A DNA stretch of 64,000 bases from Deltaproteobacteria bacterium (GTDB lineage: Bacteria > Myxococcota > JADLHZ01), in NCBI GenBank assembly GCA_020848545.1, contig JADLHZ010000025.1, positions 1-64,000 of the forward strand, read 5' to 3'. The notes beneath the pieces are model-generated. The model did not search any database. It worked only from the letters and a program-made list of their open reading frames with translations, and was not told the origin of the DNA. Numbering within the stretch: the first letter of the stretch is position 1; the number at the start of each line of letters is the position of its first letter. The translations under genes and the position numbers were made by a program. Positions 1-64,000 of this stretch are shown piece after piece.

Positions 1-46
1 TCGTGGTGTCTTCGCAAACCCACGACAGACGAAGCCGAACTTGTTT

Positions 47-424
47 TCAAGGCATTTCTGCTATCCAACGTAAATATTTTGTTACACTGGAACCGATTAT
101 GAGTGACGGAGTCACGAATAATCGGGGATAGCCGAGCCCTATGCTCTCGCGGCGCTGCCGTAGGTACCACGCGTGCGCGCGGGTGAACGATCCGACGAAT
201 GCGCTCACGGCGCCCGCTTCTGTTTGTTCGACAACGAGATGCCAGTGGTTCGGCATGAAGCAATACGCATGCAACTTCACGGAGTGCCGCCGCTTGGCGT
301 GCAGCAAGAGCTGTTCGGCGACGGCATAGTCATCGTCGCCATCGAAGAGGCGGCGCTTCTCCACCCCTCTGTTGCACACGTGGTACATCTGCGCGCTCAG
401 GATCTGTCTCGGTCGTCTCGGCAT
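47..424 (-). CDS. REP-associated tyrosine transposase (RAYT, Y1_Tnp/IS200-like), probably 3'-truncated
   Basis: Y1-type HUH single-strand DNA transposase of the RAYT group, which mobilises or maintains REP elements. The family start MPRRPRQ and the beta-strand YHVCNRG (residues 14-20) are followed by the metal-binding HUH motif HWH (residues 60-62) in MPNHWHLVV. I chose the ATG at 424 because GGGGAAA lies just upstream and the family N-terminus begins there; the open frame to 544 is a non-conserved extension. After about residue 95 the sequence stops resembling the family. The usual YxxxNPV-type helix with the catalytic tyrosine is not recognisable, although a Tyr sits about 55 residues after the HUH motif. 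At 125 residues it is short, so it is probably a truncated or frameshifted copy. An array of the 17-bp element lies directly upstream of its start. Confidence 0.75.
   Translation of the reverse strand: MPRRPRQILSAQMYHVCNRGVEKRRLFDGDDDYAVAEQLLLHAKRRHSVKLHAYCFMPNHWHLVVEQTEAGAVSAFVGSFTRAHAWYLRQRRESIGLGYPRLFVTPSLIIGSSVTKYLRWIAEMP
93..125. other. Imperfect palindrome (hairpin) inside the RAYT 3' part
   Basis: Eight-bp arms CCGATTAT/ATAATCGG enclose an inner GTGAC/GTCAC stem with a GGA loop; the two stems are separated by GA opposite GA, which would give tandem G-A mismatches. Y1 transposases are known to read imperfect hairpins with mismatches or bulges at element ends, so this may be an element terminus. 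That role is inferred. It coincides with the point where RAYT similarity is lost. Confidence 0.5.
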
Positions 425-544
425 TGGTTTCCCCGTTGAATGCAGAGAGCTTCGGCGCAACGCCGCGCGCGTTTCGTCACCATTTTTCCGGCGCAGCGAC
501 GACAACGACTTACACGCGAAAATAGTTTCGCTCGCTGTCCCCAC

Positions 545-634
545 GAAAAGGGACCGGGGAAGCTTTCGGGCGAAAAGGGACCGGGGAGTACGACGAAAAG
601 GGACCGGGGAGTACGACGAAAAGGGACCGGGGAG
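545..634. repeat. Array of four 17-bp REP-like elements, upstream of the RAYT gene
   Basis: Copies of GAAAAGGGACCGGGGAG occur at 545-561 (last base A), 572-588, 595-611 and 618-634, the last three with an exact 23-bp period and GTACGAC spacers. The same 17-mer recurs at three other loci in this window. The array lies between the RAYT start (424) and the end of the next minus-strand gene (654), the classic position for REPs linked to a RAYT gene. Confidence 0.85.
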
Positions 635-653
635 GATTAGCCGCCCGGGAGGG

Positions 654-1352
654 TCAGCCGCGGGTCCAAAGGAGCCAGAAGACGACGGCGGCGATCGCGA
701 GGCAGACGGAGACGATCGCGATGGGCAACGCAGCGGTCATTCGGCCGGCGCCGCCAGCGCGGGTCTTCCCTCGGCTCGGATCGGTCTTCCCCGCGGTCTC
801 GATCTCGCGAAAGAAGTCGAGGCCGTTCACCTGCGTGCGCATCGTCTTGACGTCGGCTTTGGCGAGCGTTTCGTTCACTTCGCGCAGGAGATGCTGCGTG
901 TAGAAATCGCGCTTGCTGCACTCGCGCAAGATGCGGCTCGCGGCGTCGAGCACGAGCGCATCGGGGTCGCGCGTCGGCACGAAGAGCTCCGCCTTCGACA
1001 CGCGCGGTCCTTCTTGATCCTCGCTGAGCGCCGAGTTTGGGATCGTCCCGGTGCGGATGCCCTTGCCGATGCGGAATTCGACCATCTTGCCAAAGAAGCA
1101 CAGCTCCTGGCGATCGATCGTGCGATCCGCCATCTTCTCCCACGACAAGAGCTCGGTGCGCAGCTTCGACTGGTGCCAGACGCAGCGCAGTCCTTCTTTC
1201 TCTGTCTTGTTCGTGCCTTCGACCCGGCGCATCGCGCGGCCGATGTCGCGCAGGATCGCTTCGGCCTGATCCGCCGTCTCGCTCGGACGCGCCATCTTCG
1301 GGATGACTTGCGTCTTCGACAGCTCTGACGGACGGCTCTTCGGGTCGATCAC
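654..1352 (-). CDS. Hypothetical tail-anchored membrane protein
   Basis: I do not recognise a family in this 232-residue protein. It is a mainly hydrophilic, charged domain (residues 1-200) followed by one hydrophobic C-terminal helix (about residues 205-228, ending FWLLWTRG), the layout of a tail-anchored protein facing the cytoplasm. The start is GTG at 1350-1352, overlapping the stop of the upstream TPR gene as GTGA, so the two are probably translationally coupled. The middle holds a motif-poor segment with KMVEFRIGKGIRTG. A 17-bp element array follows the stop. Confidence 0.6.
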   Translation of the reverse strand: MIDPKSRPSELSKTQVIPKMARPSETADQAEAILRDIGRAMRRVEGTNKTEKEGLRCVWHQSKLRTELLSWEKMADRTIDRQELCFFGKMVEFRIGKGIRTGTIPNSALSEDQEGPRVSKAELFVPTRDPDALVLDAASRILRECSKRDFYTQHLLREVNETLAKADVKTMRTQVNGLDFFREIETAGKTDPSRGKTRAGGAGRMTAALPIAIVSVCLAIAAVVFWLLWTRG

Positions 1353-2188
1353 CCCGAGAGTTTAGACTCGGCCGAAACCAATTCCAAGTATCTCGGATCT
1401 TCGGCGAAGACGTCGAACGCTTCGTCGTCTTCGAGCCAAATCAGCGTTTGCTCGCGGTTGAGCTCCAGGGCTTTCTCGAGGTGGGTGAGCGACAAGTCGC
1501 GCTTCTCCCAAAAAGCGTAGAGGCTCGCCAAGTGATAGTGCGCGGCGGCGTCGTTTGGCGCTTGCTTCAACGCGTCGGCGAGCGAACGCTCGGCTTCGCG
1601 GTAGAAGCCCTGCGCCGTGTAGGCGATTCCGAGGTCGATGTACGCGTCGGTGTGCTCGGGATAGTCCTTGGTGATCTTGCGCAGATGTCCGATCGCTTCG
1701 GCGAAGCGCCCCGCGTCCATCAGCACCGCGGCGAGCTCGTGGCGCGCGCCTTCGTCGTCTGGATCGAGCTCGATGGCCTTCGTCAGCGCGCTGATCGCCT
1801 CGTCGAGCATGCCGCGATCGCCGTAGGTCAGGGCCAGGTTCACGTGAGCATCCGTGAACTCAGGATCGAGCTCGATCGCGTGCTTGTAGAGCTGCACGCT
1901 CGCGTCGAAGCCGCGGCTCGACAGAAACGACGCGAGATAGTGGTGGGTGTTCGGGTTCTGCGGCTCGAGGCGCACCGCTTTCAAGTACGCCTCGAGGGCG
2001 TCGATGAAGCGGCCCTTCTCCGCGAACACCGTCGCCAAGTTGTCGTAGGCGTGCGCCGAGTCTGGATCGAGCTCGATGGCCTTGGTGAACTCGTTGACAG
2101 CCTCGTCGAGCCAGCCGCGATCGGCGAGCTCGATGCCGCGGGCATTGTGCTCGTCGCTTTGGCTGATGCGGTCTTTCTTGCTCGTCAT
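1349..2188 (-). CDS. Tetratricopeptide repeat (TPR) protein
   Basis: A 279-residue cytoplasmic protein made almost wholly of about seven 34-residue TPR units, for example the AxxAYDNLATVF, DAHVNLALTYGDRG and DAYIDLGIAYTAQG segments, with ELDPD/ELDPE helix-turn signatures. TPR arrays are protein-protein scaffolds; no catalytic domain is visible. I chose ATG 2188 (MTSKKDR) because a GAGAA ribosome site precedes it and the longer open frame runs back into the upstream lipoprotein gene. The gene sits 37 bp downstream of the haem-motif lipoprotein and overlaps the next gene by GTGA, so the three form an operon. Confidence 0.85.
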   Translation of the reverse strand: MTSKKDRISQSDEHNARGIELADRGWLDEAVNEFTKAIELDPDSAHAYDNLATVFAEKGRFIDALEAYLKAVRLEPQNPNTHHYLASFLSSRGFDASVQLYKHAIELDPEFTDAHVNLALTYGDRGMLDEAISALTKAIELDPDDEGARHELAAVLMDAGRFAEAIGHLRKITKDYPEHTDAYIDLGIAYTAQGFYREAERSLADALKQAPNDAAAHYHLASLYAFWEKRDLSLTHLEKALELNREQTLIWLEDDEAFDVFAEDPRYLELVSAESKLSG

Positions 2189-2225
2189 TCTCAGGTTCTC
2201 TTGTGTCTGGAGATTATAGCGGAGC

Positions 2226-2750
2226 TCAGCCGCCCGTGCTCGGCGGCAGCGCGGCGTCGATCTCGCGCTTGCGAAAGGTCTTCTTGTAGGGCTTCTTCCA
2301 CAGTGCGTGGCATTGCTTGCACGCGAGCCCGTACTTCGGCACCGCACCCGCGCTCAAAGTGGCGTCGACGATCGCGTCCCACGGCTTCTTCGGACCTTGC
2401 GCCGTCGCGCGCAGCTCCTCGGGCATCAGCGCGCCGAGCTGGCGCAGCAAGGCTTCGAGCGCGGGATCGGCCTTCTTGGTCTTGGCCGCTCGGCGTGCCG
2501 CTGGTTCGACGTGATCTTCCATGAACATTTGCAGCGTCATCTTCTGCTTGGCGGCCGCCTCGACCTTCGCCACGGGCTTCGACGCCGCCGCGACCTCCGC
2601 CGGCGGCGCCGCGGATCCGAGCTCCCGCACCGGAGTGGCCGGCGGCGGTGGTGGATGCAGGATCGCCTCGTCCTCGCAGCCCGCAGAAAAGAGCGCGAGC
2701 GCCAAAGGAAAGGCGAGGGCGGCGACCGGTTTACGCATGCGCGGGGCCAT
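2226..2750 (-). CDS. Lipoprotein with single CxxCH haem motif
   Basis: A 174-residue protein with a lipoprotein signal (hydrophobic stretch then FSAGC, lipid Cys about residue 25), a Pro/Ala-rich spacer, a helical region, and one CKQCH motif near residue 148 that could bind c-type haem. Cytochrome c-prime-like folds have a C-terminal CxxCH in a helical protein, so this may be a small periplasmic cytochrome; a distal ligand is not obvious. ATG 2750 is preceded by GAGGCGG. It heads the operon with the TPR and tail-anchored genes and lies only 43 bp from the divergent methyltransferase. Confidence 0.65.
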   Translation of the reverse strand: MAPRMRKPVAALAFPLALALFSAGCEDEAILHPPPPPATPVRELGSAAPPAEVAAASKPVAKVEAAAKQKMTLQMFMEDHVEPAARRAAKTKKADPALEALLRQLGALMPEELRATAQGPKKPWDAIVDATLSAGAVPKYGLACKQCHALWKKPYKKTFRKREIDAALPPSTGG

Positions 2751-2793
2751 GTAATGACCGCCTCGAAAAAAGTCTACGTTTGGAGAAATTCCA

Positions 2794-3942
2794 CTGAATA
2801 GAACGCTGCCATGCCCGATCTGGCGCGACGACTGTGCTTGTCCGCTCATGCCGCGCGCCGATCAGGCGGAGCACAAGCGCTCGCTCGTCGTGCGCGCGTT
2901 CGTCGATGCGGGCGTCGCCGATGCGCAGATCGCCGAAACGGTGAGCGCCGGACAGTCGATCGGGTACCGCAGCAAGGTCGTGCTCGTGGCGAAGACCGTG
3001 AAGCGGCGCACGATCTTCGGTGGCTATCAGCGCGGCTCGCACTTCGTCCTCGACCTCGATGGTTGCGTCATCGAAGAGCCGATCCTTGCCGCCGTTGCCA
3101 CCTGGATGCGCCGAGAGCTCGCCGGCGTGGCGGCGTTCGACGAGCGCACGCGCGCCGGTGATCTGCGCTACGTCGTCATGCGATCGAGCGCCGCCGGTGA
3201 AGCGCTCGTCACCTGGATCGGCGCGCAGGAGCCGCCGGCGTGGGCCACGCGTCTCGCGCCGCGGTTGCTCGCCGAGGTTCGGAACGTGCGCGGCGTGCTT
3301 TGGGCAACGAACACACGGGCCGGCAACGCGATTTGGGATGCGCCTCCTCGCGTGATCGCTGGCGCCGATCGGATCGAAGACATCGTGCACGGGCTGCGTT
3401 TTTCGGTGTCGCCACGCGCGTTCTTTCAGGTGCATCGCGCGCAGGCGAGCGCGCTTCGCGACGCGATGCTGCGCGAGCTCGGTGTCGTGGCCGGCCGCCG
3501 CGTTTGGGATCTCTACTGCGGCGTCGGCGTCAACGCGCTGCTCTTCGCGAAGCACGGCGCGCGCGTGACCGGCCTCGAGAGCGTGGACGACGCCGTACAG
3601 GACGCTGATCGGAACGCGCGCGCGAACGATCTCTCCGCGCGCTTTCTCACGGCGGATCTCGACTCGGGCGATGCTTTGCGCGGCCTAGAAGATCCCGAGA
3701 TCGTCGTCGTGAATCCACCGCGCAAAGGTGCCCCGCGCGCTTTGATCGAGGCGATCGCCGCGCGCGGACCGGCGCAGCTCGCGTACATCGCCTGTGCGCC
3801 GAAGCCGCTCGCCGCGGGTGCGGCTTGGCTGCGGCCGCTCGGCTACGTCGCGCGGACGATCACGCCCTTCGATCTGTTCCCGCACACCGAGCACGTGGAG
3901 ACGCTCGCGATCTTCACCCGCACGCGACAGAACGCGAGCTGA
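2794..3942 (+). CDS. TrmA/RlmC/RlmD-family RNA (uracil-5-)-methyltransferase, probable CTG start
   Basis: S-adenosylmethionine-dependent m5U methyltransferase of tRNA or 23S rRNA. Visible motifs: SAM site DLYCGVGVNALLFA, NPPRKG, catalytic-Cys strand YIACAP, and the C-terminal DLFPHTEHVE signature. Family members carry a 4Fe-4S cluster on CPxxxxCxxC plus a later Cys. Here CPIWRDDCACP lies upstream of the first ATG (2848) in an uninterrupted frame, and the fourth Cys is in DLDGCVIEE. No ATG, GTG or TTG lies before those cysteines. CTG at 2794 is 8 nt after GGAG (2782-2785) and is the best start, giving 382 residues. Which RNA position it modifies cannot be told. No TRAM domain is seen. Confidence 0.85.
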   Translation: MNRTLPCPIWRDDCACPLMPRADQAEHKRSLVVRAFVDAGVADAQIAETVSAGQSIGYRSKVVLVAKTVKRRTIFGGYQRGSHFVLDLDGCVIEEPILAAVATWMRRELAGVAAFDERTRAGDLRYVVMRSSAAGEALVTWIGAQEPPAWATRLAPRLLAEVRNVRGVLWATNTRAGNAIWDAPPRVIAGADRIEDIVHGLRFSVSPRAFFQVHRAQASALRDAMLRELGVVAGRRVWDLYCGVGVNALLFAKHGARVTGLESVDDAVQDADRNARANDLSARFLTADLDSGDALRGLEDPEIVVVNPPRKGAPRALIEAIAARGPAQLAYIACAPKPLAAGAAWLRPLGYVARTITPFDLFPHTEHVETLAIFTRTRQNAS

Positions 3943-4043
3943 GCGACGTGCGTCGATGTCGGGATTGGTGTGTGCTTGGCGCTCCCCCACGTTTGGGAGG
4001 ATCGTTTGCTTGACTCTCGGGTAGTCGAGTTTACCTTTCATCT

Positions 4044-4547
4044 ATGAACACGACTCGCCGAGAGCTTCCCGATGAGCTGTCAGGTTTACGTGTTTTCACC
4101 ACGGAAGAGGTCGACGCCTTGATCCCGACGCTGTCTGCGCTCGTTTCCCGGCAGATGGGTTTCGCGTCGGAGATCCGCGCGCTGCTCGACCAGATCAAGT
4201 CCGCGACGCGGGTCGAGGTGAGCAATATGGAGGGCCTCGACGTCGGCGGCGCCGACTCGGGCGAGCTCATCTCGCTCAAGCACCGCGCGCGTGAGGCGAT
4301 CATGCGCTACGAGGATGGCTGGACCGAGGTGCAAGACCTCGGCGCTGTCGTCAAAGACCCGCGCGTCGGTTGGCTCGACTTCTGGGGTCAGCACGAGGGC
4401 CGCTATGTGTGGCTGTGCTGGCTCTACGGTGAGCCCGAGATCTCGTACTTTCGCGAGCTCGACGCCGATACGAACAACGGTAAGCCCGTCGTGCGCATTC
4501 GCTTGGTGAAAGAGGCGACGTCGCCGCTCGCGAAGTATCTCAATTGA
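4044..4547 (+). CDS. DUF2203 family protein
   Basis: A 167-residue soluble protein matching the DUF2203 pattern: N-terminal FTTEEVDALIPTL, a helical middle with the conserved lysine/arginine run, then VGWLDFW, WLCWLYGEPEISYF and an ELDAD segment. Function unknown; the family is widespread in bacteria and archaea. It stands alone, about 100 bp after the methyltransferase, and converges on the gene ending at 4618, with a tandem repeat in the gap. Confidence 0.8.
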   Translation: MNTTRRELPDELSGLRVFTTEEVDALIPTLSALVSRQMGFASEIRALLDQIKSATRVEVSNMEGLDVGGADSGELISLKHRAREAIMRYEDGWTEVQDLGAVVKDPRVGWLDFWGQHEGRYVWLCWLYGEPEISYFRELDADTNNGKPVVRIRLVKEATSPLAKYLN

Positions 4548-4549
4548 TT

Positions 4550-4591
4550 GCGCGACCGAGTCGCCGTTTGGCGCGACCGAGTCGCCGTTTG
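4550..4591. repeat. Perfect 21-bp tandem repeat (two copies)
   Basis: GCGCGACCGAGTCGCCGTTTG occurs at 4550-4570 and again at 4571-4591 with no mismatch. Each copy contains the small palindrome CGAC-CGA-GTCG. It fills the gap between two convergent genes, so it may act as a terminator-like or REP-like element. No second locus was seen in the window. Confidence 0.85.
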
Positions 4592-4617
4592 CGGGTCGAG
4601 CGCTTTGTACCGGCGAT

Positions 4618-5076
4618 TCACAACGATCCGATGTAAGACACCCGCGGTTCGCCGCCGCCCTCTGGAAAGAACATCTTCACCGGCGCCGGCAGCCCTTTGC
4701 CGGCCTTCTTCTCGAGCATATAGTCGACGACCTTGCCCTTCTCGGCGGTCTCCTTGAAGCCGATGCTCGTGACGCCGGTCGCGCGCACGCGTTGCACCTT
4801 GACGGGCGCGTCGTAGAGCTTGGCGTTCTCCTTCGCCTTCTTGAAGCCGAAGCGGCGGAGGTCTGCAGAGATGTCGTCGCCGGCTTTGCTCAGCAGGCTC
4901 TTATGCAAGTACTTCGTGCTCTCTTTGACGCTCTGCTCGAAGTCGTCGATTGCGAGCGCCGTCATCAGCTTGTTCAACACCTCGACGGCGGCCGGATCCG
5001 GCTTCTCTTCCGGCGCGACGTCTTCGGCGAAGGCGAGCGACGGAACGAGCAAGAGCGCGAGGATGAAGAGTCGCAT
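4618..5076 (-). CDS. Secreted hypothetical protein (periplasmic)
   Basis: A 152-residue protein with a clear Sec signal peptide (MRLFILALLLVPSLAFA, cleavage after AFA about residue 17) and an Asp/Pro/Glu-rich mature start. The rest is a small alpha/beta domain with SIGFKET and VDYMLEKKAG segments, resembling SnoaL/NTF2-like single-domain proteins in size, but I cannot assign it. ATG 5076 has GGAGAT 6-7 nt upstream. It is the last gene of the minus-strand run beginning at the SDR gene, 14 bp after the preceding stop. Confidence 0.6.
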   Translation of the reverse strand: MRLFILALLLVPSLAFAEDVAPEEKPDPAAVEVLNKLMTALAIDDFEQSVKESTKYLHKSLLSKAGDDISADLRRFGFKKAKENAKLYDAPVKVQRVRATGVTSIGFKETAEKGKVVDYMLEKKAGKGLPAPVKMFFPEGGGEPRVSYIGSL

Positions 5077-5090
5077 GGGCGGATCTCCTG

Positions 5091-6230
5091 TCAGACCGTT
5101 AGCGAGCACGCGCGCAGCGGCGCAAGAAAGTGGCTAGTGTATCGCGCGCGCATCCGTTCGTCGAAGCGGCGCGCGTCGAGATCGAGCGCGGCGCGCAGGG
5201 GCCCGGCGCGGAGCACTTTGCGCAAGCGTGCCGGCACATCGCTCGCGAGGCGATCGACGCCGCCCTTCAGCGCCCGGTTCAAGCCAGCGATGGCGCGGGG
5301 ATAGCCACGTTCTTCCGGCGAGCGCTCGTGCCCGGCGAGGAGCGCGCCGAGAAAGTCCGCGTGATCGCGCTCGCCGAGCATGGGATGGCGCCCGATGCGT
5401 TCGCCCCAAGCGTCGAGGAAGGGACCGAACGGGCGGATCATGTCGCGCGCTCGGCGCAGGCCCTTCGGCTCGCGCAGCGGCAGATACCGGTGATTACTGT
5501 CCGAGAGCAGATCTTTGTACGCCTCGCCGATGACGATGAACAAACGGCCGAACGGCTGAACGGGGTCCTTTGGGATCGCGGTGAAGCGCAGGCGATCGAC
5601 GAGCTGCGCCTGACCCTCGGCCGCCCACATGTCGCAAACGCGCGCGAGGTCGCCGATGTTGTGAGCGACGCTCGCCATCGCGCACAGCGCGTCGATCTCC
5701 GCGCCTTTCTTCTGCACGAGGCGCGTCATGATCTTCGCTTCGCGCAGCACCTCGGCCTCGAGCTCGTCGCGCAAGCTCGTCGCGAGCGCCGTGAGCCCGA
5801 GCGCATGCGCGCGGCCGAGCGCTCCGGCGCGCACCCCGAGCCACTCGCCGTCGTGGCCGCTGACGGCGCCGAGCTCCGGATCGACGATGCAGCCTTCAGA
5901 GACTTCGGGCGCTGGCCAACCCGACGCTTCGTTCAAGACCGCGATGCCCCGGCGCAGATCGTCTTCGGTGTGCAGCTCCTGCCAAAAGTGGAAGCGGATG
6001 CGGTTGTCGACGTCGGTCGGAATGAACGTGGCGCACGTCGTGTAGTGCGCGGCGAGCAGCATGCGGAAGTAGTCGAAGCGGCCCTCGTGGGTTTGCCAGG
6101 TGTGCTCGAGGGCATCGGCGGCGAGCAGCGCGCGCGGATAGCTGTGTGTCGTGAACCCCGGCTCGAGCGCCCACGCCGCCGTGTTCCTCACTTGTTCGAG
6201 CAAGATCTTGGGCGCGATGCCGAAGCTCAT
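5091..6230 (-). CDS. Hypothetical cytoplasmic protein
   Basis: A 379-residue protein without signal peptide or membrane helix; no family recognised. It is helix-rich and has RFHFWQELHTEDDLRRG, EIDALCAMASVAHNIGDLARVCDMW and RYLPLREPKGLRRARDMI segments. Start ATG 6230 overlaps the stop of the barrel-like gene (ATGA), so it is translated with it; longer readings are in another gene's frame. Its place at the end of an SDR/hydrolase operon suggests a role in the same unknown pathway. Confidence 0.6.
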   Translation of the reverse strand: MSFGIAPKILLEQVRNTAAWALEPGFTTHSYPRALLAADALEHTWQTHEGRFDYFRMLLAAHYTTCATFIPTDVDNRIRFHFWQELHTEDDLRRGIAVLNEASGWPAPEVSEGCIVDPELGAVSGHDGEWLGVRAGALGRAHALGLTALATSLRDELEAEVLREAKIMTRLVQKKGAEIDALCAMASVAHNIGDLARVCDMWAAEGQAQLVDRLRFTAIPKDPVQPFGRLFIVIGEAYKDLLSDSNHRYLPLREPKGLRRARDMIRPFGPFLDAWGERIGRHPMLGERDHADFLGALLAGHERSPEERGYPRAIAGLNRALKGGVDRLASDVPARLRKVLRAGPLRAALDLDARRFDERMRARYTSHFLAPLRACSLTV

Positions 6231-6787
6231 AGCGCGACTCCGATGAACGCGCTGCCCTGCAAGAAGAACGCGGGCGCGTACGCGCTGGTGAACGTGGCGC
6301 CGACCGCGCCGTGCAAGCCGAAGATCACGATGGACACTTGCGCCGAGAGCCATGCATCGCCGGCGACGGGTGTGCGAGCAGCGAAGCCGCCGGTGACGCG
6401 AAACGTGGCCGGGCACACCGCGCCGAGTTGCATGACGAACCACGCTTTGTGCAGGCGCGCATGGACCGCAACGCCGGCGTCGATCGCCAAAGCGGGCTCG
6501 ACGAGCGGAACGGTCACGCCGGTCCATGCGTTGACCGCGAGCGACCAGCCTTCATCCTGGCCGAGCAGCAAGCGGTGATACCCGACGTCGGCCGAGAGCA
6601 TCGTCAGCGGGAAGCGCGTGGTGACCGCGACGCCGACGCCGTTGGCGAAGCGAAAGCCGATCGACTCGTGCGGCGCGCCCATGACGAGCGTGATCGAGCG
6701 GCCTTCCATCGGTTGGCGCAGCGCCATCGGATCGGCGAAGACAGTGACGGGGATGAAGAGCGCGGCAATGAACGCGAGGGCTCTCAC
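6227..6787 (-). CDS. Secreted beta-barrel-like hypothetical protein
   Basis: A 186-residue protein with a signal peptide (MRALAFIAALFIPVTVFADP, cut about residue 19). The mature part has alternating hydrophobic/small-residue strands (GVGVAVTTRFPLTMLSADVGY, AWFVMQLGAVCPATFRV, VGATFTSAYAPAFFLQG), the texture of a small outer-membrane barrel, and ends in AFIGVAL rather than the usual terminal Phe. It overlaps both neighbours by ATGA, so all three genes are translationally coupled. Confidence 0.6.
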   Translation of the reverse strand: MRALAFIAALFIPVTVFADPMALRQPMEGRSITLVMGAPHESIGFRFANGVGVAVTTRFPLTMLSADVGYHRLLLGQDEGWSLAVNAWTGVTVPLVEPALAIDAGVAVHARLHKAWFVMQLGAVCPATFRVTGGFAARTPVAGDAWLSAQVSIVIFGLHGAVGATFTSAYAPAFFLQGSAFIGVAL

Positions 6788-7635
6788 GGCGCGCTCGCTT
6801 CGGCGTCGGCGATCAACGCGAGCTCGGCGAGGGCGGCGGCGTCGTCACGGAGCACACCGTCGAGCCAGAGATCGAGCAGGCGCGTGGCGTCGCGGCGCAA
6901 ACGGCCGATGTCGCCGAGCGGATTGCCGTCGCCGGCGAGATCGCGCTCGGTGTTCTCGTCCGTCCACGCGTAGTGGTTCATGCCGTCGACGAGCCCGAAC
7001 CAGCGCGGGGCGGTGAAGCGCTCGAGCTCGGTGCGCGAGAGATCCGGGGTGACTTTTTCGTCTTGGGTGCCGGCGATCGCGAGCACAGGCCGATCGCGCT
7101 GGCGCAAATTGCCGGGCGCCGGTGTCGCGGCCAAGAGGGCGAGGCCGGCGAAGCGATCGTCGGCCGCGAAGTTCAACGCCGCGACGGTGCCGCCGAGGGC
7201 GTGGCCGGCGATCGCGATCTTCGTACCCGGCGTGACGAAGCCGAGCTCCGTCGCCGAGTCGAGCGCGATCTGTGCGTTGTCGGCCTCGAGGATCGGCACC
7301 GTCGCGAAGTGCCGCGGCGCGATCACCGTGTAGCCACGGCTCGCGATGTGATCTTGCAACCATTGGTAGCGCGCCGGCGGGACATCGCCGCGGTGGATGA
7401 AGACGACGGTAGGCAGCGGCGTTTCGTCGATAGGGACCGCGTACGTTGCCTCGATGACGATCGCCTCGGTCACTCGGCTCTGCGCGTGCCAGAGCGTGTG
7501 CAGCACGCCGAAGGGGCCGGTGGTGCCGGCGACGCCGGTGCGGGTCGCGTCGAACGACAAGCGCGGGTCCGGGTCGGCCGAGATGCAACACGGCGTGAGG
7601 AGGGCGATCGCGCAGGCAAAGACCGGGAGACGCAC
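6784..7635 (-). CDS. Secreted alpha/beta-hydrolase-fold protein lacking the nucleophilic Ser
   Basis: A 283-residue exported protein (signal MRLPVFACAIALLTPCCISA) of the chlorophyllase/dienelactone-hydrolase-like alpha/beta fold: TVVFIHRGD strand, IAIAGHALGG nucleophile elbow, GTQDEKV acid loop, GMNHYAW histidine loop. The elbow reads GHALGG: the position normally held by the nucleophilic Ser is Ala (codon GCC), while Asp and His are kept. It is therefore either non-hydrolytic, a binding protein, or recently inactivated. Start ATG 7635 lies 33 bp after the SDR stop, in one run with it. Confidence 0.75.
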   Translation of the reverse strand: MRLPVFACAIALLTPCCISADPDPRLSFDATRTGVAGTTGPFGVLHTLWHAQSRVTEAIVIEATYAVPIDETPLPTVVFIHRGDVPPARYQWLQDHIASRGYTVIAPRHFATVPILEADNAQIALDSATELGFVTPGTKIAIAGHALGGTVAALNFAADDRFAGLALLAATPAPGNLRQRDRPVLAIAGTQDEKVTPDLSRTELERFTAPRWFGLVDGMNHYAWTDENTERDLAGDGNPLGDIGRLRRDATRLLDLWLDGVLRDDAAALAELALIADAEASAP

Positions 7636-7668
7636 GTTGCTCGGCGTGACACGCGGAGCGCTAAAAAT

Positions 7669-8520
7669 CTAGGCGGCGAGGCGCGTCGAGGCGTCGCGCG
7701 CGGTCGTGCGTTTCTCCCGCATGTGGCCGATGAAGAAGCGGAACGCGCGCGCGGTGATCGGGCCGAGCAAGCTGGTGATGAGCTGCATGCGCGAGCGCCA
7801 CGACGGGACGATCGTCTGCGAGCGGCGGCGGCGGCTCGCGCGCACGATCGCGGTGGCGATGGTTTCTGGGGAATCCATGAGGACGGCGCCCAGATCGAGC
7901 ACCCACTTTGGGAACGGAAGACCGTGCAGGCTGTCGGTAAACTCGGTCCGCACTGGGCCCGGGCACACGGTCATCACGCGCACCCCGTTCTGTAGCTCGA
8001 ACGCGAGGCTGTCGCCGAAGCCGACGAGCGCGTGCTTCGACGCGGCGTAGTAGACGTTGAGCGGCATCGGCGAGAGGCCGGCGACCGAGGCCACGTTGAC
8101 GATCGCGCCGCCGGTCTTCGCGAGGTGCGGCAACGCGGCGCGGCTCGCGGCCACGACGCTGAAGAAGTTGAGATCGAAGAGGCGGCGCGCGTCGTCGAGG
8201 GTCGTTTCGTCGAAGAAGTTTTGCATGCCGTAGCCGGCGTTGTTGACGACGACGTCGAGGCGACCGAAGTGGGCGGCGGCGTCGTCGATCATCTTCTCGG
8301 CGTTGCTCGTCGTGCCGAGGTCGGTGGCGATGACGTACGCTCGGCGACCGCGCGAGCTGATCTCTGCGTCGAGGGCGTCCAAACGATCCTTCCTGCGGGC
8401 GACGAGGACGACGTCGGCGCCGGCGTCTGCAAACGCGAGCGCGGCAGCACGGCCGATGCCGCTCGAGGCGCCGGTGACGAGGGCGACTTTGTTCTTCAGC
8501 TTCAGAGAGAGGGACGGCAT
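7669..8520 (-). CDS. Short-chain dehydrogenase/reductase (SDR)
   Basis: A 283-residue classical SDR oxidoreductase: TGASSGIG cofactor loop (about residues 15-22), NNAG, catalytic Ser in VNVASVAG, and YxxxK as YYAASK. ARRKDR after the second strand suggests NADP. The C-terminal extension (RSRMQLITSLLGP...HMREKR) resembles membrane-associated long-chain SDRs. ATG 8520 has AAGGAG 8 nt upstream; the longer open frame would run over the TetR terminator. A TetR-type operator lies directly in front, so the adjacent TetR regulator probably controls it. It likely heads the operon running to 4618. Confidence 0.9.
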   Translation of the reverse strand: MPSLSLKLKNKVALVTGASSGIGRAAALAFADAGADVVLVARRKDRLDALDAEISSRGRRAYVIATDLGTTSNAEKMIDDAAAHFGRLDVVVNNAGYGMQNFFDETTLDDARRLFDLNFFSVVAASRAALPHLAKTGGAIVNVASVAGLSPMPLNVYYAASKHALVGFGDSLAFELQNGVRVMTVCPGPVRTEFTDSLHGLPFPKWVLDLGAVLMDSPETIATAIVRASRRRRSQTIVPSWRSRMQLITSLLGPITARAFRFFIGHMREKRTTARDASTRLAA

Positions 8521-8535
8521 TTCTTGACTCCTTGT

Positions 8536-8553
8536 GGAATGAATGTTCATTCC
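8536..8553. promoter_or_regulatory. TetR operator in front of the SDR gene
   Basis: GGAATGAATGTTCATTCC is an inverted repeat with perfect 8-bp arms around TG. Its core AATGA-N4-TCATT is shared with the site at the TetR gene's own start (9187-9200). Position 16 bp upstream of the SDR start fits a repressor site. Confidence 0.8.
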
Positions 8554-8566
8554 TGTTATCGCTTCG

Positions 8567-8589
8567 AAAAAACCCCGGACGCGCCGGGG
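8567..8589 (-). terminator. Rho-independent terminator of the TetR gene
   Basis: Read on the minus strand: stem CCCCGG, 5-nt loop, stem CCGGGG, then six T. It lies 17 bp after the TetR stop and ahead of the SDR operator, so the SDR operon needs its own promoter. Confidence 0.85.
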
Positions 8590-8605
8590 CTGATTCCGAA
8601 TTTCA

Positions 8606-9181
8606 CTACGCCCGAATCGCGTGCCAGAGGCATTCCTCGACGTCGCCTTGCACCGCGCGCAGCGACGGAATGACGCCACGACGCTGGGCTTCGACCATCC
8701 CGTTCAACGCGCCATAGAGCAGGAAGACAAGGACGGCGTCGTTGACTTTTTTGATCAGTCCCTGTGCGCGGCCCTCTTCGAGCAGGCCCATGACGAAGTG
8801 GATGATCGGCAGCTCGGCCGCCTGCGCCTCGGGGCCCAGGTAGCTCTCATGGTGATTCCGTTCGAGAAATTGCGTGGTTTTTGGGTGTTTTTCAGCGTAC
8901 TCGAGGAAGCGCACGCCGATCGCCACGAGCTTCTCCTTGATGCCGAGGCCTGCGGCGAACGGCTGCGTCACGTAGGCGGTCATCTCGCGCTTCTTCTCGA
9001 TGAAGAGCGTGTTGACGAGCTCGTCTTTGCTCTTGAAGTAGCGATAGATGGTGCCGTCGGCGACGCCGGCCTTCTCGGCGATCATCGGAATCGCCGTTCC
9101 GTGAAAGTGTCGCTCGACGAAAAGCTCGAGCGCCGCTTCTAGGATCGCGTGTCGCTTGTCTTCGCTCTTCGCTCGAACCAT
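8606..9181 (-). CDS. TetR/AcrR-family transcriptional repressor
   Basis: A 191-residue regulator. The N-terminal helix-turn-helix is typical (ILEAALELFVERHF, TAIPMIAEKAGVADGTIYRYFKSKDELVNTLF, about residues 10-55), followed by a helical ligand/dimer domain. It resembles regulators of lipid or SDR operons but the ligand is unknown. I chose ATG 9181 (MVRAKSED) since the usual TetR N-terminus begins there and a matching operator (9187-9200) sits just upstream; ATG 9199 is an alternative. Longer reading continues into the 17-bp element array and is artefactual. It probably represses itself and the SDR operon. Confidence 0.9.
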   Translation of the reverse strand: MVRAKSEDKRHAILEAALELFVERHFHGTAIPMIAEKAGVADGTIYRYFKSKDELVNTLFIEKKREMTAYVTQPFAAGLGIKEKLVAIGVRFLEYAEKHPKTTQFLERNHHESYLGPEAQAAELPIIHFVMGLLEEGRAQGLIKKVNDAVLVFLLYGALNGMVEAQRRGVIPSLRAVQGDVEECLWHAIRA

Positions 9182-9186
9182 TGGTG

Positions 9187-9200
9187 AATGAATACTCATT
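9187..9200. promoter_or_regulatory. TetR auto-operator
   Basis: AATGAATACTCATT: arms AATGA/TCATT with a 4-bp spacer, the same half-sites as the SDR operator. It overlaps or abuts the TetR start, fitting autorepression. Confidence 0.7.
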
Positions 9201-9230
9201 TTGTCGCATTGTGTCAACGCCGAAAACGTC

Positions 9231-9321
9231 GAAAAGGGACCGGGGAGCGGAGCCGAAAAGGGACCGGGGAGACTCTCGCGCGGTCGCTCCCCGGTCCCTT
9301 TTCGGGGCGCTTTTCGGGGCG
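9231..9321. repeat. REP-like cluster with a perfect inverted pair (REPIN-like)
   Basis: The 17-mer GAAAAGGGACCGGGGAG occurs at 9231-9247 and 9255-9271, and its exact reverse complement at 9287-9303. The second and third copies form a perfect 17-bp inverted repeat with a 15-nt loop. A 12-bp CTTTTCGGGGCG unit then occurs twice in tandem (9298-9309, 9310-9321). The cluster fills the divergent gap between the TetR and exosortase genes. Confidence 0.85.
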
Positions 9322-9392
9322 ACGGAAGTTTTGCACCGATTTTGGCGGCGGTCGGCGACGGGGGTTGCACGGCGGCGGTCGATGCTTCGTGC

Positions 9393-10805
9393 ATGTGGAG
9401 CGCTGAGCACGCACGCCGGACATCGTTGATCGCGCTGGCGCTGCTGTGGGTCGCGTTGTCCTTTCATGCGCTCCGTTGGCTGCTCGTTCGCCTCGACGAG
9501 CAGGGCGCGCTCGCGACGAGCACTGTGTCGATGATCGCCGCTGGCGCCTTCTTCGTCGCGCACGCGCTGCGCCGGCCCCGCGCTTGGACGCTGCCCTCGC
9601 GCGCGCGTCAGCTCGTGCTGATCGCCGCGACCGCCATCATCGTGCTCCACGAGCGGCTCCTCGCCCTGCAAACGATCGCGTGGATCGCCTTCGTCGCCGG
9701 CGCCTTCGTCATCGTTGCTGCTGGTAGCGAGGGCACTGCGTGGGAGCGCAAGCTAGGGCTCATCGCGACGCTTCTCGTGCTCTCGCTACCGGCGGTCGAG
9801 CACCTCGAGACCTACTTCGGCTTCGCCGCGCGCGCGCTCACCGCCGACGTGGTCGCGGCGGTGCTGCGGAGCGCGGGCGTCAGCGCAGCGAGCGGCCCCG
9901 CGGTGATCGTGCTCGAGAACGGCATCGCCGACGTCGCCGAAGCGTGCAGCGGCATGAAGACATTGTGGACCGGCGCCATCGGTTTCGTCTGGGCGCTCGC
10001 GCTGCAAAAGCGGATCGTGCTCGGCGCGCGAACGTGGTTGCTCTTTGCAGGTACTCTCCTCGCGCTTCTGCTCACCAACGCCGCACGCGTCCTCACGCTG
10101 GTCGCGCTGGACCACGTGCTCGATCTCAAAGAGGTCGCGAAGATCGCGCACACGCCGCTCGGCCTCTTTGCCTTCGTCGTGGTCATCGGCGGCGCGTTCG
10201 TGCTGCTCGGTCGCGCCAAGACGCCCACCATCGAGCCGGCGCCTAGGCTCATGCGTCGCGGTTCGGCCTGGCGCCTCGCCTCACTCGTCGCCTTCGCCTT
10301 CGTCTTGCGCCCCATGCTCGCGCCGCAACCCGCGCACGCGCTGCCGCTCCCGGTCGAGCCGCGGTTCCCCGGCGCCACGCCGCTCGCGCTCGACAGCAAA
10401 GAGAAGGCGCTCTTCACCTCGCACCGCGCGCGCGCCTTCAAGTGGCAGCTCACGCACGAAGGCCGCCTGGCCACGATCGTCGTCGTCGTCAGCGAGTCGT
10501 TCCGCGCCCATCACGCCCCCGAGGTCTGCTCGGCTGCGCACGGGCACCGCATCGATCGTCTGCGCAGCGAGCCCTTCTCTGACGGTCTCACCGTCAAGAC
10601 CTACGCGATCGACAGCGGCGCGCACCGCGGCCTCTACTGGTTCGAGAGCGCCACTGAGCACACCGACTCGCTCTTCTCACGCTCACTCGTCCCGCTGCGC
10701 AGCGAGCGGTGGGCGCTCGTGTCTCTCGTCATCGCCGGCGACGCGTTGCCGTCGGCTGCCCTCGTCGAACGTGTGCGTGCGGTGGTCCGTCCGCTCGTTC
10801 AATGA
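9393..10805 (+). CDS. Exosortase with C-terminal EpsI-like domain
   Basis: Polytopic membrane cysteine protease/transpeptidase of the exosortase (EpsH) family, 470 residues. About eight hydrophobic segments cover residues 10-275. The catalytic triad is visible: Cys185 in EACSGMKTLW, Arg232 in NAARVLTL, His253 in AHTPLG. Residues 295-470 form a periplasmic EpsI/DUF3485-like tail (WQLTHEGRLATIVVVV... CSAAHGH...). Exosortases recognise PEP-CTERM tails, cut them and pass the protein on across the envelope. The next gene, 13 bp on, carries such a tail, so the pair is a dedicated system. Start ATG 9393 lacks a clear ribosome site; the frame upstream runs through the repeat cluster and is unlikely to be coding. 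The exact Xrt subtype is not decided. Confidence 0.88.
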   Translation: MWSAEHARRTSLIALALLWVALSFHALRWLLVRLDEQGALATSTVSMIAAGAFFVAHALRRPRAWTLPSRARQLVLIAATAIIVLHERLLALQTIAWIAFVAGAFVIVAAGSEGTAWERKLGLIATLLVLSLPAVEHLETYFGFAARALTADVVAAVLRSAGVSAASGPAVIVLENGIADVAEACSGMKTLWTGAIGFVWALALQKRIVLGARTWLLFAGTLLALLLTNAARVLTLVALDHVLDLKEVAKIAHTPLGLFAFVVVIGGAFVLLGRAKTPTIEPAPRLMRRGSAWRLASLVAFAFVLRPMLAPQPAHALPLPVEPRFPGATPLALDSKEKALFTSHRARAFKWQLTHEGRLATIVVVVSESFRAHHAPEVCSAAHGHRIDRLRSEPFSDGLTVKTYAIDSGAHRGLYWFESATEHTDSLFSRSLVPLRSERWALVSLVIAGDALPSAALVERVRAVVRPLVQ

Positions 10806-10818
10806 ACAGGAGATCGTC

Positions 10819-13566
10819 ATGGAACAAAGAGCCCTCATCGTTTCCCCTACGCGCCGCTACGTCGGCCTCGCGCTCAGAGGCGGAGCCTACGCCGTCGTCT
10901 TCGGCTGGAGCCTGCTCTTCTTGATGCTCGCCTACTGCTTGGCGACGCCGGTGCTCTTGATCCAAACCTTCACGAGCGCCGCCGACGCCGAAGTCGCCGG
11001 TGACTTCTTGCTGGCGCTCGGGCTCTCGGTGGTGGTCGCGTCGAGCTCGCTCTTGCTCCTGCGCCGCGGCGTCCGCAGCTCGCCGCGCAAGCTGCTCGCG
11101 TTCTTCTACGGCTTCGAAGCGCCGATGATCGTGCTCGTCTTGCTGCGCCTCTTCCTCGTCCGCGAGATCACCGCGGGCGCTGCCTTCGTGCTCGGCTGCA
11201 TCGTCCTCGGCTGCTTCAGCGCGGCGTGGAGCGTGTTCCGTCCCTACGCGCAGTCGAAGGCCGGCGCGCACGCGCAGCTCGCGATCGCCGCGGTCGCGCT
11301 CGTGTCGGCGTTGAGCCTCGCGGCCTACTACGCGCTCTATTTGCCGCCAGCCGCCGCCGCGACGCTCGACGCGATCTTCAGCGCGAGCACGTGGACGCGT
11401 CTCTGGCACCAGATCGTGTGGAGCCGCGGTTTTGCCATCTTGTGGAGTGTGACCGGCCTGTTCTTCGTCTTGATCTCGGGATCGCTCTTCCTCGGCGCGC
11501 CGCTCGGTGTCGTCGTTGCGCACGTTCGCCACTTTCGCGATCAAACGCGCTTTCACCGCCTGCGCTTCGCGTCGCCTGCGCTCACCGCCGCGATCGTGGT
11601 CGCGAGTGTGGCACTCACGGTCGCGCTGTGGGCCGCCGCCGGCACGCAGCGGAGCCGCGACGCCTTCAGCCGGATCGAAGCGCACCTGAAAGCGCCGGCG
11701 CCCGCCGAGCTCGAGCGCCTCTACCGCAAAGAAGCCACCCTGCGCGCCGCGCTGCTCGACGCGTACCTGGCGCCGTACCGCTACCTCGGGGCGCGTGGTG
11801 AGACGAACCACTTGCAGCACCTGTATAAGGACACGTGGTTCGCCGGTCCGATCGCCGACGCGGCACAGGACGCGCACGACTTCATCCTGCGCCCCTTCCT
11901 TTATGACGGCGATTCGCTCCGCGGCGATCAAGAACGTGCCGCGGCGCTCTACGCCACGCTCTTCGACGCGCCGATCCAGCGCGCCGAGCGCGAGAAGATC
12001 GATCACGCGTTCGCGTCGACCTATGAACGCCTGCTCGAAAAAGCCGCGTCGAGCCTCGTCGACATCGACGCCAAGCGCGTGCGCCTCGAACGTCAGGACG
12101 TGAGCGTGCGCGAAGTGGGCGACGCCTCCGAGGTGACGATCCACGACGTGTACAAGAACGTGACGAACGCGCCGCAGGAGATTCTCTACTACTTCGAGCT
12201 GCCTGAAGACGCGGTCGTCACCGGGCTTTGGCTCGGGCACAACGACAACCGCGACGAAGCGTTCGCGCATCGCGTGGCGCCGCGGGGTGCAGCGCAGAAA
12301 GTATACAAGGCCGAGGTGCGCCGCCGCGTCGATCCGGCGCTCGTCGAGCAAGTGGGGCCGCGCCAGTATAGGCTGCGCGCCTATCCGGTGCCGACCGATA
12401 AGCCGCTGCACGTGTGGATGAGCTACGCTGCCGAGCCCGACGGCGCCTTGATTCCACGCCCGCGCTTGCTCGAGCGGCGCAACGCGTTCTTCGACGGAAG
12501 CACGCAGTATTCGAAGAACGGCACCGCGGTCGAAGGGGTGGGCGACAAGGAGTGGGTGCGCGTGGAGCTAAAGGCGACGGCGTCGGCGGTGCGCGGCAGC
12601 GTGTCGCTCGGCGGCCGCACGATCGAGCGCACGCCCCGCGATCCGTGTAGGTGGGACTGCAAGCTCTCCGCAGGGAAGGGCGAGCGCGTCGCCATCGTGG
12701 TCGATCGATCGTTCAGCATGCCGAGCTTCAGCGCAGAGAACGAGCTCGGTTGGGCGAAGCGCGGCCTCTCTGGCTACGCGATCGACCTCGTGCTCGCGGC
12801 GGCCGAAGGCAGCGGGCGCGCGCGCATCGTGCAACGGCTCGACGACGACGCTGATCTTCGCGCGCTCGGCTCGAGCACCTTCGCCGAGCTGCTCGACGGA
12901 GATCTCGGCGGTTACGACGCGGTCTTCGTGCTGACCGACGACGACGGCTACGATCGCGCCGCAGACTTCAACCCGCGCGCGTGGCCGAAGGCGCTGTGGA
13001 TCGTGCACAGCGGCGCCGTTCCGCGCGCGTACCCCGACGCGATCGCCGACGCGCTCTCGCGCCGAGGCAGCGGCATCGCCGGCACCTTGAGCGACGCCGT
13101 CGCGCGTTGGCAGAGCTACGAGGACCCCGAGGTCCTCACCGTGAGCGGCAAGGAAGCCTGGAAGGGCACCGGCAAGATCGACGTGAAGGCCTTGAGCAGC
13201 GCCGCCGCCGCGCCGATCGATCAGATCGCGGCCAAGATGTGGATCGCGGCGCGCGCCGAACGCCTTGCTGAGCGCGACACGCTGCACGCGCTCGCGCAAG
13301 CGACGAACATCGTGACGCCGCTTTCGTCGATGATCGTCCTCGTCGACGAACGCCAACACAAAGCCTTGGACGACGCGAGCAAAGACGGCAGCAAGTTCGA
13401 TCGGGCGGTCGAGGACGGCAAGGAGCAAGCGCCGGCACCGGGCGATCCGTTCAACTTGAGCGCCACGCCCGAGCCCGAGGAGTGGATGCTGCTCTTCGCG
13501 GTGTTGGCGCTGATCGCCTACATGCGATCACCATGGCGCGATCGGGGGCGTACGCTATCCTCGTAG
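10819..13566 (+). CDS. Membrane VIT/VWA protein with PEP-CTERM-like sorting tail (dedicated exosortase target)
   Basis: A 915-residue protein. Residues 15-275 hold about seven membrane helices; residues 415-540 form a VIT (vault/inter-alpha-trypsin) domain (DVSVREVGDASEVTIHDVYKN, ILYYFELPEDAVVTGLWL, RQYRLRAYPVP); residues 625-770 a von Willebrand A-like domain with the MIDAS DRSFS and a later LTDDDG; the C-terminus has PEPEEW (from residue 884), a hydrophobic helix and an Arg-rich end. This is the layout of the MSEP-CTERM or XrtN-linked VIT proteins known to sit beside one exosortase. AGGAG precedes ATG 10819. It probably shows its VIT/VWA part outside the inner membrane. Confidence 0.85.
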   Translation: MEQRALIVSPTRRYVGLALRGGAYAVVFGWSLLFLMLAYCLATPVLLIQTFTSAADAEVAGDFLLALGLSVVVASSSLLLLRRGVRSSPRKLLAFFYGFEAPMIVLVLLRLFLVREITAGAAFVLGCIVLGCFSAAWSVFRPYAQSKAGAHAQLAIAAVALVSALSLAAYYALYLPPAAAATLDAIFSASTWTRLWHQIVWSRGFAILWSVTGLFFVLISGSLFLGAPLGVVVAHVRHFRDQTRFHRLRFASPALTAAIVVASVALTVALWAAAGTQRSRDAFSRIEAHLKAPAPAELERLYRKEATLRAALLDAYLAPYRYLGARGETNHLQHLYKDTWFAGPIADAAQDAHDFILRPFLYDGDSLRGDQERAAALYATLFDAPIQRAEREKIDHAFASTYERLLEKAASSLVDIDAKRVRLERQDVSVREVGDASEVTIHDVYKNVTNAPQEILYYFELPEDAVVTGLWLGHNDNRDEAFAHRVAPRGAAQKVYKAEVRRRVDPALVEQVGPRQYRLRAYPVPTDKPLHVWMSYAAEPDGALIPRPRLLERRNAFFDGSTQYSKNGTAVEGVGDKEWVRVELKATASAVRGSVSLGGRTIERTPRDPCRWDCKLSAGKGERVAIVVDRSFSMPSFSAENELGWAKRGLSGYAIDLVLAAAEGSGRARIVQRLDDDADLRALGSSTFAELLDGDLGGYDAVFVLTDDDGYDRAADFNPRAWPKALWIVHSGAVPRAYPDAIADALSRRGSGIAGTLSDAVARWQSYEDPEVLTVSGKEAWKGTGKIDVKALSSAAAAPIDQIAAKMWIAARAERLAERDTLHALAQATNIVTPLSSMIVLVDERQHKALDDASKDGSKFDRAVEDGKEQAPAPGDPFNLSATPEPEEWMLLFAVLALIAYMRSPWRDRGRTLSS

Positions 13567-13568
13567 GA

Positions 13569-15152
13569 ATGCGCCGAAGCAGTCTCCTCTGCGCCCTCCT
13601 CTTCGCCTGCACCTCGTCGGGTAGCGTCAAGCCGATCACCCTCGACGGGCTCACGCAAAACGCCGGCAGCGAAGACGACGGCACCGGCGACGAAGAGGAC
13701 GAAGCGTCGCCGCGCGCGATCGTCGTGTTCACGATGCCGCCAAGTAAAGACTTCGGCACGATGCCGATCGCCTCCTACGTCGACGCCGTCGTCACCTTGT
13801 CTAACACCGGCGCCGTGCCTGCGACCGGCCTCGCGGCGAGCGGCCTCACAGCGCCGTTTTCGCTCGCGAGCGGCGTGTGGCCGGGCGGCGGCGGACCGAG
13901 CGCGTGCGGCGCGACGCTGAGCCCAGCGGCGACCTGCGACGTGACGCTGCGCTTCTCACCGAGCGCGGCCGGCAGCTTCTCCGACGATCTGCAAGTCGAC
14001 TACCACGACGGCGTCGAGGCGAAGTTCGCAATCCTCGCGCTCGCCGGCAGCGGCGCCGACGCCGGCACGCCCTCGCTGTCGTTCATGCCCGGCGGCGCGT
14101 ATCCCAACGATCCAGACGCGTTCGGGTCGCAGTCTGCCGACGTCACGCACACGTATCTCTTGAAGAACGTCGGCACCGCGCCGTCGAGCGCGATCACGGT
14201 CTCGCTCGCGGGAACGAACGCGGGCGAGTGGCAGCTCGGCAGCGATCTGTGCTCGACGGCGACGCTCGCCGCAGGCGCAACGTGCACCGTGCAGGCGACC
14301 TTTCGTGGCGCGAGCGGTCCGACCGGCGCGTTCACGGCGACCTTGCAAGCGAGCGCGACGAGCGGCGGCACGGCGACGAATGCGCTCACCGGAACGCAGG
14401 TGACACCGCCGGCGTCGCAGCTCGCGTTCGACCAGGCACCGAGCGACTCCTTCGGCACCGGAAACGTCGACGTGACGCACACGTACACGCTGCGCAACAC
14501 CGGCGTGGCGAAGAGCCAGCCGATCACGATCGGAAAGACGGGCACGGGTGAGAGCCGGTGGAGCATTCAGAGCAACACCTGTAACGGCGCTCAGCTCGAT
14601 CCCGCCGCGTTCTGCACCGTGCAGTTTCAGTTCCTCGGCGGCTCGGGCTATCCCGGCTCGTTCAGCGCGCAGGCCGAAGCGAGCGCATCGAACAGCCCGA
14701 CCGCGACCGTCGCAATGACCGGCGTCGCCGAGTTTCATTGGTTCGCCGACACGAACAACCCGTGGGGCTCGCCGTCGGCCTCGTACGATTTGGGGAACGC
14801 GCCAACGCCAGGCACCGTGTGCGGCCTGCAGAGAGGCATGGGCATCCTCGTGAAGATCGGCGACACGCCGAACGGCATGCAGGAGCGCTATCACCGCGTG
14901 CCGAGCGGCGACGTTCAGAATTGCGGCGGCACCGGCAAATACTTCACCGACGCCGTCGGTATCGCCGGCCAGGGCACCTTGCGCGATTGCGTCAACACGG
15001 CGACGACCTGGACCACCGGCACCGGCGGCGCCGGGTTCTGCCAATCGCTGGCCACGCCCGACACCGACTATTGGGCGGCGTATCAGGATCCGACGATCGA
15101 CTCGTGCTGGACGATGATGAAGGTCGTGGTGATCACGTACCGCTGCGACTAG
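13569..15152 (+). CDS. Lipoprotein with repeated choice-of-anchor D (ASPM/Hydin-like) domains
   Basis: A 527-residue surface lipoprotein: signal MRRSSLLCALLFAC (lipid Cys about 14), acidic spacer (EDDGTGDEEDE), then three about 95-residue immunoglobulin-like modules starting DFGTMPI, AFGSQSAD and SFGTGNVD, each with the TxTLxNTG and CxxATLxxGATCTV signatures of choice-of-anchor D domains. The C-terminal about 140 residues are a separate Cys-rich domain (CGLQRGMGILVKIG, YRCD end). Start ATG 13569 lies 2 nt after the VIT/VWA stop, so it is probably co-transcribed with the exosortase pair. The longer reading overlaps that gene. Confidence 0.8.
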   Translation: MRRSSLLCALLFACTSSGSVKPITLDGLTQNAGSEDDGTGDEEDEASPRAIVVFTMPPSKDFGTMPIASYVDAVVTLSNTGAVPATGLAASGLTAPFSLASGVWPGGGGPSACGATLSPAATCDVTLRFSPSAAGSFSDDLQVDYHDGVEAKFAILALAGSGADAGTPSLSFMPGGAYPNDPDAFGSQSADVTHTYLLKNVGTAPSSAITVSLAGTNAGEWQLGSDLCSTATLAAGATCTVQATFRGASGPTGAFTATLQASATSGGTATNALTGTQVTPPASQLAFDQAPSDSFGTGNVDVTHTYTLRNTGVAKSQPITIGKTGTGESRWSIQSNTCNGAQLDPAAFCTVQFQFLGGSGYPGSFSAQAEASASNSPTATVAMTGVAEFHWFADTNNPWGSPSASYDLGNAPTPGTVCGLQRGMGILVKIGDTPNGMQERYHRVPSGDVQNCGGTGKYFTDAVGIAGQGTLRDCVNTATTWTTGTGGAGFCQSLATPDTDYWAAYQDPTIDSCWTMMKVVVITYRCD

Positions 15153-15294
15153 GCCAGCAGGCCAGTTCTCCTCTACGTGCCTGAGCGCGAGGTGCGTTGA
15201 CTCGCACCGCTACAGATCGGCGCAAAAAAAACCGACCAGTATGTCTTCTTCCGGGCGTTGATCCGAGCCTCGCTCAGCTCGTACGAAGGGAGGC

Positions 15295-16311
15295 GTGACG
15301 GCACAAGCACTCGACGATCTTCCGACGCACCGTGTGGGCCCGGAGCTCATCGCGCGCACGCGACCCTTCGCGCAGGAACAATTGCCCCGGAGCGTGAGGT
15401 ACGCGCTCACCACGCTCGGCGTGTTGGCGATGCTGCAAGCCGCCGTCGTGCTCATCACCTTCTGGCCGCTGCGGCTGGTGCTGAGCGTCGTCTTTGGCCT
15501 GACGATCGTGCGCGGCTTCATCATCTATCACGACATCATGCACTCGGCGATGTTCCGGGGCCGTGGCGCGCTCCCGCGCGTGTTTCGCGCCGTGTTCAAG
15601 GTCTACGGCTTGTGGGTGATGACGCCGCCGACGATCTGGCGCGAATCGCACAACTACCATCACGCGCACACCTCGAAGCTCGTCGGCTCGAGCATCGGCA
15701 GCTACCCGATCGTCACCACCGGCATGTGGGCCAGAATGAAGCGGGCGCAACGTTTCGCCTACCGCGCGATTCGCCACCCGCTGACCATCCTCTTCGGCTA
15801 TTTCACGATCTTTCTCTTCGGCATGTGCGTGGCGCCGGCGCTGCGCCACCCGCGCAAGTACTGGGATTGCTGGGTGGCGCTCGCGCTGCAAGGAGCGCTC
15901 AGCGTGCTCTTCTGGAAGCTGCTCGGACCGAGCGGCTACTTCTTTGCCCACCTCCTACCTCTGGCCGTGTCGATGGCGAGCGGTTCGTATTTGTTCTACG
16001 CGCAGCACAACTTCCCGGGCATGCAGCTCGCGTCGCGCGAGAGCTGGAGCTACACGAAGGCCGCGCTCGAGTCGTCGAGCTACATGAAGACCGGCCCGCT
16101 GATGGGTTGGTTCACCGGCAACATCGGCTACCACCACGTGCACCACATGAATTCGGCGATCCCGTTCTATCGCCTGCCCGAAGCGATGGCCGAGGTGCCC
16201 GAGCTGCAACACCCGCTCGGCGTGACCTCGCTTTCGCCCCGCGAGATCTGGCGATGCTTGAAGCTGTCGATCTGGGACCCGAGCGCGCACGAGATGCGCT
16301 CGTCGTACTGA
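15295..16311 (+). CDS. Membrane fatty acid desaturase-like di-iron enzyme
   Basis: A 338-residue integral membrane desaturase/hydroxylase. Three His boxes are visible: HDIMH (about residue 79), HNYHH (about 119) and HHVHH (about 280), the last within GNIGYHHVHHMNS. About four hydrophobic segments flank them. It should introduce a double bond or hydroxyl into acyl chains using O2 and a di-iron centre; regiochemistry cannot be told. Start is GTG 15295 with AGGGAGG just upstream. It stands alone, with about 140 bp of unremarkable sequence on each side. Confidence 0.85.
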   Translation: MTAQALDDLPTHRVGPELIARTRPFAQEQLPRSVRYALTTLGVLAMLQAAVVLITFWPLRLVLSVVFGLTIVRGFIIYHDIMHSAMFRGRGALPRVFRAVFKVYGLWVMTPPTIWRESHNYHHAHTSKLVGSSIGSYPIVTTGMWARMKRAQRFAYRAIRHPLTILFGYFTIFLFGMCVAPALRHPRKYWDCWVALALQGALSVLFWKLLGPSGYFFAHLLPLAVSMASGSYLFYAQHNFPGMQLASRESWSYTKAALESSSYMKTGPLMGWFTGNIGYHHVHHMNSAIPFYRLPEAMAEVPELQHPLGVTSLSPREIWRCLKLSIWDPSAHEMRSSY

Positions 16312-16450
16312 TCTGCGCCAGATCCTCGCGCAGAATCTCTTTCGAACGCGCTGAGCTTGGGCGTGAACCAATCGGCGTCATACCCGATCGAAGTGAGCGG
16401 CCTCCTCATCCCATCTGTCCAGCGTTCGCGTCTGGGGCTAGGCTGCGCGC

Positions 16451-17479
16451 ATGAAGAAGCTCGCGCTCGTCGGCGCGCTCGTCGTCGTCGCCGGCGGAGT
16501 CGTTGTCTATTGGCAGCAGGCGCAAGTTCCGCGCGCCCTCGACAAGCTCGCGTCGAACCCGCTCGACGGCAGCGCTCTGAGCGCGCTCGCCGAGCACACG
16601 CCCGACGAGCGTGCGCTGCCGGCGATCGTGCGCGCGTTGAAGCTCGCGGCGCTCGCGAGGGATCCGCCACCAGCGCACGTCATGACCGCCGTTGCCCGCG
16701 CGTTCGACGTCGAGCAACCGGCCGCCGGCTCCGCGATCGCCGACGCCGTCTCGACCTGCGTGATCCGCCACGCGCTCAGTGAATGCCGCGCGCTGATCCC
16801 CGACTACGACACGAACGCGGCGGTGACGGCGGCGATCGTTCTGCACTTGGAGCGATCGTTCGATCCACGCGACGCGACGTGGCGCGATTGGCGAGCGCCG
16901 CTCACTGAGATGGTCGGCAAGCGGCCGAAGACGCCGGCGACGCTCGACGTGCTCATCGCGGCGTGGCGGCGCGCTCCGCTCGACGCGCTCGTGCCGCTGA
17001 TTCGCGCGTTCGACCACAGGCTGATCGAAGAGCGCATGGCGGCGACGAGCAAGATCGGCTCGGAGGAAGTGCGCCTGCTCTTGTGCCAAGCCAAGAACTG
17101 TAATCGCACGGACATCGAGCCGTTGGTGAAGCTCGTGCGTGAGCGCGTGACCGTGCTCGCCCCGGACGACGATCGCGACGACGACCTCGTGCGCTTGTTG
17201 AAGCAGGGCCGCCCGGCAGCATGGCAAGCGGTGTCGATCCTCGGCGCGCGGCTCACGACCGAGCGCGCCGCGTTCGTGCTGATCGGCAAGGACGCGCTGC
17301 CGGAGCTCTGGCGCCTCTATGCCTCGCACTCGCACGCGCTCTGGTCGTTCGCGGCGATGACGATCGCGGGCCTCGATCGGGTAGCGTTTTTGGCCCGTTT
17401 GGAGGAGGACGAGCGTGGAAAAAATGCCACCGCGGCGGCCAAAGCGGCGATCGCCCGGGCGGCGCTAGGAGAGCCGTGA
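16451..17479 (+). CDS. Membrane-anchored helical-repeat (HEAT-like) protein
   Basis: A 342-residue protein with an N-terminal signal anchor (LALVGALVVVAGGVVVYW) and about eight imperfect helix-turn-helix repeats of HEAT-like spacing (ALPAIVRALKLAAL, ALVPLIRAFDHRLIEERM, AAWQAVSILGARLTT, ALWSFAAMTIAGLD). No catalytic motif. Probably a periplasm-facing scaffold. It precedes smc by 151 bp, the gap holding the DnaA-box-like array. Confidence 0.65.
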   Translation: MKKLALVGALVVVAGGVVVYWQQAQVPRALDKLASNPLDGSALSALAEHTPDERALPAIVRALKLAALARDPPPAHVMTAVARAFDVEQPAAGSAIADAVSTCVIRHALSECRALIPDYDTNAAVTAAIVLHLERSFDPRDATWRDWRAPLTEMVGKRPKTPATLDVLIAAWRRAPLDALVPLIRAFDHRLIEERMAATSKIGSEEVRLLLCQAKNCNRTDIEPLVKLVRERVTVLAPDDDRDDDLVRLLKQGRPAAWQAVSILGARLTTERAAFVLIGKDALPELWRLYASHSHALWSFAAMTIAGLDRVAFLARLEEDERGKNATAAAKAAIARAALGEP

Positions 17480-17493
17480 CGTCGAACCACATG

Positions 17494-17556
17494 CTGTTCA
17501 CAGTTTGCCCACAGCTTGTGCACACCAGAGAGGCGCTTATCCACAGTCAATCCACA
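17494..17556. promoter_or_regulatory. Phased cluster of five DnaA-box-like 9-mers upstream of smc
   Basis: Same-strand 9-mers ending in CACA: CTGTTCACA (17494), TTGCCCACA (17505), TTGTGCACA (17516), TTATCCACA (17537, an exact DnaA consensus box) and CAATCCACA (17548). Start-to-start spacing is 11, 11, 21 and 11 bp, roughly one or two helical turns. Others match the TTWTNCACA consensus with one or two changes. It lies 75 bp ahead of smc; a DnaA-regulated promoter or DnaA-titration site is possible. Confidence 0.6.
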
Positions 17557-17630
17557 ACCCGTAGGGTTTTGTTGCTTGTCTCGCCACAATCCGTTGTGTT
17601 AGCCCGCCCGGCGCTCAGTCTGGGGAAAAC

Positions 17631-20600
17631 ATGAAACTTTCGCGCCTCGACATCGTGGGCTTCAAATCGTTCGCCGACAAGGTGACCCTGAACTTCTCCG
17701 ACGGCATCACCGCGGTCGTCGGACCGAACGGCTGCGGCAAGTCGAACATCGTCGATGGCATCCGTTGGGTCATGGGCGAGCAAAGCGCCAAGCACCTGCG
17801 CGGCGGCAAGATGGAAGACGTCATCTTCAGCGGCAGCGAGTCGCGCGGGCCGATGGGCATGGCCGAAGTCACGCTCACCTTGAAGAACGACGGCCGCGTG
17901 CCGAGCGAGTACGCGAACTACGAAGACATCGCGGTCCGCCGCCGGCTCTTTCGCGACGGTCAGAGCGAGTACTACATCAATAAGACGCAGGTCCGCTTGA
18001 AGGACGTGCACGATCTCTTCTTGGGCACCGGCGTCGGCACGCGCGCGTACTCGATGATCGAGCAGGGCAGGATCGGCTTCATCGTCAACAGCAAGCCGGA
18101 AGAGCGCCGCTTCCTCATCGAAGAGGTCGCCGGCATCACGAAGTACAAGGCGCGCAAGAAGACCGCGCAGCGGCGCATGGAGGCGACCGAGCAAAACCTG
18201 CTGCGCGTCAACGACATCGTCACCGAGCTCGGCCGGCAGCTGGGATCGCTCGAGCGGCAGGCGAAGAAGGCGGAACGTTACCGAGAGCTGAAAGAGCAAT
18301 TGCGCGACCTCGAGCTCTGGTACGCGAGCATGCGCTTCTTGGAGCTGCGCGCCGGCCTCGTTTATTCGCTCGCGGAGAACGAGAAGCTGCAGTCGAACGA
18401 AGACGATCTCGGCAACGCGCTCGCGGCGAAAGAAGCGCAGCTCGAAGCGAGCCGCGTGCAGCTGTCGGAGACCGAGGCGAACAACGCGCGCTACGCCGAG
18501 CAAGTGCACAGCCTGGACTCGCGCCTGCGCCTCTTGGAGCGCGACCTCGAGTTCTTCGCCAAGGAGCGCGAGAGCCTCTTCGAGCGCGGCAACCAGGCGG
18601 CGGCCGAGGCCGAGTCGCTCGCGCGGCAGCAAGAGACCGTGCTCGGCGAGATCAAGGTGCTCGAAGAACACGCGAGCACACTCGGCGGCGAGAGCGAAAC
18701 CGTGATGGCCGAGCTCGAGCAGTCGGAAGCGAAGATGAAGGCGCTCGTCGAGCAGCGCCGCTCGCTCGAAGCGCGGGCCGAAGTGCTGCAAAAGGAGATG
18801 ATCGACGCCTTGACCGTGCTCGCGAACGAGCGCGCGACCGTGCAGAACAACGATCGCCGGCGCATCGAGCTGCAAGCGCGGATCGAGCGGCACGCCGGCG
18901 AGGCGAGCGAGATCGACGTGCAGCTCAGCGGGGCGCGTGAGCGGGCGGCGCAGGCGCACCAAGACACCGAGCGCTTGCACGCGATGGTCGATGATCTCCG
19001 CTACCGGCTTTCGGCGCTGGATGAACAGGTCGCGCGCGGCAAGCAGGCGAGCCACGCCGCCGCGGCGAAGGTGCTGATGCTGAAGGAGCAGACCGGCGAG
19101 CGCAAGAGCCGGCTCTCGTCGCTGCAAGAGATCGAGAAGAAGTACGAAGGCTACGACGCCGGCGTGCAGGCGGTGATGACCGGCCGCGATCCGCAGGCGC
19201 ACGGCATCTTGGGTCTCGTCGCCGACGTGGTCTCCGCGAAGAGCGAGCACGAAGGCGCGTTGGAGGCCGTGCTCGGCGCGCGCTTGCAGGACGTCATCGT
19301 GCAGAGCGAAGCCGCCGGCGTCGACACGCTCGCGTGGTTGAAGGGCGAGGCCGAAGGGCGCGCCACGTTCATCCCGGCTGACTTGCGTGAGCGCTCGTCG
19401 CACCTCGGCGTGCAAGGCCAGGGCGTGCTCGGGCGCTTGCTCGATCTCGTTACGGTGAAGGCAGGCTTCGAGCGCGTGGCGAAGTACTTGCTCGGCAGCG
19501 TGGTGTTGACGGACACCGTCGCCTCGGCGCTCGCGCTGTCGCGGACGGCCCCCGAAGGCTACGTGTTCGTGTCGCTCGCGGGCGACGTCGTCGACGCGTT
19601 CGGCGTGCTCTCCGGCGGCAAGACGAAGGGCGTCTCCGAGGGCTTGCTCGCGCAGAAGCGGGAGATCAAAGAGCTCGAAGACCAGGTGCGCCAGCTCGAA
19701 AACAGCGTGCTCTTGGCCGAGGCCGAGAAGGCGCAGATGCAGGCGGCGCTGCTCGCGAACGAAGAGCTCCTGAAGGCGACCGGCGAAGAGCTGAAGGACT
19801 CGGAGATCCGCCGCGCGAAGACCGAGAAGGACGTCTCGACGCTCGCCGGCGAGGTCAAGCGGCTCGAGCAGCGCCAAGAGCAAATCGGCGAAGAGATCGC
19901 GGGCCTCACACGCTCGCTGACCGAGCTCGACGCGGCGACGGTCGAATGCACCGTGCGCATGCAAGCCGCGCAAGCTCTGCACGAGGCCAAAGAGCGCGAG
20001 CTAGGGACGCTCACCGATCGCGACGCCACGCTGCGCGACGAAGAGGCCTACGCGCAGGAGTCGCTCACGCAGCTGAAGGTCTCGTTTGCGCAGCGCGACG
20101 AGAAGCAGAAGAACGTGATGCGAACGCTCGAGCGCCTGCGCCTGAGCCTACAAGAGACCGACGATCGCATCGCCCGCGCCAAGACCACGGTGACGAGCGG
20201 CACGAGCCAGGCCGAAGTGCTCAAGGACAAGATCGAGAAGGGCAAGGAAGAGCGCGTCACGCTGCTCGATCTCTTGGAAGAGGGCAAAGAGACCTTGCAG
20301 CGCGGGCGCATCGGCCACGAGCAGCTCGTGACGGACGTGCGCGGGCTCGAAGAGCAAGTGAAGGTGCTCGCGCGCCAAGCCGGCGGCCTGCGCGACGAGA
20401 AGAGCACTTGGGAGCTGAAGGCGAAGGAAGCGATCATGCAGATCGAGCACCTGAAGCGCAGCATCAACGAGACCTACCAGCTCGAGATCGAGCACGAGGT
20501 GTCCGAGTTCCACATGCGCGGCGGCCTGCCGGAGAGCGCAGCCGACGACGTCTCGCACTTGAAGTCGCAGATCGCGCGGATGGGCGACATCAACCTGACG

Positions 20601-21218
20601 GCGATCGACGAGTACAAAGAAGTGTCGTCGCGGCACACCTTCTTGGTCACGCAGAAAGAGGACCTCGAGACGGCGCTCACGCAGTTGCGCTCGGCGATCT
20701 TGAAGATCAACCGCACCTCGCGCGACCGCTTCCAAGAGGCGTTCAACGCGACGAACGCGATGTTCCAAAAGGTGTTCCCGCGCCTGTTCCGCGGCGGCGA
20801 AGCGCGTCTCGAGCTCATGCTCGAAGGGACCGACGACGTGCTCGAGAGCGGCATCGACATCATCTCGCAGCCGCCGGGCAAGAAGCTGCAGAGCGTGCAG
20901 CTGCTCTCGGGCGGCGAGAAGGCGTTGACCGCCGTGTCGCTCGTGTTCTCGATCTTCTTGATCAAGCCGAGCCCGTTCTGTGTGCTCGACGAAGTCGACG
21001 CGCCGCTCGACGAGTCGAACGTGGCGCGCTTCAACGAGCTCCTCCGCGAGATCAGCCAGGTGTCACAGTTCATCTGCATCACGCACTCGAAGAAGACGAT
21101 GGAGTGCGCGGATCGGCTGTACGGCGTCACGATGGAAGAGCCGGGCATCTCGAAGCTCGTGTCGGTCGATCTGCGGCGGGCGGAGAAGGTGCCAGAAGGC
21201 TCAATCATCGCTCCGTGA
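17631..21218 (+). CDS. smc: Chromosome segregation/condensation ATPase SMC
   Basis: Full-length bacterial SMC, 1195 residues. Walker A GPNGCGKSN (about residues 31-39) in an ITAVVGPNGCGKS head, arginine finger region QSAKHLRGGKMEDVIF, long coiled coils (about 165-500 and 670-1010), flexible hinge (about 505-665, with GYDAGVQAV and VDTLAWLKGEAEG), C-terminal signature LSGGEK (about 1093) and Walker B VLDEVDAPLDESN (about 1117). Forms a ring dimer that with ScpA/ScpB loads at parS and extrudes DNA loops. No scpAB nearby. ATG 17631 is preceded by GGGGAAAAC. The DnaA-box-like cluster upstream suggests a replication-linked control. Confidence 0.97.
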   Translation: MKLSRLDIVGFKSFADKVTLNFSDGITAVVGPNGCGKSNIVDGIRWVMGEQSAKHLRGGKMEDVIFSGSESRGPMGMAEVTLTLKNDGRVPSEYANYEDIAVRRRLFRDGQSEYYINKTQVRLKDVHDLFLGTGVGTRAYSMIEQGRIGFIVNSKPEERRFLIEEVAGITKYKARKKTAQRRMEATEQNLLRVNDIVTELGRQLGSLERQAKKAERYRELKEQLRDLELWYASMRFLELRAGLVYSLAENEKLQSNEDDLGNALAAKEAQLEASRVQLSETEANNARYAEQVHSLDSRLRLLERDLEFFAKERESLFERGNQAAAEAESLARQQETVLGEIKVLEEHASTLGGESETVMAELEQSEAKMKALVEQRRSLEARAEVLQKEMIDALTVLANERATVQNNDRRRIELQARIERHAGEASEIDVQLSGARERAAQAHQDTERLHAMVDDLRYRLSALDEQVARGKQASHAAAAKVLMLKEQTGERKSRLSSLQEIEKKYEGYDAGVQAVMTGRDPQAHGILGLVADVVSAKSEHEGALEAVLGARLQDVIVQSEAAGVDTLAWLKGEAEGRATFIPADLRERSSHLGVQGQGVLGRLLDLVTVKAGFERVAKYLLGSVVLTDTVASALALSRTAPEGYVFVSLAGDVVDAFGVLSGGKTKGVSEGLLAQKREIKELEDQVRQLENSVLLAEAEKAQMQAALLANEELLKATGEELKDSEIRRAKTEKDVSTLAGEVKRLEQRQEQIGEEIAGLTRSLTELDAATVECTVRMQAAQALHEAKERELGTLTDRDATLRDEEAYAQESLTQLKVSFAQRDEKQKNVMRTLERLRLSLQETDDRIARAKTTVTSGTSQAEVLKDKIEKGKEERVTLLDLLEEGKETLQRGRIGHEQLVTDVRGLEEQVKVLARQAGGLRDEKSTWELKAKEAIMQIEHLKRSINETYQLEIEHEVSEFHMRGGLPESAADDVSHLKSQIARMGDINLTAIDEYKEVSSRHTFLVTQKEDLETALTQLRSAILKINRTSRDRFQEAFNATNAMFQKVFPRLFRGGEARLELMLEGTDDVLESGIDIISQPPGKKLQSVQLLSGGEKALTAVSLVFSIFLIKPSPFCVLDEVDAPLDESNVARFNELLREISQVSQFICITHSKKTMECADRLYGVTMEEPGISKLVSVDLRRAEKVPEGSIIAP

Positions 21219-21294
21219 CAGCTGTCCGTTTCGTACTGCCTGACAGCTGATAGCTCGGGCGGGTGTCACGCCGCATTGGCTAGAGACAAGCGGT

Positions 21295-22494
21295 GTGCTT
21301 AGCTCGCGCGCGATGTTGCTCCTATGGATCGCCGGCGTGTCGGTCGTCGTCACCGTGCTCGCATTGCTACCGCCCCGGCGCTTCACCGTGCCGGCGGCGC
21401 TCACGTTCTTTCTGACCTTGCCCTTCGTCGAGTTCGCGCCGCTGGTGTTGCTCGGCGACGCTGTCGTGCTCGCGCTCCTCGTTCCAGAGGCGTTGTTCAC
21501 GCTGCCCCTGTGGGAGGTGCTCCTAGCGTGTGCGGCGATGATCGCGTCCTCGCTCGTCCTCTTGTGGCACTACCTGCGCGGTGCTCCCGTCGGCGCGCCA
21601 TTCGATGAGCGCTGGCGGCACTTCTGGCCGCTCGTGTGGTCGGGCTACGGCGTGGTGCAGACGCGCGGCGTGGTCTTCGATCCCGAGCGAAAGCTGCGCC
21701 TCGACGTGTTCGCGCCGGTCGACACGGCGAAGAAGTGCGCAGCGATCATCTACGTGCACGGCGGCGGCTGGATCGTCGGCTACCGATCGTTCCAAGGGCG
21801 TCCGTTCATGGTGCGGATGGCGCAGAAGGGCTTCGTCTGCTTCGCACCGGACTATCGCCTGTCGCCGCGCGCCACGTTTCCGGATCACATCGTGGACGTG
21901 AAGCGGGCCATCGCCTGGGTGCGCGAGCACGCCGAAGAATACAACGTCGATCCCGAGCAGATCCTGATCGCCGGCAACTCTGCGGGTGGCCACTTGGCGG
22001 CGCTCGCGGCGCTCACACCGGGCTTCGCGAAGTTTCAGCCCGGCTTCGAAGGCGCTCGGACCGACGTCCTCGCGTGCCTGTGCTTCTACGGCATCTACGA
22101 TCTCACAGCGGGGCGCTGGCCGCATGGAGGCCTCGAGCTGCTCTGGCGCTTCTTGGTGATCAAGCAGAAGCGAGAAAGCGCGCCGGAGCTTTGGCGCTTG
22201 GCTTCGCCGTCGGCGCACGTCGGCGAGCATGGGACGGTGCCTCCGTTCTGGCTGGTGCACGGCACGCACGACACCTTGGTGCCGATCTTGGAAGCACGCG
22301 CATTTTCGCAGCGCCTTCAAGAGGTGACCAAGGTCGAGCTGCTGGAGATCACGGGCGCGCAACACGCCTTCGAGCTCGGGATCTCGCCGCGCTCGCGCCG
22401 GGCCCTGCAGGCGGCGGAGAAGTTTGCGCTCGGCGTCGTCACCGCGTACGAAGCCGTGATGGAAGGTCGATCGCGCACGCGGAGCCGGGCGTGA
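21295..22494 (+). CDS. Membrane-anchored alpha/beta hydrolase (hormone-sensitive-lipase-like esterase)
   Basis: A 399-residue esterase: N-terminal 80 residues with two or three hydrophobic segments anchor it; then HGGGW oxyanion motif (about residue 155), nucleophile GNSAGG (about 223), acid in HGTHDTLVP, and His in GAQHAFE. These fit the carboxylesterase/HSL family; the substrate is probably a short or medium acyl ester. GTG 21295 is the longest start, ATG 21313 an alternative. Its stop overlaps the GTG of the roadblock gene (GTGA), a coupled three-gene set with BolA. Confidence 0.85.
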   Translation: MLSSRAMLLLWIAGVSVVVTVLALLPPRRFTVPAALTFFLTLPFVEFAPLVLLGDAVVLALLVPEALFTLPLWEVLLACAAMIASSLVLLWHYLRGAPVGAPFDERWRHFWPLVWSGYGVVQTRGVVFDPERKLRLDVFAPVDTAKKCAAIIYVHGGGWIVGYRSFQGRPFMVRMAQKGFVCFAPDYRLSPRATFPDHIVDVKRAIAWVREHAEEYNVDPEQILIAGNSAGGHLAALAALTPGFAKFQPGFEGARTDVLACLCFYGIYDLTAGRWPHGGLELLWRFLVIKQKRESAPELWRLASPSAHVGEHGTVPPFWLVHGTHDTLVPILEARAFSQRLQEVTKVELLEITGAQHAFELGISPRSRRALQAAEKFALGVVTAYEAVMEGRSRTRSRA

Positions 22495-22841
22495 ACTATC
22501 GCGAAATCCTCGAGCGCTTCAAACGCATGGTCCCGTCCATTCGCGCGATCATCTTCTGCGATCACGAGGGCGAGGCGATCGAGTTCGTCAGTGAGTTCGA
22601 CTCGTACCACACGCAGTTGTTTGGCGCGTACCAGTCGGAGCTGATGTTCAACTGCAAGGCGGCGAGCAAACAGCAGGCGATGGGCGAGATCCTGAGCCTC
22701 GAGCTGCGCACGAGCTTCGGTTCGATCTCGCTGTGGCCGATCGGCAAGCAGTACTACCTCGCGGTCATGACCAAGATGCCTTTGCCGTCGAGCCATCCGG
22801 CGGTGATCGAGGTGCGCAAAACGCTCGAGGCCGGGGTATGA
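22491..22841 (+). CDS. Roadblock/LC7-domain protein
   Basis: A 116-residue protein with the roadblock/LC7 alpha-beta fold pattern: N-terminal helix ILERFKRMVPSIRAIIFCDHEGEAIEF, central AAYQSELMF-type helix, and SLELRTSFGSISLWPIGKQYYLAVMTK strands. Roadblock proteins such as MglB act as GTPase partners or as dimer scaffolds in motility and polarity in myxobacteria; no partner Ras-like GTPase is in this window. Starts with GTG overlapping the esterase stop; its stop overlaps BolA as ATGA. Confidence 0.8.
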   Translation: MNYREILERFKRMVPSIRAIIFCDHEGEAIEFVSEFDSYHTQLFGAYQSELMFNCKAASKQQAMGEILSLELRTSFGSISLWPIGKQYYLAVMTKMPLPSSHPAVIEVRKTLEAGV

Positions 22842-23110
22842 GCGTCCTCGAGAACATCGAGGAGAAGCTCCGCCGTGCCCTCGAGCCGACCGAGCTCGCG
22901 ATCAGGAACGACAGTCAGAAGCACGCGGGCCACGCCGGGCAAACGAACGCGCACTCCCACTTGGCGTTGCGCATCGTCAGCGCGAAGTTCGCGGGGTTGC
23001 CGCTCGTCAAGCGCCACAAGCTCGTCTACGCGGTGTTGGCCGAAGAGCTGAAGCAGCAAGTCCACGCGCTCGAGATCGACGCCCGCGCACCGGACGAAGC
23101 AAAGACATAG
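22838..23110 (+). CDS. bolA: BolA family protein
   Basis: A 90-residue BolA/YrbA-type protein: HAGHAGQTNAHSHLALRIVSAKFAGLPLVKRHKLVYAVL with the RHxxVY helix-turn signature and C-terminal VHALEIDARAP. BolA proteins partner with monothiol glutaredoxins in iron-sulfur cluster handling, and some bind DNA. His residues of the ligand loop (AGHAG, HSHL) are present. ATG 22838 overlaps the roadblock stop (ATGA), third in a coupled set. No glutaredoxin is adjacent. Confidence 0.88.
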   Translation: MSVLENIEEKLRRALEPTELAIRNDSQKHAGHAGQTNAHSHLALRIVSAKFAGLPLVKRHKLVYAVLAEELKQQVHALEIDARAPDEAKT

Positions 23111-23111
23111 C

Positions 23112-23177
23112 CACAGGAGAAGGGGAGAAAGGGAGGCGAACCGAATCGTCTTTCTCCCGTTCTCCCTTTCTCCTGTG
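23112..23177. repeat. Long near-perfect inverted repeat after bolA
   Basis: Two 24-bp arms (23112-23135 and 23154-23177, beginning CACAGGAGAA and ending TTCTCCTGTG) pair with two mismatches around an 18-nt loop. The arms are purine-rich against pyrimidine-rich. It starts right after the BolA stop and could serve as a transcription terminator or RNA-stabilising hairpin; there is no T-run. Confidence 0.8.
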
Positions 23178-23211
23178 ACTATCCCCGCTTTCAGGTCCGA
23201 AAAGGGAGAAC

Positions 23212-23252
23212 GAAAAGGGACCGGGGAGCGCCGGCGAAAAGGGACCGGGGAG
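23212..23252. repeat. REP-like pair (17-bp element)
   Basis: GAAAAGGGACCGGGGAG at 23212-23228 and 23236-23252 (24-bp period), with a degenerate fragment GAAAAGGGAGAA just before. It lies between bolA and the transketolase gene, in the 325-bp gap that also holds the long inverted repeat. The remainder of the gap (23253-23435) shows nothing else I can name. Confidence 0.85.
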
Positions 23253-23435
23253 CGTTTCGGCCGGGGGGCGTTTCGGCTCAGTCGTCCGTGGTCCGCCCGG
23301 CCCCGAGTCGTTCGTCACCGCGCGGACTCTTGCCGTCCGTGCGCGCGTCCGAGAACGAGCCCGGAATGGCGCCAAAGGCAGTAGCCAGATGTGCGTCCTT
23401 TATAGTAGCCGCGCGCAACCTCTGGAGGCCACCGA

Positions 23436-25382
23436 ATGAACAAGCCGCTGTCGTTGTCTTTCGCATCCGAAGCGCTGAGCGAGCAGGATCTGACGACGCT
23501 GGCGAAGCTGCGCAAGCAAGCGGCGGCCGACATCATCACCTCGACCACGATCTCGACTTGCGGCCACCCGGGCGGCTCGCTCTCGTGCTTGGAGGCGCTG
23601 GTGATGCTCTACGCGACGACGAACACGAACCCGCAGGCGCCGCTCGATCCGAAGCGCGATCGCATCATCGTCTCGAACGGCCACATCACGCCCGGCGTCT
23701 ACGCGGTGCTCGCGGCGTTCGGCTTCGACGATCGCGACAGCTTCCTTGCGCACTTCCGCCACGCCGGCTCGCGCTTCGGCGGCCATGTCGAGAACCACGT
23801 GCCTGGTGTCGAGTGGAACACCGGCAACTTGGGCCAGGGGCTCAGCGCAGGGACGGCGTCGGCGCTCGCGGCGAAGCTCGCGGGCAACGACAGCAAGGCC
23901 TACGTGCTCATGGGCGACGGCGAGCACCAGAAGGGTCAGATCTCGGAGGCGCGCCGCTTCGCGGTGAAGTTCAAGCTGAGCAATCTCTGCGCGCTCGTCG
24001 ATCTCAATCGTCTGCAAATCGGCGGCAAGACCGACGACGTGATGCCGACGCCGATCGCCGAGGAGTATCGCGCCGCTGGGTGGAACGTCATCGAGCTCGA
24101 CGGCCACGACTTCAAGGCCTTGTATGGCGCGCTCAGAAAGTTCTCGCTCGGCCACGTGGCGCAGCCGGATCGTCCGACCGTGCTCATCCTCGACACGGTG
24201 ATGGGGAAGAGCGTTTCGTTCATGGAGAACGAGCACGTCTATCACGGCACGACGCCGACCAAGGCGCTCGCGCAAAAAGCGTTCGTGGAGCTCGGCGGCG
24301 AAGATCGCATCGACGCGCTCGAGGCGATGCGCAAGGCGAAGTCCGGCGCCGAAGCCGCGCCGCCGAAGCGCCCGCACTTTTCGGGGCCCGCCCTGACGGT
24401 GCCGCCGGCGAAGACGTACACCGACAAGACCGACAACCGCAGCGCGTACGGTAACGTGATGAAGGATCTCGCCGTCGCCAACAATCCGGCGGGCCAAGTG
24501 CCGAAGGTGCTCGCGATCTCGTGCGATCTCGAGGGCAGCGTGAAGCTGAGTGACTTCAAGAAAGCCTCACCGCACGCGTTCATCGAAGCCGGAATTCAAG
24601 AGCACCACGCCGCCGCCTTCGCGGGTCGCTTGTCGAACGAAGGCTTCACCGTGTTCTGGTCGACCTTCGGCGCGTTCGCGGGCTGCGAGGCGTACAATCA
24701 AGAGCGCCTGAGCGACTACAACGACGCGACGGTGAAGGTGGTCGCCACGCACTGCGGTCTCGACGTCGGTGAAGACGGGCCGACGCATCAGGCGATCGAC
24801 TACATCAGCCTCTTTTCGAACTTCTTCCACTTCGAGATCTTCGTTCCCTGCGATCCGAACCAGACCGATCGCATCATTCGCTACGTCGCGCAGTCGAAGA
24901 AGCCGGCGTTCGTGGCGATGGGCCGCAGCAAGATCGACATCGTCAAGAAGCCGGACGGCACGCCGCACTGGAGCGACGACAAGCCGTTCGTTCCGGGTGG
25001 CTACGACACGCTCCGTGAAGGCGCCGATGGATCGATCATCGTGACCGGCACGCTGACCAGCGAGGCCGTCAAAGCGCACGACAAGATCTTGGCCGAGTCG
25101 GGCAAGCGCTACGCCGTCTACGCCGTGGGATCATTGAAACCGTTCCCGAACGCCGTCGTGCGCGAGGCGGCGAAGACCGGCAAGATCATCACGCTCGAAG
25201 ATCATCACAGAGACACCGGTCTTGGCCGCATCGTGGCGACGGTGATGGCGGACGAAGGCGTGCATGCGAAGCTCTTGCGCCTGGGCGTCGCCCATTATTC
25301 TTCGTCGGGCGCCCCCGCCGATCTCTTCCGCGACGCTGGCCTCGACGCGGCGGGAGTGACAAAGGCCGCGTTGGCGTTCTGA
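23436..25382 (+). CDS. tkt: Transketolase
   Basis: Thiamine diphosphate enzyme exchanging two-carbon ketol units in the pentose phosphate pathway; 648 residues. TPP domain: CGHPGGSLSCLEALV (about residues 42-56), GHITPGVYAVLA, and the GDGEHQKGQISEARRFAVKFKLSNL...DLN motif. Pyrimidine domain: EAGIQEHHAAAFAGRL with the catalytic-Glu region, GLDVGEDGPTHQAID; C-terminal regulatory domain about 520-648. It is slightly shorter than E. coli TktA and more like the two-part transketolases in texture. ATG 23436 follows GGAGG. It stands as a single gene. Confidence 0.93.
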   Translation: MNKPLSLSFASEALSEQDLTTLAKLRKQAAADIITSTTISTCGHPGGSLSCLEALVMLYATTNTNPQAPLDPKRDRIIVSNGHITPGVYAVLAAFGFDDRDSFLAHFRHAGSRFGGHVENHVPGVEWNTGNLGQGLSAGTASALAAKLAGNDSKAYVLMGDGEHQKGQISEARRFAVKFKLSNLCALVDLNRLQIGGKTDDVMPTPIAEEYRAAGWNVIELDGHDFKALYGALRKFSLGHVAQPDRPTVLILDTVMGKSVSFMENEHVYHGTTPTKALAQKAFVELGGEDRIDALEAMRKAKSGAEAAPPKRPHFSGPALTVPPAKTYTDKTDNRSAYGNVMKDLAVANNPAGQVPKVLAISCDLEGSVKLSDFKKASPHAFIEAGIQEHHAAAFAGRLSNEGFTVFWSTFGAFAGCEAYNQERLSDYNDATVKVVATHCGLDVGEDGPTHQAIDYISLFSNFFHFEIFVPCDPNQTDRIIRYVAQSKKPAFVAMGRSKIDIVKKPDGTPHWSDDKPFVPGGYDTLREGADGSIIVTGTLTSEAVKAHDKILAESGKRYAVYAVGSLKPFPNAVVREAAKTGKIITLEDHHRDTGLGRIVATVMADEGVHAKLLRLGVAHYSSSGAPADLFRDAGLDAAGVTKAALAF

Positions 25383-25429
25383 CCATCGTTCGAATCAGCG
25401 AAACGTGACGTTGCGTTATTTTGTAAGCG

Positions 25430-25903
25430 GTGCGGCGCATTTCGGTTGCGCGCCGCGTTGCGAAAATCATAAACGCGCCGCCACTCGGCAAGAACGCGCT
25501 CTGCGGCAAGACGTGTAAGACCGACGCCGAGTGCGCGGCGGACGCCGAGTGCTTCGACATCGAAGATTGGGACGGCAGCAAGCTCGGCCGCAGCTGCTAT
25601 CCGGCGTCGGGCTCGTGCGCGACCGGCGGAACGACGGGCAAGACCGGCACCACGGGCGCAACTGGCACCACCGGCACGAACACGTGCACGACCCAGACGT
25701 GGGCGAGCGTGACCCCGAGCTTCGCCACGTACTGCTCGGGCTGCCACCAATGGGCGAAGACGTACACCGGCGTGCAGGGCAAGGGCGCGAAGATCTCGGC
25801 GCGCTTGAACAACGACTCGATGCCGCCGCCGGCGAAGCCACAGCCGACCGCCAGCGAGCAAGCCGCGATCGTCGAGTGGGTCGACTGCGGCCTTCCTCAG
25901 TAG
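25430..25903 (+). CDS. Cys-rich CxxCH-motif protein, possibly 5'-truncated
   Basis: A 157-residue reading from GTG 25430. After an Arg-rich start it has a disulfide-rich segment (CGKTCKTDAECAADAECF...CYP...SC, about residues 25-66), a Gly-Thr linker of TGTTG-type repeats (about 68-87), and a C-terminal haem-like motif CSGCH (about 102-106) followed by DSMPPPAKP, a common myxobacterial cytochrome tail. Such domains belong outside the cytoplasm, yet no signal peptide is present and an in-frame stop lies directly upstream of the start. Either the 5' end has been lost or a frameshift removed the signal. Function unknown. Confidence 0.5.
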   Translation: MRRISVARRVAKIINAPPLGKNALCGKTCKTDAECAADAECFDIEDWDGSKLGRSCYPASGSCATGGTTGKTGTTGATGTTGTNTCTTQTWASVTPSFATYCSGCHQWAKTYTGVQGKGAKISARLNNDSMPPPAKPQPTASEQAAIVEWVDCGLPQ

Positions 25904-25937
25904 AATCGACCCCCCGCAGTGTGCCAAGGTCCCGCGC

Positions 25938-27440
25938 ATGACCCCAGTGCGCGTCGGCGCCGTCGTAGTCGCCGCCGTTGCCGCGTTCGTATTCTTCTAC
26001 GTTCGCGTCAATAAGAACAAATACTCGAAGGACCAGACCTACGTCGTGTCTGCGCTCTTCGACGACGCGTCGGGGCTCGCGGGCAAGACGCGCGTGCAGG
26101 TGGCCGGCATCGACGTCGGCCGCATCGACAACATCGCGCTCGAAGGCAACTTGGCGCGCGTGTTTCTGCGCGTCCGCAATGACGTCTCGCTCTTCAAGGA
26201 CGCGCGCATCGCCAAGGTCAGCGAGTCCTTGCTCGGCGACTTCAAGCTCGACATCACGCCGGGATCGCCCGCGGCCGGAAAGCTCGAGCCCGGCGAGACG
26301 GTGGACAACGTCCAGTCGCGCTCCGATCTCAACGCGATCCAAGGCGAGCTGCGCGTCGTCGCCGGCAACGTGCGCGAGATCACCGAGGCGTTGAAGCACT
26401 CGCTCGCGGGCCAGCCCGGGCAGCCGGCGCCGATGGACGCGATCGTCGCGCAGGTGCAGGAGGCGACGGCGGCGGTGAACCAGATCGCGCAGAGCATCTC
26501 GCGCACGGTCGACGCCAACGATCAGAACGTCAACGCCATCCTGCAGAACGTCGCCGACCTGTCGAAGAAGCTGAACACGATCGCCGACAACATCAACGGC
26601 GTCATCGGCGCGAACGAAGGCGACATGAAGAAGACCGTGTCGACGCTGCGCGAAGCCGTCGACAAGATGAAGGAGTCGCTCGACAACGTGGCGAGCGTCA
26701 CGAAGAAGATCGACAAGGGCGAAGGCACCCTCGGGGCGTTGGTCAACGAGCGCCAGCTGCACGACACGATCGCCGAGACCGTCGAGGACGCCGCCGGGCT
26801 CGTGAAGACCGTGACCGGCCTGCAAGTCGAGGTCGACCTGCGCAGCGAGTACTTCTTTCCGATCCGCCCGGATCCGCGCGAGGTGCTGATCGATCCGTCT
26901 GGCTACTTGAAGAACTTCATTCAGCTGAAGCTCAAGCCGAAGCCCGACAAGTGGTATCAGATCGAGCTCATCAGCGATCCGCGCGGCAAGCAGACGCGCA
27001 CGGTGACGACGTCGCTACGCAACCCGGGCGATCAGCTGGAGAGCGCGCAACGCGTCGACGACACCACGACGGTGCAGGTGAACTCGCTGAAGTTCTCGCT
27101 GATGTTCGCCAAGCGCTACTACTTCGCCACCTTTCGCTTCGGCATCATCGAAGACACGGGCGGCGCCGGCTTCAACCTGAACTTCTTCGACGATCGCTTG
27201 GAGATCCGCGCCGACATCTTCCAGTTCGGTACGCGCGATCGCTTCGGCAATCCGTTGTTGCCGCGCTTGAAGGCGTTCGCGTTGTTCGAGCCGATCAAGC
27301 ACATCTACCTGCACGCTGGCGTCGACGACGTGTTGAACCTGCCGTACTTCGCGGTGACCGCGGGCCTCGGCATTCGCTTCACCGACGAGGATCTGAAGGT
27401 GATGCTCGGCGCGTTGGGCAGCGCGTTGGGCGGACGCTAG
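25938..27440 (+). CDS. MCE/MlaD-family lipid-transport protein
   Basis: Periplasm-facing substrate-binding subunit of an Mla-type lipid transporter; 500 residues. N-terminal membrane anchor (VGAVVVAAVAAFVFFYV), then the MCE domain about 30-115 with SALFDDASGLAGKTRVQVAGIDVGRI and VSESLLGDFKLDITPGSP. Residues 125-290 are coiled-coil-rich (SISRTVDANDQNVNAILQNVADLSKKLN); residues 300-500 look like a beta-rich domain. It converges on the MlaF/MlaE genes, which lie on the minus strand beyond an intervening oxidoreductase gene, so the transporter is split over two transcripts. No MlaB or MlaC is seen. Confidence 0.85.
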   Translation: MTPVRVGAVVVAAVAAFVFFYVRVNKNKYSKDQTYVVSALFDDASGLAGKTRVQVAGIDVGRIDNIALEGNLARVFLRVRNDVSLFKDARIAKVSESLLGDFKLDITPGSPAAGKLEPGETVDNVQSRSDLNAIQGELRVVAGNVREITEALKHSLAGQPGQPAPMDAIVAQVQEATAAVNQIAQSISRTVDANDQNVNAILQNVADLSKKLNTIADNINGVIGANEGDMKKTVSTLREAVDKMKESLDNVASVTKKIDKGEGTLGALVNERQLHDTIAETVEDAAGLVKTVTGLQVEVDLRSEYFFPIRPDPREVLIDPSGYLKNFIQLKLKPKPDKWYQIELISDPRGKQTRTVTTSLRNPGDQLESAQRVDDTTTVQVNSLKFSLMFAKRYYFATFRFGIIEDTGGAGFNLNFFDDRLEIRADIFQFGTRDRFGNPLLPRLKAFALFEPIKHIYLHAGVDDVLNLPYFAVTAGLGIRFTDEDLKVMLGALGSALGGR

Positions 27441-27529
27441 TAGAGGTAGGTCACGCCGGTGATACCGGTGGGCCCGTTCGGTGCGCCGGTGACGCCGTTC
27501 GTGCCGCCGACGCTCGTCGCACGACGGTC
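27441..27529 (-). other. Short gap with collagen-like (GxT) coding remnant
   Basis: Read on the minus strand, the gap between mlaD and the oxidoreductase gives an open stretch rich in Gly-Val-Thr-Gly and Gly-Pro-Thr triplets (SVGGTNGVTGAPNGPTGIT) ending in a stop at 27439-27441, preceded by a stop. It looks like the tail of a Gly-Thr-rich secreted protein left after deletion. No start codon or upstream part exists. Confidence 0.35.
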
Positions 27530-28540
27530 TCAGATCGTTAGGACGATCTTGCCGAAGTGCTTCTGTGAGGCGAGGTGATCGAACGCAGTGCGGGTGTCTT
27601 TCAACGCGAAGGTGCGATCGATCACCGGCTTCATCGCGTGCGCGGTGATCGCCTGGTTCATCTGCTCGAAGTTGGCGCGGCTGCCGACGACGATGCCGAG
27701 CACGCGGAGCATCTGCATCGTCACGCTCGTCAGCTGTAGTGGCGCCGAGCTCCCGGCAAGCACGCCGACGAGGACGACCGTGCCGCCGACGCGGACGGCC
27801 TTCAACGACTGATCGATCGTGCCGGCGCCCCCGACTTCGACGACGATGTCGACGCCGTCGCCGCCGGCGAGCTGCTTCGCGGCGCGGCCCCACTCCTTAG
27901 TCTTCGCGTAGCTCAGCGTGTGCGTCGCGCCGAGCGCCTTCGCTTTCTCCAACTTCTCGTCGCTCGACGACGTGACGATCGTGCGCGCGCCGTGCATCGC
28001 CGCGAACTGCAGCGCGAAGAGCGAGACGCCGCCGGTGCCTTGGATCAACACGCAGTCGGACGCGTTCAGCTGCGAGAGGCCGATGAGCGCGTTCCACGCG
28101 GTGACGGCGGCGCAGGGCAGGGTGGCCGCCTCCTCGAACGACAAGTGCTCCGGGATTCGCACGATCGCTCGCTCCGAGAGCACGATGTGCGTGGCGAAGG
28201 TGCCGTCGCGCGGGCCGCCGAGCGTCGAACGGAGCTTTTGGCGGGTCGGCTCGCCGTCGATCCACTCGGACGCGAAGCACGGCGCTACCCGGTCGCCGAT
28301 CTTCCACGTGGTCACTCCCGGGCCGAGCGCTTCGACGACGCCGGCGCCGTCGTTGCCAGGGATGAGCGGCAGCGGTTGGCGCGGGTTGTACTCACCGCGG
28401 ATCATCAAGAGGTCGCGGTAGTTGAGCGCCGCGGCTTTCAACGCGATGCGGACTTCGCCGTGCTTCGGCTCGGGCGTCGCGCGCTCTGCGTAGCGGAGGT
28501 TGTCGAGGCCGAAGGCGTTTTGGATCTCGATGCAGTGCAT
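27530..28540 (-). CDS. Medium-chain dehydrogenase/reductase (zinc-lacking quinone oxidoreductase-like)
   Basis: A 336-residue NAD(P)H oxidoreductase of the MDR superfamily: GroES-like N-terminal domain (LNYRDLLMIRGEY, PLIPGNDGAGVVEALGPGV, GDRV), then a Rossmann domain with the GTGGVSLFALQ nucleotide loop and the VDIVVEVGGAGT/GGTVVLVGVLAG strands. The zinc-coordinating catalytic cluster is not evident, as in QOR-type members. It follows the mlaF gene by 44 bp on the minus strand and may be co-transcribed with the MlaEF transporter; the substrate is not known. Confidence 0.85.
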   Translation of the reverse strand: MHCIEIQNAFGLDNLRYAERATPEPKHGEVRIALKAAALNYRDLLMIRGEYNPRQPLPLIPGNDGAGVVEALGPGVTTWKIGDRVAPCFASEWIDGEPTRQKLRSTLGGPRDGTFATHIVLSERAIVRIPEHLSFEEAATLPCAAVTAWNALIGLSQLNASDCVLIQGTGGVSLFALQFAAMHGARTIVTSSSDEKLEKAKALGATHTLSYAKTKEWGRAAKQLAGGDGVDIVVEVGGAGTIDQSLKAVRVGGTVVLVGVLAGSSAPLQLTSVTMQMLRVLGIVVGSRANFEQMNQAITAHAMKPVIDRTFALKDTRTAFDHLASQKHFGKIVLTI

Positions 28541-28584
28541 GAGGAAGACCTTTCGGCCACGGCGACGGCCACGAGCATGTCGAC

Positions 28585-29328
28585 CTACTTGTCGAACCAG
28601 GTGCTGAGAAACTTCTTGACGAACGGATGTTGGCTCTTTCGAAGCTCGGCGGGGCTGGTGTCCTCGACGATCGTGCCTTCGTGGAGGAACGCGACGCGAT
28701 CGGCGACCCGCAACGCGCTGGCGATGTCGTGGCTGATGACCACGCTCGTCACGCCGAACTTCTGCTTCGCTTCCAAGATCATCTGATCGACGTTGTCGGT
28801 GGTGATGGGATCGAGGCCGGTCGTCGGCTCGTCGTAGAGGACGATCTTCGGCTCGGTGACGAGGGCGCGCGCCAAGCCCACGCGTTTTCGCATGCCGCCC
28901 GAGAGCTCGGAGGGAAACTTCTGCATCGCTTGGCCGAGGCCGAGGATCGAGAGCTTCTCTTCGACGCGCCGCTTGATGTCCTCCTTGCTCACCTTCTGCG
29001 CGCCTTCGACGAGCGGGAACGCCACGTTGTCGAAGACGCTCATCGAGTCGAAGAGCGCTGCTTGCTGGAAGACCATGCCGAAGCTCTTTCTCATCTCGAC
29101 GAGCGCGTCTTGCTTCAGCGGCACGATGTTCTGGCCGAAGACGCGCACCTCGCCGCTGTCCGGTTTCAACAGGCCGATCATGTGCTTCATGATCACGGTC
29201 TTGCCTGAGCCCGAGCCGCCGAGGATCACGCGGGTCGTGCCTTCTTCGACGGTGAGCGTGACGCCGTGCAAGACGTGGTGCTTGCCGAAGGTCTTGTTGA
29301 TGTTGATGACCTCGATCGCGGTGGGCAT
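28585..29328 (-). CDS. mlaF: MlaF-type ABC transporter ATPase
   Basis: A 247-residue ABC ATPase for lipid transport: Walker A GGSGSGKT (about residue 35), Q-loop FQQAALFDSMSVF, signature LSGGMRKRVGLARAL, Walker B IVLYDEPTTGLDP and H-loop VVISHDIASALR. The LSGGMRKR and DEPTTGLDP forms are typical of MlaF/Ttg2A. Start ATG 29328 overlaps the mlaE stop by one base (TGATG); the GTG at 29337 is less likely. Works with MlaE and with the MCE protein encoded about 1.1 kb away on the opposite strand. Confidence 0.9.
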   Translation of the reverse strand: MPTAIEVININKTFGKHHVLHGVTLTVEEGTTRVILGGSGSGKTVIMKHMIGLLKPDSGEVRVFGQNIVPLKQDALVEMRKSFGMVFQQAALFDSMSVFDNVAFPLVEGAQKVSKEDIKRRVEEKLSILGLGQAMQKFPSELSGGMRKRVGLARALVTEPKIVLYDEPTTGLDPITTDNVDQMILEAKQKFGVTSVVISHDIASALRVADRVAFLHEGTIVEDTSPAELRKSQHPFVKKFLSTWFDK

Positions 29329-30143
29329 CAGAGCCACAACGCCGTCAAGAAGTAGTTGAGCACGAAGATCGCGATGGATCCGATGACGACGGCGCCGGTC
29401 GTCGCTTGGCCGACGCCGCGGGCGCCGCCGGCGGCGTGGAAGCCCTTGTAACAGCCGATCAAGGCGACGACGGTGCCGAAGACGAGCGCCTTCGAGAGGC
29501 CTTGGAACAAGTCGGAAGGATCGAGCCAGCGTTCGATGCGCGCCATGTACGCGCCCTCGTCGATGCCGCTAAAGATGACGGCGACGAGGTAGCTGCCGGC
29601 GACGCCGACCATGATGAAGAGCATGGTGAGCAAGGGCACCATGAAGGCGCCGGCGAAGACGCGTGGCGCCACGAGGTAGCCGAGCGGATCCACGGCCATC
29701 ACTTCCATCGCGTCGATCTGCTCGGTGACGCGCATGGTGCCGAGCTCGGTGGCCATCGCCGAGCCGACGCGGCCCGCGACCATGAGCGCCGTCAGCACCG
29801 GCGCGAGCTCACGCGCGAGGGCGAGCGTGACGGTGGCGCCGACGAGGCTCTGGGCGCTGAAGCGCGCGAAGGCGTCGACCGACTGCAGGGTGAAGACGGC
29901 GCCGGTGAAGACGCCGGTGAGCAGGACGATGAACAGGGAGCCAACGCCGACGAACTCGAGCTGCGTGAAGAGCACGTGCATGCGAAAAGGCGGCCGGAAC
30001 ATCCGCGTCATCACGCGGAAGAAGAACATCAGCACGGCGCCGAGATCGTCGAGGCCGTCGATGACGCCGCTGCCGATCACCTCGAGCGGTCGGGTCAGCT
30101 TTTGGAGGGCAGGGGAGACGGCGGCGGCCACGGGGAGGTTCAA
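29328..30143 (-). CDS. mlaE: MlaE-type lipid-transporter permease
   Basis: A 271-residue inner-membrane permease (MlaE/YrbE): five or so hydrophobic helices, ELAPVLTALMVAGRVGSAMATELGTMRVTEQIDAMEVMAVDP and YLVAPRVFAGAFMVPLL core, and the C-terminal GCYKGF-HAAGGARGVGQATTGAVV stretch. Forms the membrane channel of the Mla complex. The start appears to be TTG at 30143. Stop overlaps the mlaF ATG. First gene of the mlaE-mlaF transcript; the gene after 30186 also reads toward it with a gap of 42 bp, so the operon may extend from the MerR gene. Confidence 0.88.
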   Translation of the reverse strand: MNLPVAAAVSPALQKLTRPLEVIGSGVIDGLDDLGAVLMFFFRVMTRMFRPPFRMHVLFTQLEFVGVGSLFIVLLTGVFTGAVFTLQSVDAFARFSAQSLVGATVTLALARELAPVLTALMVAGRVGSAMATELGTMRVTEQIDAMEVMAVDPLGYLVAPRVFAGAFMVPLLTMLFIMVGVAGSYLVAVIFSGIDEGAYMARIERWLDPSDLFQGLSKALVFGTVVALIGCYKGFHAAGGARGVGQATTGAVVIGSIAIFVLNYFLTALWL

Positions 30144-30185
30144 GCAATATGCGCGGCGAAGGTCAACGAGGGATCGGTCGCGCGA

Positions 30186-32876
30186 TCAGACTCGGGGCTT
30201 CTTCCAAAAGCTCTGCCTCGCCGCGCCGGCCGGGTGCGCGGCCTCTCCAGACGTCGCGCCGAAGACGAGCAGCGCTTCGCGCAACGCTTCGAGCGCGGTC
30301 TTCACGCCGCTCGCGGAGACGTCGGCCTTCGCGTACGCGTCCTCGAAGCGCAAAAAGCAGCGCACGAGCTCGGCGATCTGATCGTCGCCCGCAGACAGCG
30401 ATTGCAGGTCGTCGACGAGCGATCGCACCCGGATCATGAAGAGCGTGACCGCGTTGCTGTCGAGCGTGTCGAGCGTGCGAGCCGTCTGCAAGAGCTCGTC
30501 GGCGCGGCGAGCGTAGGCGCCGAGATCGACCGGTCCGTTCTTCGGCGCTTCGCGCGCGGCCTCTTTCTTGCCCTTCTTGCTCGGCTTCGCCTTCTGCGCG
30601 AGCTTCGCCACGGCGCCTGCGGCTGCCCCGATCGCTCCGCCGACGGCGCTCCCGATCGCGCTGCCCGCACTCGGGCGGCTAGGCGACATCGCTTGCGCTT
30701 GCATCGGCGCGGGCGCTGGCGACTTCGCTCGCGGCGGCATCGGCGCGCCCGCGGCGATCGACTTCGAGATTCTCTCCGCGCGGTCGGCCTTCGCCCGCTG
30801 CTTGAGCTCCGGCTCAGGCGCCGCCTCCATGGACGCGGCCTCTTCGTCCATGTCCATGCTCATCTGCATTTCCGGCGCGTCGGCTTGAGGCGCGGAGCCG
30901 TCGGCGGCGTCATCGGTGCCGAGCATGCCCCAGCCGCTCGCCGGATCCACGGCTTGCGTGACGCGGTGCTGCTTGCCGCCGCGGTTGACGATCTCCGCCT
31001 TGTCGACGGCGACAAACGCGGTGAAGCGGCAGAGCACGCTGAACGCGAGCGAGGTCTGCACGAGCTCTTGCTCGAGGCGCGCCTGATCGCCGTTGCCCGA
31101 CGCATAGCGATCTTCGAGCGCACGCACGCGGCTGCGGGCCCACATGCGGCCGACCGCGAGGTTCTCGGTGCGTTGCGGCGCCAGGCTCTGCGTAAAGCGG
31201 CGGCCGGTGCCGTCTTTGGCGCTGATCACGATCGCCGATCGCTCGAGCGGCGCGTGCTCGGTGTAGCGGCCGGCGACTTCGAGCGGCGAGCCGGCGAAGA
31301 CGGCCGCGATGCGATCCGGCGTCACGGTGTCCGGCTCGATGTCGATGCCTTCGCCGCGGATCGAGACGTCGGTGAGCAGCGGTGTGCCGAGCTTTCTGTG
31401 GATCCGATCCATCGCTTCGTCGAGCCGGGCTTCCCCTTCGACGAGCTCCATGGCGCCGGCGCCGAGCGTCGCCAAGCGGCGGAGAAAGCCCTCGTTCACC
31501 GCGCGATCGATGCCGACGGTGAAGACGCGGATGTGCTGCAGCGGCTTCGCCAGCGCCGCGACGATTTGGTCCTCGTTGCCGACTTGGCCGTCGGTGACGA
31601 GCACGATGACGCGCTCACGTTCGCCTGCGTTCTGCGCGAGCAGCGCGTCGCAGCCGGTGTTGAGCGGCGCCGCCATCTCGGTGCCGCCGCGTGCCTCGAC
31701 CGTCGCCAAGAACTCGACGGCGTGAAAGCGGTTGCGATCGGTCGCCGGCTTCAGCTCGTCTTCGCGCCAGCCCTTGGGCGGCGTGATCTGATCGTCGAAC
31801 GCGTAGACGTTGAAGCGATCCTGGCTGGTCAAAGTGTCGACCATGCGCGCGACGGCGCGGCGCGCGGCGACCATCTTCCAGCCGCCCATGCTGCCCGACT
31901 GATCGAGCACGAAGATGACGTCCTTCGGCTTGACCACGCGCATGAGCGATGCCGGCGGCATGAAGGTGACGCGGAAGACGCCTTGCTTCGTCGCTTGGCC
32001 CTGCTCGTTCTTCAGCGGCGCGGCGACCGCGGCGGTGACGAGCGTGTCGTTCATGAACGCCAAGCGCAAGATGAAGTCGCGATCCAAGCGTTCGCCCGGA
32101 CGGATCTCGATGCGCAGCGGGCCGGTGATGCGATCGCCGTAGGTTCCGCTCGCGACGATGGCATGCAGGCTCGAGCGCACGCCAGCGAGCGGCAGGCCCG
32201 CCGGGTCGATGTCGACGCCGATCGCCAGGCGCACGGCGTTCGGCATGCCCGGGAGGAGCACGGGCGGAGAGATGCGCGAAGCGTCCGGAACGGCGTCCGT
32301 ATCTTCGGCGACGCCGTCGCCCGCTTGGGCGCCACTCAGCGCAGCGCCCGGGATGTAGCGCGGCGCGACGACGAGCGGAAAGCGCAAGGTGCCTTCGCCG
32401 TCTTCGAACACGAGCGGCACGGTCATCGTCAGCGTGACCTTGGCGACTTCCTTCGGCATCAAGTTGCCGACGCGCATGGTGAAGACGCCGGGGCGCTCTT
32501 CCTCGGCGATCGCGGCGCGATGGCCGGTGGCGATCGCGCGATCGAACTCTTCGCGGGCCTCGCCGCGCTCCTTCAGGATGCCGACGATCTCACGGCCGGC
32601 GACGGTCATGACGAGGCGGTTGGTCGCCGCGCGATCCGGCAGCGGGAAGATGTACGTCGCTTCGAGCGGCTCCGAGAACGCGTTCTTGAAGCTCTGCTCG
32701 ACGGTCACTTCGGCGACGAGGCCGGTGATCTTCGCGTTGACGGCGACGCCGAGCAACGGAAGGTTTCCGCGCGCGGTGCTCAGCGCTCCAAATCCGGCCT
32801 CTCTGTCTCTCTCGAACGTTCCGAACCCTGACTCGATCATTGGCACTGACATTGGCACTGACATTGGCGCGCTCAT
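30186..32876 (-). CDS. VIT and von Willebrand A domain protein (soluble)
   Basis: An 896-residue protein: residues 1-16 a Met-Pro repeat (MSVPMSVPM from a 12-bp tandem), residues 35-165 a VIT domain (VNAKITGLVAEVTVEQSFKNAF, YIFPLPDRAATNRLVM), residues 310-490 a VWA domain with the intact MIDAS DQSGSMGG and the later LVTDG, then the LARGEA-type helical segment and a low-complexity Ala/Pro/Met linker (about 680-790), ending in a helical domain (LGAYARRADELLQTARTL). No signal peptide or membrane helix. MIDAS metal binding and protein interaction are expected. It overlaps the MerR gene stop (ATGA), so its expression depends on that regulator's transcript. Confidence 0.85.
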   Translation of the reverse strand: MSAPMSVPMSVPMIESGFGTFERDREAGFGALSTARGNLPLLGVAVNAKITGLVAEVTVEQSFKNAFSEPLEATYIFPLPDRAATNRLVMTVAGREIVGILKERGEAREEFDRAIATGHRAAIAEEERPGVFTMRVGNLMPKEVAKVTLTMTVPLVFEDGEGTLRFPLVVAPRYIPGAALSGAQAGDGVAEDTDAVPDASRISPPVLLPGMPNAVRLAIGVDIDPAGLPLAGVRSSLHAIVASGTYGDRITGPLRIEIRPGERLDRDFILRLAFMNDTLVTAAVAAPLKNEQGQATKQGVFRVTFMPPASLMRVVKPKDVIFVLDQSGSMGGWKMVAARRAVARMVDTLTSQDRFNVYAFDDQITPPKGWREDELKPATDRNRFHAVEFLATVEARGGTEMAAPLNTGCDALLAQNAGERERVIVLVTDGQVGNEDQIVAALAKPLQHIRVFTVGIDRAVNEGFLRRLATLGAGAMELVEGEARLDEAMDRIHRKLGTPLLTDVSIRGEGIDIEPDTVTPDRIAAVFAGSPLEVAGRYTEHAPLERSAIVISAKDGTGRRFTQSLAPQRTENLAVGRMWARSRVRALEDRYASGNGDQARLEQELVQTSLAFSVLCRFTAFVAVDKAEIVNRGGKQHRVTQAVDPASGWGMLGTDDAADGSAPQADAPEMQMSMDMDEEAASMEAAPEPELKQRAKADRAERISKSIAAGAPMPPRAKSPAPAPMQAQAMSPSRPSAGSAIGSAVGGAIGAAAGAVAKLAQKAKPSKKGKKEAAREAPKNGPVDLGAYARRADELLQTARTLDTLDSNAVTLFMIRVRSLVDDLQSLSAGDDQIAELVRCFLRFEDAYAKADVSASGVKTALEALREALLVFGATSGEAAHPAGAARQSFWKKPRV

Positions 32877-33487
32877 ACCTTCTCCTTCGTCGAATGTGGC
32901 CGAGCACTGCTGCTCTCGCCACGTTGTTGCTCGAGGACGCGCAAGAGCGGTCGTGCGGCCTCGAGAATAGCCCGTAGCTCATCGGCGCCGAGGGGCGCGG
33001 TCGTATCGATCGTCAACAAGACGCCGGTCGAAAGCGCGACCGTCTGCAGCGTCTTCAGCGGCGATGCTTCGCTCGTTTCATTCACCTTCGCTGGCGGCGC
33101 CGGCGCTGCGGCACGCTCGCGCCAGAAGCTCGCCCGCGCCGGCGCTTTCTCTGCGTCCGCCGTCGCCGGCCGATCCGGCAGCGGCGCCAACGCGACGAGC
33201 GCTTGCGGCGAGATGCCGACGAGGCGCGCTTGGATCTCCTGCAGCGAATGGCCCTCTGACTGCAGCCGCTTGATCGCGACGAGCTGTCGCAAGTGGCGGT
33301 CGCTGTAGTACGCCGTGCGCCCGCGCATCTCCGCCGCCCGATCGATGAGGCCGAGCGTCGTGTAGTAGCGGATCGTCCGCACATCAGGCTGCTCGCGAAT
33401 CCGCCCGCTCACCTGGCCGAGATCCGACACAACCCCTGCCGCCGCATCGGCGAGCTCGGAGAGGGTCATGAGGTTCGGCGTCGTCAT
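32873..33487 (-). CDS. MerR-family transcriptional regulator
   Basis: A 204-residue regulator: winged helix-turn-helix with RTIRYYTTLGLIDRAAEMRGRTAYYSDRHLRQLVAIKRLQSEGHSLQEIQ (about residues 37-85) giving the typical MerR signature RYYxxxGL. C-terminal half is Pro/Ala-rich then a small helical domain; no metal-binding Cys pair, so the effector is not an obvious metal. ATG 33487 or ATG 33469 may start it. It overlaps the VIT/VWA gene (ATGA). Twin palindromes lie directly in front of its start, inside a sigma70-like promoter. Confidence 0.85.
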   Translation of the reverse strand: MTTPNLMTLSELADAAAGVVSDLGQVSGRIREQPDVRTIRYYTTLGLIDRAAEMRGRTAYYSDRHLRQLVAIKRLQSEGHSLQEIQARLVGISPQALVALAPLPDRPATADAEKAPARASFWRERAAAPAPPAKVNETSEASPLKTLQTVALSTGVLLTIDTTAPLGADELRAILEAARPLLRVLEQQRGESSSARPHSTKEKV

Positions 33488-33497
33488 GAGCTGAATG

Positions 33498-33521
33498 TAA
33501 CAGTGTTATATGACAGTGTCA
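33498..33521. promoter_or_regulatory. Twin 11-bp palindromes and sigma70-like promoter of the MerR/VIT operon
   Basis: On the minus strand: TGACACTGTCA and TAACACTGTTA, both palindromes, 13 bp centre to centre (33511-33521 and 33498-33508). TTGACA overlaps the first and TTACAT the second at 16-bp spacing, so the sites lie across a -35/-10 pair, as MerR activators or repressors do. The divergent porin promoter may also be affected. Confidence 0.65.
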
Positions 33522-33536
33522 AATACAAACGCCACC

Positions 33537-33603
33537 GAAAAGGGACCGGGGAGGGATACCGAAAAGGGACCGGGGAGGAATTCGACGAAAAGGGACCGGG
33601 GAG
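33537..33603. repeat. REP-like cluster (three copies of the 17-bp element)
   Basis: GAAAAGGGACCGGGGAG at 33561-33577 and 33587-33603, with another full copy at 33537-33553 (periods 24 and 26 bp). The cluster lies in the divergent gap between the MerR gene and the FadL-like gene and is read through by the long open frame of the latter. Confidence 0.85.
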
Positions 33604-33644
33604 GAATTCGTTTCTTTCGGTCGGCAGGTCGGGTACGGACCCGC

Positions 33645-34988
33645 GTGCTTTTTCGTGCAAGCGCGCTCGCGCTCGGCTTCCTTCTCGTTCCGCTCTCCGC
33701 CCACGCCGGCGGCCTCTTCGTTCCCGACGTCGGCGCGCGGGCCCTGTCGATGGGCGGCGCCTACGTCGCCGGCGGCGATGACCTGACAGCGCTCTGGTAC
33801 AACCCGGCGAACCTCGCCGCGAAGGGCGGCGGCCGCTTCGAGGTCGATCTGACGCTGAACTTTCGCAGCGTCTCTTGGCAACGCGCGCCGGACGAGAGCG
33901 TGCGTCCGGACGCCTTTCCGTTCGTCGACAACAGAAACGCGCCGCCGATTCCCGTGCCCGGGCTCTTCGGTTCCTGGGACTTCGGCGTCAAAGGCCTCGC
34001 CGTCGCCCTCGGGATCTACGCGCCGATGAACGGCACCCTCCGCTTCACCGACACCGGGCCGCAGCGATACACCGTCATTCGCTCCGGTAGCTTCGTCGTC
34101 TTCTTTCACTTGGGCATCGCCTACGAGATCACGCCGTGGCTGCGCGTCGGCGCCGGACTCTTCCTGAACAGCGTGTTCTTCGATCAACGCCTCGCGGTGA
34201 ACCTCGGTCTCGGCGCGCCGGAAGATCGCACCTACGATGTGATCATCGACGTCTACGGGACCCAGCACGGTCTCGCGAACTTCAACGTGGGGGTCTGGGT
34301 GAAGCCGATCCCCGGGGCGAACATCGAAGTCGGCGCCTCGTTCTTCCCCGGTCGTCGCGCCCGCGCCACCGGCACCGCGCGCGTCACGCCGCCGCGCGAT
34401 CTAGCGGCGTTGCTCACCGTCAACGGCAACCAAGCCGACTTCGAGATCGACTTTCCGTGGTTCGTGCGGGCGGGCATCGCCTGGCGCATCGGCGATTTCG
34501 CGACCGTCGAAGCCAACTACGTCTATGAAGGCTGGTCGTCGCTACAATCGATCAAGATCTACCCGAAAGACGTGTCGCTCTCGATCGGCACCTTGCAGGA
34601 CTTTCCGGTGCCGGAGCTCTCGCTCGATCGACATTGGAAGGACACGCACAGCGTTCGCGCCGGCGGCGAAGTCAGCGTGTGGAAGCGCATCGGGCTCGTC
34701 GCGCGCGCAGGCTACTTCTTCGAGAGCGGCGCCGTCCCCGACGCCTACGTCAGCATCGGCTCGACCGACACGAACAAGCACGGCGTCACCGTCGGCGCCG
34801 GCGCGACCTTCGGGCCGATCTCGCTACACCTGGGCTACGCGCACGTGTTCTTCACCGACAAGAACATCGCGGGCTCGCAGATGCGGCTGACGAACCCGCT
34901 CAACCGCGACAACGCGAGCATCATCGGCAATGGCAATTATCGCTTCGCCCACGACATGGTGACCGCCGGCATTGGCGGCAACTTCTAG
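33645..34988 (+). CDS. FadL/OmpP1-family outer-membrane hydrophobic-compound porin
   Basis: A 447-residue outer-membrane barrel for uptake of fatty acids or other hydrophobic compounds: signal peptide (LALGFLLVPLSAHA), then the FadL hallmark GGLFVPDVGARALSMGGAYVAGGDDLTALWYNPANLAAKGGG, an N-terminal hatch region, about 14 amphipathic strands, and the ending VTAGIGGNF with a terminal Phe. I start it at GTG 33645 because this gives the signal peptide at once; the ATG at 33510 would require translating the 17-bp array. Its role fits the lipid theme of the Mla and desaturase genes nearby. Confidence 0.85.
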   Translation: MLFRASALALGFLLVPLSAHAGGLFVPDVGARALSMGGAYVAGGDDLTALWYNPANLAAKGGGRFEVDLTLNFRSVSWQRAPDESVRPDAFPFVDNRNAPPIPVPGLFGSWDFGVKGLAVALGIYAPMNGTLRFTDTGPQRYTVIRSGSFVVFFHLGIAYEITPWLRVGAGLFLNSVFFDQRLAVNLGLGAPEDRTYDVIIDVYGTQHGLANFNVGVWVKPIPGANIEVGASFFPGRRARATGTARVTPPRDLAALLTVNGNQADFEIDFPWFVRAGIAWRIGDFATVEANYVYEGWSSLQSIKIYPKDVSLSIGTLQDFPVPELSLDRHWKDTHSVRAGGEVSVWKRIGLVARAGYFFESGAVPDAYVSIGSTDTNKHGVTVGAGATFGPISLHLGYAHVFFTDKNIAGSQMRLTNPLNRDNASIIGNGNYRFAHDMVTAGIGGNF

Positions 34989-35024
34989 ACGCGCGACCCT
35001 AAATCGCAATCGCAAACGCCAAAA

Positions 35025-36551
35025 CTACCGCAGCAGAAATGGCAGATGCGGCACGCCGACCACGTCGTCGAACTGATTGGCGACGGCGTCCGGCACGCGC
35101 ATCGCTTTGGCGACCGTCTTCCACACGCGCGCGCCAGCAAGGCGACCTGAGTTGTTCGTATAGCCCGGGCCGGCAACGCCGGTGACCGGATCCGGCGGAT
35201 GGAACGAGTAGACGTGCCCGTCGCCGTCGTCGCCCGCCACGCGCACGTCGCCGAAGTAGCCGCCGCGGATCATGCCGCCCGCGAGCAGGATGCTGTTCTT
35301 GCCTTCGTTGCCCGACGAGCCCGCTGCCGGTGAGCGACCGCCGTCCGCCGTGTAGATCGCGATCACCGTGCGATCGTAGATGCCCGCCTCTTTCAGCTTC
35401 TGGATCAGCCGCGACAGCGTCAGCGCCACCTGCAGCGTCATCGTTTGCATCTGCGGCGGCGTGCGCTCGTCGTGCACGTCGACGTAGTCGAACTCGAGCG
35501 CGATGGTGCGGGCGACGCCGCTCGACACGAGCTTGTAGGCCCAGGCGACCTGCTCCCAGATCTGCGCCTTCACCGTCGACGGATCGGCCGCCTGATCGGG
35601 GACGCCGGCGCTCCAGAACGCGGTCTCTTCGTCGGTGAGCGGCAGGCTCACGGTCTTCGACGTGACGCGCGAGAGGATCTTGTGCGCCTCTTGGATGTTC
35701 GCACCGTGGCCATCGATCGCTTGGCCGCGCAGCCCGCGTTTTTGCAGGAAGCGGCGATCGATCTTCTCGAGCACGCGCGCGAACGCTTCAGCCTCGTTCG
35801 TCGTCGGGATGATCCCGGTCGTCGACACCGAGTTGCCAAACGCGCGCATGAGCGAAGCCTTCGATTGATAGCGATCGAGCTCAGCGCCTGGGAGCCCGGC
35901 ACCAAAGTGATAGACCGTGTGAATCGATCGGCTGACGCCCTTGAACGCGATGCCGTTGTGCACGCCGTCCGCCTTGAACGCAAAGTTGTGAAGGGACGCC
36001 GGCGTCGGCACTGTGCTGTAGAACGCTTCGCAGCCTTGCGGGAAGTTGGCGGTCGGATCGTTTCTGAACATCGCGAGCGCGTTCGGCCGCGCGTCGTAGC
36101 TGCGGCCGGGCGAGCGCAGCGCGTTGGCAGCTTCGTGACCGTGAATGGCGCCGATCGACAGCTCGCAGGTCTCGATCATCGCGATGGTGTCTAAGTGCGG
36201 CTCGAGCGCCAGCGACTCGGGCGTCAGATAGATGTCGTTCGCCATCTGCTTCAGCTCGCCCGGCTGGTAGAACAGCGCCGCCTTGCGCCCATGCTCGCCG
36301 CGGCGCAGGTTCTGCTCCGTCGCCAGGCCCGGCGCCACGAACAGGTGGCCGTGATCCCACTGGTCGCGCAGATCGATCTCGATGAAGTAGGTCTCGGGCG
36401 GAAGCTCGGCGGCCTCGGCCTGGCCCACGACGGCGTGTGCCGCCGCGCGCAACGCCGACGGCACGAAGGGCGCCGAGAGCGCGAGGCCCATCAGCTTCAG
36501 GAAACGCCGGCGCTCCGGCACGGTCATGCGTTCGAGCTCGCGGATCTTCAT
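35025..36551 (-). CDS. DUF1501 (sulfatase-like) secreted protein
   Basis: A 508-residue protein with a twin-arginine-like signal (ERRRFLKLMGLALSAPFVPSALRAAAH). It resembles DUF1501 proteins, alkaline-phosphatase-superfamily members often paired with cytochrome-like DUF1549/DUF1592 partners. Segments: YFIEIDLRDQWDHGHLFVAPG, HGHEAANALRSPGRSY, VYHFGAGLPG, TVIAIYTADGGRSPAAGSSGNEGKNSILLAGGMIRGG. Function not firmly known. ATG 36551 overlaps the stop of the cytochrome-motif gene (ATGA), last of three coupled genes. Confidence 0.75.
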   Translation of the reverse strand: MKIRELERMTVPERRRFLKLMGLALSAPFVPSALRAAAHAVVGQAEAAELPPETYFIEIDLRDQWDHGHLFVAPGLATEQNLRRGEHGRKAALFYQPGELKQMANDIYLTPESLALEPHLDTIAMIETCELSIGAIHGHEAANALRSPGRSYDARPNALAMFRNDPTANFPQGCEAFYSTVPTPASLHNFAFKADGVHNGIAFKGVSRSIHTVYHFGAGLPGAELDRYQSKASLMRAFGNSVSTTGIIPTTNEAEAFARVLEKIDRRFLQKRGLRGQAIDGHGANIQEAHKILSRVTSKTVSLPLTDEETAFWSAGVPDQAADPSTVKAQIWEQVAWAYKLVSSGVARTIALEFDYVDVHDERTPPQMQTMTLQVALTLSRLIQKLKEAGIYDRTVIAIYTADGGRSPAAGSSGNEGKNSILLAGGMIRGGYFGDVRVAGDDGDGHVYSFHPPDPVTGVAGPGYTNNSGRLAGARVWKTVAKAMRVPDAVANQFDDVVGVPHLPFLLR

Positions 36552-38050
36552 TTCTGGTTCCCCTGCAAGACCGACGCGACCACGACGGGATCGCTGAAGG
36601 TGGCGATGACGAGGTCGGCGAAGGTCGGGTCCGCGGCTCGCGCGCGCGCCGCGGTGGCGATCGCGGCGAGCAAGGCCGGATCGATCGTGGTCGCCGCGTC
36701 GGTGCCCGTCGTGGCGTTCAAGATCTTGCGCGCGGCGCACGGCACGAAGCTCGGCGCGCTCGCCACGACCTTCGCCGCGTCGCCCAGGTGCTGCACCGGC
36801 TTGCCGAACACTTGCGAGACCTCGGCAGCGGCGGCGCTCGGATCGTTCAAGTGCGACGTCATCAGACGCTCGGTCGAGTTGCCGAGCTCGCCTTCTGGAT
36901 CTTGGAGTCCGTTCGCCTTCGCCTGCCAGCGTCCGGCGCGATCGAACTTCACGAAGAGCTGCGCGTGCAGGCTGAACTGGCCGTGACACTGGTAGCAGCC
37001 GAAGCCGTTGCCGAAGCCGCTCGTCGCCCGATCGTCGCTCTGCTCCTCGGGCGTCGTCGCTTGGAACATCGGGATGAGCCGTGTTTTGTCGATGCGCGGC
37101 TGCACGTCGTCGGGCAGCGGATAGGTGAAGCACGCGAACGCGTTCATCAAGGTGCTCGCCCGCGTGAGGTTGAAGCGGCTCGCGCGGCCGGCGAGATAAG
37201 CCCGCGTCGTCAGCACGCCGGCTGTGAACGGCGCGCCGCTATCGCAGTCGATCGCGCGATCGTCGGCGTCGTAACAGCGCGCGGCCGTCAGGATCTCCGA
37301 CCATGGCCGCTTCTCGCGCACCAAGTGCACAGCGAGGTTTCCCGGCAGCGAGAAGTCGATGCCGTCGCGGGTGCCGCTCGCCGTCAGCAGGCGCTCGATC
37401 ATCCGGCGCGCAGCGTTTTCGAGCCGGGGGTCCTCGGTGAAGCTCTTCAAGACGTCCGGGATCGCCAGGCCCTTCTTCTCGATGACTTTTTGCATCTCCG
37501 ACGGCCCGACGAAGCGCTCGACGAGCAGCGGTGCGATCTTGTTCAAGTAGGCGAGCGTCTGCTCGCTGTCGAAGTCGGCGAGCGCCACCGGCTTGACGAT
37601 CGGCGTCTTCGGCCACGGGTCGCCGACCGCGCAGGTCGGCGGATGATCGAAGCGCGTGAGCAAGTGCTTCAAGATGGCGTAGCTCGCGCTGCCCTTTTTG
37701 ACGCGCTCGCCGCCGCCGTGGGTGATGATGTTGGTCGCCTTGGCGAGCAGCAGGGGCGTAGCGCCGTCCTTCAGCTTCGCGGCGTCGCGAACGCGGGCGA
37801 GGTTGTCGGCGATCGCGCTGTCTTCCGGCAGCAGCACGAAGCGCGTATTCCCCGACTGGCCGCCAGCTTGGTGGCACCCGGCGCACACCGCGACGACCTT
37901 CGGCCACGCGGTGTCGCGAAAGAACGCTTCGTCGCTCTGGCAGTCCCAGCTCGCTTCGCCGAGCGGCGCGGCGGCGTCGAGATCGTCGAGGCGTGCGCTC
38001 GTGTTGAGGCAGCCTGTGAACAAAAGCGCGAGCGCCAAAGAAGCTCTCAT
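36548..38050 (-). CDS. Lipoprotein with two CxxCH haem motifs
   Basis: A 500-residue lipoprotein (signal MRASLALALLFTGC, lipid Cys 14). Haem motifs CAGCHQ (residues 56-60) and GCYQCHGQFS (about residue 351). It has the layout of the cytochrome-like partner that usually accompanies DUF1501 genes (DUF1592/DUF1585-type): KLKDGATPLLLAKATNI, CYDADDRAIDCDSGA, AFACFTYPLPDDVQ. Probably surface- or periplasm-located electron transfer or degradation enzyme, substrate unknown. ATG 38050 overlaps the stop of the upstream lipoprotein; its own stop overlaps DUF1501. Confidence 0.75.
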   Translation of the reverse strand: MRASLALALLFTGCLNTSARLDDLDAAAPLGEASWDCQSDEAFFRDTAWPKVVAVCAGCHQAGGQSGNTRFVLLPEDSAIADNLARVRDAAKLKDGATPLLLAKATNIITHGGGERVKKGSASYAILKHLLTRFDHPPTCAVGDPWPKTPIVKPVALADFDSEQTLAYLNKIAPLLVERFVGPSEMQKVIEKKGLAIPDVLKSFTEDPRLENAARRMIERLLTASGTRDGIDFSLPGNLAVHLVREKRPWSEILTAARCYDADDRAIDCDSGAPFTAGVLTTRAYLAGRASRFNLTRASTLMNAFACFTYPLPDDVQPRIDKTRLIPMFQATTPEEQSDDRATSGFGNGFGCYQCHGQFSLHAQLFVKFDRAGRWQAKANGLQDPEGELGNSTERLMTSHLNDPSAAAAEVSQVFGKPVQHLGDAAKVVASAPSFVPCAARKILNATTGTDAATTIDPALLAAIATAARARAADPTFADLVIATFSDPVVVASVLQGNQK

Positions 38051-38598
38051 CGCAGCACGAGCTCCGTCGAAGACAAGAGCGCGAGGCACACGGCTTCGTA
38101 CCGCTCGTCTTCGGTCAGCACCAAGCCGGCGAGCGCTTCATCGAGCAGCGCTTGATCCGCCGCGTCGGCTGGCCGCCCGTACGCCGCCGGGATGAAGTTG
38201 TTCAAGTAGTGGGGCAGGCCGGAGAAGCGCGAACGAAACTCGGTCGAGCGGCACACCGGCTTCATCGACTGCGTCCACAACGCCAGCTTCTGCGCCGTCC
38301 ACACGTGGCTCGGCTGCACGCCGTTGGCGAAGTCGTAGTCGCCGAGCTCGATGTGGTTGGCGCGCGCTTCGGCGAACATCGGATGGTCCGTCTGCACGCC
38401 GACCAGGCCGGCGACCAGGCTCAGCCGCACCGCGAAGGGTCTGAGCTCGAGCTGCTCCTTCGAGAGGACGAAGCCCGCGGCCGGATCGACCGGATCCACC
38501 GTCGCTTGCGGCGCGGCGGGCGAGGGTTTCTCGGCGGGCGGGTCGCCGCCAGGCGCGGAGCAAGCGGCGAGCAGGACAAAAGTCAGCCAGGAGCGCAT
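38047..38598 (-). CDS. Small lipoprotein of the DUF1501/cytochrome operon
   Basis: A 183-residue lipoprotein: signal ending LLAACS (lipid Cys about 13), a Pro-rich spacer, then a helical domain with FVLSKEQLELRPFAVRLSL, VQTDHPMFAEARA, HYLNNFIPAAYGRPADAADQALLDEALAG and a short ALLSSTELVLR end. No CxxCH. I see no family of known function; operon position (first of three, coupled by ATGA) points to a subunit of the same secreted complex. ATG 38598 (MRSWLTFV) is chosen because the signal starts there. Confidence 0.6.
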   Translation of the reverse strand: MRSWLTFVLLAACSAPGGDPPAEKPSPAAPQATVDPVDPAAGFVLSKEQLELRPFAVRLSLVAGLVGVQTDHPMFAEARANHIELGDYDFANGVQPSHVWTAQKLALWTQSMKPVCRSTEFRSRFSGLPHYLNNFIPAAYGRPADAADQALLDEALAGLVLTEDERYEAVCLALLSSTELVLR

Positions 38599-38640
38599 CC
38601 GGTGAGCGCTTAGGGTTCGGTTTTGCGCGAAGTCAAACAC

Positions 38641-38663
38641 AAATGTGAGGGCCCCTCACATTT
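38641..38663. terminator. Perfect palindrome after the FAD oxidoreductase gene
   Basis: Eleven-bp arms AAATGTGAGGG/CCCTCACATTT around a central C. On the minus strand it lies 12 bp past the oxidoreductase stop and is followed by TTTGTGTTT, so it may terminate that transcript. As a symmetric site it could also be an operator. Confidence 0.5.
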
Positions 38664-38674
38664 ATCGGGAGCGC

Positions 38675-40291
38675 TCAGGCTACCAGTGCGTGTTCCCGCA
38701 CATTTGTCGCTTGGCGCAGGAAAGCCAAGGCTTTTCGCGGCTCCGCGGCGGCTGCGCAGAGCATCCCGCCGACGAACGCGCCGACGACGCCGACCGTGGC
38801 CACATCGCCGCCGCTCAAATAGAGGCCCTTGACCGGCGTCGGCGGCCGCAGCCAGCGGTTCGCGAAGCGCTCAGGGGTCGGCTCGATGCCGTAGATCGCT
38901 CCGGACGGCGCCCGCGTGAAGTGCTCGGTCGAGAGCGGCGTCGATAGCTCGGTGTACGCCACGAACGGCTCGAGCCCGGGCATGTGGCGGAGGAGCTGCT
39001 TCAGCACGCGCTCGCTGATGTCCTTCTTGACGGCTTCGTAGTCATCGCCCCGGCGCATCCAGCGCGCGTCCTTCCACTTCTCGAACGCCTCCCACGGCAC
39101 GAAGGTGACGACCTCGCCGGTGTGCAGCTCTTCCGGTCCGGCCTCGTGCTTCGGATCTTTGAGCGAGGGGAAGCTCGTATAGAGGATGGCCGGCTCGGTC
39201 GCCGGGTCGTCGAAGTACCAAAGGTCCTTCTCGGGATCCCAGGTCTCGTAGAACCACTTGTTCGCCGCGCCGGCGCCGGCCTTTCGGATGTCGCCCTTGA
39301 AGCCGATGTTCAAGCAGATGTGCGCCGGCGAGGGTCGCAAGCGCGCGATCTCGCGGGCCCAGCGCTTGCCTTTGTAGGCCGCGGGCAGCAGGCGATCGAC
39401 GGTGCCGAGGCCGCCGGCGCCGCTCACCACGGCCTTGCTGCGGATGACTTCGCCGCCGTCCTTCAGGCGTACGCCGACCGCGCGCCCGTTCTCGATGACG
39501 ATCTCGTCGACCTCGCTCGAGATGCGCGTCCAGCCGCCGCCGTCCTTGATCGTCTCCATCATCGCGTCGGCGATCTGCTTGGCGCCGCCGACCGGATAGT
39601 AGCCGCCGTGCCAGAAGTGCTTGACGACGAGCGCGTGGATCGCGAACGAGCTGCGGCTCGGCGGGCTGCCGTAGTAGCCCCACTGCGACGCGAGCACGGT
39701 CTTCAGCTTGTCGTTGGCGGTGAGCTCGTCGAGCACGTCTTTGGTGCGCAGCGCCAAGTGCCGATGCGCGTCGGCGGCGAAGAGGCCGTCGGTGAGCGCA
39801 GCGACGCTCGTCGGCAAGAGGCGCGAGAGGTAGTACTTCTTCATCGACGCCCCGACGGTGCGGACGCGCTTCAGGTACTCGTCGATCGCCGCACGCTCGC
39901 CCGGAAACGCCGTGTGCAGATTCGCCTCGAACTGCCGGCGATCGCCGGGAAAGTCGATGCGAAAGTCGTCGGGATAATAGAACTCGTCGTAGATGTTGCC
40001 GAGCGAGGTCCACTCGAGCTTGCCGCGCGTCACCGCCTTCATGATGCGCCCGACGACGGCGCGATCGCTCACTTCGCCGACGGCGTGGACGCCCACGTCC
40101 CACACCCACTTCTTGCGCTTGAAGGTGTGCGTGAAGCCGCCGGGCACGTAGTGCTGCTCGAGCACCAGGCACTTCTTGCCGAGCAAGCTGAGCAGCGCCG
40201 CCGTGCTGAGGCCACCCATGCCGGAGCCGATGACGATGTAGTCCCAGGTCTGATCGGGCGACTTCGTGCTGAACGGTTTTTGCGCGGTCAC
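38675..40291 (-). CDS. FAD-dependent carotenoid isomerase/retinol saturase-like oxidoreductase
   Basis: A 538-residue flavoprotein of the CrtI/CrtISO/RetSat amine-oxidase-like group: FAD loop YIVIGSGMGGLSTAALLSLLGKKCLVLEQHYVPGGFTHTF (about residues 18-56), with the GVHAVGEV segment, KAVVSGAGG, and the C-terminal LYLSGGDVATVGVVGAFVGGMLC. Members isomerise or saturate polyene chains; which is not predictable here. GTG 40291 is used as start. No other carotenoid genes in the window. Confidence 0.85.
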   Translation of the reverse strand: MTAQKPFSTKSPDQTWDYIVIGSGMGGLSTAALLSLLGKKCLVLEQHYVPGGFTHTFKRKKWVWDVGVHAVGEVSDRAVVGRIMKAVTRGKLEWTSLGNIYDEFYYPDDFRIDFPGDRRQFEANLHTAFPGERAAIDEYLKRVRTVGASMKKYYLSRLLPTSVAALTDGLFAADAHRHLALRTKDVLDELTANDKLKTVLASQWGYYGSPPSRSSFAIHALVVKHFWHGGYYPVGGAKQIADAMMETIKDGGGWTRISSEVDEIVIENGRAVGVRLKDGGEVIRSKAVVSGAGGLGTVDRLLPAAYKGKRWAREIARLRPSPAHICLNIGFKGDIRKAGAGAANKWFYETWDPEKDLWYFDDPATEPAILYTSFPSLKDPKHEAGPEELHTGEVVTFVPWEAFEKWKDARWMRRGDDYEAVKKDISERVLKQLLRHMPGLEPFVAYTELSTPLSTEHFTRAPSGAIYGIEPTPERFANRWLRPPTPVKGLYLSGGDVATVGVVGAFVGGMLCAAAAEPRKALAFLRQATNVREHALVA

Positions 40292-40474
40292 CCTCGCGCG
40301 CTTAACAGAGTCTCCGCGGCGAGGGAATCGTCGCGGCGGGCAATTGTCTTGCCCTCAGAAGCACCGCGATGAGCGTCACCCGCGGCGCGGCGCTGCGTAG
40401 AACGATGTCGGAGATCGACATTTGCCACGAGGAAGCGGCGCCGGCGGGCGGGGCGATCGTGATAACAGCGTTCG

Positions 40475-42196
40475 GTGCTCTTGCTCTTTCTCATCGCCGA
40501 CCTCGGCAGCGCGACGGCGCCCTATCAAGCGAGCGACGGCTTCGTCTTCGACGGTGACACCAGCGCCTACGCCGGATCGTTCTTCGATTCGTACGCGTGC
40601 GCGAGCGACAAGCCGGAGGCCGGACCGGAGATCGTCTTCGAGCTTTCTTTGAGCGAAGAGAGCGACCTCGACCTCATCGTCGAGACCTCCACCGCCGCGA
40701 TCGACGTCGACGTGCACTTGCTCGGCTCGCTCGCGAAGAGCGGCACGCGCGCGGCGGACTGTCTCGCGCGCGCCGACAAGAACGTCACCGTGTTTCACTT
40801 GGCGGCGGGAAAGTACTTCATCGTCGCCGACACTTACGGCGCGAGCGCGGCGAAGGCGGGTGCGTTTCGCTTGTACGCCCGTGTTTATCCGAGCGCGCGC
40901 GTGACGTGGACCGACGTCGCCCGCGGCGTGCGCTGGGGCCGCGGCAGCTTCAACGAAGCGGGCGGCTTCTCTGTGCTCAACTTGCTCGACGTCGACGCGA
41001 CTCAGGGGGCGCGCGTCGAGCTCGTCGACAACGGCGCGTGCAAGAAGCTCGGCGCGGTCAATTTGCCGGCGCGCGCGGTGGCGGCGACGAACGCGGGCTT
41101 CTTCACCGGCAGTTGCGCGCCCGACGGTCTCTTGCGCGTTTCGGGCACGACGATCGAAGCGGCGAAGGGCTCGCAACACGCGATCGGTCTGCAAGCGGAC
41201 GGCAGCGCCACCTACGAGAAGCCCGCGGCCGGCAGCGCGTTCACGCAAGCGCCGAGCGCGGTCGGCAGCTTCGGCTACTTCGATCTGCGCAGCGCGACGC
41301 CGCTCATCGACGAAGACGGCACGACCTTCGGGCGCGTGCGGCATCCGCGCACGGTGATCCACTCGGCGCCTTTGCGGCTCGGCTTGTTCACGCTCGACGG
41401 AAGGAGCGACGCTGGCCTCGGCGCCACCTTCACGCACTTGCAGAGCGTGCTCGCCGGCGTTGGGGCGAAGCAGGGGTTGAACCTCGACGGCGGGGGCTCG
41501 AGCGCGATGTGGGTGAAGGGGGAGCCGATGGGCGGCATCGTCAATTATCCCTCGGACAGCACGACGGTGGTGCACGGCGGCGTGCGGGCGGTGCGATCGC
41601 TCGCGGTCGTCTTCGCCGACGCCATCGTGCGTCCGCCGTTCTTCGTCACGCTGCCCGAGCGCCGCACGCTGCATGACGGCGAGGTTCTGCGCTACGCCGC
41701 GCGGGCGGTCGCCCCGGGCGGCGAGGCAGTGAGCTACGCGTTGCGATCGCCGCCGCCGAAGGCCGGCTGGAGCGCGGGCGAGCTCGTCTTCGCTCCCGAC
41801 GGAGCCCAGAACGGTGTCCATGCGCTCGCCCTCGAAGCCTGTGCGGCGCAAGCGTGCACGGTGCAGGTCGTTTCGGTCACTGTGGCGATGACGCCGGTCG
41901 TCGCGCCGAGCGGAGCGACCGGGGGCGTGAGCGGAACGACCGGTGCTTCCGGCGTCGCGGGCGAAGCTGGCACGGAGGTGACGCCGAGCCTCACGGAGCA
42001 GGCCGCTCCGCAGGGCGACCCGCCGGCGCCCGAGGTGCGGCGAGGGTGCGCCGGGTGCCAAAGCAGCCTGATGCACGATCCCGCTATGCCGATCGCGCTC
42101 TTGCTGTTAGGCTTTCTTCGTGGCCGATCGAAGAGTCGAGCGTCGCGATTACATGACCGGTACGGGGATGATGAACGACCCCGAGCGCCTGCGTGA
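40475..42196 (+). CDS. Phosphodiester glycosidase (NAGPA-like) family protein with MYXO-CTERM-like tail
   Basis: A 573-residue secreted protein: signal MLLLFLIADLGSATA; residues 20-135 a small beta domain; residues 190-385 the phosphodiester glycosidase fold with RAVAATNAGFFTGSC, RTVIHSA and the hallmark NLDGGGSSAMWV; then an immunoglobulin-like part and a Gly-Thr-rich linker (SGATGGVSGTTGASGVAGEAG). The C-terminus has GCAGCQSS, a short hydrophobic stretch (IALLLLGFL) and RGRSKSR, matching a MYXO-CTERM sorting signal, which in Myxococcota targets proteins to the cell surface. GTG 40475. The gene extends 77 bp into the next frame's start. Confidence 0.8.
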   Translation: MLLLFLIADLGSATAPYQASDGFVFDGDTSAYAGSFFDSYACASDKPEAGPEIVFELSLSEESDLDLIVETSTAAIDVDVHLLGSLAKSGTRAADCLARADKNVTVFHLAAGKYFIVADTYGASAAKAGAFRLYARVYPSARVTWTDVARGVRWGRGSFNEAGGFSVLNLLDVDATQGARVELVDNGACKKLGAVNLPARAVAATNAGFFTGSCAPDGLLRVSGTTIEAAKGSQHAIGLQADGSATYEKPAAGSAFTQAPSAVGSFGYFDLRSATPLIDEDGTTFGRVRHPRTVIHSAPLRLGLFTLDGRSDAGLGATFTHLQSVLAGVGAKQGLNLDGGGSSAMWVKGEPMGGIVNYPSDSTTVVHGGVRAVRSLAVVFADAIVRPPFFVTLPERRTLHDGEVLRYAARAVAPGGEAVSYALRSPPPKAGWSAGELVFAPDGAQNGVHALALEACAAQACTVQVVSVTVAMTPVVAPSGATGGVSGTTGASGVAGEAGTEVTPSLTEQAAPQGDPPAPEVRRGCAGCQSSLMHDPAMPIALLLLGFLRGRSKSRASRLHDRYGDDERPRAPA

Positions 42197-42446
42197 GATC
42201 GAAGAGCAGCGCCACCACAGCGAGCTCAACGCGCGCCTGCCGCCGAAGACGACCTTCAAGCAGGTGATCACGGCGCCCGCGAAGGCGAAGCCGAAGAAGA
42301 AGCCGAAGAAGCCGGTGTCCGATGAAAAGCTCCGGCCGACCGCGCAGCACCCGGTGCAGCAGATGGTGGGCTTCGGCGACGACCGCGACGAGGTCGACGA
42401 GCTGCTCGAAGACGGCGAGCGGCAGAAGATCGTGGTGAAAGCCTGA
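42120..42446 (+). CDS. Small charged hypothetical protein
   Basis: A 108-residue protein with no signal or membrane segment. It has an N-terminal RRVERRDYMTGTGMMNDPERLREIEEQRHHSELNARLPPKT stretch and a Lys/Pro-rich middle (KAKPKKKPKKP), ending in acidic DDRDEVDELLEDGER. Probably disordered. GTG 42120 overlaps the end of the preceding gene; ATG 42153 is an alternative. It precedes the acyltransferase gene and may be co-transcribed with it. No family recognised. Confidence 0.5.
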   Translation: MADRRVERRDYMTGTGMMNDPERLREIEEQRHHSELNARLPPKTTFKQVITAPAKAKPKKKPKKPVSDEKLRPTAQHPVQQMVGFGDDRDEVDELLEDGERQKIVVKA

Positions 42447-42523
42447 TCTACGCGGCGCTCTTCCTCGCCGGCGTCCTCGGCTCGGAGCTCGCGCGCTGGA
42501 TCTTTCGAAAGTACGGCAAGCGC

Positions 42524-43912
42524 GTGCGCCGCTCCGTGCGCGAGCGCGGCGTGCACCTGGACGCGTTCAAGTTCGGCAACAAGGCGCTCATCCGCGAGGA
42601 GATCGAAAACGATCTGCGCTTGAACGCCTACCTCGTCGCGCGCGCGAACCAGACCGGCGAGTCGCTCGAAGAGCTGCGCCGGCGCGTCGACACCTACGTC
42701 GAAGAGATCATCCCGGCGTTCAACCTGCTCTCGTACTACAAGCTCGGCTTCAGCGTCGCGAGCCTCGGTGTGAACTTCCTCTACTCGCCGCTGATCGATC
42801 GGCGCGTCGCCGCGCGGCCGGGCCGGCGCGAGGACGTCGTCATCTACATGGCGAACCACCGCTCGAACATGGACTACGTGCTCGTCTCGTACATGCTCGC
42901 GCAGAACATCGCCGTCTCCTACGCGGTCGGCGAGTGGGCCCGCGTGTTTCCGCTCGAGCTCCTGTTCAAGAGCTTCGGCTCGTACTTCGTACGCCGCGGC
43001 GAGAAGGATCCGCTCTACCACTTGGTGCTCGAGCTCTACGTGCAGCTCATCTCGCAGCGCGCCGTGAGCCAGGGGATCTTCCCGGAAGGTGGGCTCAGCC
43101 GGGACGGGGCGCTGCGGCCGCCGAAGGTGGGGCTGCTCGATGCCATCGCGCGCATCACGCTCGAAGACGGCTTTCGCGGCGACGTCATCATCGTGCCGGT
43201 CGGCATCAACTACGATCACGTGCTCGAAGATCGCGTCCTCACCGCCGAGCGCCGCCGCGAAGAGAAACCGAGCGCGGTGGCGAAGTTGTTCTCGCTCGGC
43301 CGCACGCTCGCGCGGCTCCCAGTCTTGCTCGCCGTGAACGGGGTGCGTACCGCGCTCGGGCGCATCCGTATGCACGGCTACGCCGCCGTCAGCTTCGGCG
43401 CGCCGATCTCGGTGCTCGAGTTCTTGGGCGCCCACGGTGGCAAGGCGGTGCTCGAACGATCGCGCGAGGAACGCCGGCCGATCCTCGACGCGCTCGCGCA
43501 GCGCATCATGCACGACATCGCCGCGGTCATCCCGGTGACGCCCGTGCCGCTGCTCGCGCGCGTGCTCCTCGCTGGCCCCGACGAGGTGCGCCAGGACGAC
43601 CTCGAGCCGAAGGTGAAGGCGGAGCGGGCCGCCCTGCGCGAGAAGGGCGCGCGCATCATGATGGGCAAAGAGTTCGCAGGTGAAGCGCAGGCCCGCAGCG
43701 AGATCGCCCGCGAGGTGGACGAGCGCGAGCGCCGCAGCGAGCTCGTCATGCTCGAAGAGCAGCTCTTGGACGCCGACGAAGCCGCGCGCACGTTGCAGCT
43801 CGGGCTCATGCTGATGCAGCGGCGCAAGATCGTGCGGGTGAAGAAGGGCGTCGTGAGGATCCAAAATCGCGAGCTCCTAGAGTACTACGCGCGCTCGGTG
43901 ATGGGACCGTGA
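42524..43912 (+). CDS. Glycerol-3-phosphate 1-O-acyltransferase (PlsB-like)
   Basis: A 462-residue LPLAT-fold acyltransferase that likely acylates glycerol 3-phosphate in phospholipid synthesis: NHRSNMDYVLVSYM (HX4D box), FGSYFVRRG, FPEGGLSRDG and IVPVGINYDHVLED blocks I-IV. C-terminal 120 residues are helical. GTG 42524 is the listed start, but the same frame stays open upstream with a hydrophobic stretch (LIYAALFLAGVLG) from CTG 42443, which overlaps the preceding stop as CTGA. The real start could be there and add a membrane helix. Stop overlaps the next gene's GTG. Confidence 0.85.
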   Translation: MRRSVRERGVHLDAFKFGNKALIREEIENDLRLNAYLVARANQTGESLEELRRRVDTYVEEIIPAFNLLSYYKLGFSVASLGVNFLYSPLIDRRVAARPGRREDVVIYMANHRSNMDYVLVSYMLAQNIAVSYAVGEWARVFPLELLFKSFGSYFVRRGEKDPLYHLVLELYVQLISQRAVSQGIFPEGGLSRDGALRPPKVGLLDAIARITLEDGFRGDVIIVPVGINYDHVLEDRVLTAERRREEKPSAVAKLFSLGRTLARLPVLLAVNGVRTALGRIRMHGYAAVSFGAPISVLEFLGAHGGKAVLERSREERRPILDALAQRIMHDIAAVIPVTPVPLLARVLLAGPDEVRQDDLEPKVKAERAALREKGARIMMGKEFAGEAQARSEIAREVDERERRSELVMLEEQLLDADEAARTLQLGLMLMQRRKIVRVKKGVVRIQNRELLEYYARSVMGP

Positions 43913-44541
43913 AGCCCGCGGCCGTCGTGCTCCTCCACGGCATCCTGCGCAGCGGTTTGTCGATGCGCCCGCTCGAGTCCGCGTTGAAGGACGCCGGCTA
44001 CCGCGTGCTCAATGTGAGCTACCCGAGCCGCGCGCTCGCCGTCCCGGCGCTCGCCGAGTGGCTCACGGAGCGCATCGATCGCGCAGCGCTCCAAGAACCG
44101 CTCGGCTTCGTCACGCACTCGATGGGCGGCGTCGTCATGCGCGCGTACTTGATGCGCCGTGACGCCAAAGAGACTGCACGCGCCGTGATGATCGCGCCGC
44201 CGAACAAGGGCGCCGTCGAGGCCGATCGCAGCGCGCAGTCGTGGCTCTATCGCCGCGTGCTCGGCCCGGCTGTCCTCGATCTGCAGACGAAAGTGCAGGC
44301 GCCCGATCCGCCGCCCTGCGCGTTCGCGGTCATCGCCGGCGGCACTGGCACGGCGCACGGCTACTCGGCGCGGCTCCTCGGCGACAACGACGGCCGCGTG
44401 CGCGTCGACGAGACGAAGCTCGACGGGATGAGCGACTTTCTCCTGGTGCCGCGGCGACACACGTTCATCATGCATGCGCCGGAGGTGATCGAGGCGGCGC
44501 TGCGCTTTCTCGAGAGCGGACAGCTCAAACGATCCAGCTGA
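43909..44541 (+). CDS. Alpha/beta hydrolase (triacylglycerol lipase-like)
   Basis: A 210-residue lipase/esterase: VVLLHGILRSGLSM oxyanion strand, nucleophile GFVTHSMGG (about residue 70), and a late His near RRHTFIMHAP. Similar small hydrolases resemble PGAP1/LipA-type lipases. GTG 43909 overlaps the acyltransferase stop (GTGA), so both are coupled and may act together on glycerolipids. It runs 17 bp into the convergent gene. Confidence 0.8.
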   Translation: MKPAAVVLLHGILRSGLSMRPLESALKDAGYRVLNVSYPSRALAVPALAEWLTERIDRAALQEPLGFVTHSMGGVVMRAYLMRRDAKETARAVMIAPPNKGAVEADRSAQSWLYRRVLGPAVLDLQTKVQAPDPPPCAFAVIAGGTGTAHGYSARLLGDNDGRVRVDETKLDGMSDFLLVPRRHTFIMHAPEVIEAALRFLESGQLKRSS

Positions 44542-45052
44542 GCCCGTCGACGTCGATGACCGACGTGTTGCGCGGGTCCTGAAGCCAGGTGAGCGCTTCG
44601 TCTACGGTTGGAAAGACGCGCTCGTCCCACGGCGCTGGGCAGAGCAGGCTTGCCATGTCGTAGTTGATGCGGGCCATCGTCGAGCCGAGCACCACGCCGG
44701 CGCGTTCGAGCGGGCTGTTCGGTCCGAGCTCGCTGCGCAGCGCCTTCAACCCATGGCCCACGCTCTCGTCCATCTGGTTGACGCGCGTCAGATCGAAGAA
44801 GCCGCTGAGCCGCGCATTCTCGGCGGCGGCGCTCTCGCACGCTTCGCGGATCGCTTGGAAGCTGCTCTCGACCACCTTCTTGTCGAGGTCGCCCCAGGCT
44901 TCCCAGATCAAATAGTGGTGGCGGATCACCGCGACCAGCGAGCCGCCCGCCGTGTGGTTGGTTTCGGTCAAGACGTGCACAGGGCGTTGTTTCGCCTGCC
45001 GTTGCCAGAACTTATGGATGACCGAAGCCTGCTCGGAGCCGGACGAACGCAT
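44525..45052 (-). CDS. Hypothetical protein, STAS/SpoIIAA-like in texture
   Basis: A 175-residue cytoplasmic protein with alternating beta-alpha pattern (GSLVAVIRHHYLIWEAWGDLDKKVVESSFQAIREACESAAAENARLSGFFDLTRV) that resembles SpoIIAA-like or STAS domains; a C-terminal helix follows (VDEALTWLQDP). Not confidently assigned. ATG 45052 has AGGG upstream; ATG 45082 is possible. Its 3' end overlaps the lipase gene convergently. Confidence 0.55.
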   Translation of the reverse strand: MRSSGSEQASVIHKFWQRQAKQRPVHVLTETNHTAGGSLVAVIRHHYLIWEAWGDLDKKVVESSFQAIREACESAAAENARLSGFFDLTRVNQMDESVGHGLKALRSELGPNSPLERAGVVLGSTMARINYDMASLLCPAPWDERVFPTVDEALTWLQDPRNTSVIDVDGLSWIV

Positions 45053-45210
45053 CTCGACCCTATATATCGTGCCCGGCGTCACATTCTAAATTATTCGTTC
45101 GCGGTGGTGTTGGCTAAGTTGTCGTGAATATGGAGGTTTTCCATTGTTTTAGAGCCTTCTGATGCTTGGGGATTTTTGCCTTTGCCGGGCGGGGCGGCTA
45201 AGCCGGCGGC

Positions 45211-45774
45211 ATGAACTACGCCCGCGTTGCGCGCTGGACTGCCGTTGCGATCTTGCTCGCGCTCTTTGGCGCCTTCGGCAGCTGCGCCGGCTTCTACTTG
45301 CCGTCGACCGAGAAGGTCTATCTGACCGGCACCGAGGTGAAGCGCCTCGACGCGAAGGACGGCTCGTTGTTGCACGACGTGCGCTACATTCAGGCGCGCA
45401 AGATCGACGGCGGCAACATCGTGTTCCGAAACGAGGACACGCGCTGGGGCTTTCCCTTCTACTTCAAGTTCAACTCGTCCGATCTCGCGAGCGAAGCGCA
45501 GGGCATCGCGAACAACGACCCGCAGGCGGTCGTGCTCGTCACCTTCTACGGCGTGCGCAGCCAGGTGCTCGACTTGTATCCGAACGCCGTGAGCTTCAAG
45601 AAAGTGCCGAAGGAGTACGTGCACGTTCCGATCTTCAACATCGTGTTCTTCGTGCTGCTCGTGGTGTTGTGCGCCCTCGTGTTTCTGTTCACGCGCAAGC
45701 AGATTCGGCGCCTTGGCGAATGGTGGGCAAAGCGCAAGGCGAGCCGCAGCGCGCCCCCTAATCCAACGGGATGA
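45211..45774 (+). CDS. DUF1523 family membrane protein
   Basis: A 187-residue protein: N-terminal membrane helix (AVAILLALFGAFGSCAGFYL), conserved DUF1523 blocks TGTEVKR, DVRYIQA, VFRNEDTRWGFPFYFKFNSSDL, and a second helix near 145-165 (IVFFVLLVVLCALVFLF). Function unknown. It overlaps the convergent beta-propeller gene by 17 bp. The divergent gap upstream (45053-45210) is AT-richer than the rest, probably promoter. Confidence 0.85.
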   Translation: MNYARVARWTAVAILLALFGAFGSCAGFYLPSTEKVYLTGTEVKRLDAKDGSLLHDVRYIQARKIDGGNIVFRNEDTRWGFPFYFKFNSSDLASEAQGIANNDPQAVVLVTFYGVRSQVLDLYPNAVSFKKVPKEYVHVPIFNIVFFVLLVVLCALVFLFTRKQIRRLGEWWAKRKASRSAPPNPTG

Positions 45775-48745
45775 GCTGGGCGCCCCAGTATCCGCTCGAG
45801 ATGAACAAATTGTCGCCGTCGCGGTGCAGTGAGCTCGCCCACCAGCCGCGCGTGCGTACGGTCTCGTCGTAGACCGGATCGGCGCCGTCGCTGAGGCGAT
45901 AGAGATCGATGCCTTGCTGGCCCCAGCCGCTCGTGACGATCGCGCGATCGCCTTCGACGCCGAGCAGCCAGCCCCAGCCGTTCTTCGCTGCGCTTTCGTG
46001 AACCGCGATCGCCTTCGGATCCGCCAGATCGACGGCGTAGAGCTTCACGGTTGGCGCGGTCTGCTGCTTGCCGGCGCGCCAGCCGTAGTCTTGTGCCGAC
46101 ATGTACGCGGTCTCGCCGCGCACGAACACCGAGCCCGAGGCGCCGTCGAGCTGCTTCGTGCCGAGGAGCTTGGCCTTCGCGCCGTTCACGCGCACGACCG
46201 CGAGCTCGTTGACGACGCCGTCGTCGAGCCAACGGTAGTCCATCGTGTAGAGCAGCGACGGATCTTTCTCGGAGCCGCCGACCAAGATGCCCGGCACGTT
46301 GATGTGCGCACCGATCTTCGGATGCGCACGATCGCTGAGATCGATCTTCTCCAAGTAGTAGCTGACGTACCAGCGTTGCACGCCGCCCACCGTGCGCGTC
46401 GTGTACCAGTGCCAGCTCGTCGCGTAGAGATCGTCGCCGACCGTCTTCAGGTTGCCCCACCAGTCGTTGGTGTCCTGGATGACGGCGGTCGAGCCCACGG
46501 TCGGCGCGTCCGGATTCGAGAGGTCGATGATGAAGAGCGCGTGCTTCGCAGTCTCGTAGCCTTTGTTGCCGTAGACGGGCACCCAGCGCCGGACAGCGAT
46601 GGCGTCGCCTTGCACTTGCGTGAGATCGCTGCCGCCGTACCAATCGTAGGCGAAGCAGCCGAAGAAGCCCCAGTACCAGCCGCTGCCGCCGTAGTCCGGA
46701 AGGTCGACGCTGCCGCGTTTGACGGGCGTCGTCTGCGAGAGGTCGACGACCGTCGCCCGTTGCGTCCAGTTGTAGCACTTGGCCGCGCCGCTGCCGTAGC
46801 CAGGCTCGGCGAGGCCGCCGCCGCCCGCGGCGTTGCACGCGACTTCCTTGCGCACGTTGGTGACGACGTAGGCGAAGTCGCCGTTTCTGAAGAGGCGCGC
46901 GTTCGTGCCGTCGATCTGCAGCTCGGCGAGGGCTTCGAGCGACTTCGATTCGTCGGCGTTGTCGCTCGGCAGCACCCGCAGCTCGGTCGTCGAGACGTCG
47001 TTGTCGTACCAGTCGCTCGAGACGAGCGCGACGCGATCGCCGTGCGGCACCGTGTCGATGACGTTGCGCGCGAGCACGAGCTCTTTGATCACGCTCGGCG
47101 CCACGCGATTGCCGTAGTCGACGACGGAGAGCGCCGTGTCGCTCATCGACAGCAAGCGGCCCTTCGCGAACACCCCGCGGCTGACCCAACCCTGCGTCTT
47201 CGCTGCGCCCTTCGTCGCGATGCCGGTGCCGGTGAACTCGATGAGCTGCAGGCCATTGTTGTAGCTGTTCGCCTGGTAGCTCCAGCCGGAGAACGGCAAG
47301 ACGACGAGCCCCTCCGTGTTGTTCAGCGTGAACGCCTTGAAGGTGCCGGCGGCTGGCGTCCACGTCCAGCCTTCGCCGAACGCCGCCGTGCCGAGCACCG
47401 TCGGATCGCCGGAGACGTCCAAGTAGTGTACGGTGACCGCGCGGCCGTAGTCGACGCCGTCGAAGTCGCTGCCGAGCGCGAACACTTTGTCGCCGGCCGG
47501 CATGAACATCCAGACGTTGCCGTCGATGGTCGCTTCGCCTTTCAGCACCGGCTGCAGCGGGTTCGTCAGATCGAACACCTTGATCGGCGTGCCTTGCGCC
47601 ATGAGCCCGCCGTAATAGCCGTCGCTCGGGGAGAGGTAGAGGCGGGCGCCGTCGAAGCGCGCGGCCACGCTCCAGCCGGTCGCTTGCACATTGAGCGTCG
47701 AGACGAGCATCGGCGACGCCGGATCTTGAAAGTCGACTGTCTGCAGCACGTAGCCGGCGTTGTTGCCGCCGCAGTAGTCGGCGCTGCAGCCGAGCAGGCG
47801 CACGTAGCGATCTTGGTAGAAGTCCAAGTTGAAGCGGCCGTTGTCCGCGCTCCAGCCGTTGACGCGGCCGGTGACTTGGATCTTGCCGCGCTCGTGAATG
47901 GCGCCCGCGGGATCCGAGATGTCGATGTAGATGAGCTCGGTCTTCGTCGTGTTCGTCGCGACCGAGCGCGCGAGGATGATCGCGTCAGTGCTGACGTTGA
48001 AGACGCCGGAGTAGCCTTCGTAGCTGAGCGAGCCTTTTTGCACGGCGCCCGACGCGATGTTCACCGACGAGATGATCACCTTGTTCGTGTAGCCACCCGC
48101 GGAGACCGCGACGTCGCCGGCGCCGCCGTAGAGCCAACCGTAGTGCCAGCCGTAGTCTTCGCTCACCGCGTACATCACGTCGCCGACGACGCGCACGTCG
48201 CGCACGTTGCCGCCGAGCTTCGCCTCGCCGCGCAGCGTGATGGCCGCCGGGTTCGTGGCGTCGAGCGTACGCACGATCGATCCGTGGAAGGGCTCGCCGT
48301 CTTCCATCTTGCCGAACCAATCGGCGACGACGACGCTGGCGACGCCGTTTCTGACGATCATCTCGATCGGCGTGCCGAAGATCGGCGAGCGGCCGATGAG
48401 GCGCGGGTTGTCGATCGTCGAGATGTCGAAGACCATCAGGCCCCGGTAGCCGTTCAAGTAGTACAAGCGGTCTCCGTCGACGCGGTAGAGATCGGTCTCT
48501 TCGATCGTCCGCGGCGCGCCGCTGGAGCTGGCGCCCGCGTCGCCGATCTTTGCGGCTTCGTTCGGCGCGGCGGTGCCGGTCGCGACGGTGTCGCCTTCGG
48601 CGAAGCTGAGCCCGCCGCCGCCCGGGCTCGTGCCGTTCGGCGCGGCGGAGAGGAACTGTTCTTGGCCGTCCTCGCGTTGCTCCGCGGGGCCGATGGTGAC
48701 GCAGGCAGTGAAGAGGACGAGCGACGGGACGAGGAAACGAAGCAT
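45758..48745 (-). CDS. Large secreted beta-propeller lipoprotein
   Basis: A 995-residue lipoprotein (signal MLRFLVPSLVLFTAC, lipid Cys 15) of beta-propeller/LVIVD type: repeated DIST-IDNPRLIG, DATNPAAITLRG, DLTNPLQPVLKG, DLSDRAHPKIG, DLSNPDAPTVG motifs spaced about 60-90 residues, giving two or more propellers. Such proteins bind carbohydrates or proteins at the cell surface. Conserved acidic residues in each blade. It starts at ATG 48745; the gap before (48746-48915) shows nothing I can name. Confidence 0.8.
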   Translation of the reverse strand: MLRFLVPSLVLFTACVTIGPAEQREDGQEQFLSAAPNGTSPGGGGLSFAEGDTVATGTAAPNEAAKIGDAGASSSGAPRTIEETDLYRVDGDRLYYLNGYRGLMVFDISTIDNPRLIGRSPIFGTPIEMIVRNGVASVVVADWFGKMEDGEPFHGSIVRTLDATNPAAITLRGEAKLGGNVRDVRVVGDVMYAVSEDYGWHYGWLYGGAGDVAVSAGGYTNKVIISSVNIASGAVQKGSLSYEGYSGVFNVSTDAIILARSVATNTTKTELIYIDISDPAGAIHERGKIQVTGRVNGWSADNGRFNLDFYQDRYVRLLGCSADYCGGNNAGYVLQTVDFQDPASPMLVSTLNVQATGWSVAARFDGARLYLSPSDGYYGGLMAQGTPIKVFDLTNPLQPVLKGEATIDGNVWMFMPAGDKVFALGSDFDGVDYGRAVTVHYLDVSGDPTVLGTAAFGEGWTWTPAAGTFKAFTLNNTEGLVVLPFSGWSYQANSYNNGLQLIEFTGTGIATKGAAKTQGWVSRGVFAKGRLLSMSDTALSVVDYGNRVAPSVIKELVLARNVIDTVPHGDRVALVSSDWYDNDVSTTELRVLPSDNADESKSLEALAELQIDGTNARLFRNGDFAYVVTNVRKEVACNAAGGGGLAEPGYGSGAAKCYNWTQRATVVDLSQTTPVKRGSVDLPDYGGSGWYWGFFGCFAYDWYGGSDLTQVQGDAIAVRRWVPVYGNKGYETAKHALFIIDLSNPDAPTVGSTAVIQDTNDWWGNLKTVGDDLYATSWHWYTTRTVGGVQRWYVSYYLEKIDLSDRAHPKIGAHINVPGILVGGSEKDPSLLYTMDYRWLDDGVVNELAVVRVNGAKAKLLGTKQLDGASGSVFVRGETAYMSAQDYGWRAGKQQTAPTVKLYAVDLADPKAIAVHESAAKNGWGWLLGVEGDRAIVTSGWGQQGIDLYRLSDGADPVYDETVRTRGWWASSLHRDGDNLFISSGYWGAQLIPLD

Positions 48746-48915
48746 GCGAGCCTCCAGCGAGACGAGACGATCGTACGAAACGACACGTCGGACATGCGGT
48801 CAAGCAACGCGCATGCCATGAGGGCGATCACGTTCTGACGCGGGGAAAGGGCGTACGTGCGTGCGCGCCACGCGACATGTCGGTCATGTGGGACGCTGTG
48901 CGCGCGAGGACCCGC

Positions 48916-49875
48916 TCACCGCTTCGGGTGCTGCGCGAAGAACGCCCAAATGAGATCGTTTGCCTTCACGTCCTTCGCTTGCGTGCCGCCGCAGAGCGTT
49001 TCGAGCTCGTACTTGTCGCTGCCGGGCCAGCCGTGGCCGTGCTTGTCGAGCTCGCAGAGCTGCACGTCGGCGCCGCTCGCGCACTTGTCGAAGGTCTTGC
49101 AAGTCGCGACGCCGGTCTTGCGGACCACCCGCGTCTTCTTGCTGCACTGGTCGCGCACGCGCCACTCTTCCATGGTCTCTCTCACCGAGCGCTTGCTGTT
49201 GACCGCGTCGAGGCCGACGCCTTTGCCACCTTCGATCGGATGGCACTTGTCGGCGTTGCCGTGGATCTCGAGCACCGAGACCGGGCGCGAAGGGCTGCAC
49301 AGGAAGCGGCGCTCCTTGTCTTGCACATCGGCCATCGCGCCCGAGACCGACGCGATCGCGGCGAAGACGTCGGCCATCTCGCAGCCGAGCCGATGCGCGA
49401 GCATGCCGCCGTTCGAGTGCCCGACCCCGAAGATGCGGGTCTCATCGACGCAGACTTCCTCGCTCTTCACCTTCGCGACGAGCGCGCGCACGAACGCGAC
49501 GTCGTCGACTTGTGCGTCGGCCGCGGCGCCGCAGCAGGTGCCCGCGTTCCACGAGCGCTTGCTGAAGTTGCCGGAGAAGCCCTCGGGCTCGACGAGCACG
49601 AAGCTCGCTTCGTCGGCCTTGTCGCGCAGGCGCGTCGTGGCGGCGTGGCCGGCGGCGCTCGACGCGGCCGGGTGAAAGCTGATGACGAGCGGAAAGCCGG
49701 TCTTCGGCATCGGCGCCTTCGGTACATAGACGTGGTAGCTGCGCAGCGCGTTGCCGGCCGAGAGTTGCCGATCGTGCAGCCCTGGCGAGAGGACGGAGAG
49801 CGGGCACGCCGACAGCGTCTCGGCGCCGGCGCGCGTGGCGAGGAAGATCAAGAGGACGAAGGCGCTACGGCTCAC
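48916..49875 (-). CDS. PHB depolymerase-family secreted esterase
   Basis: A 319-residue secreted esterase of the polyhydroxybutyrate depolymerase/feruloyl-esterase (LpqC-like) type: signal (VSRSAFVLLIFLATRAGA), FPLVISFHPA oxyanion strand, nucleophile GVGHSNGG (about residue 173), acid near IHGNADKC, His in HGHGWPG. Several Cys suggest disulfides. Start GTG 49875 overlaps the preceding stop by 11 bp. Last of a three-gene operon with DUF962 and the crotonase-like enzyme. Confidence 0.8.
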   Translation of the reverse strand: MSRSAFVLLIFLATRAGAETLSACPLSVLSPGLHDRQLSAGNALRSYHVYVPKAPMPKTGFPLVISFHPAASSAAGHAATTRLRDKADEASFVLVEPEGFSGNFSKRSWNAGTCCGAAADAQVDDVAFVRALVAKVKSEEVCVDETRIFGVGHSNGGMLAHRLGCEMADVFAAIASVSGAMADVQDKERRFLCSPSRPVSVLEIHGNADKCHPIEGGKGVGLDAVNSKRSVRETMEEWRVRDQCSKKTRVVRKTGVATCKTFDKCASGADVQLCELDKHGHGWPGSDKYELETLCGGTQAKDVKANDLIWAFFAQHPKR

Positions 49876-50641
49876 CGAAGACAGCTTTGCGCTTCGCTTT
49901 GACCGCCGCAAGTCCTTCGCCGAGCTCTGCCGACGCATAGCTCTCGGCTTGGGCCGACGCTTCACGCTCGAGCGCTGAGGACAGCGCAGCCCGATCGATC
50001 GCGAGCGATTGCTTCAGCGCGCGCACGGCGAGCGGGCCGTTGTCGGCGATCGCGCGCGCGGTCTCGTGCGCTTTGTCGCCGATCGCCGCTTTCGCAACGC
50101 AGGCGTAGGCGCCGCCGATCGCATAGAGGTGGCGGCCGTCGAAGGCGCGCCCGGTGTGCAAGAGCTCGCTCGCGTGCGTTCGGCCGAAGCGCAGCGGCGC
50201 GAAGTAGGTCGTGCCGAGGCCGGGGTGCAGGCCGAGCTTGACGAAGCTCATGGAGAGCGTCGCGTCTTCGGCCGCGATCGCCATGTCGCACGCGAGCGCG
50301 AGGCCGAGGCCGGCGCCGATCGCCGCGCCCTCGACGACCGCGATCGTCGGCACTGGCACGTCGAGGATCGAGAGGAAGCGCGCGTAGTAGCCGAGCATGA
50401 ACGTGCGCGAGTCGGCGGGCGAGGACGTGCGCAGCTTCTCCAGCATCGCGAGATCGCCTCCGCTCGAAAAGGTGCCGCCGGCGCCATTGAGCACGCAGGC
50501 GCGCACGCGGGCGTCTGTAGACACTTGCTTCACGGTGGCGGCGAAGGCGTCGGCCATCGCTTCGCTCATCGCGTTCTTCTTGCCGGGATCGTCGAGGGTG
50601 ATCGTCGCGATCCCCCGAAGGACGGCGAGCGAAACGCTCAT
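49865..50641 (-). CDS. Enoyl-CoA hydratase/isomerase-family (crotonase-fold) enzyme
   Basis: A 258-residue crotonase-superfamily member: oxyanion motif GGTFSSGGDL (about residues 55-64), GAAIGAGLGLALACDMAIA, LGLHPGLGTTYFAPLRFG. Comparison with rat hydratase puts Gly where the first catalytic Glu would be (GAGLGLALACDM) and Lys where the second would be (FVKLGLHPG), so hydration is unlikely; isomerase or other thioester chemistry is more probable. Coupled by ATGA to DUF962 upstream and overlaps the depolymerase gene downstream. Confidence 0.8.
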   Translation of the reverse strand: MSVSLAVLRGIATITLDDPGKKNAMSEAMADAFAATVKQVSTDARVRACVLNGAGGTFSSGGDLAMLEKLRTSSPADSRTFMLGYYARFLSILDVPVPTIAVVEGAAIGAGLGLALACDMAIAAEDATLSMSFVKLGLHPGLGTTYFAPLRFGRTHASELLHTGRAFDGRHLYAIGGAYACVAKAAIGDKAHETARAIADNGPLAVRALKQSLAIDRAALSSALEREASAQAESYASAELGEGLAAVKAKRKAVFGEP

Positions 50642-51039
50642 GCGTCGCCGAGCACGATCTTGCGGCCTTCCTTGGCGAAGCCGAAGTGCAGCCCGATCAT
50701 CTCGGCCATCTCGACGAGCACCATCAGCGGCCCCATGACGAACGAGATCGGCCGTTTCAAGAGCGCGGGCTTATTGCCCTCGATCTTGTGGCCGATGATC
50801 TGGATGATCCAGCCGACGACTTGGCCGCCGACGAGCAGCGCGGTGCCGAGCTGCCAGTTCGACGGCAGGTAGAAGAGCCCGGCGATCGCGGTGATGATCA
50901 GGAACGGGATGCCGAACATGTGCGTGGCGCGGTTGCCTGCGCTTCGGTGCTCGTTCAAGTAGTAGGCGAACTCGCGGGCCCAGAAGTTTTGGATCTGGGC
51001 GATCCGGTCCAACGCTGCGGTCGATGCCATGGGCGTCAT
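50638..51039 (-). CDS. DUF962/Mpo1-like membrane protein
   Basis: A 133-residue membrane protein of the DUF962 family, related to yeast Mpo1, a dioxygenase acting on 2-hydroxy fatty acids: YYLNEHRSAGNRATHMFGIPF (conserved His pair), two to three hydrophobic helices, and GHKIEGNKPALLKRP. The invariant His residues are present. It leads the operon with crotonase and depolymerase. ATG 51039 lacks a strong ribosome site; ATG 51030 is possible. Confidence 0.85.
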   Translation of the reverse strand: MTPMASTAALDRIAQIQNFWAREFAYYLNEHRSAGNRATHMFGIPFLIITAIAGLFYLPSNWQLGTALLVGGQVVGWIIQIIGHKIEGNKPALLKRPISFVMGPLMVLVEMAEMIGLHFGFAKEGRKIVLGDA

Positions 51040-51166
51040 GCCGGAATTCTACTGCGAAGGGCCGAGAATGAACAGCGCCCGTGCGGCTTCCCGCAGGTGA
51101 AAGGCGCGATCGGGTAGGACAAAGGTGCTGCCGCGCTGCGGCGCGCATGCTAGGATTCACTTCGTG

Positions 51167-52369
51167 GCCCGCATCGCCCCGATCCTCAGGAGCTTCAGCG
51201 ATCGCGTGGTCGTCATCGACGATGTGACGGAGGAAGGCTGGCGCGCGCTGCAAGACGCCGGCGTGTCGCGGACGGAGCTCGAGCGGATCGCCGGCGCCGA
51301 CCGGGTGATCCGCGGCGACCGCGAGCTCGAACAATTGTCACGCCTGCTCGCGCGCGTCGACGATGTTTGCGCGCCGGCCGCAGAGCTGCCGAGCGCCCGC
51401 GTGGTGGCGACCTTGGACGCCGTCGCGCGCCGCACGCGTGGGATGGATAGGGCGGGGTTCCTCGCGCGCTACGCGACCTGCGGCTTCGAGCTGCGCGAGC
51501 TCAGCGACGCCGACTGGGCCGCGCTCGAAGCGGTGGGCATTCACCGCCGGCGGCTGGCGGCGATCGCCGGCAGCGACTTCGGGATCCACTCGCGCCAAGA
51601 GCTCTCGGATCTGTTCACGCAGCTGGAGGCCCTCGACCGCGACGGCAACGCGCGGCGCGTGGAGCTCGCGATCGGTGAGCGCAAGACGGCGGCGGGCGAG
51701 GCGGTCGACATCTTGGAGCGCGTGCTTCGGCCGCGTGAGCGGATGTACGCCATCGATGATCCGAGCGCTGCGCTGCGGGCCGATCCAGAAGCGAGGTTTC
51801 GGCAGATCTCGCTCGATGTCGTGACGAAGCCGCAAGGCGCCGATGACTGTCTCGACACCACGATGTCGGAGTTGCACGACTTCCGTCCTCCAGGCACGCC
51901 CAAAAAAGCCCCACGGCTCGACACTTTGATCGCGGGTCCGCTCGACGCGCACTACATGGCGAAGGACGAAGACGGGGCGGGGCGCATCACCGGCTACTCC
52001 GCGGACTTTCAAGCCGGGCGCAGCTACATCGACGCTTGCTTGGAGGCGGGCCGCCCGGTGATCGTCGGCGTGTCGCACTCGGATCGCGACTACAACCACG
52101 ACGGCATCACCGATCACTTCGTGGTCATCAGCGGCCGTGGTGTCGATGAAGAGGGGCGGGTCTTCTACATCTTCAACGACTCCGCGAACACCGCCGTCAA
52201 AGAGCGCTTCTACGTCGATCCGGCGACGGGCATGCTCTACAAGCCGCCGAATCCGAAGATCGCCGCCGGCTTCGTTGCCGCGCTCGGGTACCAGGTGACG
52301 CAGGTGCGGGTGTACTCGGACATCGACTTCAAGAAGACGACCGGGCGCGCTGCCGCCGCGCCGCCGTAG
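51167..52369 (+). CDS. Papain-like (C39-type) cysteine peptidase-fold protein
   Basis: A 400-residue soluble protein with no signal peptide. The N-terminal half is made of repeated short helices (VTEEGWRALQDAGVSRTELERIAGADRVIRG and a second copy, ADWAALEAVGIHRRRLAAIAGSDFGIHS). The C-terminal half has Cys about 228 in ADDCLDTTM, then GRPVIVGVSHS, His about 317 in TDHFVVISGRG and FYIFNDS, matching the Cys-His-Asn/Asp layout of papain-like/C39 enzymes. The two N-terminal modules read as a duplication. GTG 51167. Could be a self-processing enzyme or secreted effector; not resolved. Confidence 0.5.
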   Translation, partial: ARIAPILRSFSDRVVVIDDVTEEGWRALQDAGVSRTELERIAGADRVIRGDRELEQLSRLLARVDDVCAPAAELPSARVVATLDAVARRTRGMDRAGFLARYATCGFELRELSDADWAALEAVGIHRRRLAAIAGSDFGIHSRQELSDLFTQLEALDRDGNARRVELAIGERKTAAGEAVDILERVLRPRERMYAIDDPSAALRADPEARFRQISLDVVTKPQGADDCLDTTMSELHDFRPPGTPKKAPRLDTLIAGPLDAHYMAKDEDGAGRITGYSADFQAGRSYIDACLEAGRPVIVGVSHSDRDYNHDGITDHFVVISGRGVDEEGRVFYIFNDSANTAVKERFYVDPATGMLYKPPNPKIAAGFVAALGYQVTQVRVYSDIDFKKTTGRAAAAPP

Positions 52370-52376
52370 CGATGGG

Positions 52377-52451
<75 letters not shown>

Positions 52452-52519
52452 CCGGGGGATCGGTAGTCGAAAGGCGAGGGGCGTGTCTAGCGCTCGGCTC
52501 GATGCGCCGATCGATCGAC

Positions 52520-53197
52520 TCAGAGGTCGTCCTTCTTTGCCTTCGGCGGCTGCTTGCACGCCGTGTAGAAGCTCGACGACTTCCACATCTTCCAGACGCC
52601 CTTGTCGTTCTGCTTGACGAAGTACGGCATCGCGCCACCGTCCGACGCTTGCGAGTTGACGAAGCCATGCCACGTGCCGTCGTACTCTCCGCCCTTTTGC
52701 TGCACTTTGTGCGCTCGGACGAAGTACTTGTAGGGCAACGGCGGCAGCGCATATCCCTTCGCGGTCTCGGTGCCGACGACGAATGACTTGGCAGCGAAGT
52801 CCTTGCAGCCGTTGCTCTTGTAGCCTTGGCTGTTCATTTTGTCGGTCTCCTTGTTGCCGAGCTGCCAGCCTTTGACTTCGGTGCGCCGGTACTTCTGCTG
52901 CAGCCGGATCGTCTCGGCGAGCTCGCTCATGTCCATGCCGATGATGAGGCACTGCTCGCCGAGCTCCGGCTTGTCGATCATGATGAGCTGCGCCACGTGG
53001 TAATAGACCATGCCGCCTTGCGGGGTCTTGCCCATCTCGTCACGCAGCGCGGTGCATTCGTCGAGCGACTCCGGGACCTTGTCGACCGTCACCCACCACG
53101 TCTCCTTGTCCTTCTCCTCGACGGTCGCGCCTGCGAAGGCGGACGCGCTCGCCGCACATAGAAACGCTACGCTCAGCACCTGAATGAAATGTCGCAT
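52520..53197 (-). CDS. Secreted hypothetical protein
   Basis: A 225-residue exported protein: signal peptide MRHFIQVLSVAFLCAASASAFA (cut about 22). The mature part is mixed, with EKDKETWWVTVDKVP, GMVYYHVAQLIMIDKP, QCLIIGMDM and a C-terminal GKPYFVKQNDKGVWKMWKSSSFYTACK-like segment with one Cys pair. No family recognised. ATG 53197 follows GAGGAG. It is divergent to the phospholipase D-like gene, sharing a gap of about 120 bp. Confidence 0.6.
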   Translation of the reverse strand: MRHFIQVLSVAFLCAASASAFAGATVEEKDKETWWVTVDKVPESLDECTALRDEMGKTPQGGMVYYHVAQLIMIDKPELGEQCLIIGMDMSELAETIRLQQKYRRTEVKGWQLGNKETDKMNSQGYKSNGCKDFAAKSFVVGTETAKGYALPPLPYKYFVRAHKVQQKGGEYDGTWHGFVNSQASDGGAMPYFVKQNDKGVWKMWKSSSFYTACKQPPKAKKDDL

Positions 53198-53317
53198 GTG
53201 GTCTCCTCGGGTCGGGAGCTTTGGCCGAGACGCAGGATGAGTCAAATCTTCCTTTCCCGAGAGCCGACAGTCCTTTGGGCAACTCGGCAGGGTCTGACCG
53301 CGATAACGCGGAAGGAC

Positions 53318-55120
53318 ATGGGAAGTACGCGGATCAGTGGGACGCCGGGGGTGCCGGTCGTCGTGACGGAGGAGTCGAAAGAATCGGCTACGGCTACGGC
53401 TACGGGAACAGCAGCGCCGGAGCTGCCGGACAATGTGAAGCTGAAGGATCTGAAGAAGGTCCTCGGCCTCGCGCTCACGATCCCGACGACCGAAGAGCCT
53501 GACCTCGAAAACGGTGCGGCGACCGCGACCGACGCGGACATCGCCGAAGCCGGCGTCGTCGCGCAGATCCTGAAGACGTTGACCCCGGCGCAGCTCGCCG
53601 AGGTCGCCGCGGAGAAGGCGAAGCAAGCGGCCGAACGGAAGGCGCGCCTCGCCGAGTTTTCGTGGACACCGACCAAGGCTGATCTCGCGAACGTCGAAGC
53701 CGCTCGCTTGGCGGCGACGCAGCTCACCGAAAACGAAGCGATCGACATCGAGCCGATGTTCTCGGATCCGACGAAGACCGACTTCAGCGCCAACACGGCG
53801 ATGTACGAGCGCCTCTGCAGCGAGATCCGCGGCGCGAACAAGATCCGCGCGGCGCTCTACGGCATCGACAGCGTGCCCGAGCTCGTCGAAGAATTGCGCG
53901 CGGCGGTGAAGCGAGGCGCCGACGTGCAGATCGTCGTCGACATCAACCCCGACGGCACCTTCACCTACCCAGAGACGGAAGCGCTCGTGAAGGAATTCGG
54001 CCCGGCGGTGATGCGCGTCGAATGCAACAGCCAGAGCGCGATCATGCACGACAAGTTCTGGGTGTTCGACGACAAGAAGGTGTGGACCGGGTCGACGAAC
54101 ATCAACAAGAGCGCCGTCGGCAAGGGCTACAACAGCGAGATCAGCGTGCTGCTCGCGAGCGCGAACCTGGCCAAGGTCTACAACGCGGAGCACGCGCAGA
54201 TGTGGGCCGGAAAGTTCCACTCGCAGAAGACGAACATCGCGACCGAGACGCTGCCGAAGAGCCCGGACGGCGTCCTTGTGCAGGCGTTCTTCTCACCGAC
54301 CGATCCCGTCGTCGACAAGGGCATCCTGCCGCTGCTCGACGAAGCGGAGAGGTCGATCCACCTGCAGCTCTTTCACTTCTCCGATGCGAAGATCGCCGAG
54401 CGGCTCGTCGAGGCCAAGAAGCGCGGCGTCGACGTGCAGCTCATCCTCGACGCGACCGGCGCCGGCAACAGCGCCACGCAGAAGAACATCGAGCTTTTGC
54501 GCGCCGCGGGCATCCCCGTGAAGGTCGAGAACTGGGGCGGCAAGCAGCACATGAAGGGCGGCGTGGTCGACGCCAAGCATGCGATCATCGGCTCGACGAA
54601 CTGGACGGCGTCAGGCGCGCAGCGCAACGACGAGAACTGCCTCATCGTTCGCCATCATCCGGCGCTCGGCGTGGCGATGGAGGCTCAGTTCGCGCGCTCG
54701 TACGCGTCGCTGCCGCGCTTCACTTTGTGCGCGTACTTGTCGGCCGAGGGGCTCAACTCCGTGAGCTCGTTGCGCGACGAGAGCGACAACGATCACTTCG
54801 GTGGCAAGGATCCGACGCTGACGCTCGGCACCTACGTGAAGGCGAAGCGCGAGATCGACGACGCGGTGAAGAAGTACGACGCGCTTTTTGGGCGGCTGGC
54901 CGCGCTCGACGCGAAGATCGAAGCGCTCACCATCGTGAAGCAGGAGCTCGAAGCCGTTCTCGCGTATCGCGCCGAGCACACAAAGGACGAGAGCGCGGTC
55001 GGTGCGTTGATCTTGAAGAAGCTCGGCGGCGATCTGTCGCGGGCGCGTCGCGAGCTGAAGAAAGCGCAGATCGACGCCGAAACGCAGCGCGCGCTTCCGC
55101 CACTCGCAGCTACCGGCTGA
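53318..55120 (+). CDS. Phospholipase D-like (HKD) protein
   Basis: A 600-residue protein with two HxK(x)4D motifs: HDKFWVFD (about residue 243, followed by GSTNIN) and HMKGGVVD (about 410, followed by GSTNW). They make the two halves of one PLD active site that forms a phospho-His intermediate; substrates may be phospholipids or nucleic acids. The first about 130 residues are Ala/Thr-rich then helical (no signal peptide visible), the last 90 are coiled coil (KREIDDAVKKYDALFGRLAALDAKIEALT). I chose ATG 53318 because GGAAGG precedes it; upstream ATGs at 53189 and 53237 also exist. Confidence 0.8.
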   Translation: MGSTRISGTPGVPVVVTEESKESATATATGTAAPELPDNVKLKDLKKVLGLALTIPTTEEPDLENGAATATDADIAEAGVVAQILKTLTPAQLAEVAAEKAKQAAERKARLAEFSWTPTKADLANVEAARLAATQLTENEAIDIEPMFSDPTKTDFSANTAMYERLCSEIRGANKIRAALYGIDSVPELVEELRAAVKRGADVQIVVDINPDGTFTYPETEALVKEFGPAVMRVECNSQSAIMHDKFWVFDDKKVWTGSTNINKSAVGKGYNSEISVLLASANLAKVYNAEHAQMWAGKFHSQKTNIATETLPKSPDGVLVQAFFSPTDPVVDKGILPLLDEAERSIHLQLFHFSDAKIAERLVEAKKRGVDVQLILDATGAGNSATQKNIELLRAAGIPVKVENWGGKQHMKGGVVDAKHAIIGSTNWTASGAQRNDENCLIVRHHPALGVAMEAQFARSYASLPRFTLCAYLSAEGLNSVSSLRDESDNDHFGGKDPTLTLGTYVKAKREIDDAVKKYDALFGRLAALDAKIEALTIVKQELEAVLAYRAEHTKDESAVGALILKKLGGDLSRARRELKKAQIDAETQRALPPLAATG

Positions 55121-55814
55121 GCGCGAGCCGGCCGCGACAGGCGTTTCTGTTCGCGAGGTTGATGCAGAGCGCGGTCTCGGGACGCGAGAGGTACTTGCAG
55201 TCGGCCAGCGTCTCGCCGGACGGCGTCTTCTCGAGGACGTAACGGCCGGCTTTGACCGTCGTGCCGCCGGCGGCCGGAAAATCGAACACGCTCAGGCGGC
55301 CTTGCTGCACGCAGCAGTTGCTGTCGCAGAGCGCCGAGTAGATGAGGTGGCCCGGGTCGTCGCTGACGACGATGGCGCTCTGCCAACCGCGGGCGCCCAT
55401 CATCAGCGAGGCGTAGTAGAGGTTCTCGTCGGTGTGCGTCGCCTGCGCTTCGAGCGTCACGTCGGTGGCGGCGATGCCGCGGGCGACCAGCAGATCGCGC
55501 AGCGCCTCCGCTTCGACGAAGGCGTTGTGAACGGCGGCGCCGCTCGTGATGAAGCGCTTGCCGTAGCGGCCGAGCGACACGGCGAGGTCGGCGCGGCGCG
55601 TTTGGCACTCGGAGGGCGTGCCGTCTTCGTTCGACGGACAACCGAGCACGATGATCACGTCGGCTGCCGCGAGCGCGCACGCGGGTGGCGGCAGCGCGGC
55701 GCCGTAGGGATCGATCGGAAAGACTTTGCCGAGCTGATCGGCGAGCGCCGGACCGCAGGGCGCCGGCGCGCATGCGGAGACGGCCATCAGCGTCGAGGCG
55801 ATCAGCGCGCGCAA
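55110..55814 (-). CDS. YdcF/DUF218-family lipoprotein
   Basis: A 234-residue lipoprotein (signal MRALIASTLMAVSAC, lipid Cys 15) with the DUF218 (ElyC/SanA/YdcF) fold: VIIVLGCPSNEDG strand and loop, RRADLAVSLGRYGKRFITSG, EAEALRDLLVARGIAATDVTLEAQATHTDENLYYAS and IVVSDDPGH. Family members act near the envelope, some in peptidoglycan or antigen metabolism; role unknown here. Overlaps both neighbours (11 bp with the PLD gene convergently, 13 bp with the propeller-like gene). Confidence 0.8.
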   Translation of the reverse strand: MRALIASTLMAVSACAPAPCGPALADQLGKVFPIDPYGAALPPPACALAAADVIIVLGCPSNEDGTPSECQTRRADLAVSLGRYGKRFITSGAAVHNAFVEAEALRDLLVARGIAATDVTLEAQATHTDENLYYASLMMGARGWQSAIVVSDDPGHLIYSALCDSNCCVQQGRLSVFDFPAAGGTTVKAGRYVLEKTPSGETLADCKYLSRPETALCINLANRNACRGRLALSR

Positions 55815-56830
55815 ATTTCACTCGTCGCGCGCAGCAGGCGGTAGCGGCGATCCTTGGCGAAGCCGACGTAGATCATCAGCCAGTCTTTCTCGCGGCGGAG
55901 CACCGCCGGATCGCGCGCGCTGTAGGCGTCGTGTCCGGCGGGATCGAGATCGATCGCGATGCCTTGCTTCTGCCACGCGATGCCGTCCGCCGACTTGGCG
56001 AAGCCGATGCGGTACGGGCCCGGGTTCGTCTTGCGCGTGTCGTAGGCCCCGTACCAGGCGAGGTGCTCGCCGTTTTCGATCACGGCGGCGGTCTGCGCGA
56101 CGGCCTTGTTGTCGAAGTCGCTAGGCTTGCCGACGGTGATCACGGCTGCGGCTGGAGCACGATCGATCGCCTGCCCGATGATGGCGCGGCCGATCGCGTA
56201 CGCTTGGCCGTTGAAGCCTGTGTAATAGAGGACGAGGCCGGCGGGCGTGTTGACGACGGCCGGGTAGAGGACAGCCATCGCGTCGAAGCTGCCCGCGGCG
56301 CCGGCGGTGAAGACGCGCTCGGCGATGTTCGTGAAGTGCACGCCGTCGTCACTCTCGGCGTAGTCGAAGCTGCCGCTGCCGTACCACAGGCGGAACTTTC
56401 CGCCGTCGACGAGGACGGCAGGGTACGCGACGATCTCGGCTTCGCGCAGCCCGGTGAGCGGCTCGGGCGCGGTGAAGGTGACGCCGTCTTTCGAGGAGGC
56501 GTGTTGCAGGCGGTAGGTGAGGCCGACTTTGCTGGCGAACCAGAGGTGGATCGTGCCGGCTTTGAAGGCGAGGGCGGGGGAGAGGAAGCCGTCGTTTTGG
56601 GCCGTGGAGGACGGAGGAGAAAGAGCGGCGCCGTGTTTTTTCCAGGTCCACGGCGTGCACGCGGGGGGATCGGCCACGGCGACGGCGACGTCAACGTCAA
56701 CGTCAACGGGCTCTGAGTCGACCGGCTGCGTCGCCGTAGGCGTTGACGTCGCCGTCGCCGGTCTTTCGGTGACGATCTCGGAGCCACCGCACGCCGCTAC
56801 CAGCACCAAGTAAATGCCGACCCGTTTCAC
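55802..56830 (-). CDS. Lipoprotein with five-bladed glycosidase-like propeller
   Basis: A 342-residue lipoprotein (signal ending LVLVAACGG). After a linker of Thr-Ala/Pro and Val-Asp/Val-Ala dipeptide repeats (about residues 22-55), it has repeated blades like LSPALAFKAGTIHLWFASKVG, YPAVLVDGGKFRLWYGSGSFDYAESDDGVHF, YPAVVNTPAGLVLYYTGFNG and RDPAVLRREKDWLMIYVGFAK, the pattern of GH43/GH32/GH130-like five-bladed propellers. Whether catalytic acids are present is not clear. GTG 56830 is taken because the lipoprotein signal starts there. Confidence 0.7.
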   Translation of the reverse strand: MKRVGIYLVLVAACGGSEIVTERPATATSTPTATQPVDSEPVDVDVDVAVAVADPPACTPWTWKKHGAALSPPSSTAQNDGFLSPALAFKAGTIHLWFASKVGLTYRLQHASSKDGVTFTAPEPLTGLREAEIVAYPAVLVDGGKFRLWYGSGSFDYAESDDGVHFTNIAERVFTAGAAGSFDAMAVLYPAVVNTPAGLVLYYTGFNGQAYAIGRAIIGQAIDRAPAAAVITVGKPSDFDNKAVAQTAAVIENGEHLAWYGAYDTRKTNPGPYRIGFAKSADGIAWQKQGIAIDLDPAGHDAYSARDPAVLRREKDWLMIYVGFAKDRRYRLLRATSEICAR

Positions 56831-56922
56831 GCGCGGGCCCTTATGTGACCCCCAGCTCCCCCGTCCAGCCAAATGTGCGACTTCCATGCACATTCCCCAG
56901 CCACGTCCTATACTCACCCGCG

Positions 56923-58062
56923 ATGGCGCTTTACGGCTCGCTGAAGACCATGTCGCTGCCGGACCTCTTCCAGTGGCTGAAACAGTCGAAGAAATCGGGC
57001 GCGTTGACGCTGACGATGAACTCCGACGATCGCTCGCTCTACTTCACCGACGGGCGCATCGAGGCGTTCTCGTCGCGTGAGCTGCGCGAGAACCTCGGGC
57101 AAATGCTGGTCGGTTTCGCGCTCGTCAAAGAGGCCGACATCAACAAGGCGTTTCGCGAGCAGCGCCAGAATCGCCGACCGCTCTCGGTGCTGCTCGTCGA
57201 GCGCGGCTACGTGAACCAGGACGACGTGCGCCGCGTGCTCTCGGACGCGTCGCGCGACATCGTGCTCGATTTGTTCTTGGAGGAAGAGGGCTCGTTCGTC
57301 TTCTCGAACAAAGAAGACGTGCTCGAGCTCGACGAAGCGCCCTTCGAACGGGTGCCGCTCGAGCTCGACATGGAGGAGGCGATCCTGGAGGGCATCCGCC
57401 GCCTCGACGAGTGGTCGCTCGTGCGCGCGAAGCTGCCGCGCGACACCATGCGCCTCGAGATCGTCGACCGCGGCTGGTTCGAGGGGTTGAAGAAGTCGAG
57501 CCGCGAATCGATGGTGTTCCAGTGCATCGATCGCCGGCTCTCGCTCGGTGAGATTTGCCTCGAGCTGCGGGCGTCGCGGTACTCGCTCTATCGCTTGATC
57601 GACAAAGCGCTCGCCTCCGAGCGGGTGCGCGTCGTCGATCAAGGCCTGCCATCGAGCGACGCCAAAGCGGAGCCGGCCGAGAGCAACGATCGCGTCAGCA
57701 AGCTCGTCGTGCAAGCCGACGCCATGCTCGAGGCCAAGCAGTGGGACGAAGCCGGCGCGCTGCTCGAGCTCATCTGCCGCATCAACCCGGACGACAGTAA
57801 AGCGCGCGCGTCACTGCGGCGCGCGAAGGAAGAGCAAGCGGCCGAGCTCTTTCAGACCTTCGGGCCGATCGCGGTGCCGAAGCTCGCCGTCGCGCGCGAG
57901 CAGATCCGCGACTTTCGCTTATCGAGCGAGGAGCAGTTCATCGCGTCGCGCGTCAACGGCGAGGCCGACGTCGGCGCGTTGGTGATGATGTCGCCGATCG
58001 GCGAGCTGCAGACGTTGAAGATCCTCAATAAGCTGCAGCACATCGGCGTGATCGTCGTTTAG
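56923..58062 (+). CDS. DUF4388-domain protein
   Basis: A 379-residue cytoplasmic protein with N-terminal DUF4388 (ALYGSLKTMSLPDLFQWLKQSKKSGALTLTMNSDDRSLYFTDGRIEAFSS, about 1-55), typical of Myxococcota and other gliding lineages, then a helical linker (RDIVLDLFLEEEGSFVF) and a C-terminal tetratricopeptide-like stretch (ADAMLEAKQWDEAGALLELICRINPDD). DUF4388 proteins often act in regulatory or polarity networks; the partner is not visible. ATG 56923. It is divergent from the propeller-like gene across 92 bp. Confidence 0.8.
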   Translation: MALYGSLKTMSLPDLFQWLKQSKKSGALTLTMNSDDRSLYFTDGRIEAFSSRELRENLGQMLVGFALVKEADINKAFREQRQNRRPLSVLLVERGYVNQDDVRRVLSDASRDIVLDLFLEEEGSFVFSNKEDVLELDEAPFERVPLELDMEEAILEGIRRLDEWSLVRAKLPRDTMRLEIVDRGWFEGLKKSSRESMVFQCIDRRLSLGEICLELRASRYSLYRLIDKALASERVRVVDQGLPSSDAKAEPAESNDRVSKLVVQADAMLEAKQWDEAGALLELICRINPDDSKARASLRRAKEEQAAELFQTFGPIAVPKLAVAREQIRDFRLSSEEQFIASRVNGEADVGALVMMSPIGELQTLKILNKLQHIGVIVV

Positions 58063-58699
58063 CGCGCTCGACTGGAGCAAACTTGGCCAAACCACGGGCA
58101 TGATCGCTGAACGCTTCAGTCGCGCGGCGTTTGAAGCGGCGAGCCGTGCGGACGCATTGGCCGCGGAGCTCCGCGACGTGTTGCGCGCCGAGCTTCGCCG
58201 CGACGAACCAGCGCTCACGGTGCAGGCTCACGAAAAACGAGGACCCGCCGCGATTGTCGATCGAAGTGGAGGGCGACGGATGAGACTGCTACGCGATGGC
58301 GCCGCGGAGGCGTTCGGAGATGCGCGAATGGAACCCGGGGCGTCGGTTCGCTTGGCTCGCCAACCTGACGGCGTTCTGGCTCTTTGTCCTCGCGCTCGGC
58401 GCCTATGGCTTCTGGTTCCTGCGGGTGACCGAACGCACGAGCGACGAGATCGCAGCGTTCGTCAGTGACCCGCGCGTTGGCGATCTCGTCGTCATCGTCC
58501 TCTCGACTCTCGGTCTGCCGCTCGCACAGTCTGGCGTCGGGTTGCTCTTGCGATGGCGCGAGGAGGGATCTGCACGATGGCCACGGATCGGCTGGCAACG
58601 AGGAATGCGTTCTCGCGCAGCCGCAAGGGACGCAGGTTCGTCGAGGCGAAGGCCTCGCGCTGCACTTCGAGCGGCGATAGCGAGGCGCGGAATGCGCGC
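58063..58699. other. 637-bp stretch with only weak coding signals
   Basis: Between the DUF4388 gene and the Caf16-like ATPase no single convincing gene is present. On the plus strand, an open frame from 58296 carries two hydrophobic segments (FAWLANLTAFWLFVLALGAYGFWFL about 19-43, and a second near 65-90) and could be a small membrane protein; another from 58100 covers its start in a different frame. The two readings and a third near 58553 overlap without clear boundaries, which suggests a decayed or frameshifted gene. I cannot tell which is real. Confidence 0.4.
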
Positions 58700-59446
58700 T
58701 CACGCCCGCAGCCACCGCTCCACCCGCTGCAGCAAGCGTTCGTTCCCCGCCGGCACATCCGCCAACGCCTGATCGATCGTCCCCACGAACTTCACGGTAC
58801 CGCCGTCGAGCCACAGTAAGTGCGTCGCCCACGACTCCAGGCGATCGAAGACGTGCGTCGCGTACAAGATCGTCGTTCCGATGCTCTCCGCGTCGGCGCG
58901 CAGAAACGCCAGCAGATCGAGGCGCCCGATGACGTCGAGATCGCTCGTGGCTTCGTCGAGCAAGAGCACTCGTTTCGGCTTCAAGAGCCCGAGCATCAGC
59001 TGCACGCGCCGGCGCTGGCCGTCGGAGACGCGGTGCATGTGCCACCCCTTGTCGATCGACAAGACCGACACGAGCACGTCGCGCCGCGCCGGATCGCACT
59101 CGCTCTTCTCCAAGATCTCGGTGACCGTCACATCCGTATCGAACGGAAAGCGCCCGCCGATGAACGCCACGTCGTGCACGAGCGCGACGTCGTCGAACGC
59201 CGGCCGCCCGAGGATCTCGACGGCGCCGGTCTTCGTCATGTGGCGGCCGGCCAAGATGCCGAGCAGCGTGCTCTTGCCGGCGCCGTTCTTACCGATCAGC
59301 AAGCAGCGCGCGCCGCGCTCCAACGAGAACGAGAGCCCCGAGAGCGCCTTCGAAGTCGGCGCCAAAGCCGGCTGAAAGCGGCTCTTCGTGAGCCCAGGCG
59401 GAAACACATAGTCGAGCCCGTCGACTCTGATCGCAGCGTCGCTCAC
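58700..59446 (-). CDS. Caf16/ABCI-like soluble ABC ATPase
   Basis: A 248-residue ABC ATPase with no membrane domain. Walker A LIGKNGAGKST (about residue 55), signature VSDGQRRRVQLMLGLLKP in place of LSGGQ, Walker B LLLDEATSDLDVIGR, and a late ATHVFDRLESWATHLLWLDGG. The SDGQRRRVQ signature and the THxFDxLExWxTH tail are the hallmark of eukaryotic Caf16p/ABCI20-type proteins, whose bacterial role is unknown. GTG 59446 overlaps the stop of the preceding gene (GTGA). No permease nearby. Confidence 0.8.
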   Translation of the reverse strand: MSDAAIRVDGLDYVFPPGLTKSRFQPALAPTSKALSGLSFSLERGARCLLIGKNGAGKSTLLGILAGRHMTKTGAVEILGRPAFDDVALVHDVAFIGGRFPFDTDVTVTEILEKSECDPARRDVLVSVLSIDKGWHMHRVSDGQRRRVQLMLGLLKPKRVLLLDEATSDLDVIGRLDLLAFLRADAESIGTTILYATHVFDRLESWATHLLWLDGGTVKFVGTIDQALADVPAGNERLLQRVERWLRA

Positions 59447-60441
59447 TGCGTGAACGACGCGCCGCTTTGGATCCACACGCGCATGCGGGTCAAAAGGTCC
59501 TTGTTGTTGACGAAGAAGTTCGTGTTGTTGCGCGGCATCTGATCGCAGCCGCTGCCCTTGTTGTTGCGATCGAGATCGATCCGCCGCCACAAGACCGAGT
59601 TGTCGAGATCGCCGCCGGTGACGAAGACGGCGCCCGCGTTCGGCGCGTTGCACGTGCCGGCCATGTCGGTCGGGGTGCGCGTCGTCAGCTCGGTTTCCAT
59701 CGCAGCGGCCGTCGTGTGGTTCAAGCGCAGATCGCGCTCGGGCGCGTTGCCGCCGTGGCAGCCGCCGCAGTTGTCGTTCAAGATCGGCTTGATGTCGCGC
59801 GTGTACTGCGGAAGGTCGACGGTGAAGCTGGTGTTGCGCACAGGGAGCGCGTTGCCGGCTTCGTCGCTCACGACGAGCGCGACCGTGTAGGTGCCGGCAG
59901 CGTCGGGCGCACGCCACTTCGCCGCCACGTCGCTCGGCGCGCTCTCGAGGGCGCCGTTCCCTGCCGGGCTCGGCAAGCTCCACGCGAACTTCGGCCCGCA
60001 GCCCGGCCCGACCGCTTCCGGAGTGAGCGTGATCAGATCGCCCACGATGTACGTGCTCGTCTTCGACAAGATGATGCTCTTCAGCTCGAGCGCCGCGTCG
60101 CTGTTGACGCCGTCGAGGCTCGTCGTCGCGGCGCTTTGGTTGCCGTCGGCATCCTTGATGCTGACGCGGATCTCGAAGGTCGCGTCTTTGCATAGGCTCG
60201 GGATCGACACTTGCGTCTCTTGCAGGAGGGCGCTCGTGAACGCGAGCTTCGGAGTCGTCGGGGTCGTCTGCTCCCACTTGTAGGTGACGTCGCCGACTTG
60301 GCCTTTGACGTTCGCCTTCAATGTAATGCGTTCACCTTCGCCGGCGCTCGGTGCGGAGGCCGTGATGGTCACTGTCAGTTTTTGCGCCTCAGGCGGCGCG
60401 CAGGCGGCGAGCAGGAGGAGCCCCGGAAAAACTTTATGCAT
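59443..60441 (-). CDS. Lipoprotein with Ig-like and CxxCH (cytochrome-like) domains
   Basis: A 332-residue lipoprotein (signal MHKVFPGLLLLAACAP, lipid Cys about 14). Residues 20-210 look like two immunoglobulin/PKD-type domains (LTVTITASAPSAGEGERITLKANVKGQVGDVTYKWEQ; TYTVALVVSDEAGNALPVR). Then a haem-like motif NDNCGGCHGGNAPERDLRL (about residue 222), the pattern of planctomycete/myxobacterial cytochrome tails, followed by LDNSVLWRRIDLDRNNKGSGCDQMP. ATG 60441. Stop overlaps the ABC ATPase. It is the first gene past the inverted minisatellite. Confidence 0.75.
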   Translation of the reverse strand: MHKVFPGLLLLAACAPPEAQKLTVTITASAPSAGEGERITLKANVKGQVGDVTYKWEQTTPTTPKLAFTSALLQETQVSIPSLCKDATFEIRVSIKDADGNQSAATTSLDGVNSDAALELKSIILSKTSTYIVGDLITLTPEAVGPGCGPKFAWSLPSPAGNGALESAPSDVAAKWRAPDAAGTYTVALVVSDEAGNALPVRNTSFTVDLPQYTRDIKPILNDNCGGCHGGNAPERDLRLNHTTAAAMETELTTRTPTDMAGTCNAPNAGAVFVTGGDLDNSVLWRRIDLDRNNKGSGCDQMPRNNTNFFVNNKDLLTRMRVWIQSGASFTQ

Positions 60442-60519
60442 GCGCCTGAGTTTACCACCGGCCCGTCGCCCTGGCCCGAAACCCTCGCCGCGCTCGCGAG
60501 CGTGGCCCGCACCTCGCTG

Positions 60520-60574
60520 CCCCTGACCTCTCGACCCCTGACTTCTCGACCCCTGACTTCTCAACCCCTGACCC
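60520..60574. repeat. 15-bp tandem repeat (about 3.7 copies)
   Basis: Unit CCCCTGACTTCTCGA at 60520-60534 (one change), 60535-60549, 60550-60564 (one change) and a partial to 60574. It leads straight into the C-rich 12-bp array. A palindrome CGCTCGCGAGCG occurs just before at 60491-60502 and again at 60626-60637. Confidence 0.85.
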
Positions 60575-60577
60575 AAA

Positions 60578-60611
60578 CCCTGGCCCAAACCCTGGCCCAA
60601 GCCCCTGGCCC
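60578..60611. repeat. CCCTGGCCC array (three units, 12-bp period)
   Basis: Three copies of CCCTGGCCC at 60578, 60590 and 60603 separated by AAA or similar. They are the reverse complement of the GGGCCAGGG units that follow at 60738-60856, so the two arrays can pair as a hairpin arm of interrupted complementarity. Confidence 0.85.
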
Positions 60612-60737
60612 CAAAACCTTGGCCGCGCTCGCGAGCGTGAGCTTGGCCCTGGCCCTGGACTCTCAGATCCTTCCGCACGCACCGGGGGCGGGACAGGCCA
60701 AGCTCAAGGTCAGGAGCGCGAGCGCGGCCAGGGGCTT

Positions 60738-60856
60738 GGGCCAGGGTTTGGGGCCAGGGTTTGGGCCAGGGTTTGGGCCAGGGTTTTGGGCCAGGGTTTT
60801 GGGCCAGGGTTTTGGGCCAGGGTCTTGGGCCAAGGGTTTGGGGCCAGGGTTTTGGG
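60738..60856. repeat. GGGCCAGGG minisatellite (nine units, 12-13-bp period)
   Basis: Nine units of GGGCCAGGG separated by TTT, TTTT, TTTG or TCTT, one unit with an A change (GGGCCAAGG). The plus strand fits the G-quadruplex pattern G3-N3-G3-N3-G3-N3-G3 many times over. It starts about 10 bp past the response regulator stop and, with the C-rich array, forms an inverted, AT-separated, strongly GC-skewed block not seen elsewhere in the window. Confidence 0.9.
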
Positions 60857-60865
60857 CGGGACGGA

Positions 60866-61576
60866 CTACTCCGGGCGCGACTTGAACATGTAGCCCCTGC
60901 CGCGCAGCGTGACGAAGTGCCGCGGCGCCTCGGGCTCGGGCTCGAAGAGCTTGCGCAGGCGCATCACGAAGTTGTCGACCGTGCGGTCGGTCGGGAAGCT
61001 GTCCATGCCCCAGACTTCTTCCAAGATGTCCGCGCGCGAGAGAAGCTCGTTGTCGCTGCGGACGAACATGCGAAAGAGGCGCATCTCTTTGTCTGACAGC
61101 GTCAGCGTGCCTTCGTTGGTCTGCGACTCGCCGGTGTCCAAGCGCACCCAGTTCTTGCCGAGCTCGTAGCGCTCGCGCGCGTTCGCCGGTTTCTTCGCAT
61201 GCCCACGCCGTAACAGCGCCTTCACCCGCGCCACGAGCTCGACGACGTCGAAGGGCTTCGTCAGATAATCGTCGGCGCCGTTCTCGAAGCCGCGCACCTT
61301 GGCGTCGGTCTCGCCGCGCGCCGTCAGCATCATGATCGGCAAGCTGAGCCCGCGCGCGCGCGCCGCCTCGACGAGATCGAAGCCGTCCCCGTCGGGCAGC
61401 ATCACGTCGACGATCGCGAGATCGTAGCTGTGGCCCGTCCACCTTTGCGTCGCTTGCGCCGCGCAGTCGCAGGCGTCGACGGCGTAGCCCGCGTGGCGGA
61501 GGTTGGCGGAAACGACGTCTCGCACGAGCGGCTCGTCTTCGACGAAGAGGATGCGTGCGCTGCCCTGTGGTTTCAT
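60866..61576 (-). CDS. OmpR/PhoB-family response regulator
   Basis: A 236-residue two-component regulator: receiver domain with acidic pocket ED near residue 13, phosphoacceptor Asp57 (AIVDVMLPDGDGF), LTAR switch and Lys near 106 (DDYLTKPF); C-terminal winged helix with TLTLSDKEMRLFRMFVRSDNELLSR and RTVDNFVMRLRKLFEPEPE, RGRGYMF. ATG 61576 overlaps the kinase stop (ATGA). Its output is unknown; the next stretch downstream is the minisatellite. Confidence 0.92.
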   Translation of the reverse strand: MKPQGSARILFVEDEPLVRDVVSANLRHAGYAVDACDCAAQATQRWTGHSYDLAIVDVMLPDGDGFDLVEAARARGLSLPIMMLTARGETDAKVRGFENGADDYLTKPFDVVELVARVKALLRRGHAKKPANARERYELGKNWVRLDTGESQTNEGTLTLSDKEMRLFRMFVRSDNELLSRADILEEVWGMDSFPTDRTVDNFVMRLRKLFEPEPEAPRHFVTLRGRGYMFKSRPE

Positions 61577-62595
61577 GAGACCGCCCGTTTCAACGTCACC
61601 GTAAATGATGCCCCTTTTCCTGGTCCTGCGCTGTCCGCCGTGAGATCGCCGCCGAGCTCACGTGCGAGCCGCTGCGAGAGAAAGAGCCCGAGTCCGCTGC
61701 CGGGCGTGGCGCCATGCTCGCCGCGCGAGAACGGCTCGAACACGCGCTTCTTTTGCGCGGCGTCGAAGCCGAGGCCACGGTCCGAGACGACGAGCTGATA
61801 CTCGGCACCGTCGCGCACCTCGCGCAGCGTGACGCCCTTGTCGCTCGCGCCGTACTTTCTGGCGTTGTCGAGCAAGTTCTCCACGATGACGCGAAAGGCG
61901 TCGGGGTCGACCATCACGCGCTGCTCGCCGTCGAGGAGCTCCCGGTGCACGACCTCGCTGGTGAACGTACGCGCGCGGTGCTGCAGGATCACGTCGATGA
62001 GCGCATGCGCGTCGTGCGCCTCCAAGCGCGTGTGGGCTCGACTCGACGCGCGCTGAAACGCGAGGATCGCCTCCGCCATGTGCTCCAATCGATTGCACTC
62101 GCTGACGCCCTGCGCGAGGAAGCGCGGGACGTCGGGCTGAGGGATCGATCCGAGCGCGAGGCTCTGCAAGAGCGCGCGCACGCCGGCGATTGGGGTCTTC
62201 AGCTCGTGGGTCGTAAACTGCAGCACACGCTCCATCCGATCTTTGGCCTGACGCTTGTCTCGGGCGACGACGAAGAGCACGACCACGCTGACGAGCACGA
62301 GGCAGACAAAGAGCGAGCCTTCGCCTTGGATCATGAACAGGCGGCGCTCGAGCCGGCCGTCGAGCAAGCGCAGCTCCTCCGCCAGCCGGGCCGGGTCCTG
62401 AATGCGGGTCGTCAGCTCGGCGCGCACGAGGTTGAAGTAATCCCCCGACAGGCGGCGCGCCAGGACGTACCACCAGCCAACCAGCACCGCGAGCGTGAAC
62501 ATCGTCACGGCGAAGACGATGTGCTCGACGTGGCGCGCCATGAACCGGCGAATGCGGTTCGTCGCCGAATACGAAACCCGTTGCGAAAGGCTCAT
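61573..62595 (-). CDS. Sensor histidine kinase
   Basis: A two-component kinase partner of the response regulator. Two hydrophobic helices (VFAVTMFTLAVLVGWWYVL and VCLVLVSVVVLFVVA) bracket a periplasmic loop of about 60 residues; then the HisKA box QFTTHELKTPIAGVRALLQSL with phospho-His, and HATPase motifs NLLDNARKYG, DRGLGFD and GSGLGLFLSQ. No PAS or HAMP is obvious. I start at ATG 62595; ATG 62625 is an alternative. The two genes are coupled by ATGA and lie divergent from the MltF-like gene, a small promoter region shared. Confidence 0.88.
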   Translation of the reverse strand: MSLSQRVSYSATNRIRRFMARHVEHIVFAVTMFTLAVLVGWWYVLARRLSGDYFNLVRAELTTRIQDPARLAEELRLLDGRLERRLFMIQGEGSLFVCLVLVSVVVLFVVARDKRQAKDRMERVLQFTTHELKTPIAGVRALLQSLALGSIPQPDVPRFLAQGVSECNRLEHMAEAILAFQRASSRAHTRLEAHDAHALIDVILQHRARTFTSEVVHRELLDGEQRVMVDPDAFRVIVENLLDNARKYGASDKGVTLREVRDGAEYQLVVSDRGLGFDAAQKKRVFEPFSRGEHGATPGSGLGLFLSQRLARELGGDLTADSAGPGKGASFTVTLKRAVS

Positions 62596-62641
62596 CACGA
62601 GAGAAAAGGGCACGCCGCTCCCCATTTGGCAAGATTGACAC

Positions 62642-64000
62642 GTGCCCCTGGCGTTGCTGATCTCGACCTGCTTGTTCGCCGCCGATCTGCGCGTCGTCAT
62701 CCACGGCCGCCCGGACGATCTGCCGCGCGACGACTCGCCGAAGCTCGAGGATCTGAGCAACGCCGACGCGATCGCGGCGCGGCTCTCGGTCTCGCTGAGC
62801 GTGCACTACGTGAGCGAACGCCGCGAGCTCGAAGCCCTGTTGCAGAGCGGCGAAGCCGATGTGGCGATCACGCCGAGCCTGCAAGGGGCCATGCGCGCGC
62901 GCGGCTTGAAAGAGACGCTGCCCGTGCGCGCCGGCGAGGTGGTGCTCGTGGTCCGCCGCGGTGCCACGAACGCGCCGAAGACGAAGAGCGAGATCACGCG
63001 CGTGCGGGTGGCGTCGAGCCGCTTCGATGGCGTGCTGAAGGCGCTGTCGCTCGAGCTCGGGCGGCCGATCGCGACCGAGCCGGTGCAGGCGCTCGATGAG
63101 CTCGACGCGATCGCACGCGTCGGCAGCGGCGACGTCGAGAGCTGCGTCGCGCTCGGCGAAGACGTGCAGGCGTACCGTGCGTTTCGCGACGACGTGGACG
63201 TTGGGCTCGTGCTCGCGAAGGTACCGCTCACCTGGGCGGTGCGCGACGACGCCACCTTGAAGCGCGTCAACGAGTACTTCTCCGAGCGATCGCTCACGCA
63301 GCACAGGCGTGCGGCGGAGCAGGGCGATCTGCAGGACGTCAAGCGGAGGAAGGCCTTGCGCGTGGCGATGCTGAACAACTCGGCGTCTTACTTCGTGCAT
63401 CGCGGCGAGGAGGTAGGCTTTCAGTTCGAGCTCGCGCGCGTGCTCGCAGAGCGCTTGGGCGTGCGCCTCGAGATCGTGGTGCCGGACAAGCCGAGCACGA
63501 TCACCGAGCTGTTGAAGAAAGGTCGCGCCGATCTGGCGGTCGCGTCGACGCAGACCGACGCCGACGTCGCTTACTCGCAGCCGTACATGTTCGCGAACCA
63601 AGTGCTCGTGCAGAAGGAAGGTCAGCCGCCGATCACCGACTTTGCTGCGCTGAAGGGGCGCACGATCACGGTGAGGAAGAGCTCGGCGTATTGGCCGGTG
63701 CTCGAGGCGGCGAAGGCGAAGGGCGGCTTTCTGCTCGCGGCGGCGGACGAAACGCTCGAGACCGAGGACCTCATCGATCAAGTGGGCAAGGGCACCGTCG
63801 CGCTGACGGTCGCGAACTCGAGCCTCTTCGAGCTCGAGCAGCGGATGCGGGACGAAGGCGCCGGCGTGCAGTCGTCGCTCGTGTTCGCCGAGGCGAAGCC
63901 CTTGGTCTACGCTGCGCGCAAGAGCTCGCCCGCGCTCCTCGCCGAGGTGAATGCGTTCATCAAAGAGAGCTACCGGGGCCGCATCTACAACACGCTCTAC
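62642..64000 (+). CDS. MltF-like protein with two periplasmic solute-binding domains (runs off window)
   Basis: An uninterrupted reading frame from GTG 62642 to the window end (453 codons without stop). Short signal (VPLALLISTCLFAADLR). Residues about 15-230 are a degenerate SBP_bac_3-like domain; residues 235-450 a second one (KALRVAMLNNSASYFVHRGEEVGFQFELARVLAERLGVRLEIVV, VASTQTDADVAYSQPYMF). The tail GRIYNTLY is the run-in to the lytic transglycosylase domain of MltF proteins (YxxLYxKYF), so an SLT domain probably follows. It shares the region in front with the divergent kinase gene and so may be controlled by it. Confidence 0.8.
   Translation, partial: MPLALLISTCLFAADLRVVIHGRPDDLPRDDSPKLEDLSNADAIAARLSVSLSVHYVSERRELEALLQSGEADVAITPSLQGAMRARGLKETLPVRAGEVVLVVRRGATNAPKTKSEITRVRVASSRFDGVLKALSLELGRPIATEPVQALDELDAIARVGSGDVESCVALGEDVQAYRAFRDDVDVGLVLAKVPLTWAVRDDATLKRVNEYFSERSLTQHRRAAEQGDLQDVKRRKALRVAMLNNSASYFVHRGEEVGFQFELARVLAERLGVRLEIVVPDKPSTITELLKKGRADLAVASTQTDADVAYSQPYMFANQVLVQKEGQPPITDFAALKGRTITVRKSSAYWPVLEAAKAKGGFLLAAADETLETEDLIDQVGKGTVALTVANSSLFELEQRMRDEGAGVQSSLVFAEAKPLVYAARKSSPALLAEVNAFIKESYRGRIYNTLY

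Follow-up and report, generated by a model that had tools for sequence, protein, structure and literature searches.

The window, that is, the whole 64,000-nucleotide stretch analysed here, comes from a member of the Myxococcota and carries RAYT transposase sequence near its start and, close to it, a cluster of 17-bp repeats, with further clusters at three other places. This locus raises the question of whether the repeat belongs to the transposase gene and, if so, how it came to be spread between genes in head-to-tail arrays. An earlier note, made from the sequence alone, had listed twelve copies of the 17-mer GAAAAGGGACCGGGGAG, and each was recovered in its place (0.15 copies are expected from dinucleotide shuffles). 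Eleven are exact, as the note had it, and the first (545-561) deviates solely at its last base. A codon-usage gene model agrees that the four clusters are intergenic. The runs are mostly direct, but the description of them as head-to-tail does not extend to the copy at 9287-9303, which is inverted relative to its two neighbours. An Rfam scan of the window returned one tRNA only, with no match at the repeats. The features are as follows:

1..127, no strand assigned: end of an insertion sequence (IS) interrupting the RAYT gene, at the contig start; it recurs elsewhere and is associated with a 5-bp duplication.
128..424, minus strand: 5' half of the RAYT gene (Y1/HUH transposase) with an HWH motif; Pfam PF01797, 39.9 bits (cut-off 23).
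Contig C46, 124-497 (L166): 3' half of the RAYT gene with a catalytic-type Tyr (YVERN), behind the other end of the IS, at a contig end.
545..634, plus strand: four core copies in an array that lies 120 bp from the start codon of the RAYT gene and forms the bracket on its 5' side.
645..660, plus strand: 3' partial copy of the last unit (CCGGGAGGGTCAGCC), from direct reading of the sequence.
9231..9303, plus strand: two direct copies and one inverted copy (9287-9303, minus strand).
23198..23276, plus strand: 5' partial copy (23198-23207), two full copies (23212-23252) and a 3' partial copy with tail (23261-23276).
33537..33603, plus strand: three full copies in an array whose flanking genes are divergently transcribed.

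The window also contains two separate tandem tracts (60520-60624 and 60726-60857), separated by about 100 bp and adjoining a response-regulator gene; their 12-13-bp units (CAAACCCTGGCC and GGCCAGGGTTTTG) are reverse complements of each other, and this two-unit pattern was found at one other site in the genome only, on C31.

The 17-mer is strongly enriched in the genome as a whole (7.99 Mb, 163 contigs), with 173 exact copies, 93 on the plus and 80 on the minus strand, and none on either strand for the reversed control. When up to two mismatches are allowed, the core CGAAAAGGGACCGGGGA has 282 copies in the host genome and a handful in each of the other 194 genomes of the phylum, a background similar to that of the reversed control. 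Exact matches to the 17-mer among 84,980 species are limited to 11 single strays in unrelated taxa, not above chance, and those to the 16-mer in viral contigs to five single strays. The suggestion of a distinct family typical of this lineage is thus supported, the core being confined to this genome among 195 phylum members; rather than being equally common in relatives that lack a RAYT, it is absent from relatives both with and without RAYT homologues. As far as sampled, the family is private to this lineage, in a comparison that reaches phylum-level relatives and none closer.

Anatomy and placement were studied in a sample of 1.21 Mb, read in pieces around known copies and elsewhere, where 66 clusters hold 150 core copies; 23 of the clusters are singletons and the others have two to seven copies. 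The conserved unit consists of the 17-bp core CGAAAAGGGACCGGGGA and a soft tail of 6-12 nt. In the 17-mer originally proposed, the last G is conserved only 72%; sequence logos instead give a core of C plus GAAAAGGGACCGGGGA, in which GAAAAGGGACCGGGGA is almost invariant and the C at position -1 is present in 93% of first copies. The tail behind it follows a soft V-S-N-T-T-T-C-G pattern. Of 71 copies that end an array, 12 have TTTCG behind the core, where shuffled tails give 0.7; this indicates a weak inverted repeat of the form CGAAA...TTTCG. The folding of single 25-nt units is no stronger than that of shuffled sequence (z -0.15 to 1.48), strong folding being confined to inverted pairs (z -3.3 and -6.3), and the consensus contains neither GTAG nor GTGG. 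The unit is non-palindromic and differs from GTAG-type REPs, as previously stated; a canonical REP is a single self-complementary hairpin of 20-40 nt that carries GT[AG]G at its foot. At two loci (L064:16073 and L096:5702) there is a unit, CGAAAACGGACCGGGAGCGTTTTC, that is related to this one yet distinct from it; it contains 7-bp inverted repeats and may represent a sister subfamily.

Of 84 pairs of neighbouring copies, 80 are direct and four inverted. Array periods range from 21 to 29 bp (mostly 23-28 bp) and show no helical phasing. Within arrays, the core mismatches its consensus at 0.39% per site; adjacent tails have a mean identity of 69% within arrays and 51% between arrays. A CRISPR-like reading was rejected: the variable parts are only about 6-12 nt long and the arrays are spread across about 100 loci. 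Partial copies occur at array ends, of the GAAAAGGG type on the left and of CCGGGGA plus tail on the right; right-hand partials like that at 645..660 were found after many arrays. Direct arrays with such partials look like the products of slippage, and slippage probably contributes to array growth. That the family consists of passive tandem repeats (MIRU/VNTR-like), produced by replication slippage and ectopic recombination without a dedicated transposase, is nonetheless very improbable: slippage could not carry a core of 17 bp to some 100 unrelated loci, and it would not hold the core constant while the tails drift. Short tandem intergenic arrays at many loci are also known from the cyanobacterial STRR/LTRR and mycobacterial MIRU repeats, and we know of no transposase partner for either.

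The placement of the clusters relative to genes bears on a second alternative. Although the DNA is 92% coding, 54 of the 66 sampled clusters are intergenic according to the codon-usage gene model (binomial p about 1e-46), so that the intergenic bias to be checked is real. The 12 'genic' clusters may be real intragenic insertions, chance matches or errors of the gene model. A strand bias, which was likewise to be looked for, is not significant: the genome-wide counts are nearly balanced (93 and 80), and core orientation is significantly associated with neither GC skew (p 0.12) nor local gene direction (p 1.0), that is, with neither replication nor transcription. Relative to flanking genes, orientation shows no preference (11 same, 15 opposite). 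Gaps between convergent genes are over-represented, accounting for 12 of 52 cluster gaps against 46 of 442 gaps (odds ratio 2.6, p 0.012). This enrichment, together with the lack of a significant orientation preference, is more in keeping with repeats that are tolerated between genes than with promoter sites; the enrichment also disfavours a promoter-operator reading. The core could also be the binding site of a host protein (a regulator or a chromosome-organising factor), which selection keeps invariant at about 100 places, with the RAYT nearby by coincidence. A core that is held constant while its tails diverge would suit such a site, and the head-to-tail clusters resemble operator arrays. 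We consider it quite unlikely, given that convergent gaps are enriched rather than depleted and orientation is indifferent, neither of which points to promoters, that the periods vary without helical phasing, that partial copies lie at array ends, and that the arrangement of copies around the RAYT gene (described below) would be left unexplained.

The RAYT gene itself is interrupted. The gene had been placed at 47-424, beside the first cluster; RAYT sequence is present there, but it is only part of a gene (128-424), joined to an IS end (1-127). Between 126 and 131 bp of this IS end recur, with 98-99% identity, at eight other places, several of which are contig ends. When the C-terminal half of a homologue was used as query, the missing part of the RAYT was found at C46:123-416; a 5-bp target duplication, GCTAT (window 128-132; ATAGC on the plus strand), is common to the window and C46. 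Joining the halves as at an empty site gives an open frame of 221 aa with both the HWH and the YVERN motif, which matches PF01797 over positions 4-121 (43.7 bits); the joined RAYT thus has a Y1_Tnp domain, the HUH motif and a single catalytic-type Tyr. Against the NCBIfam model REP_Tyr_transpos it scores 58.8 bits, below the cut-off of 80, and a second, intact RAYT of this genome (on C18) is also under that cut-off (62.6). Y1_Tnp was the only domain detected in Pfam at E <= 0.001, with no C-terminal HTH, and a search of the PDB returned no sequence-level relative at E <= 0.001. In a plasmid collection only distant relatives were found (27-34% identical among the matches listed). Elsewhere in the genome are two closely similar Y1_Tnp-like genes with an NHLH motif (L033, C7:17543; L034, C90:76824), beside which remnants resembling IS4-type transposases were seen by eye on the opposite strand; no 17-mer occurs near either gene within the 20-kb stretches read.

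The case rests most strongly on the two-sided, inverted bracketing of the RAYT. Eight bp past its stop codon on C46 lies an inverted pair of the 17-mer family, CTCCCCGGTCCgatcgctggcGAAAAGGGACCGGGGAA, which folds into a hairpin with a 10-bp stem (-12.5 kcal/mol, z -3.3). Read on the RAYT coding strand, the upstream array appears as CTCCCCGGTCCCTTTTC and the downstream copy as GAAAAGGGACCGGGGA, so that the gene is bracketed by inverted copies. Among 958 other genes in the sample, which is rich in clusters, none has copies within 150 bp on both sides; 84 of the 958 have a copy on one side only, and either RAYT flank alone could therefore be due to chance. Inverted bracketing is the rule for RAYTs (Nunvar et al. 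2010, PMC2817692). As in a REPtron, the gene is flanked by inverted copies on both sides and the repeat is abundant and extragenic (173 exact copies; 54 of 66 clusters). The pairing of 17-mer and RAYT put forward in the earlier note is accordingly supported, and extends to the 3' half of the gene, which also carries its inverted pair. Taken together, the RAYT at the start of the window is likely to have a genome-specific repeat family of its own, with the 17-mer as the conserved arm.

The second RAYT (C18:35282-35986; L031/L060) is followed directly by AAAAAAGGTCCCAGGGACCTATTTT. Its repeat family, AAAAAGGTCCCWGGGACCTTTTT (or AAAGGTCCCWGGGACC, with the palindrome GGTCCCWGGGACC), gives 51+52 hits genome-wide, perfect palindromes being counted on both strands, and is the sole other intergenic repeat family standing out in the sample. 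Copies of AAAAAGGTCCCWGGGACCTTTTT are often paired, tens of bases apart; they also frequently adjoin a sequence resembling TGTCCAA..TTGGACA. Since the window RAYT is disrupted in the assembly and the C18 gene is intact, the C18 RAYT or another enzyme might be thought to mobilise the 17-mer family, with the window RAYT merely carrying insertions, and the 5' flank of the C18 gene lies beyond a contig end. This is highly improbable: the C18 gene is followed by a palindromic family of its own, the aligned part of the two RAYTs is just 33% identical, and the literature describes one specific repeat family per RAYT (PMC6006769). The two RAYTs thus go with two separate families, as that literature describes.

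RAYT homologues were found in 19 of the 192 other phylum genomes searched (best identity 37%), several of them bracketed or flanked by AAAAGG-type repeats. In G017, GGAAAAAGGGGTCAC is present twice upstream of the homologue and in reverse form downstream; this repeat has not been amplified (2 copies), indicating that pairing with a RAYT is no guarantee of spread. In G046, copies of AAAAGGTGTCAGGCC lie on both sides. The repeat AAAAGGGGACAGGC adjoins a RAYT homologue in G103 and G172 and, among the genomes tested, is amplified in three: 52 copies in G103, 27 in G002 and 78 in G172. This family resembles that of the window in its related RAYT, its dispersed copies and its A-rich/G-rich arm (AAAAGGGGACAGG versus AAAAGGGACCGGGG). 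Neighbouring copies in G103 occur as inverted pairs only (20 inverted, 0 direct), in contrast to the window family (4 inverted, 80 direct); in G002, six are inverted and four direct. An alignment by eye, which sets AAAAGGG-ACCGGGG beside AAAAGGGGACAGG, suggests that the window family is a local form of the AAAAGG kind.

Non-GTAG repeats of RAYT-like genes have already been described, and the non-GTAG sequence alone is therefore not new: TIRYT genes encode RAYT-like Y1 transposases and have inverted repeats of a non-GTAG type on both sides (TIRtrons; Di Nocera et al. 2013, PMC3733652). In some genomes these repeats form moderately abundant families, single, dimeric or grouped, in which the motif GGGGWSAS is common (PMC3733652). 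Quentin et al. detected no REP-like sequence in subclass 2.1, mention GGGG[AT][CG]A[CG] for TIRYT repeats, and tabulate NHVH or NH[YF]H and Y-x-x-L-N-P as protein motifs of that subclass (PMC6006769). Like a TIRYT gene, the window RAYT has inverted non-GTAG flanking repeats. Their unit, GAAAAGGGACCGGGGA, matches GGGGWSAS only in part (GGGGA, then V and S). The window RAYT differs in lacking a C-terminal HTH (Bac_DnaA_C/HTH) and the exact motifs, having NHWH and YVERNA, and in a repeat family found mostly as head-to-tail arrays of a single arm; the pair works like a TIRYT pair and is not filed under subclass 2.1. With REPtrons and REPINs (PMC2817692, PMC3116915) it shares inverted bracketing, more than 100 intergenic copies and separate families per RAYT, but it has no GT[AG]G, its single unit is non-palindromic, and inverted pairs are a minority (4 of 84). 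The window family is a lineage-specific member of the RAYT/TIRYT repeat kind, and its unusual part is the head-to-tail arrangement.

A course of events can be proposed for a family belonging to the window RAYT. The enzyme would have recognised the core, or the hairpin of two inverted cores, as single-stranded DNA, cut beside the core and copied it to new intergenic sites. Arrays would then have grown by tandem duplication of one core with 6-12 nt of adjacent DNA, through slippage or through the RAYT itself. That a RAYT-type HUH enzyme with a non-palindromic arm as its substrate builds head-to-tail arrays on its own is unlikely, though conceivable; one possible route would be rolling-circle-like copying of a small single-stranded circle of one core and a few adjacent bases. 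Capture of adjacent bases by such a circle would leave the core constant and let the captured tail vary from site to site. Since both gene halves remain open and the cores have hardly mutated, the IS probably inserted not long ago, and until a short time ago the family was probably mobile or under constraint. Decayed copies are nearly absent, which together with the open gene halves suggests recent activity or selection; clean cores would be expected either of a young family or of one under constraint.

The partnership of RAYTs and repeats is best known from gammaproteobacteria, and these results extend it to an isolated lineage within the Myxococcota. Within one genome, two RAYTs go with two opposite repeat architectures, one palindromic and often paired, the other non-palindromic and head-to-tail, which makes this host well suited to studying why the repeats of a RAYT spread in inverted pairs in one case and in direct arrays in another. 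The apparently recent IS hit on the window RAYT would also provide a natural before/after test of whether such a family decays upon loss of its RAYT.

What the first reader, a model, noticed from the sequence alone, without database searches (positions are those of the whole stretch)
60442..60865. Inverted G-rich/C-rich minisatellites with G-quadruplex potential beside a two-component system
Nine GGGCCAGGG units (60738-60856) face three CCCTGGCCC units and a 15-bp tandem repeat (60520-60616), with paired CGCTCGCGAGCG palindromes. The plus strand fits G3N3 quadruplex patterns repeatedly, like telomere-type DNA. It lies between the response regulator stop and the next lipoprotein start, so transcripts of both may fold through it. 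Minisatellites of this kind are rare in bacterial chromosomes, and copy number could vary between strains.
Basis: partly seen in the sequence, partly recalled or inferred. Interest (0 to 1): 0.7.

Follow-up and report, generated by a model that had tools for sequence, protein, structure and literature searches.

The report
Giant repeat-built hairpin between genes
The repeats fill a gene gap with one giant hairpin, one of about 20 related copies in this genome; related hairpins elsewhere carry a single small gene (the 'IVP/S23' four-helix-bundle gene) and in cyanobacterial plasmids are clean insertions, so this is probably a gene-less member of a little-noticed class of mobile hairpins.

Summary
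The whole 424-bp spacer (60442-60865) is one imperfect palindrome (RNA fold -277 kcal/mol, z -10), not two unrelated minisatellites. Its core belongs to a family of about 20 dispersed intergenic palindromes in this genome and was not found enriched in 194 other genomes of the phylum. Copies favour gene 3' ends: 6 convergent, 8 co-directional, at most 1 divergent pair. The minisatellites are copy-specific expansions of the arms. G-quadruplex motifs (12 of 18 copies) are secondary.

A sister family (22 of 24 core bases shared) carries in its loop an intact or deleted ORF for the 23S-rRNA-intervening-sequence protein (IVP/S23, PF05635). Elsewhere IVP genes are strongly associated with inverted 6-7-bp tandem arrays: 27/54 loci versus 2/108 displaced controls, and 13/16 versus 3/64 on plasmids. 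Near-identical cyanobacterial plasmids have or lack "array + IVP + inverted array" as a precise 420-500-bp insertion with no other gene.

Most likely the target is a gene-less member of this mobile hairpin class. Mobility of its own family is inferred: no close relative is held. Arms do not covary, no reverse transcriptase was detected, and the mobility mechanism is unknown.

The parts
60442..60865 (.). whole element: one giant imperfect palindrome filling the spacer between two co-directional genes
   Evidence: fold -277.4 kcal/mol, z -10.3, 0 of 100 shuffles; inverted repeats
60463..60528 (-). third, outer copy of the conserved unit (contains CGCTCGCGAGCG at 60491), weak match
   Evidence: model R1 hit, 31.8 bits, E 1.1e-6
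60520..60573 (.). 15-bp tandem array CCCCTGACCTCTCGA x3.6 (left arm)
   Evidence: TRF score 87
60562..60624 (.). 12-bp tandem array CAAACCCTGGCC x5 (left arm); the - strand is quadruplex-compatible at 60565-60612
   Evidence: TRF, G4 scan
60597..60660 (-). left core unit, one of the best conserved in the family
   Evidence: R1 hit 60.9 bits, E 8.5e-16
60661..60695 (.). region around the loop of the hairpin; no long ORF in this copy
   Evidence: between the two core-unit hits; fold
60696..60752 (+). right core unit, partly degenerate
   Evidence: R1 hit 39.6 bits, E 3.7e-9
60726..60857 (.). 13-bp tandem array GGCCAGGGTTTTG x10.2 (right arm); + strand G3N1-7 run 60731-60860
   Evidence: TRF score 206; G4 scan
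60866..61576 (-). upstream gene: OmpR-type response regulator, ends directly at the element
   Evidence: Response_reg + Trans_reg_C
59443..60441 (-). downstream gene: PKD/Ig-like lipoprotein, starts directly after the element
   Evidence: Pfam matches, ORF

Best explanation
The feature is a gene-less member of a family of dispersed palindromic elements. Each element is two inverted copies of a conserved unit of about 50 bp (GGCCAGGGCCAAGCTCAGGCTCGCGAGCGCGGCCAAGGCTTTCGGTCAGGG) around a short loop. The family belongs to a wider class of mobile hairpins: inverted arrays of 6-7-bp repeats which, in their coding form, enclose one gene for the 23S-rRNA-intervening-sequence protein (IVP/S23). Such units insert as discrete blocks at the end of a gene in an operon. 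Their long RNA hairpin may make them low-cost passengers of the host transcript, as in 23S rRNA where RNase III removes the insert. Shown: the family, its position bias, the sister family with IVP in the loop, the IVP/inverted-array association in other lineages, and filled and empty sites in cyanobacterial plasmids. Inferred: that the target's own family moves or moved this way, that the RNA folds and is processed in the cell, and that IVP helps mobility.
For: One hairpin over the whole spacer. Core word at 45 places in the genome against 0 in the reversed-pattern control; 12 of those are single matches that look like coding chance, the rest form about 20 palindromes. Gene-gap bias: convergent 6, tandem 8, divergent at most 1 of 15, against a background of 34% divergent (P 0.017) and 12% convergent (P 0.007). 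Sister family hit by the unit model at E 1e-6 to 1e-3, 22 of 24 core bases identical. Its copy C56:12098-12669 carries an IVP ORF between the arms (PF05635 54.6 bits; PDB 2gsc XCC0516 E 5e-8), while C44, C68, C86, C90, C108, C112 and C139 keep only pieces or none. IVP loci in the phylum: inverted arms 27/54 against 2/108 displaced positions, P 1e-13, and 29/59 against 1/37 response-regulator loci, P 3e-7. Plasmid IVP genes, mostly cyanobacterial: 13/16 against 3/64, P 9e-10, period 7 in most. Filled/empty pairs: L257 and L259, each filled where the other is empty; L246/L261, L248/L262 with a 420-bp insert and about 8-bp duplicated ends, L252/L264.
Against: The target copy has no ORF, and none of the main-family copies read here has one. 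No close relative is held, so no empty site could be shown for the main family. The main-to-sister link rests on a short, repetitive core. Arms are not more complementary to their own partner than to other copies' partners (P 0.25 outer arms, P 0.79 units), so pairing is not maintained by compensatory change. The outer arms of the target do match each other best (rank 1 of 13). Half of the IVP loci in the phylum show no clear inverted arms. The sister elements also carry IS-like ends (CTAGCAGGCTGTTGAAAAA), so an IS transposase may have moved some of them.
Confidence: 0.7

Rival explanations
1. REPIN/BIME-like element: inverted doublets of a REP-like unit moved by a Y1 (RAYT) transposase in trans.
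For: Same architecture: a conserved unit with an internal palindrome, found almost only as inverted doublets, extragenic. Four Y1_Tnp matches in the genome. IS copies interrupt two members (L061, L069).
Against: None of the four Y1 transposase loci has the unit nearby; the one in the window (143-394) sits beside a different repeat, AAAAGGGACCGGGGA. REPs are defined by proximity to a RAYT (PMC3116915). Arms are much longer than in REPINs and carry tandem arrays, and there are no compensatory changes, which that paper reports as common in REPINs.
Confidence: 0.2
2. A functional 3'-end element (bidirectional terminator, mRNA-stabilising hairpin or supercoiling site) kept by the host, with the tandem arrays as neutral slippage.
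For: Placed directly after stop codons, convergent gaps enriched, divergent depleted; very stable fold.
Against: No U-tract terminator was found in the spacer. Size, unit and arm composition differ freely between copies. The core was not found enriched in other genomes of the phylum. The same bias is expected of an insertion tolerated only outside promoters and genes.
Confidence: 0.2
3. G-quadruplex-forming regulatory repeat, like the GGGAATC/GGGGATT heptamers of Xanthomonas and Nostoc.
For: G3N1-7 runs on both strands. The published repeats are also intergenic, close to stop codons and often in inverted pairs (70 cases in Xcc; PMC4692102).
Against: 6 of 18 copies in the family have no G4 motif, and several arms are built of CCTGAACC with G runs of two. 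The inverted partner arm would compete for pairing.
Confidence: 0.1

Closest known systems
23S rRNA intervening sequences (IVS) with an S23p/IVP ORF, e.g. Coxiella burnetii (PMC4990558)
   Same: Inverted-repeat hairpin with an S23p ORF in the loop. The Coxiella ORF also has heptamer repeats (GACAGAT) upstream that vary in number between strains and is undergoing reductive evolution, comparable to the deleted ORFs here.
   Different: IVS sit in 23S rRNA; these sit between protein genes. The target copy has no ORF. RNase III excision is untested here.
REPINs/BIMEs (PMC3116915)
   Same: Extragenic inverted doublets of a palindromic unit forming a hairpin with a variable loop.
   Different: No RAYT beside the unit; long arms with tandem arrays; a gene-bearing sister form; no compensatory changes.
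Heptameric short tandem repeats of cyanobacteria (STRR; P6b hairpin of the Nostoc tRNA-Leu intron, PMC3488679) and GGGAATC repeats of Xanthomonas (PMC4692102)
   Same: Dispersed 7-bp tandem arrays, often inverted and hairpin-forming, intergenic, near stop codons, G-rich.
   Different: Passages read from those papers do not mention an IVP gene between the arrays. In the target the unit is 6 bp-based with a conserved core.
MITEs
   Same: Small, dispersed, palindromic, non-coding derivatives of a coding form.
   Different: No fixed terminal inverted repeat or target duplication was defined for the main family; the sister family does sit inside IS-like ends.

Membership tests
REPIN/BIME | conserved extragenic unit in inverted doublets forming a hairpin | tested here: met
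REPIN/BIME | unit found beside a RAYT (Y1) gene of the same genome | tested here: not met
   4 Y1_Tnp loci, none with the unit
REPIN/BIME | compensatory changes between arms | tested here: not met
   own-pair identity 42.0 vs 42.5 of 55, P 0.79; outer arms P 0.25
IVS / IVP hairpin | inverted-repeat arms forming a long stem | tested here: met
IVS / IVP hairpin | IVP/S23 ORF in the loop | tested here: not met
   No ORF in the loop of the target; present in sister copy C56:12332-12574
IVS / IVP hairpin | location within 23S rRNA | tested here: not met
   lies between two protein genes
IVS / IVP hairpin | excision of the RNA by RNase III | not testable with these tools
   needs RNA data
IVP inverted-tandem-array units (defined in this report) | arms built of 6-7-bp tandem units in inverted orientation | tested here: met
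   unit in 6-bp steps; arms of 12-15-bp units
IVP inverted-tandem-array units (defined in this report) | discrete insertion with an empty site in a relative | tested here: inconclusive
   shown for cyanobacterial members; for the target no relative below phylum level is held
Intrinsic terminator | G+C-rich stem followed by a U run | tested here: not met
   no terminator-like site inside 60442-60865
G-quadruplex repeat | four G3+ runs with loops of 1-7 | tested here: met
   both strands of the target, but only 12 of 18 family members

The most novel reading that the evidence does not exclude
Inverted arrays of 6-7-bp repeats plus an IVP/S23 gene form a widespread class of mobile element without a recognised transposase or recombinase, moving into gene ends by an unknown mechanism. 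Many dispersed hexamer/heptamer repeats of bacteria, this one included, would be its gene-less descendants.
Probability: 0.4. Interest if true: 0.85.

Novelty: new variant of a known kind. Interest (0 to 1): 0.66.

Why it matters
S23/IVP is a large family with a solved fold and no known function outside rRNA inserts, and short tandem repeat arrays are scattered through many bacterial genomes without an accepted origin. The data here tie the two together: the gene sits between inverted arrays, and the whole block comes and goes as a unit. That gives IVP a candidate role (in a mobile hairpin) and the arrays a candidate origin, both testable in laboratory cyanobacteria such as Picosynechococcus PCC 7002, where an empty site is known, beside PCC 7003, where it is filled. 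It also warns that minisatellites found in isolation can be arms of mobile palindromes, and that they break assemblies (contigs C26 and C64 start inside the same copy).

Tried and rejected
Rfam gave only chance microRNA matches. No sigma-70 promoter-like site, and no terminator inside the spacer. A coding reading of the arrays is unlikely: the unit spacing alternates 12/13, which breaks the frame, though one frame is open through part of it. The exact core in the named genome collection gave one hit in a Spirochaetaceae MAG, not followed. The core at two mismatches in 195 phylum genomes was at background level outside the own genome, judged against reversed-pattern counts. A reverse-transcription route: no RVT_1 match in the genome. 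Arm co-evolution was tested and not found. Tracing the interior of the high-copy sister element failed: the query was a composite of another IS and the sister end, and the interior is collapsed in the draft assembly. L254/L263 is not a clean filled/empty pair, because 273 bp of other DNA lies at the empty site. Literature: ten searches found no paper linking IVP/S23 with inverted tandem arrays, but the library lacks bioRxiv and most subscription journals, so priority is not established.

Full report
WHAT IS THERE. The spacer 60442-60865 lies between a response regulator (60866-61576, minus strand) and a PKD/Ig-like lipoprotein gene (59443-60441, minus strand). It holds three tandem arrays: 15-bp units at 60520-60573, 12-bp units at 60562-60624 and 13-bp units at 60726-60857. 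The left arrays are C-rich and the right array G-rich on the plus strand, and they are complementary: one ungapped pair of 49-nt arms is 90% complementary. The spacer folds as a single hairpin on either strand (-277 and -279 kcal/mol, z about -10, no shuffle as stable).

IT IS ONE OF A FAMILY. The word GCTCGCGAGCGCGGCCA with at most one mismatch occurs 45 times in the 8.0-Mb genome and 0 times in the reversed-pattern control. Reading the places shows that 12 are single matches that look like coding chance; the others form palindromes of two inverted units around a short loop. A sequence model of 30 units (A1, R1) finds about 20 such elements. Two of them are cut by insertion sequences (L061, L069), and one spans a contig break (C26/C64). 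The unit is built in 6-bp steps: GGCCAG GGCCAA GCTCAG GCTCGC GAGCGC GGCCAA. Beyond it each copy has its own tandem unit, for example GGTCAGGGTTTGG, GGCCAGGTGATTTG, CCTGAA and CCCTGACCAACAA. The minisatellites are therefore local outgrowths of a shared palindrome.

POSITION. Of 15 copies with both neighbours called by a simple ORF scorer, 6 lie in convergent, 8 in co-directional and at most 1 in divergent gaps. Against gaps of at least 100 bp in the same DNA this is a deficit of divergent (P 0.017) and an excess of convergent gaps (P 0.007). Several begin within about 20 bp of a stop codon. The sample is small and the gene calls are approximate.

WHAT THE ARMS TELL. If the stem were kept by selection on pairing or by conversion between arms, the two units of one copy should resemble each other more than units of different copies. 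They do not (42.0 against 42.5 identities of 55, P 0.79), nor do the outer arms pair better with their own partner (P 0.25), though in the target itself they do (rank 1 of 13). The unit is conserved as a unit. G-quadruplex motifs are in 12 of 18 copies and are not the constant feature; the hairpin is far below shuffled energies in most copies and weak in three.

THE SISTER FAMILY CARRIES A GENE. The same model finds weaker matches (E about 1e-6 to 1e-3) whose core differs at 2 of 24 bases. One, C56:12098-12669, has between its arms an ORF of the 23S-rRNA-intervening-sequence family (PF05635, 54.6 bits) that also matches the solved four-helix bundle XCC0516 (2gsc, E 5e-8). Others keep only its beginning, its end, or nothing: C44, C68, C86, C90, C108, C112 and C139. 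C139:51295-51420 is a pure hairpin, the same form as the target. Many sister copies also lie at contig ends next to IS-like termini CTAGCAGGCTGTTGAAAAA, so part of their spread may be due to an IS.

THE ASSOCIATION IS GENERAL. Other IVP genes of this genome have hexamer arrays beside them: (GGCGAT)n on L134 and L135, (GACGGC)n on L131. In other genomes of the phylum 27 of 54 IVP loci have inverted arms of score 25 or more within 500 bp, against 2 of 108 displaced positions in the same DNA (P 1e-13), and 29 of 59 against 1 of 37 response-regulator loci (P 3e-7). The units differ from place to place: TTCCTGG, CCGGCTA, GTCGGG, GGGGAC, GTGGAC, CAGCCG. On plasmids, mostly of cyanobacteria, 13 of 16 IVP genes have inverted arms directly before the start and after the stop, against 3 of 64 displaced positions, mostly with period 7. 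The control positions are often coding DNA, so part of the contrast may reflect noncoding surroundings; the 6-7-bp periodicity (16/54 against 2/108) is the more specific sign.

THEY ARE DISCRETE INSERTIONS. Two Nostoc plasmids share an operon. One has IVP plus CAGGAGT-type arms at a junction where the other is empty, and the other has IVP plus GGGAAAA-type arms at the next junction, where the first is empty; both insertions lie at the stop codon of the upstream gene (L257, L259). Three further pairs show the same: Picosynechococcus PCC 7003 (filled, between cas10 and the cmr3-family gene) and PCC 7002 (empty); Trichormus variabilis (filled) and Nostoc linckia (empty, flanks 98-99% identical, 420-bp insert, about 8 bp repeated at its ends); Nostoc edaphicum (filled) and Calothrix NIES-4105 (empty). 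Only the arrays and the IVP gene are inserted. L265 has a shortened remnant at the Trichormus site. The direction (gain rather than loss) is inferred from the small, clean empty sites.

INTERPRETATION. The target is most likely a gene-less, expanded member of a class of mobile hairpins made of inverted short tandem arrays, whose coding form carries one IVP gene. What moves them is not known. The genome has no match to reverse transcriptases and four Y1 transposases not linked to the unit. RNA folding, RNase III processing and any effect on the lipoprotein gene are untested.

LITERATURE. The parts are known separately: S23p ORFs in rRNA inserts with heptamer repeats (PMC4990558), heptamer G-rich repeats often in inverted pairs near stop codons (PMC4692102), heptamer hairpins in a Nostoc intron (PMC3488679), and REPINs (PMC3116915). 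Ten searches of the held library found no paper joining IVP to inverted tandem arrays; preprints and most subscription papers are not held.

Noticed in passing
window 143-394 (-) and 543-634; also 9253-9305, 23107-23182, 33534-33610: A Y1 (RAYT-like) transposase match at the contig edge beside four copies of CGAAAAGGGACCGGGGAG; [quoted passage not shown]
   Followed up: partly
window 56677-56760: A hexamer-built hairpin (GACGGC/GACGTC) lies inside the lipoprotein-like ORF 55802-56917 (-) and is read as VDVDVDVAVAVA; the same hexamers flank an IVP gene on L131.
   Followed up: no
window 1-135; L061 9940-10123; L069 9407-9593: An insertion-sequence end at the start of the window is the same as one that interrupts the core of a family palindrome on L061; a different IS interrupts the copy on L069. 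Insertion sequences may target these palindromes.
   Followed up: no
L246, L251, L254: IVP units sit inside cyanobacterial CRISPR-Cas operons: between cas10 and the cmr3-family gene in Picosynechococcus PCC 7003, between cas6 and cas4 in Anabaena sp. 90 and Pseudanabaena galeata.
   Followed up: partly
G004, G024, G036, G051, G054, G062: Many IVP matches come as head-to-head or tail-to-tail pairs less than 500 bp apart, as if the gene itself were part of a larger palindrome or two units were nested.
   Followed up: no
window 60678-59443 (-): The lipoprotein frame is open upstream through half of the element to a GTG, so an automatic gene caller may extend the protein into the repeats.
   Followed up: no
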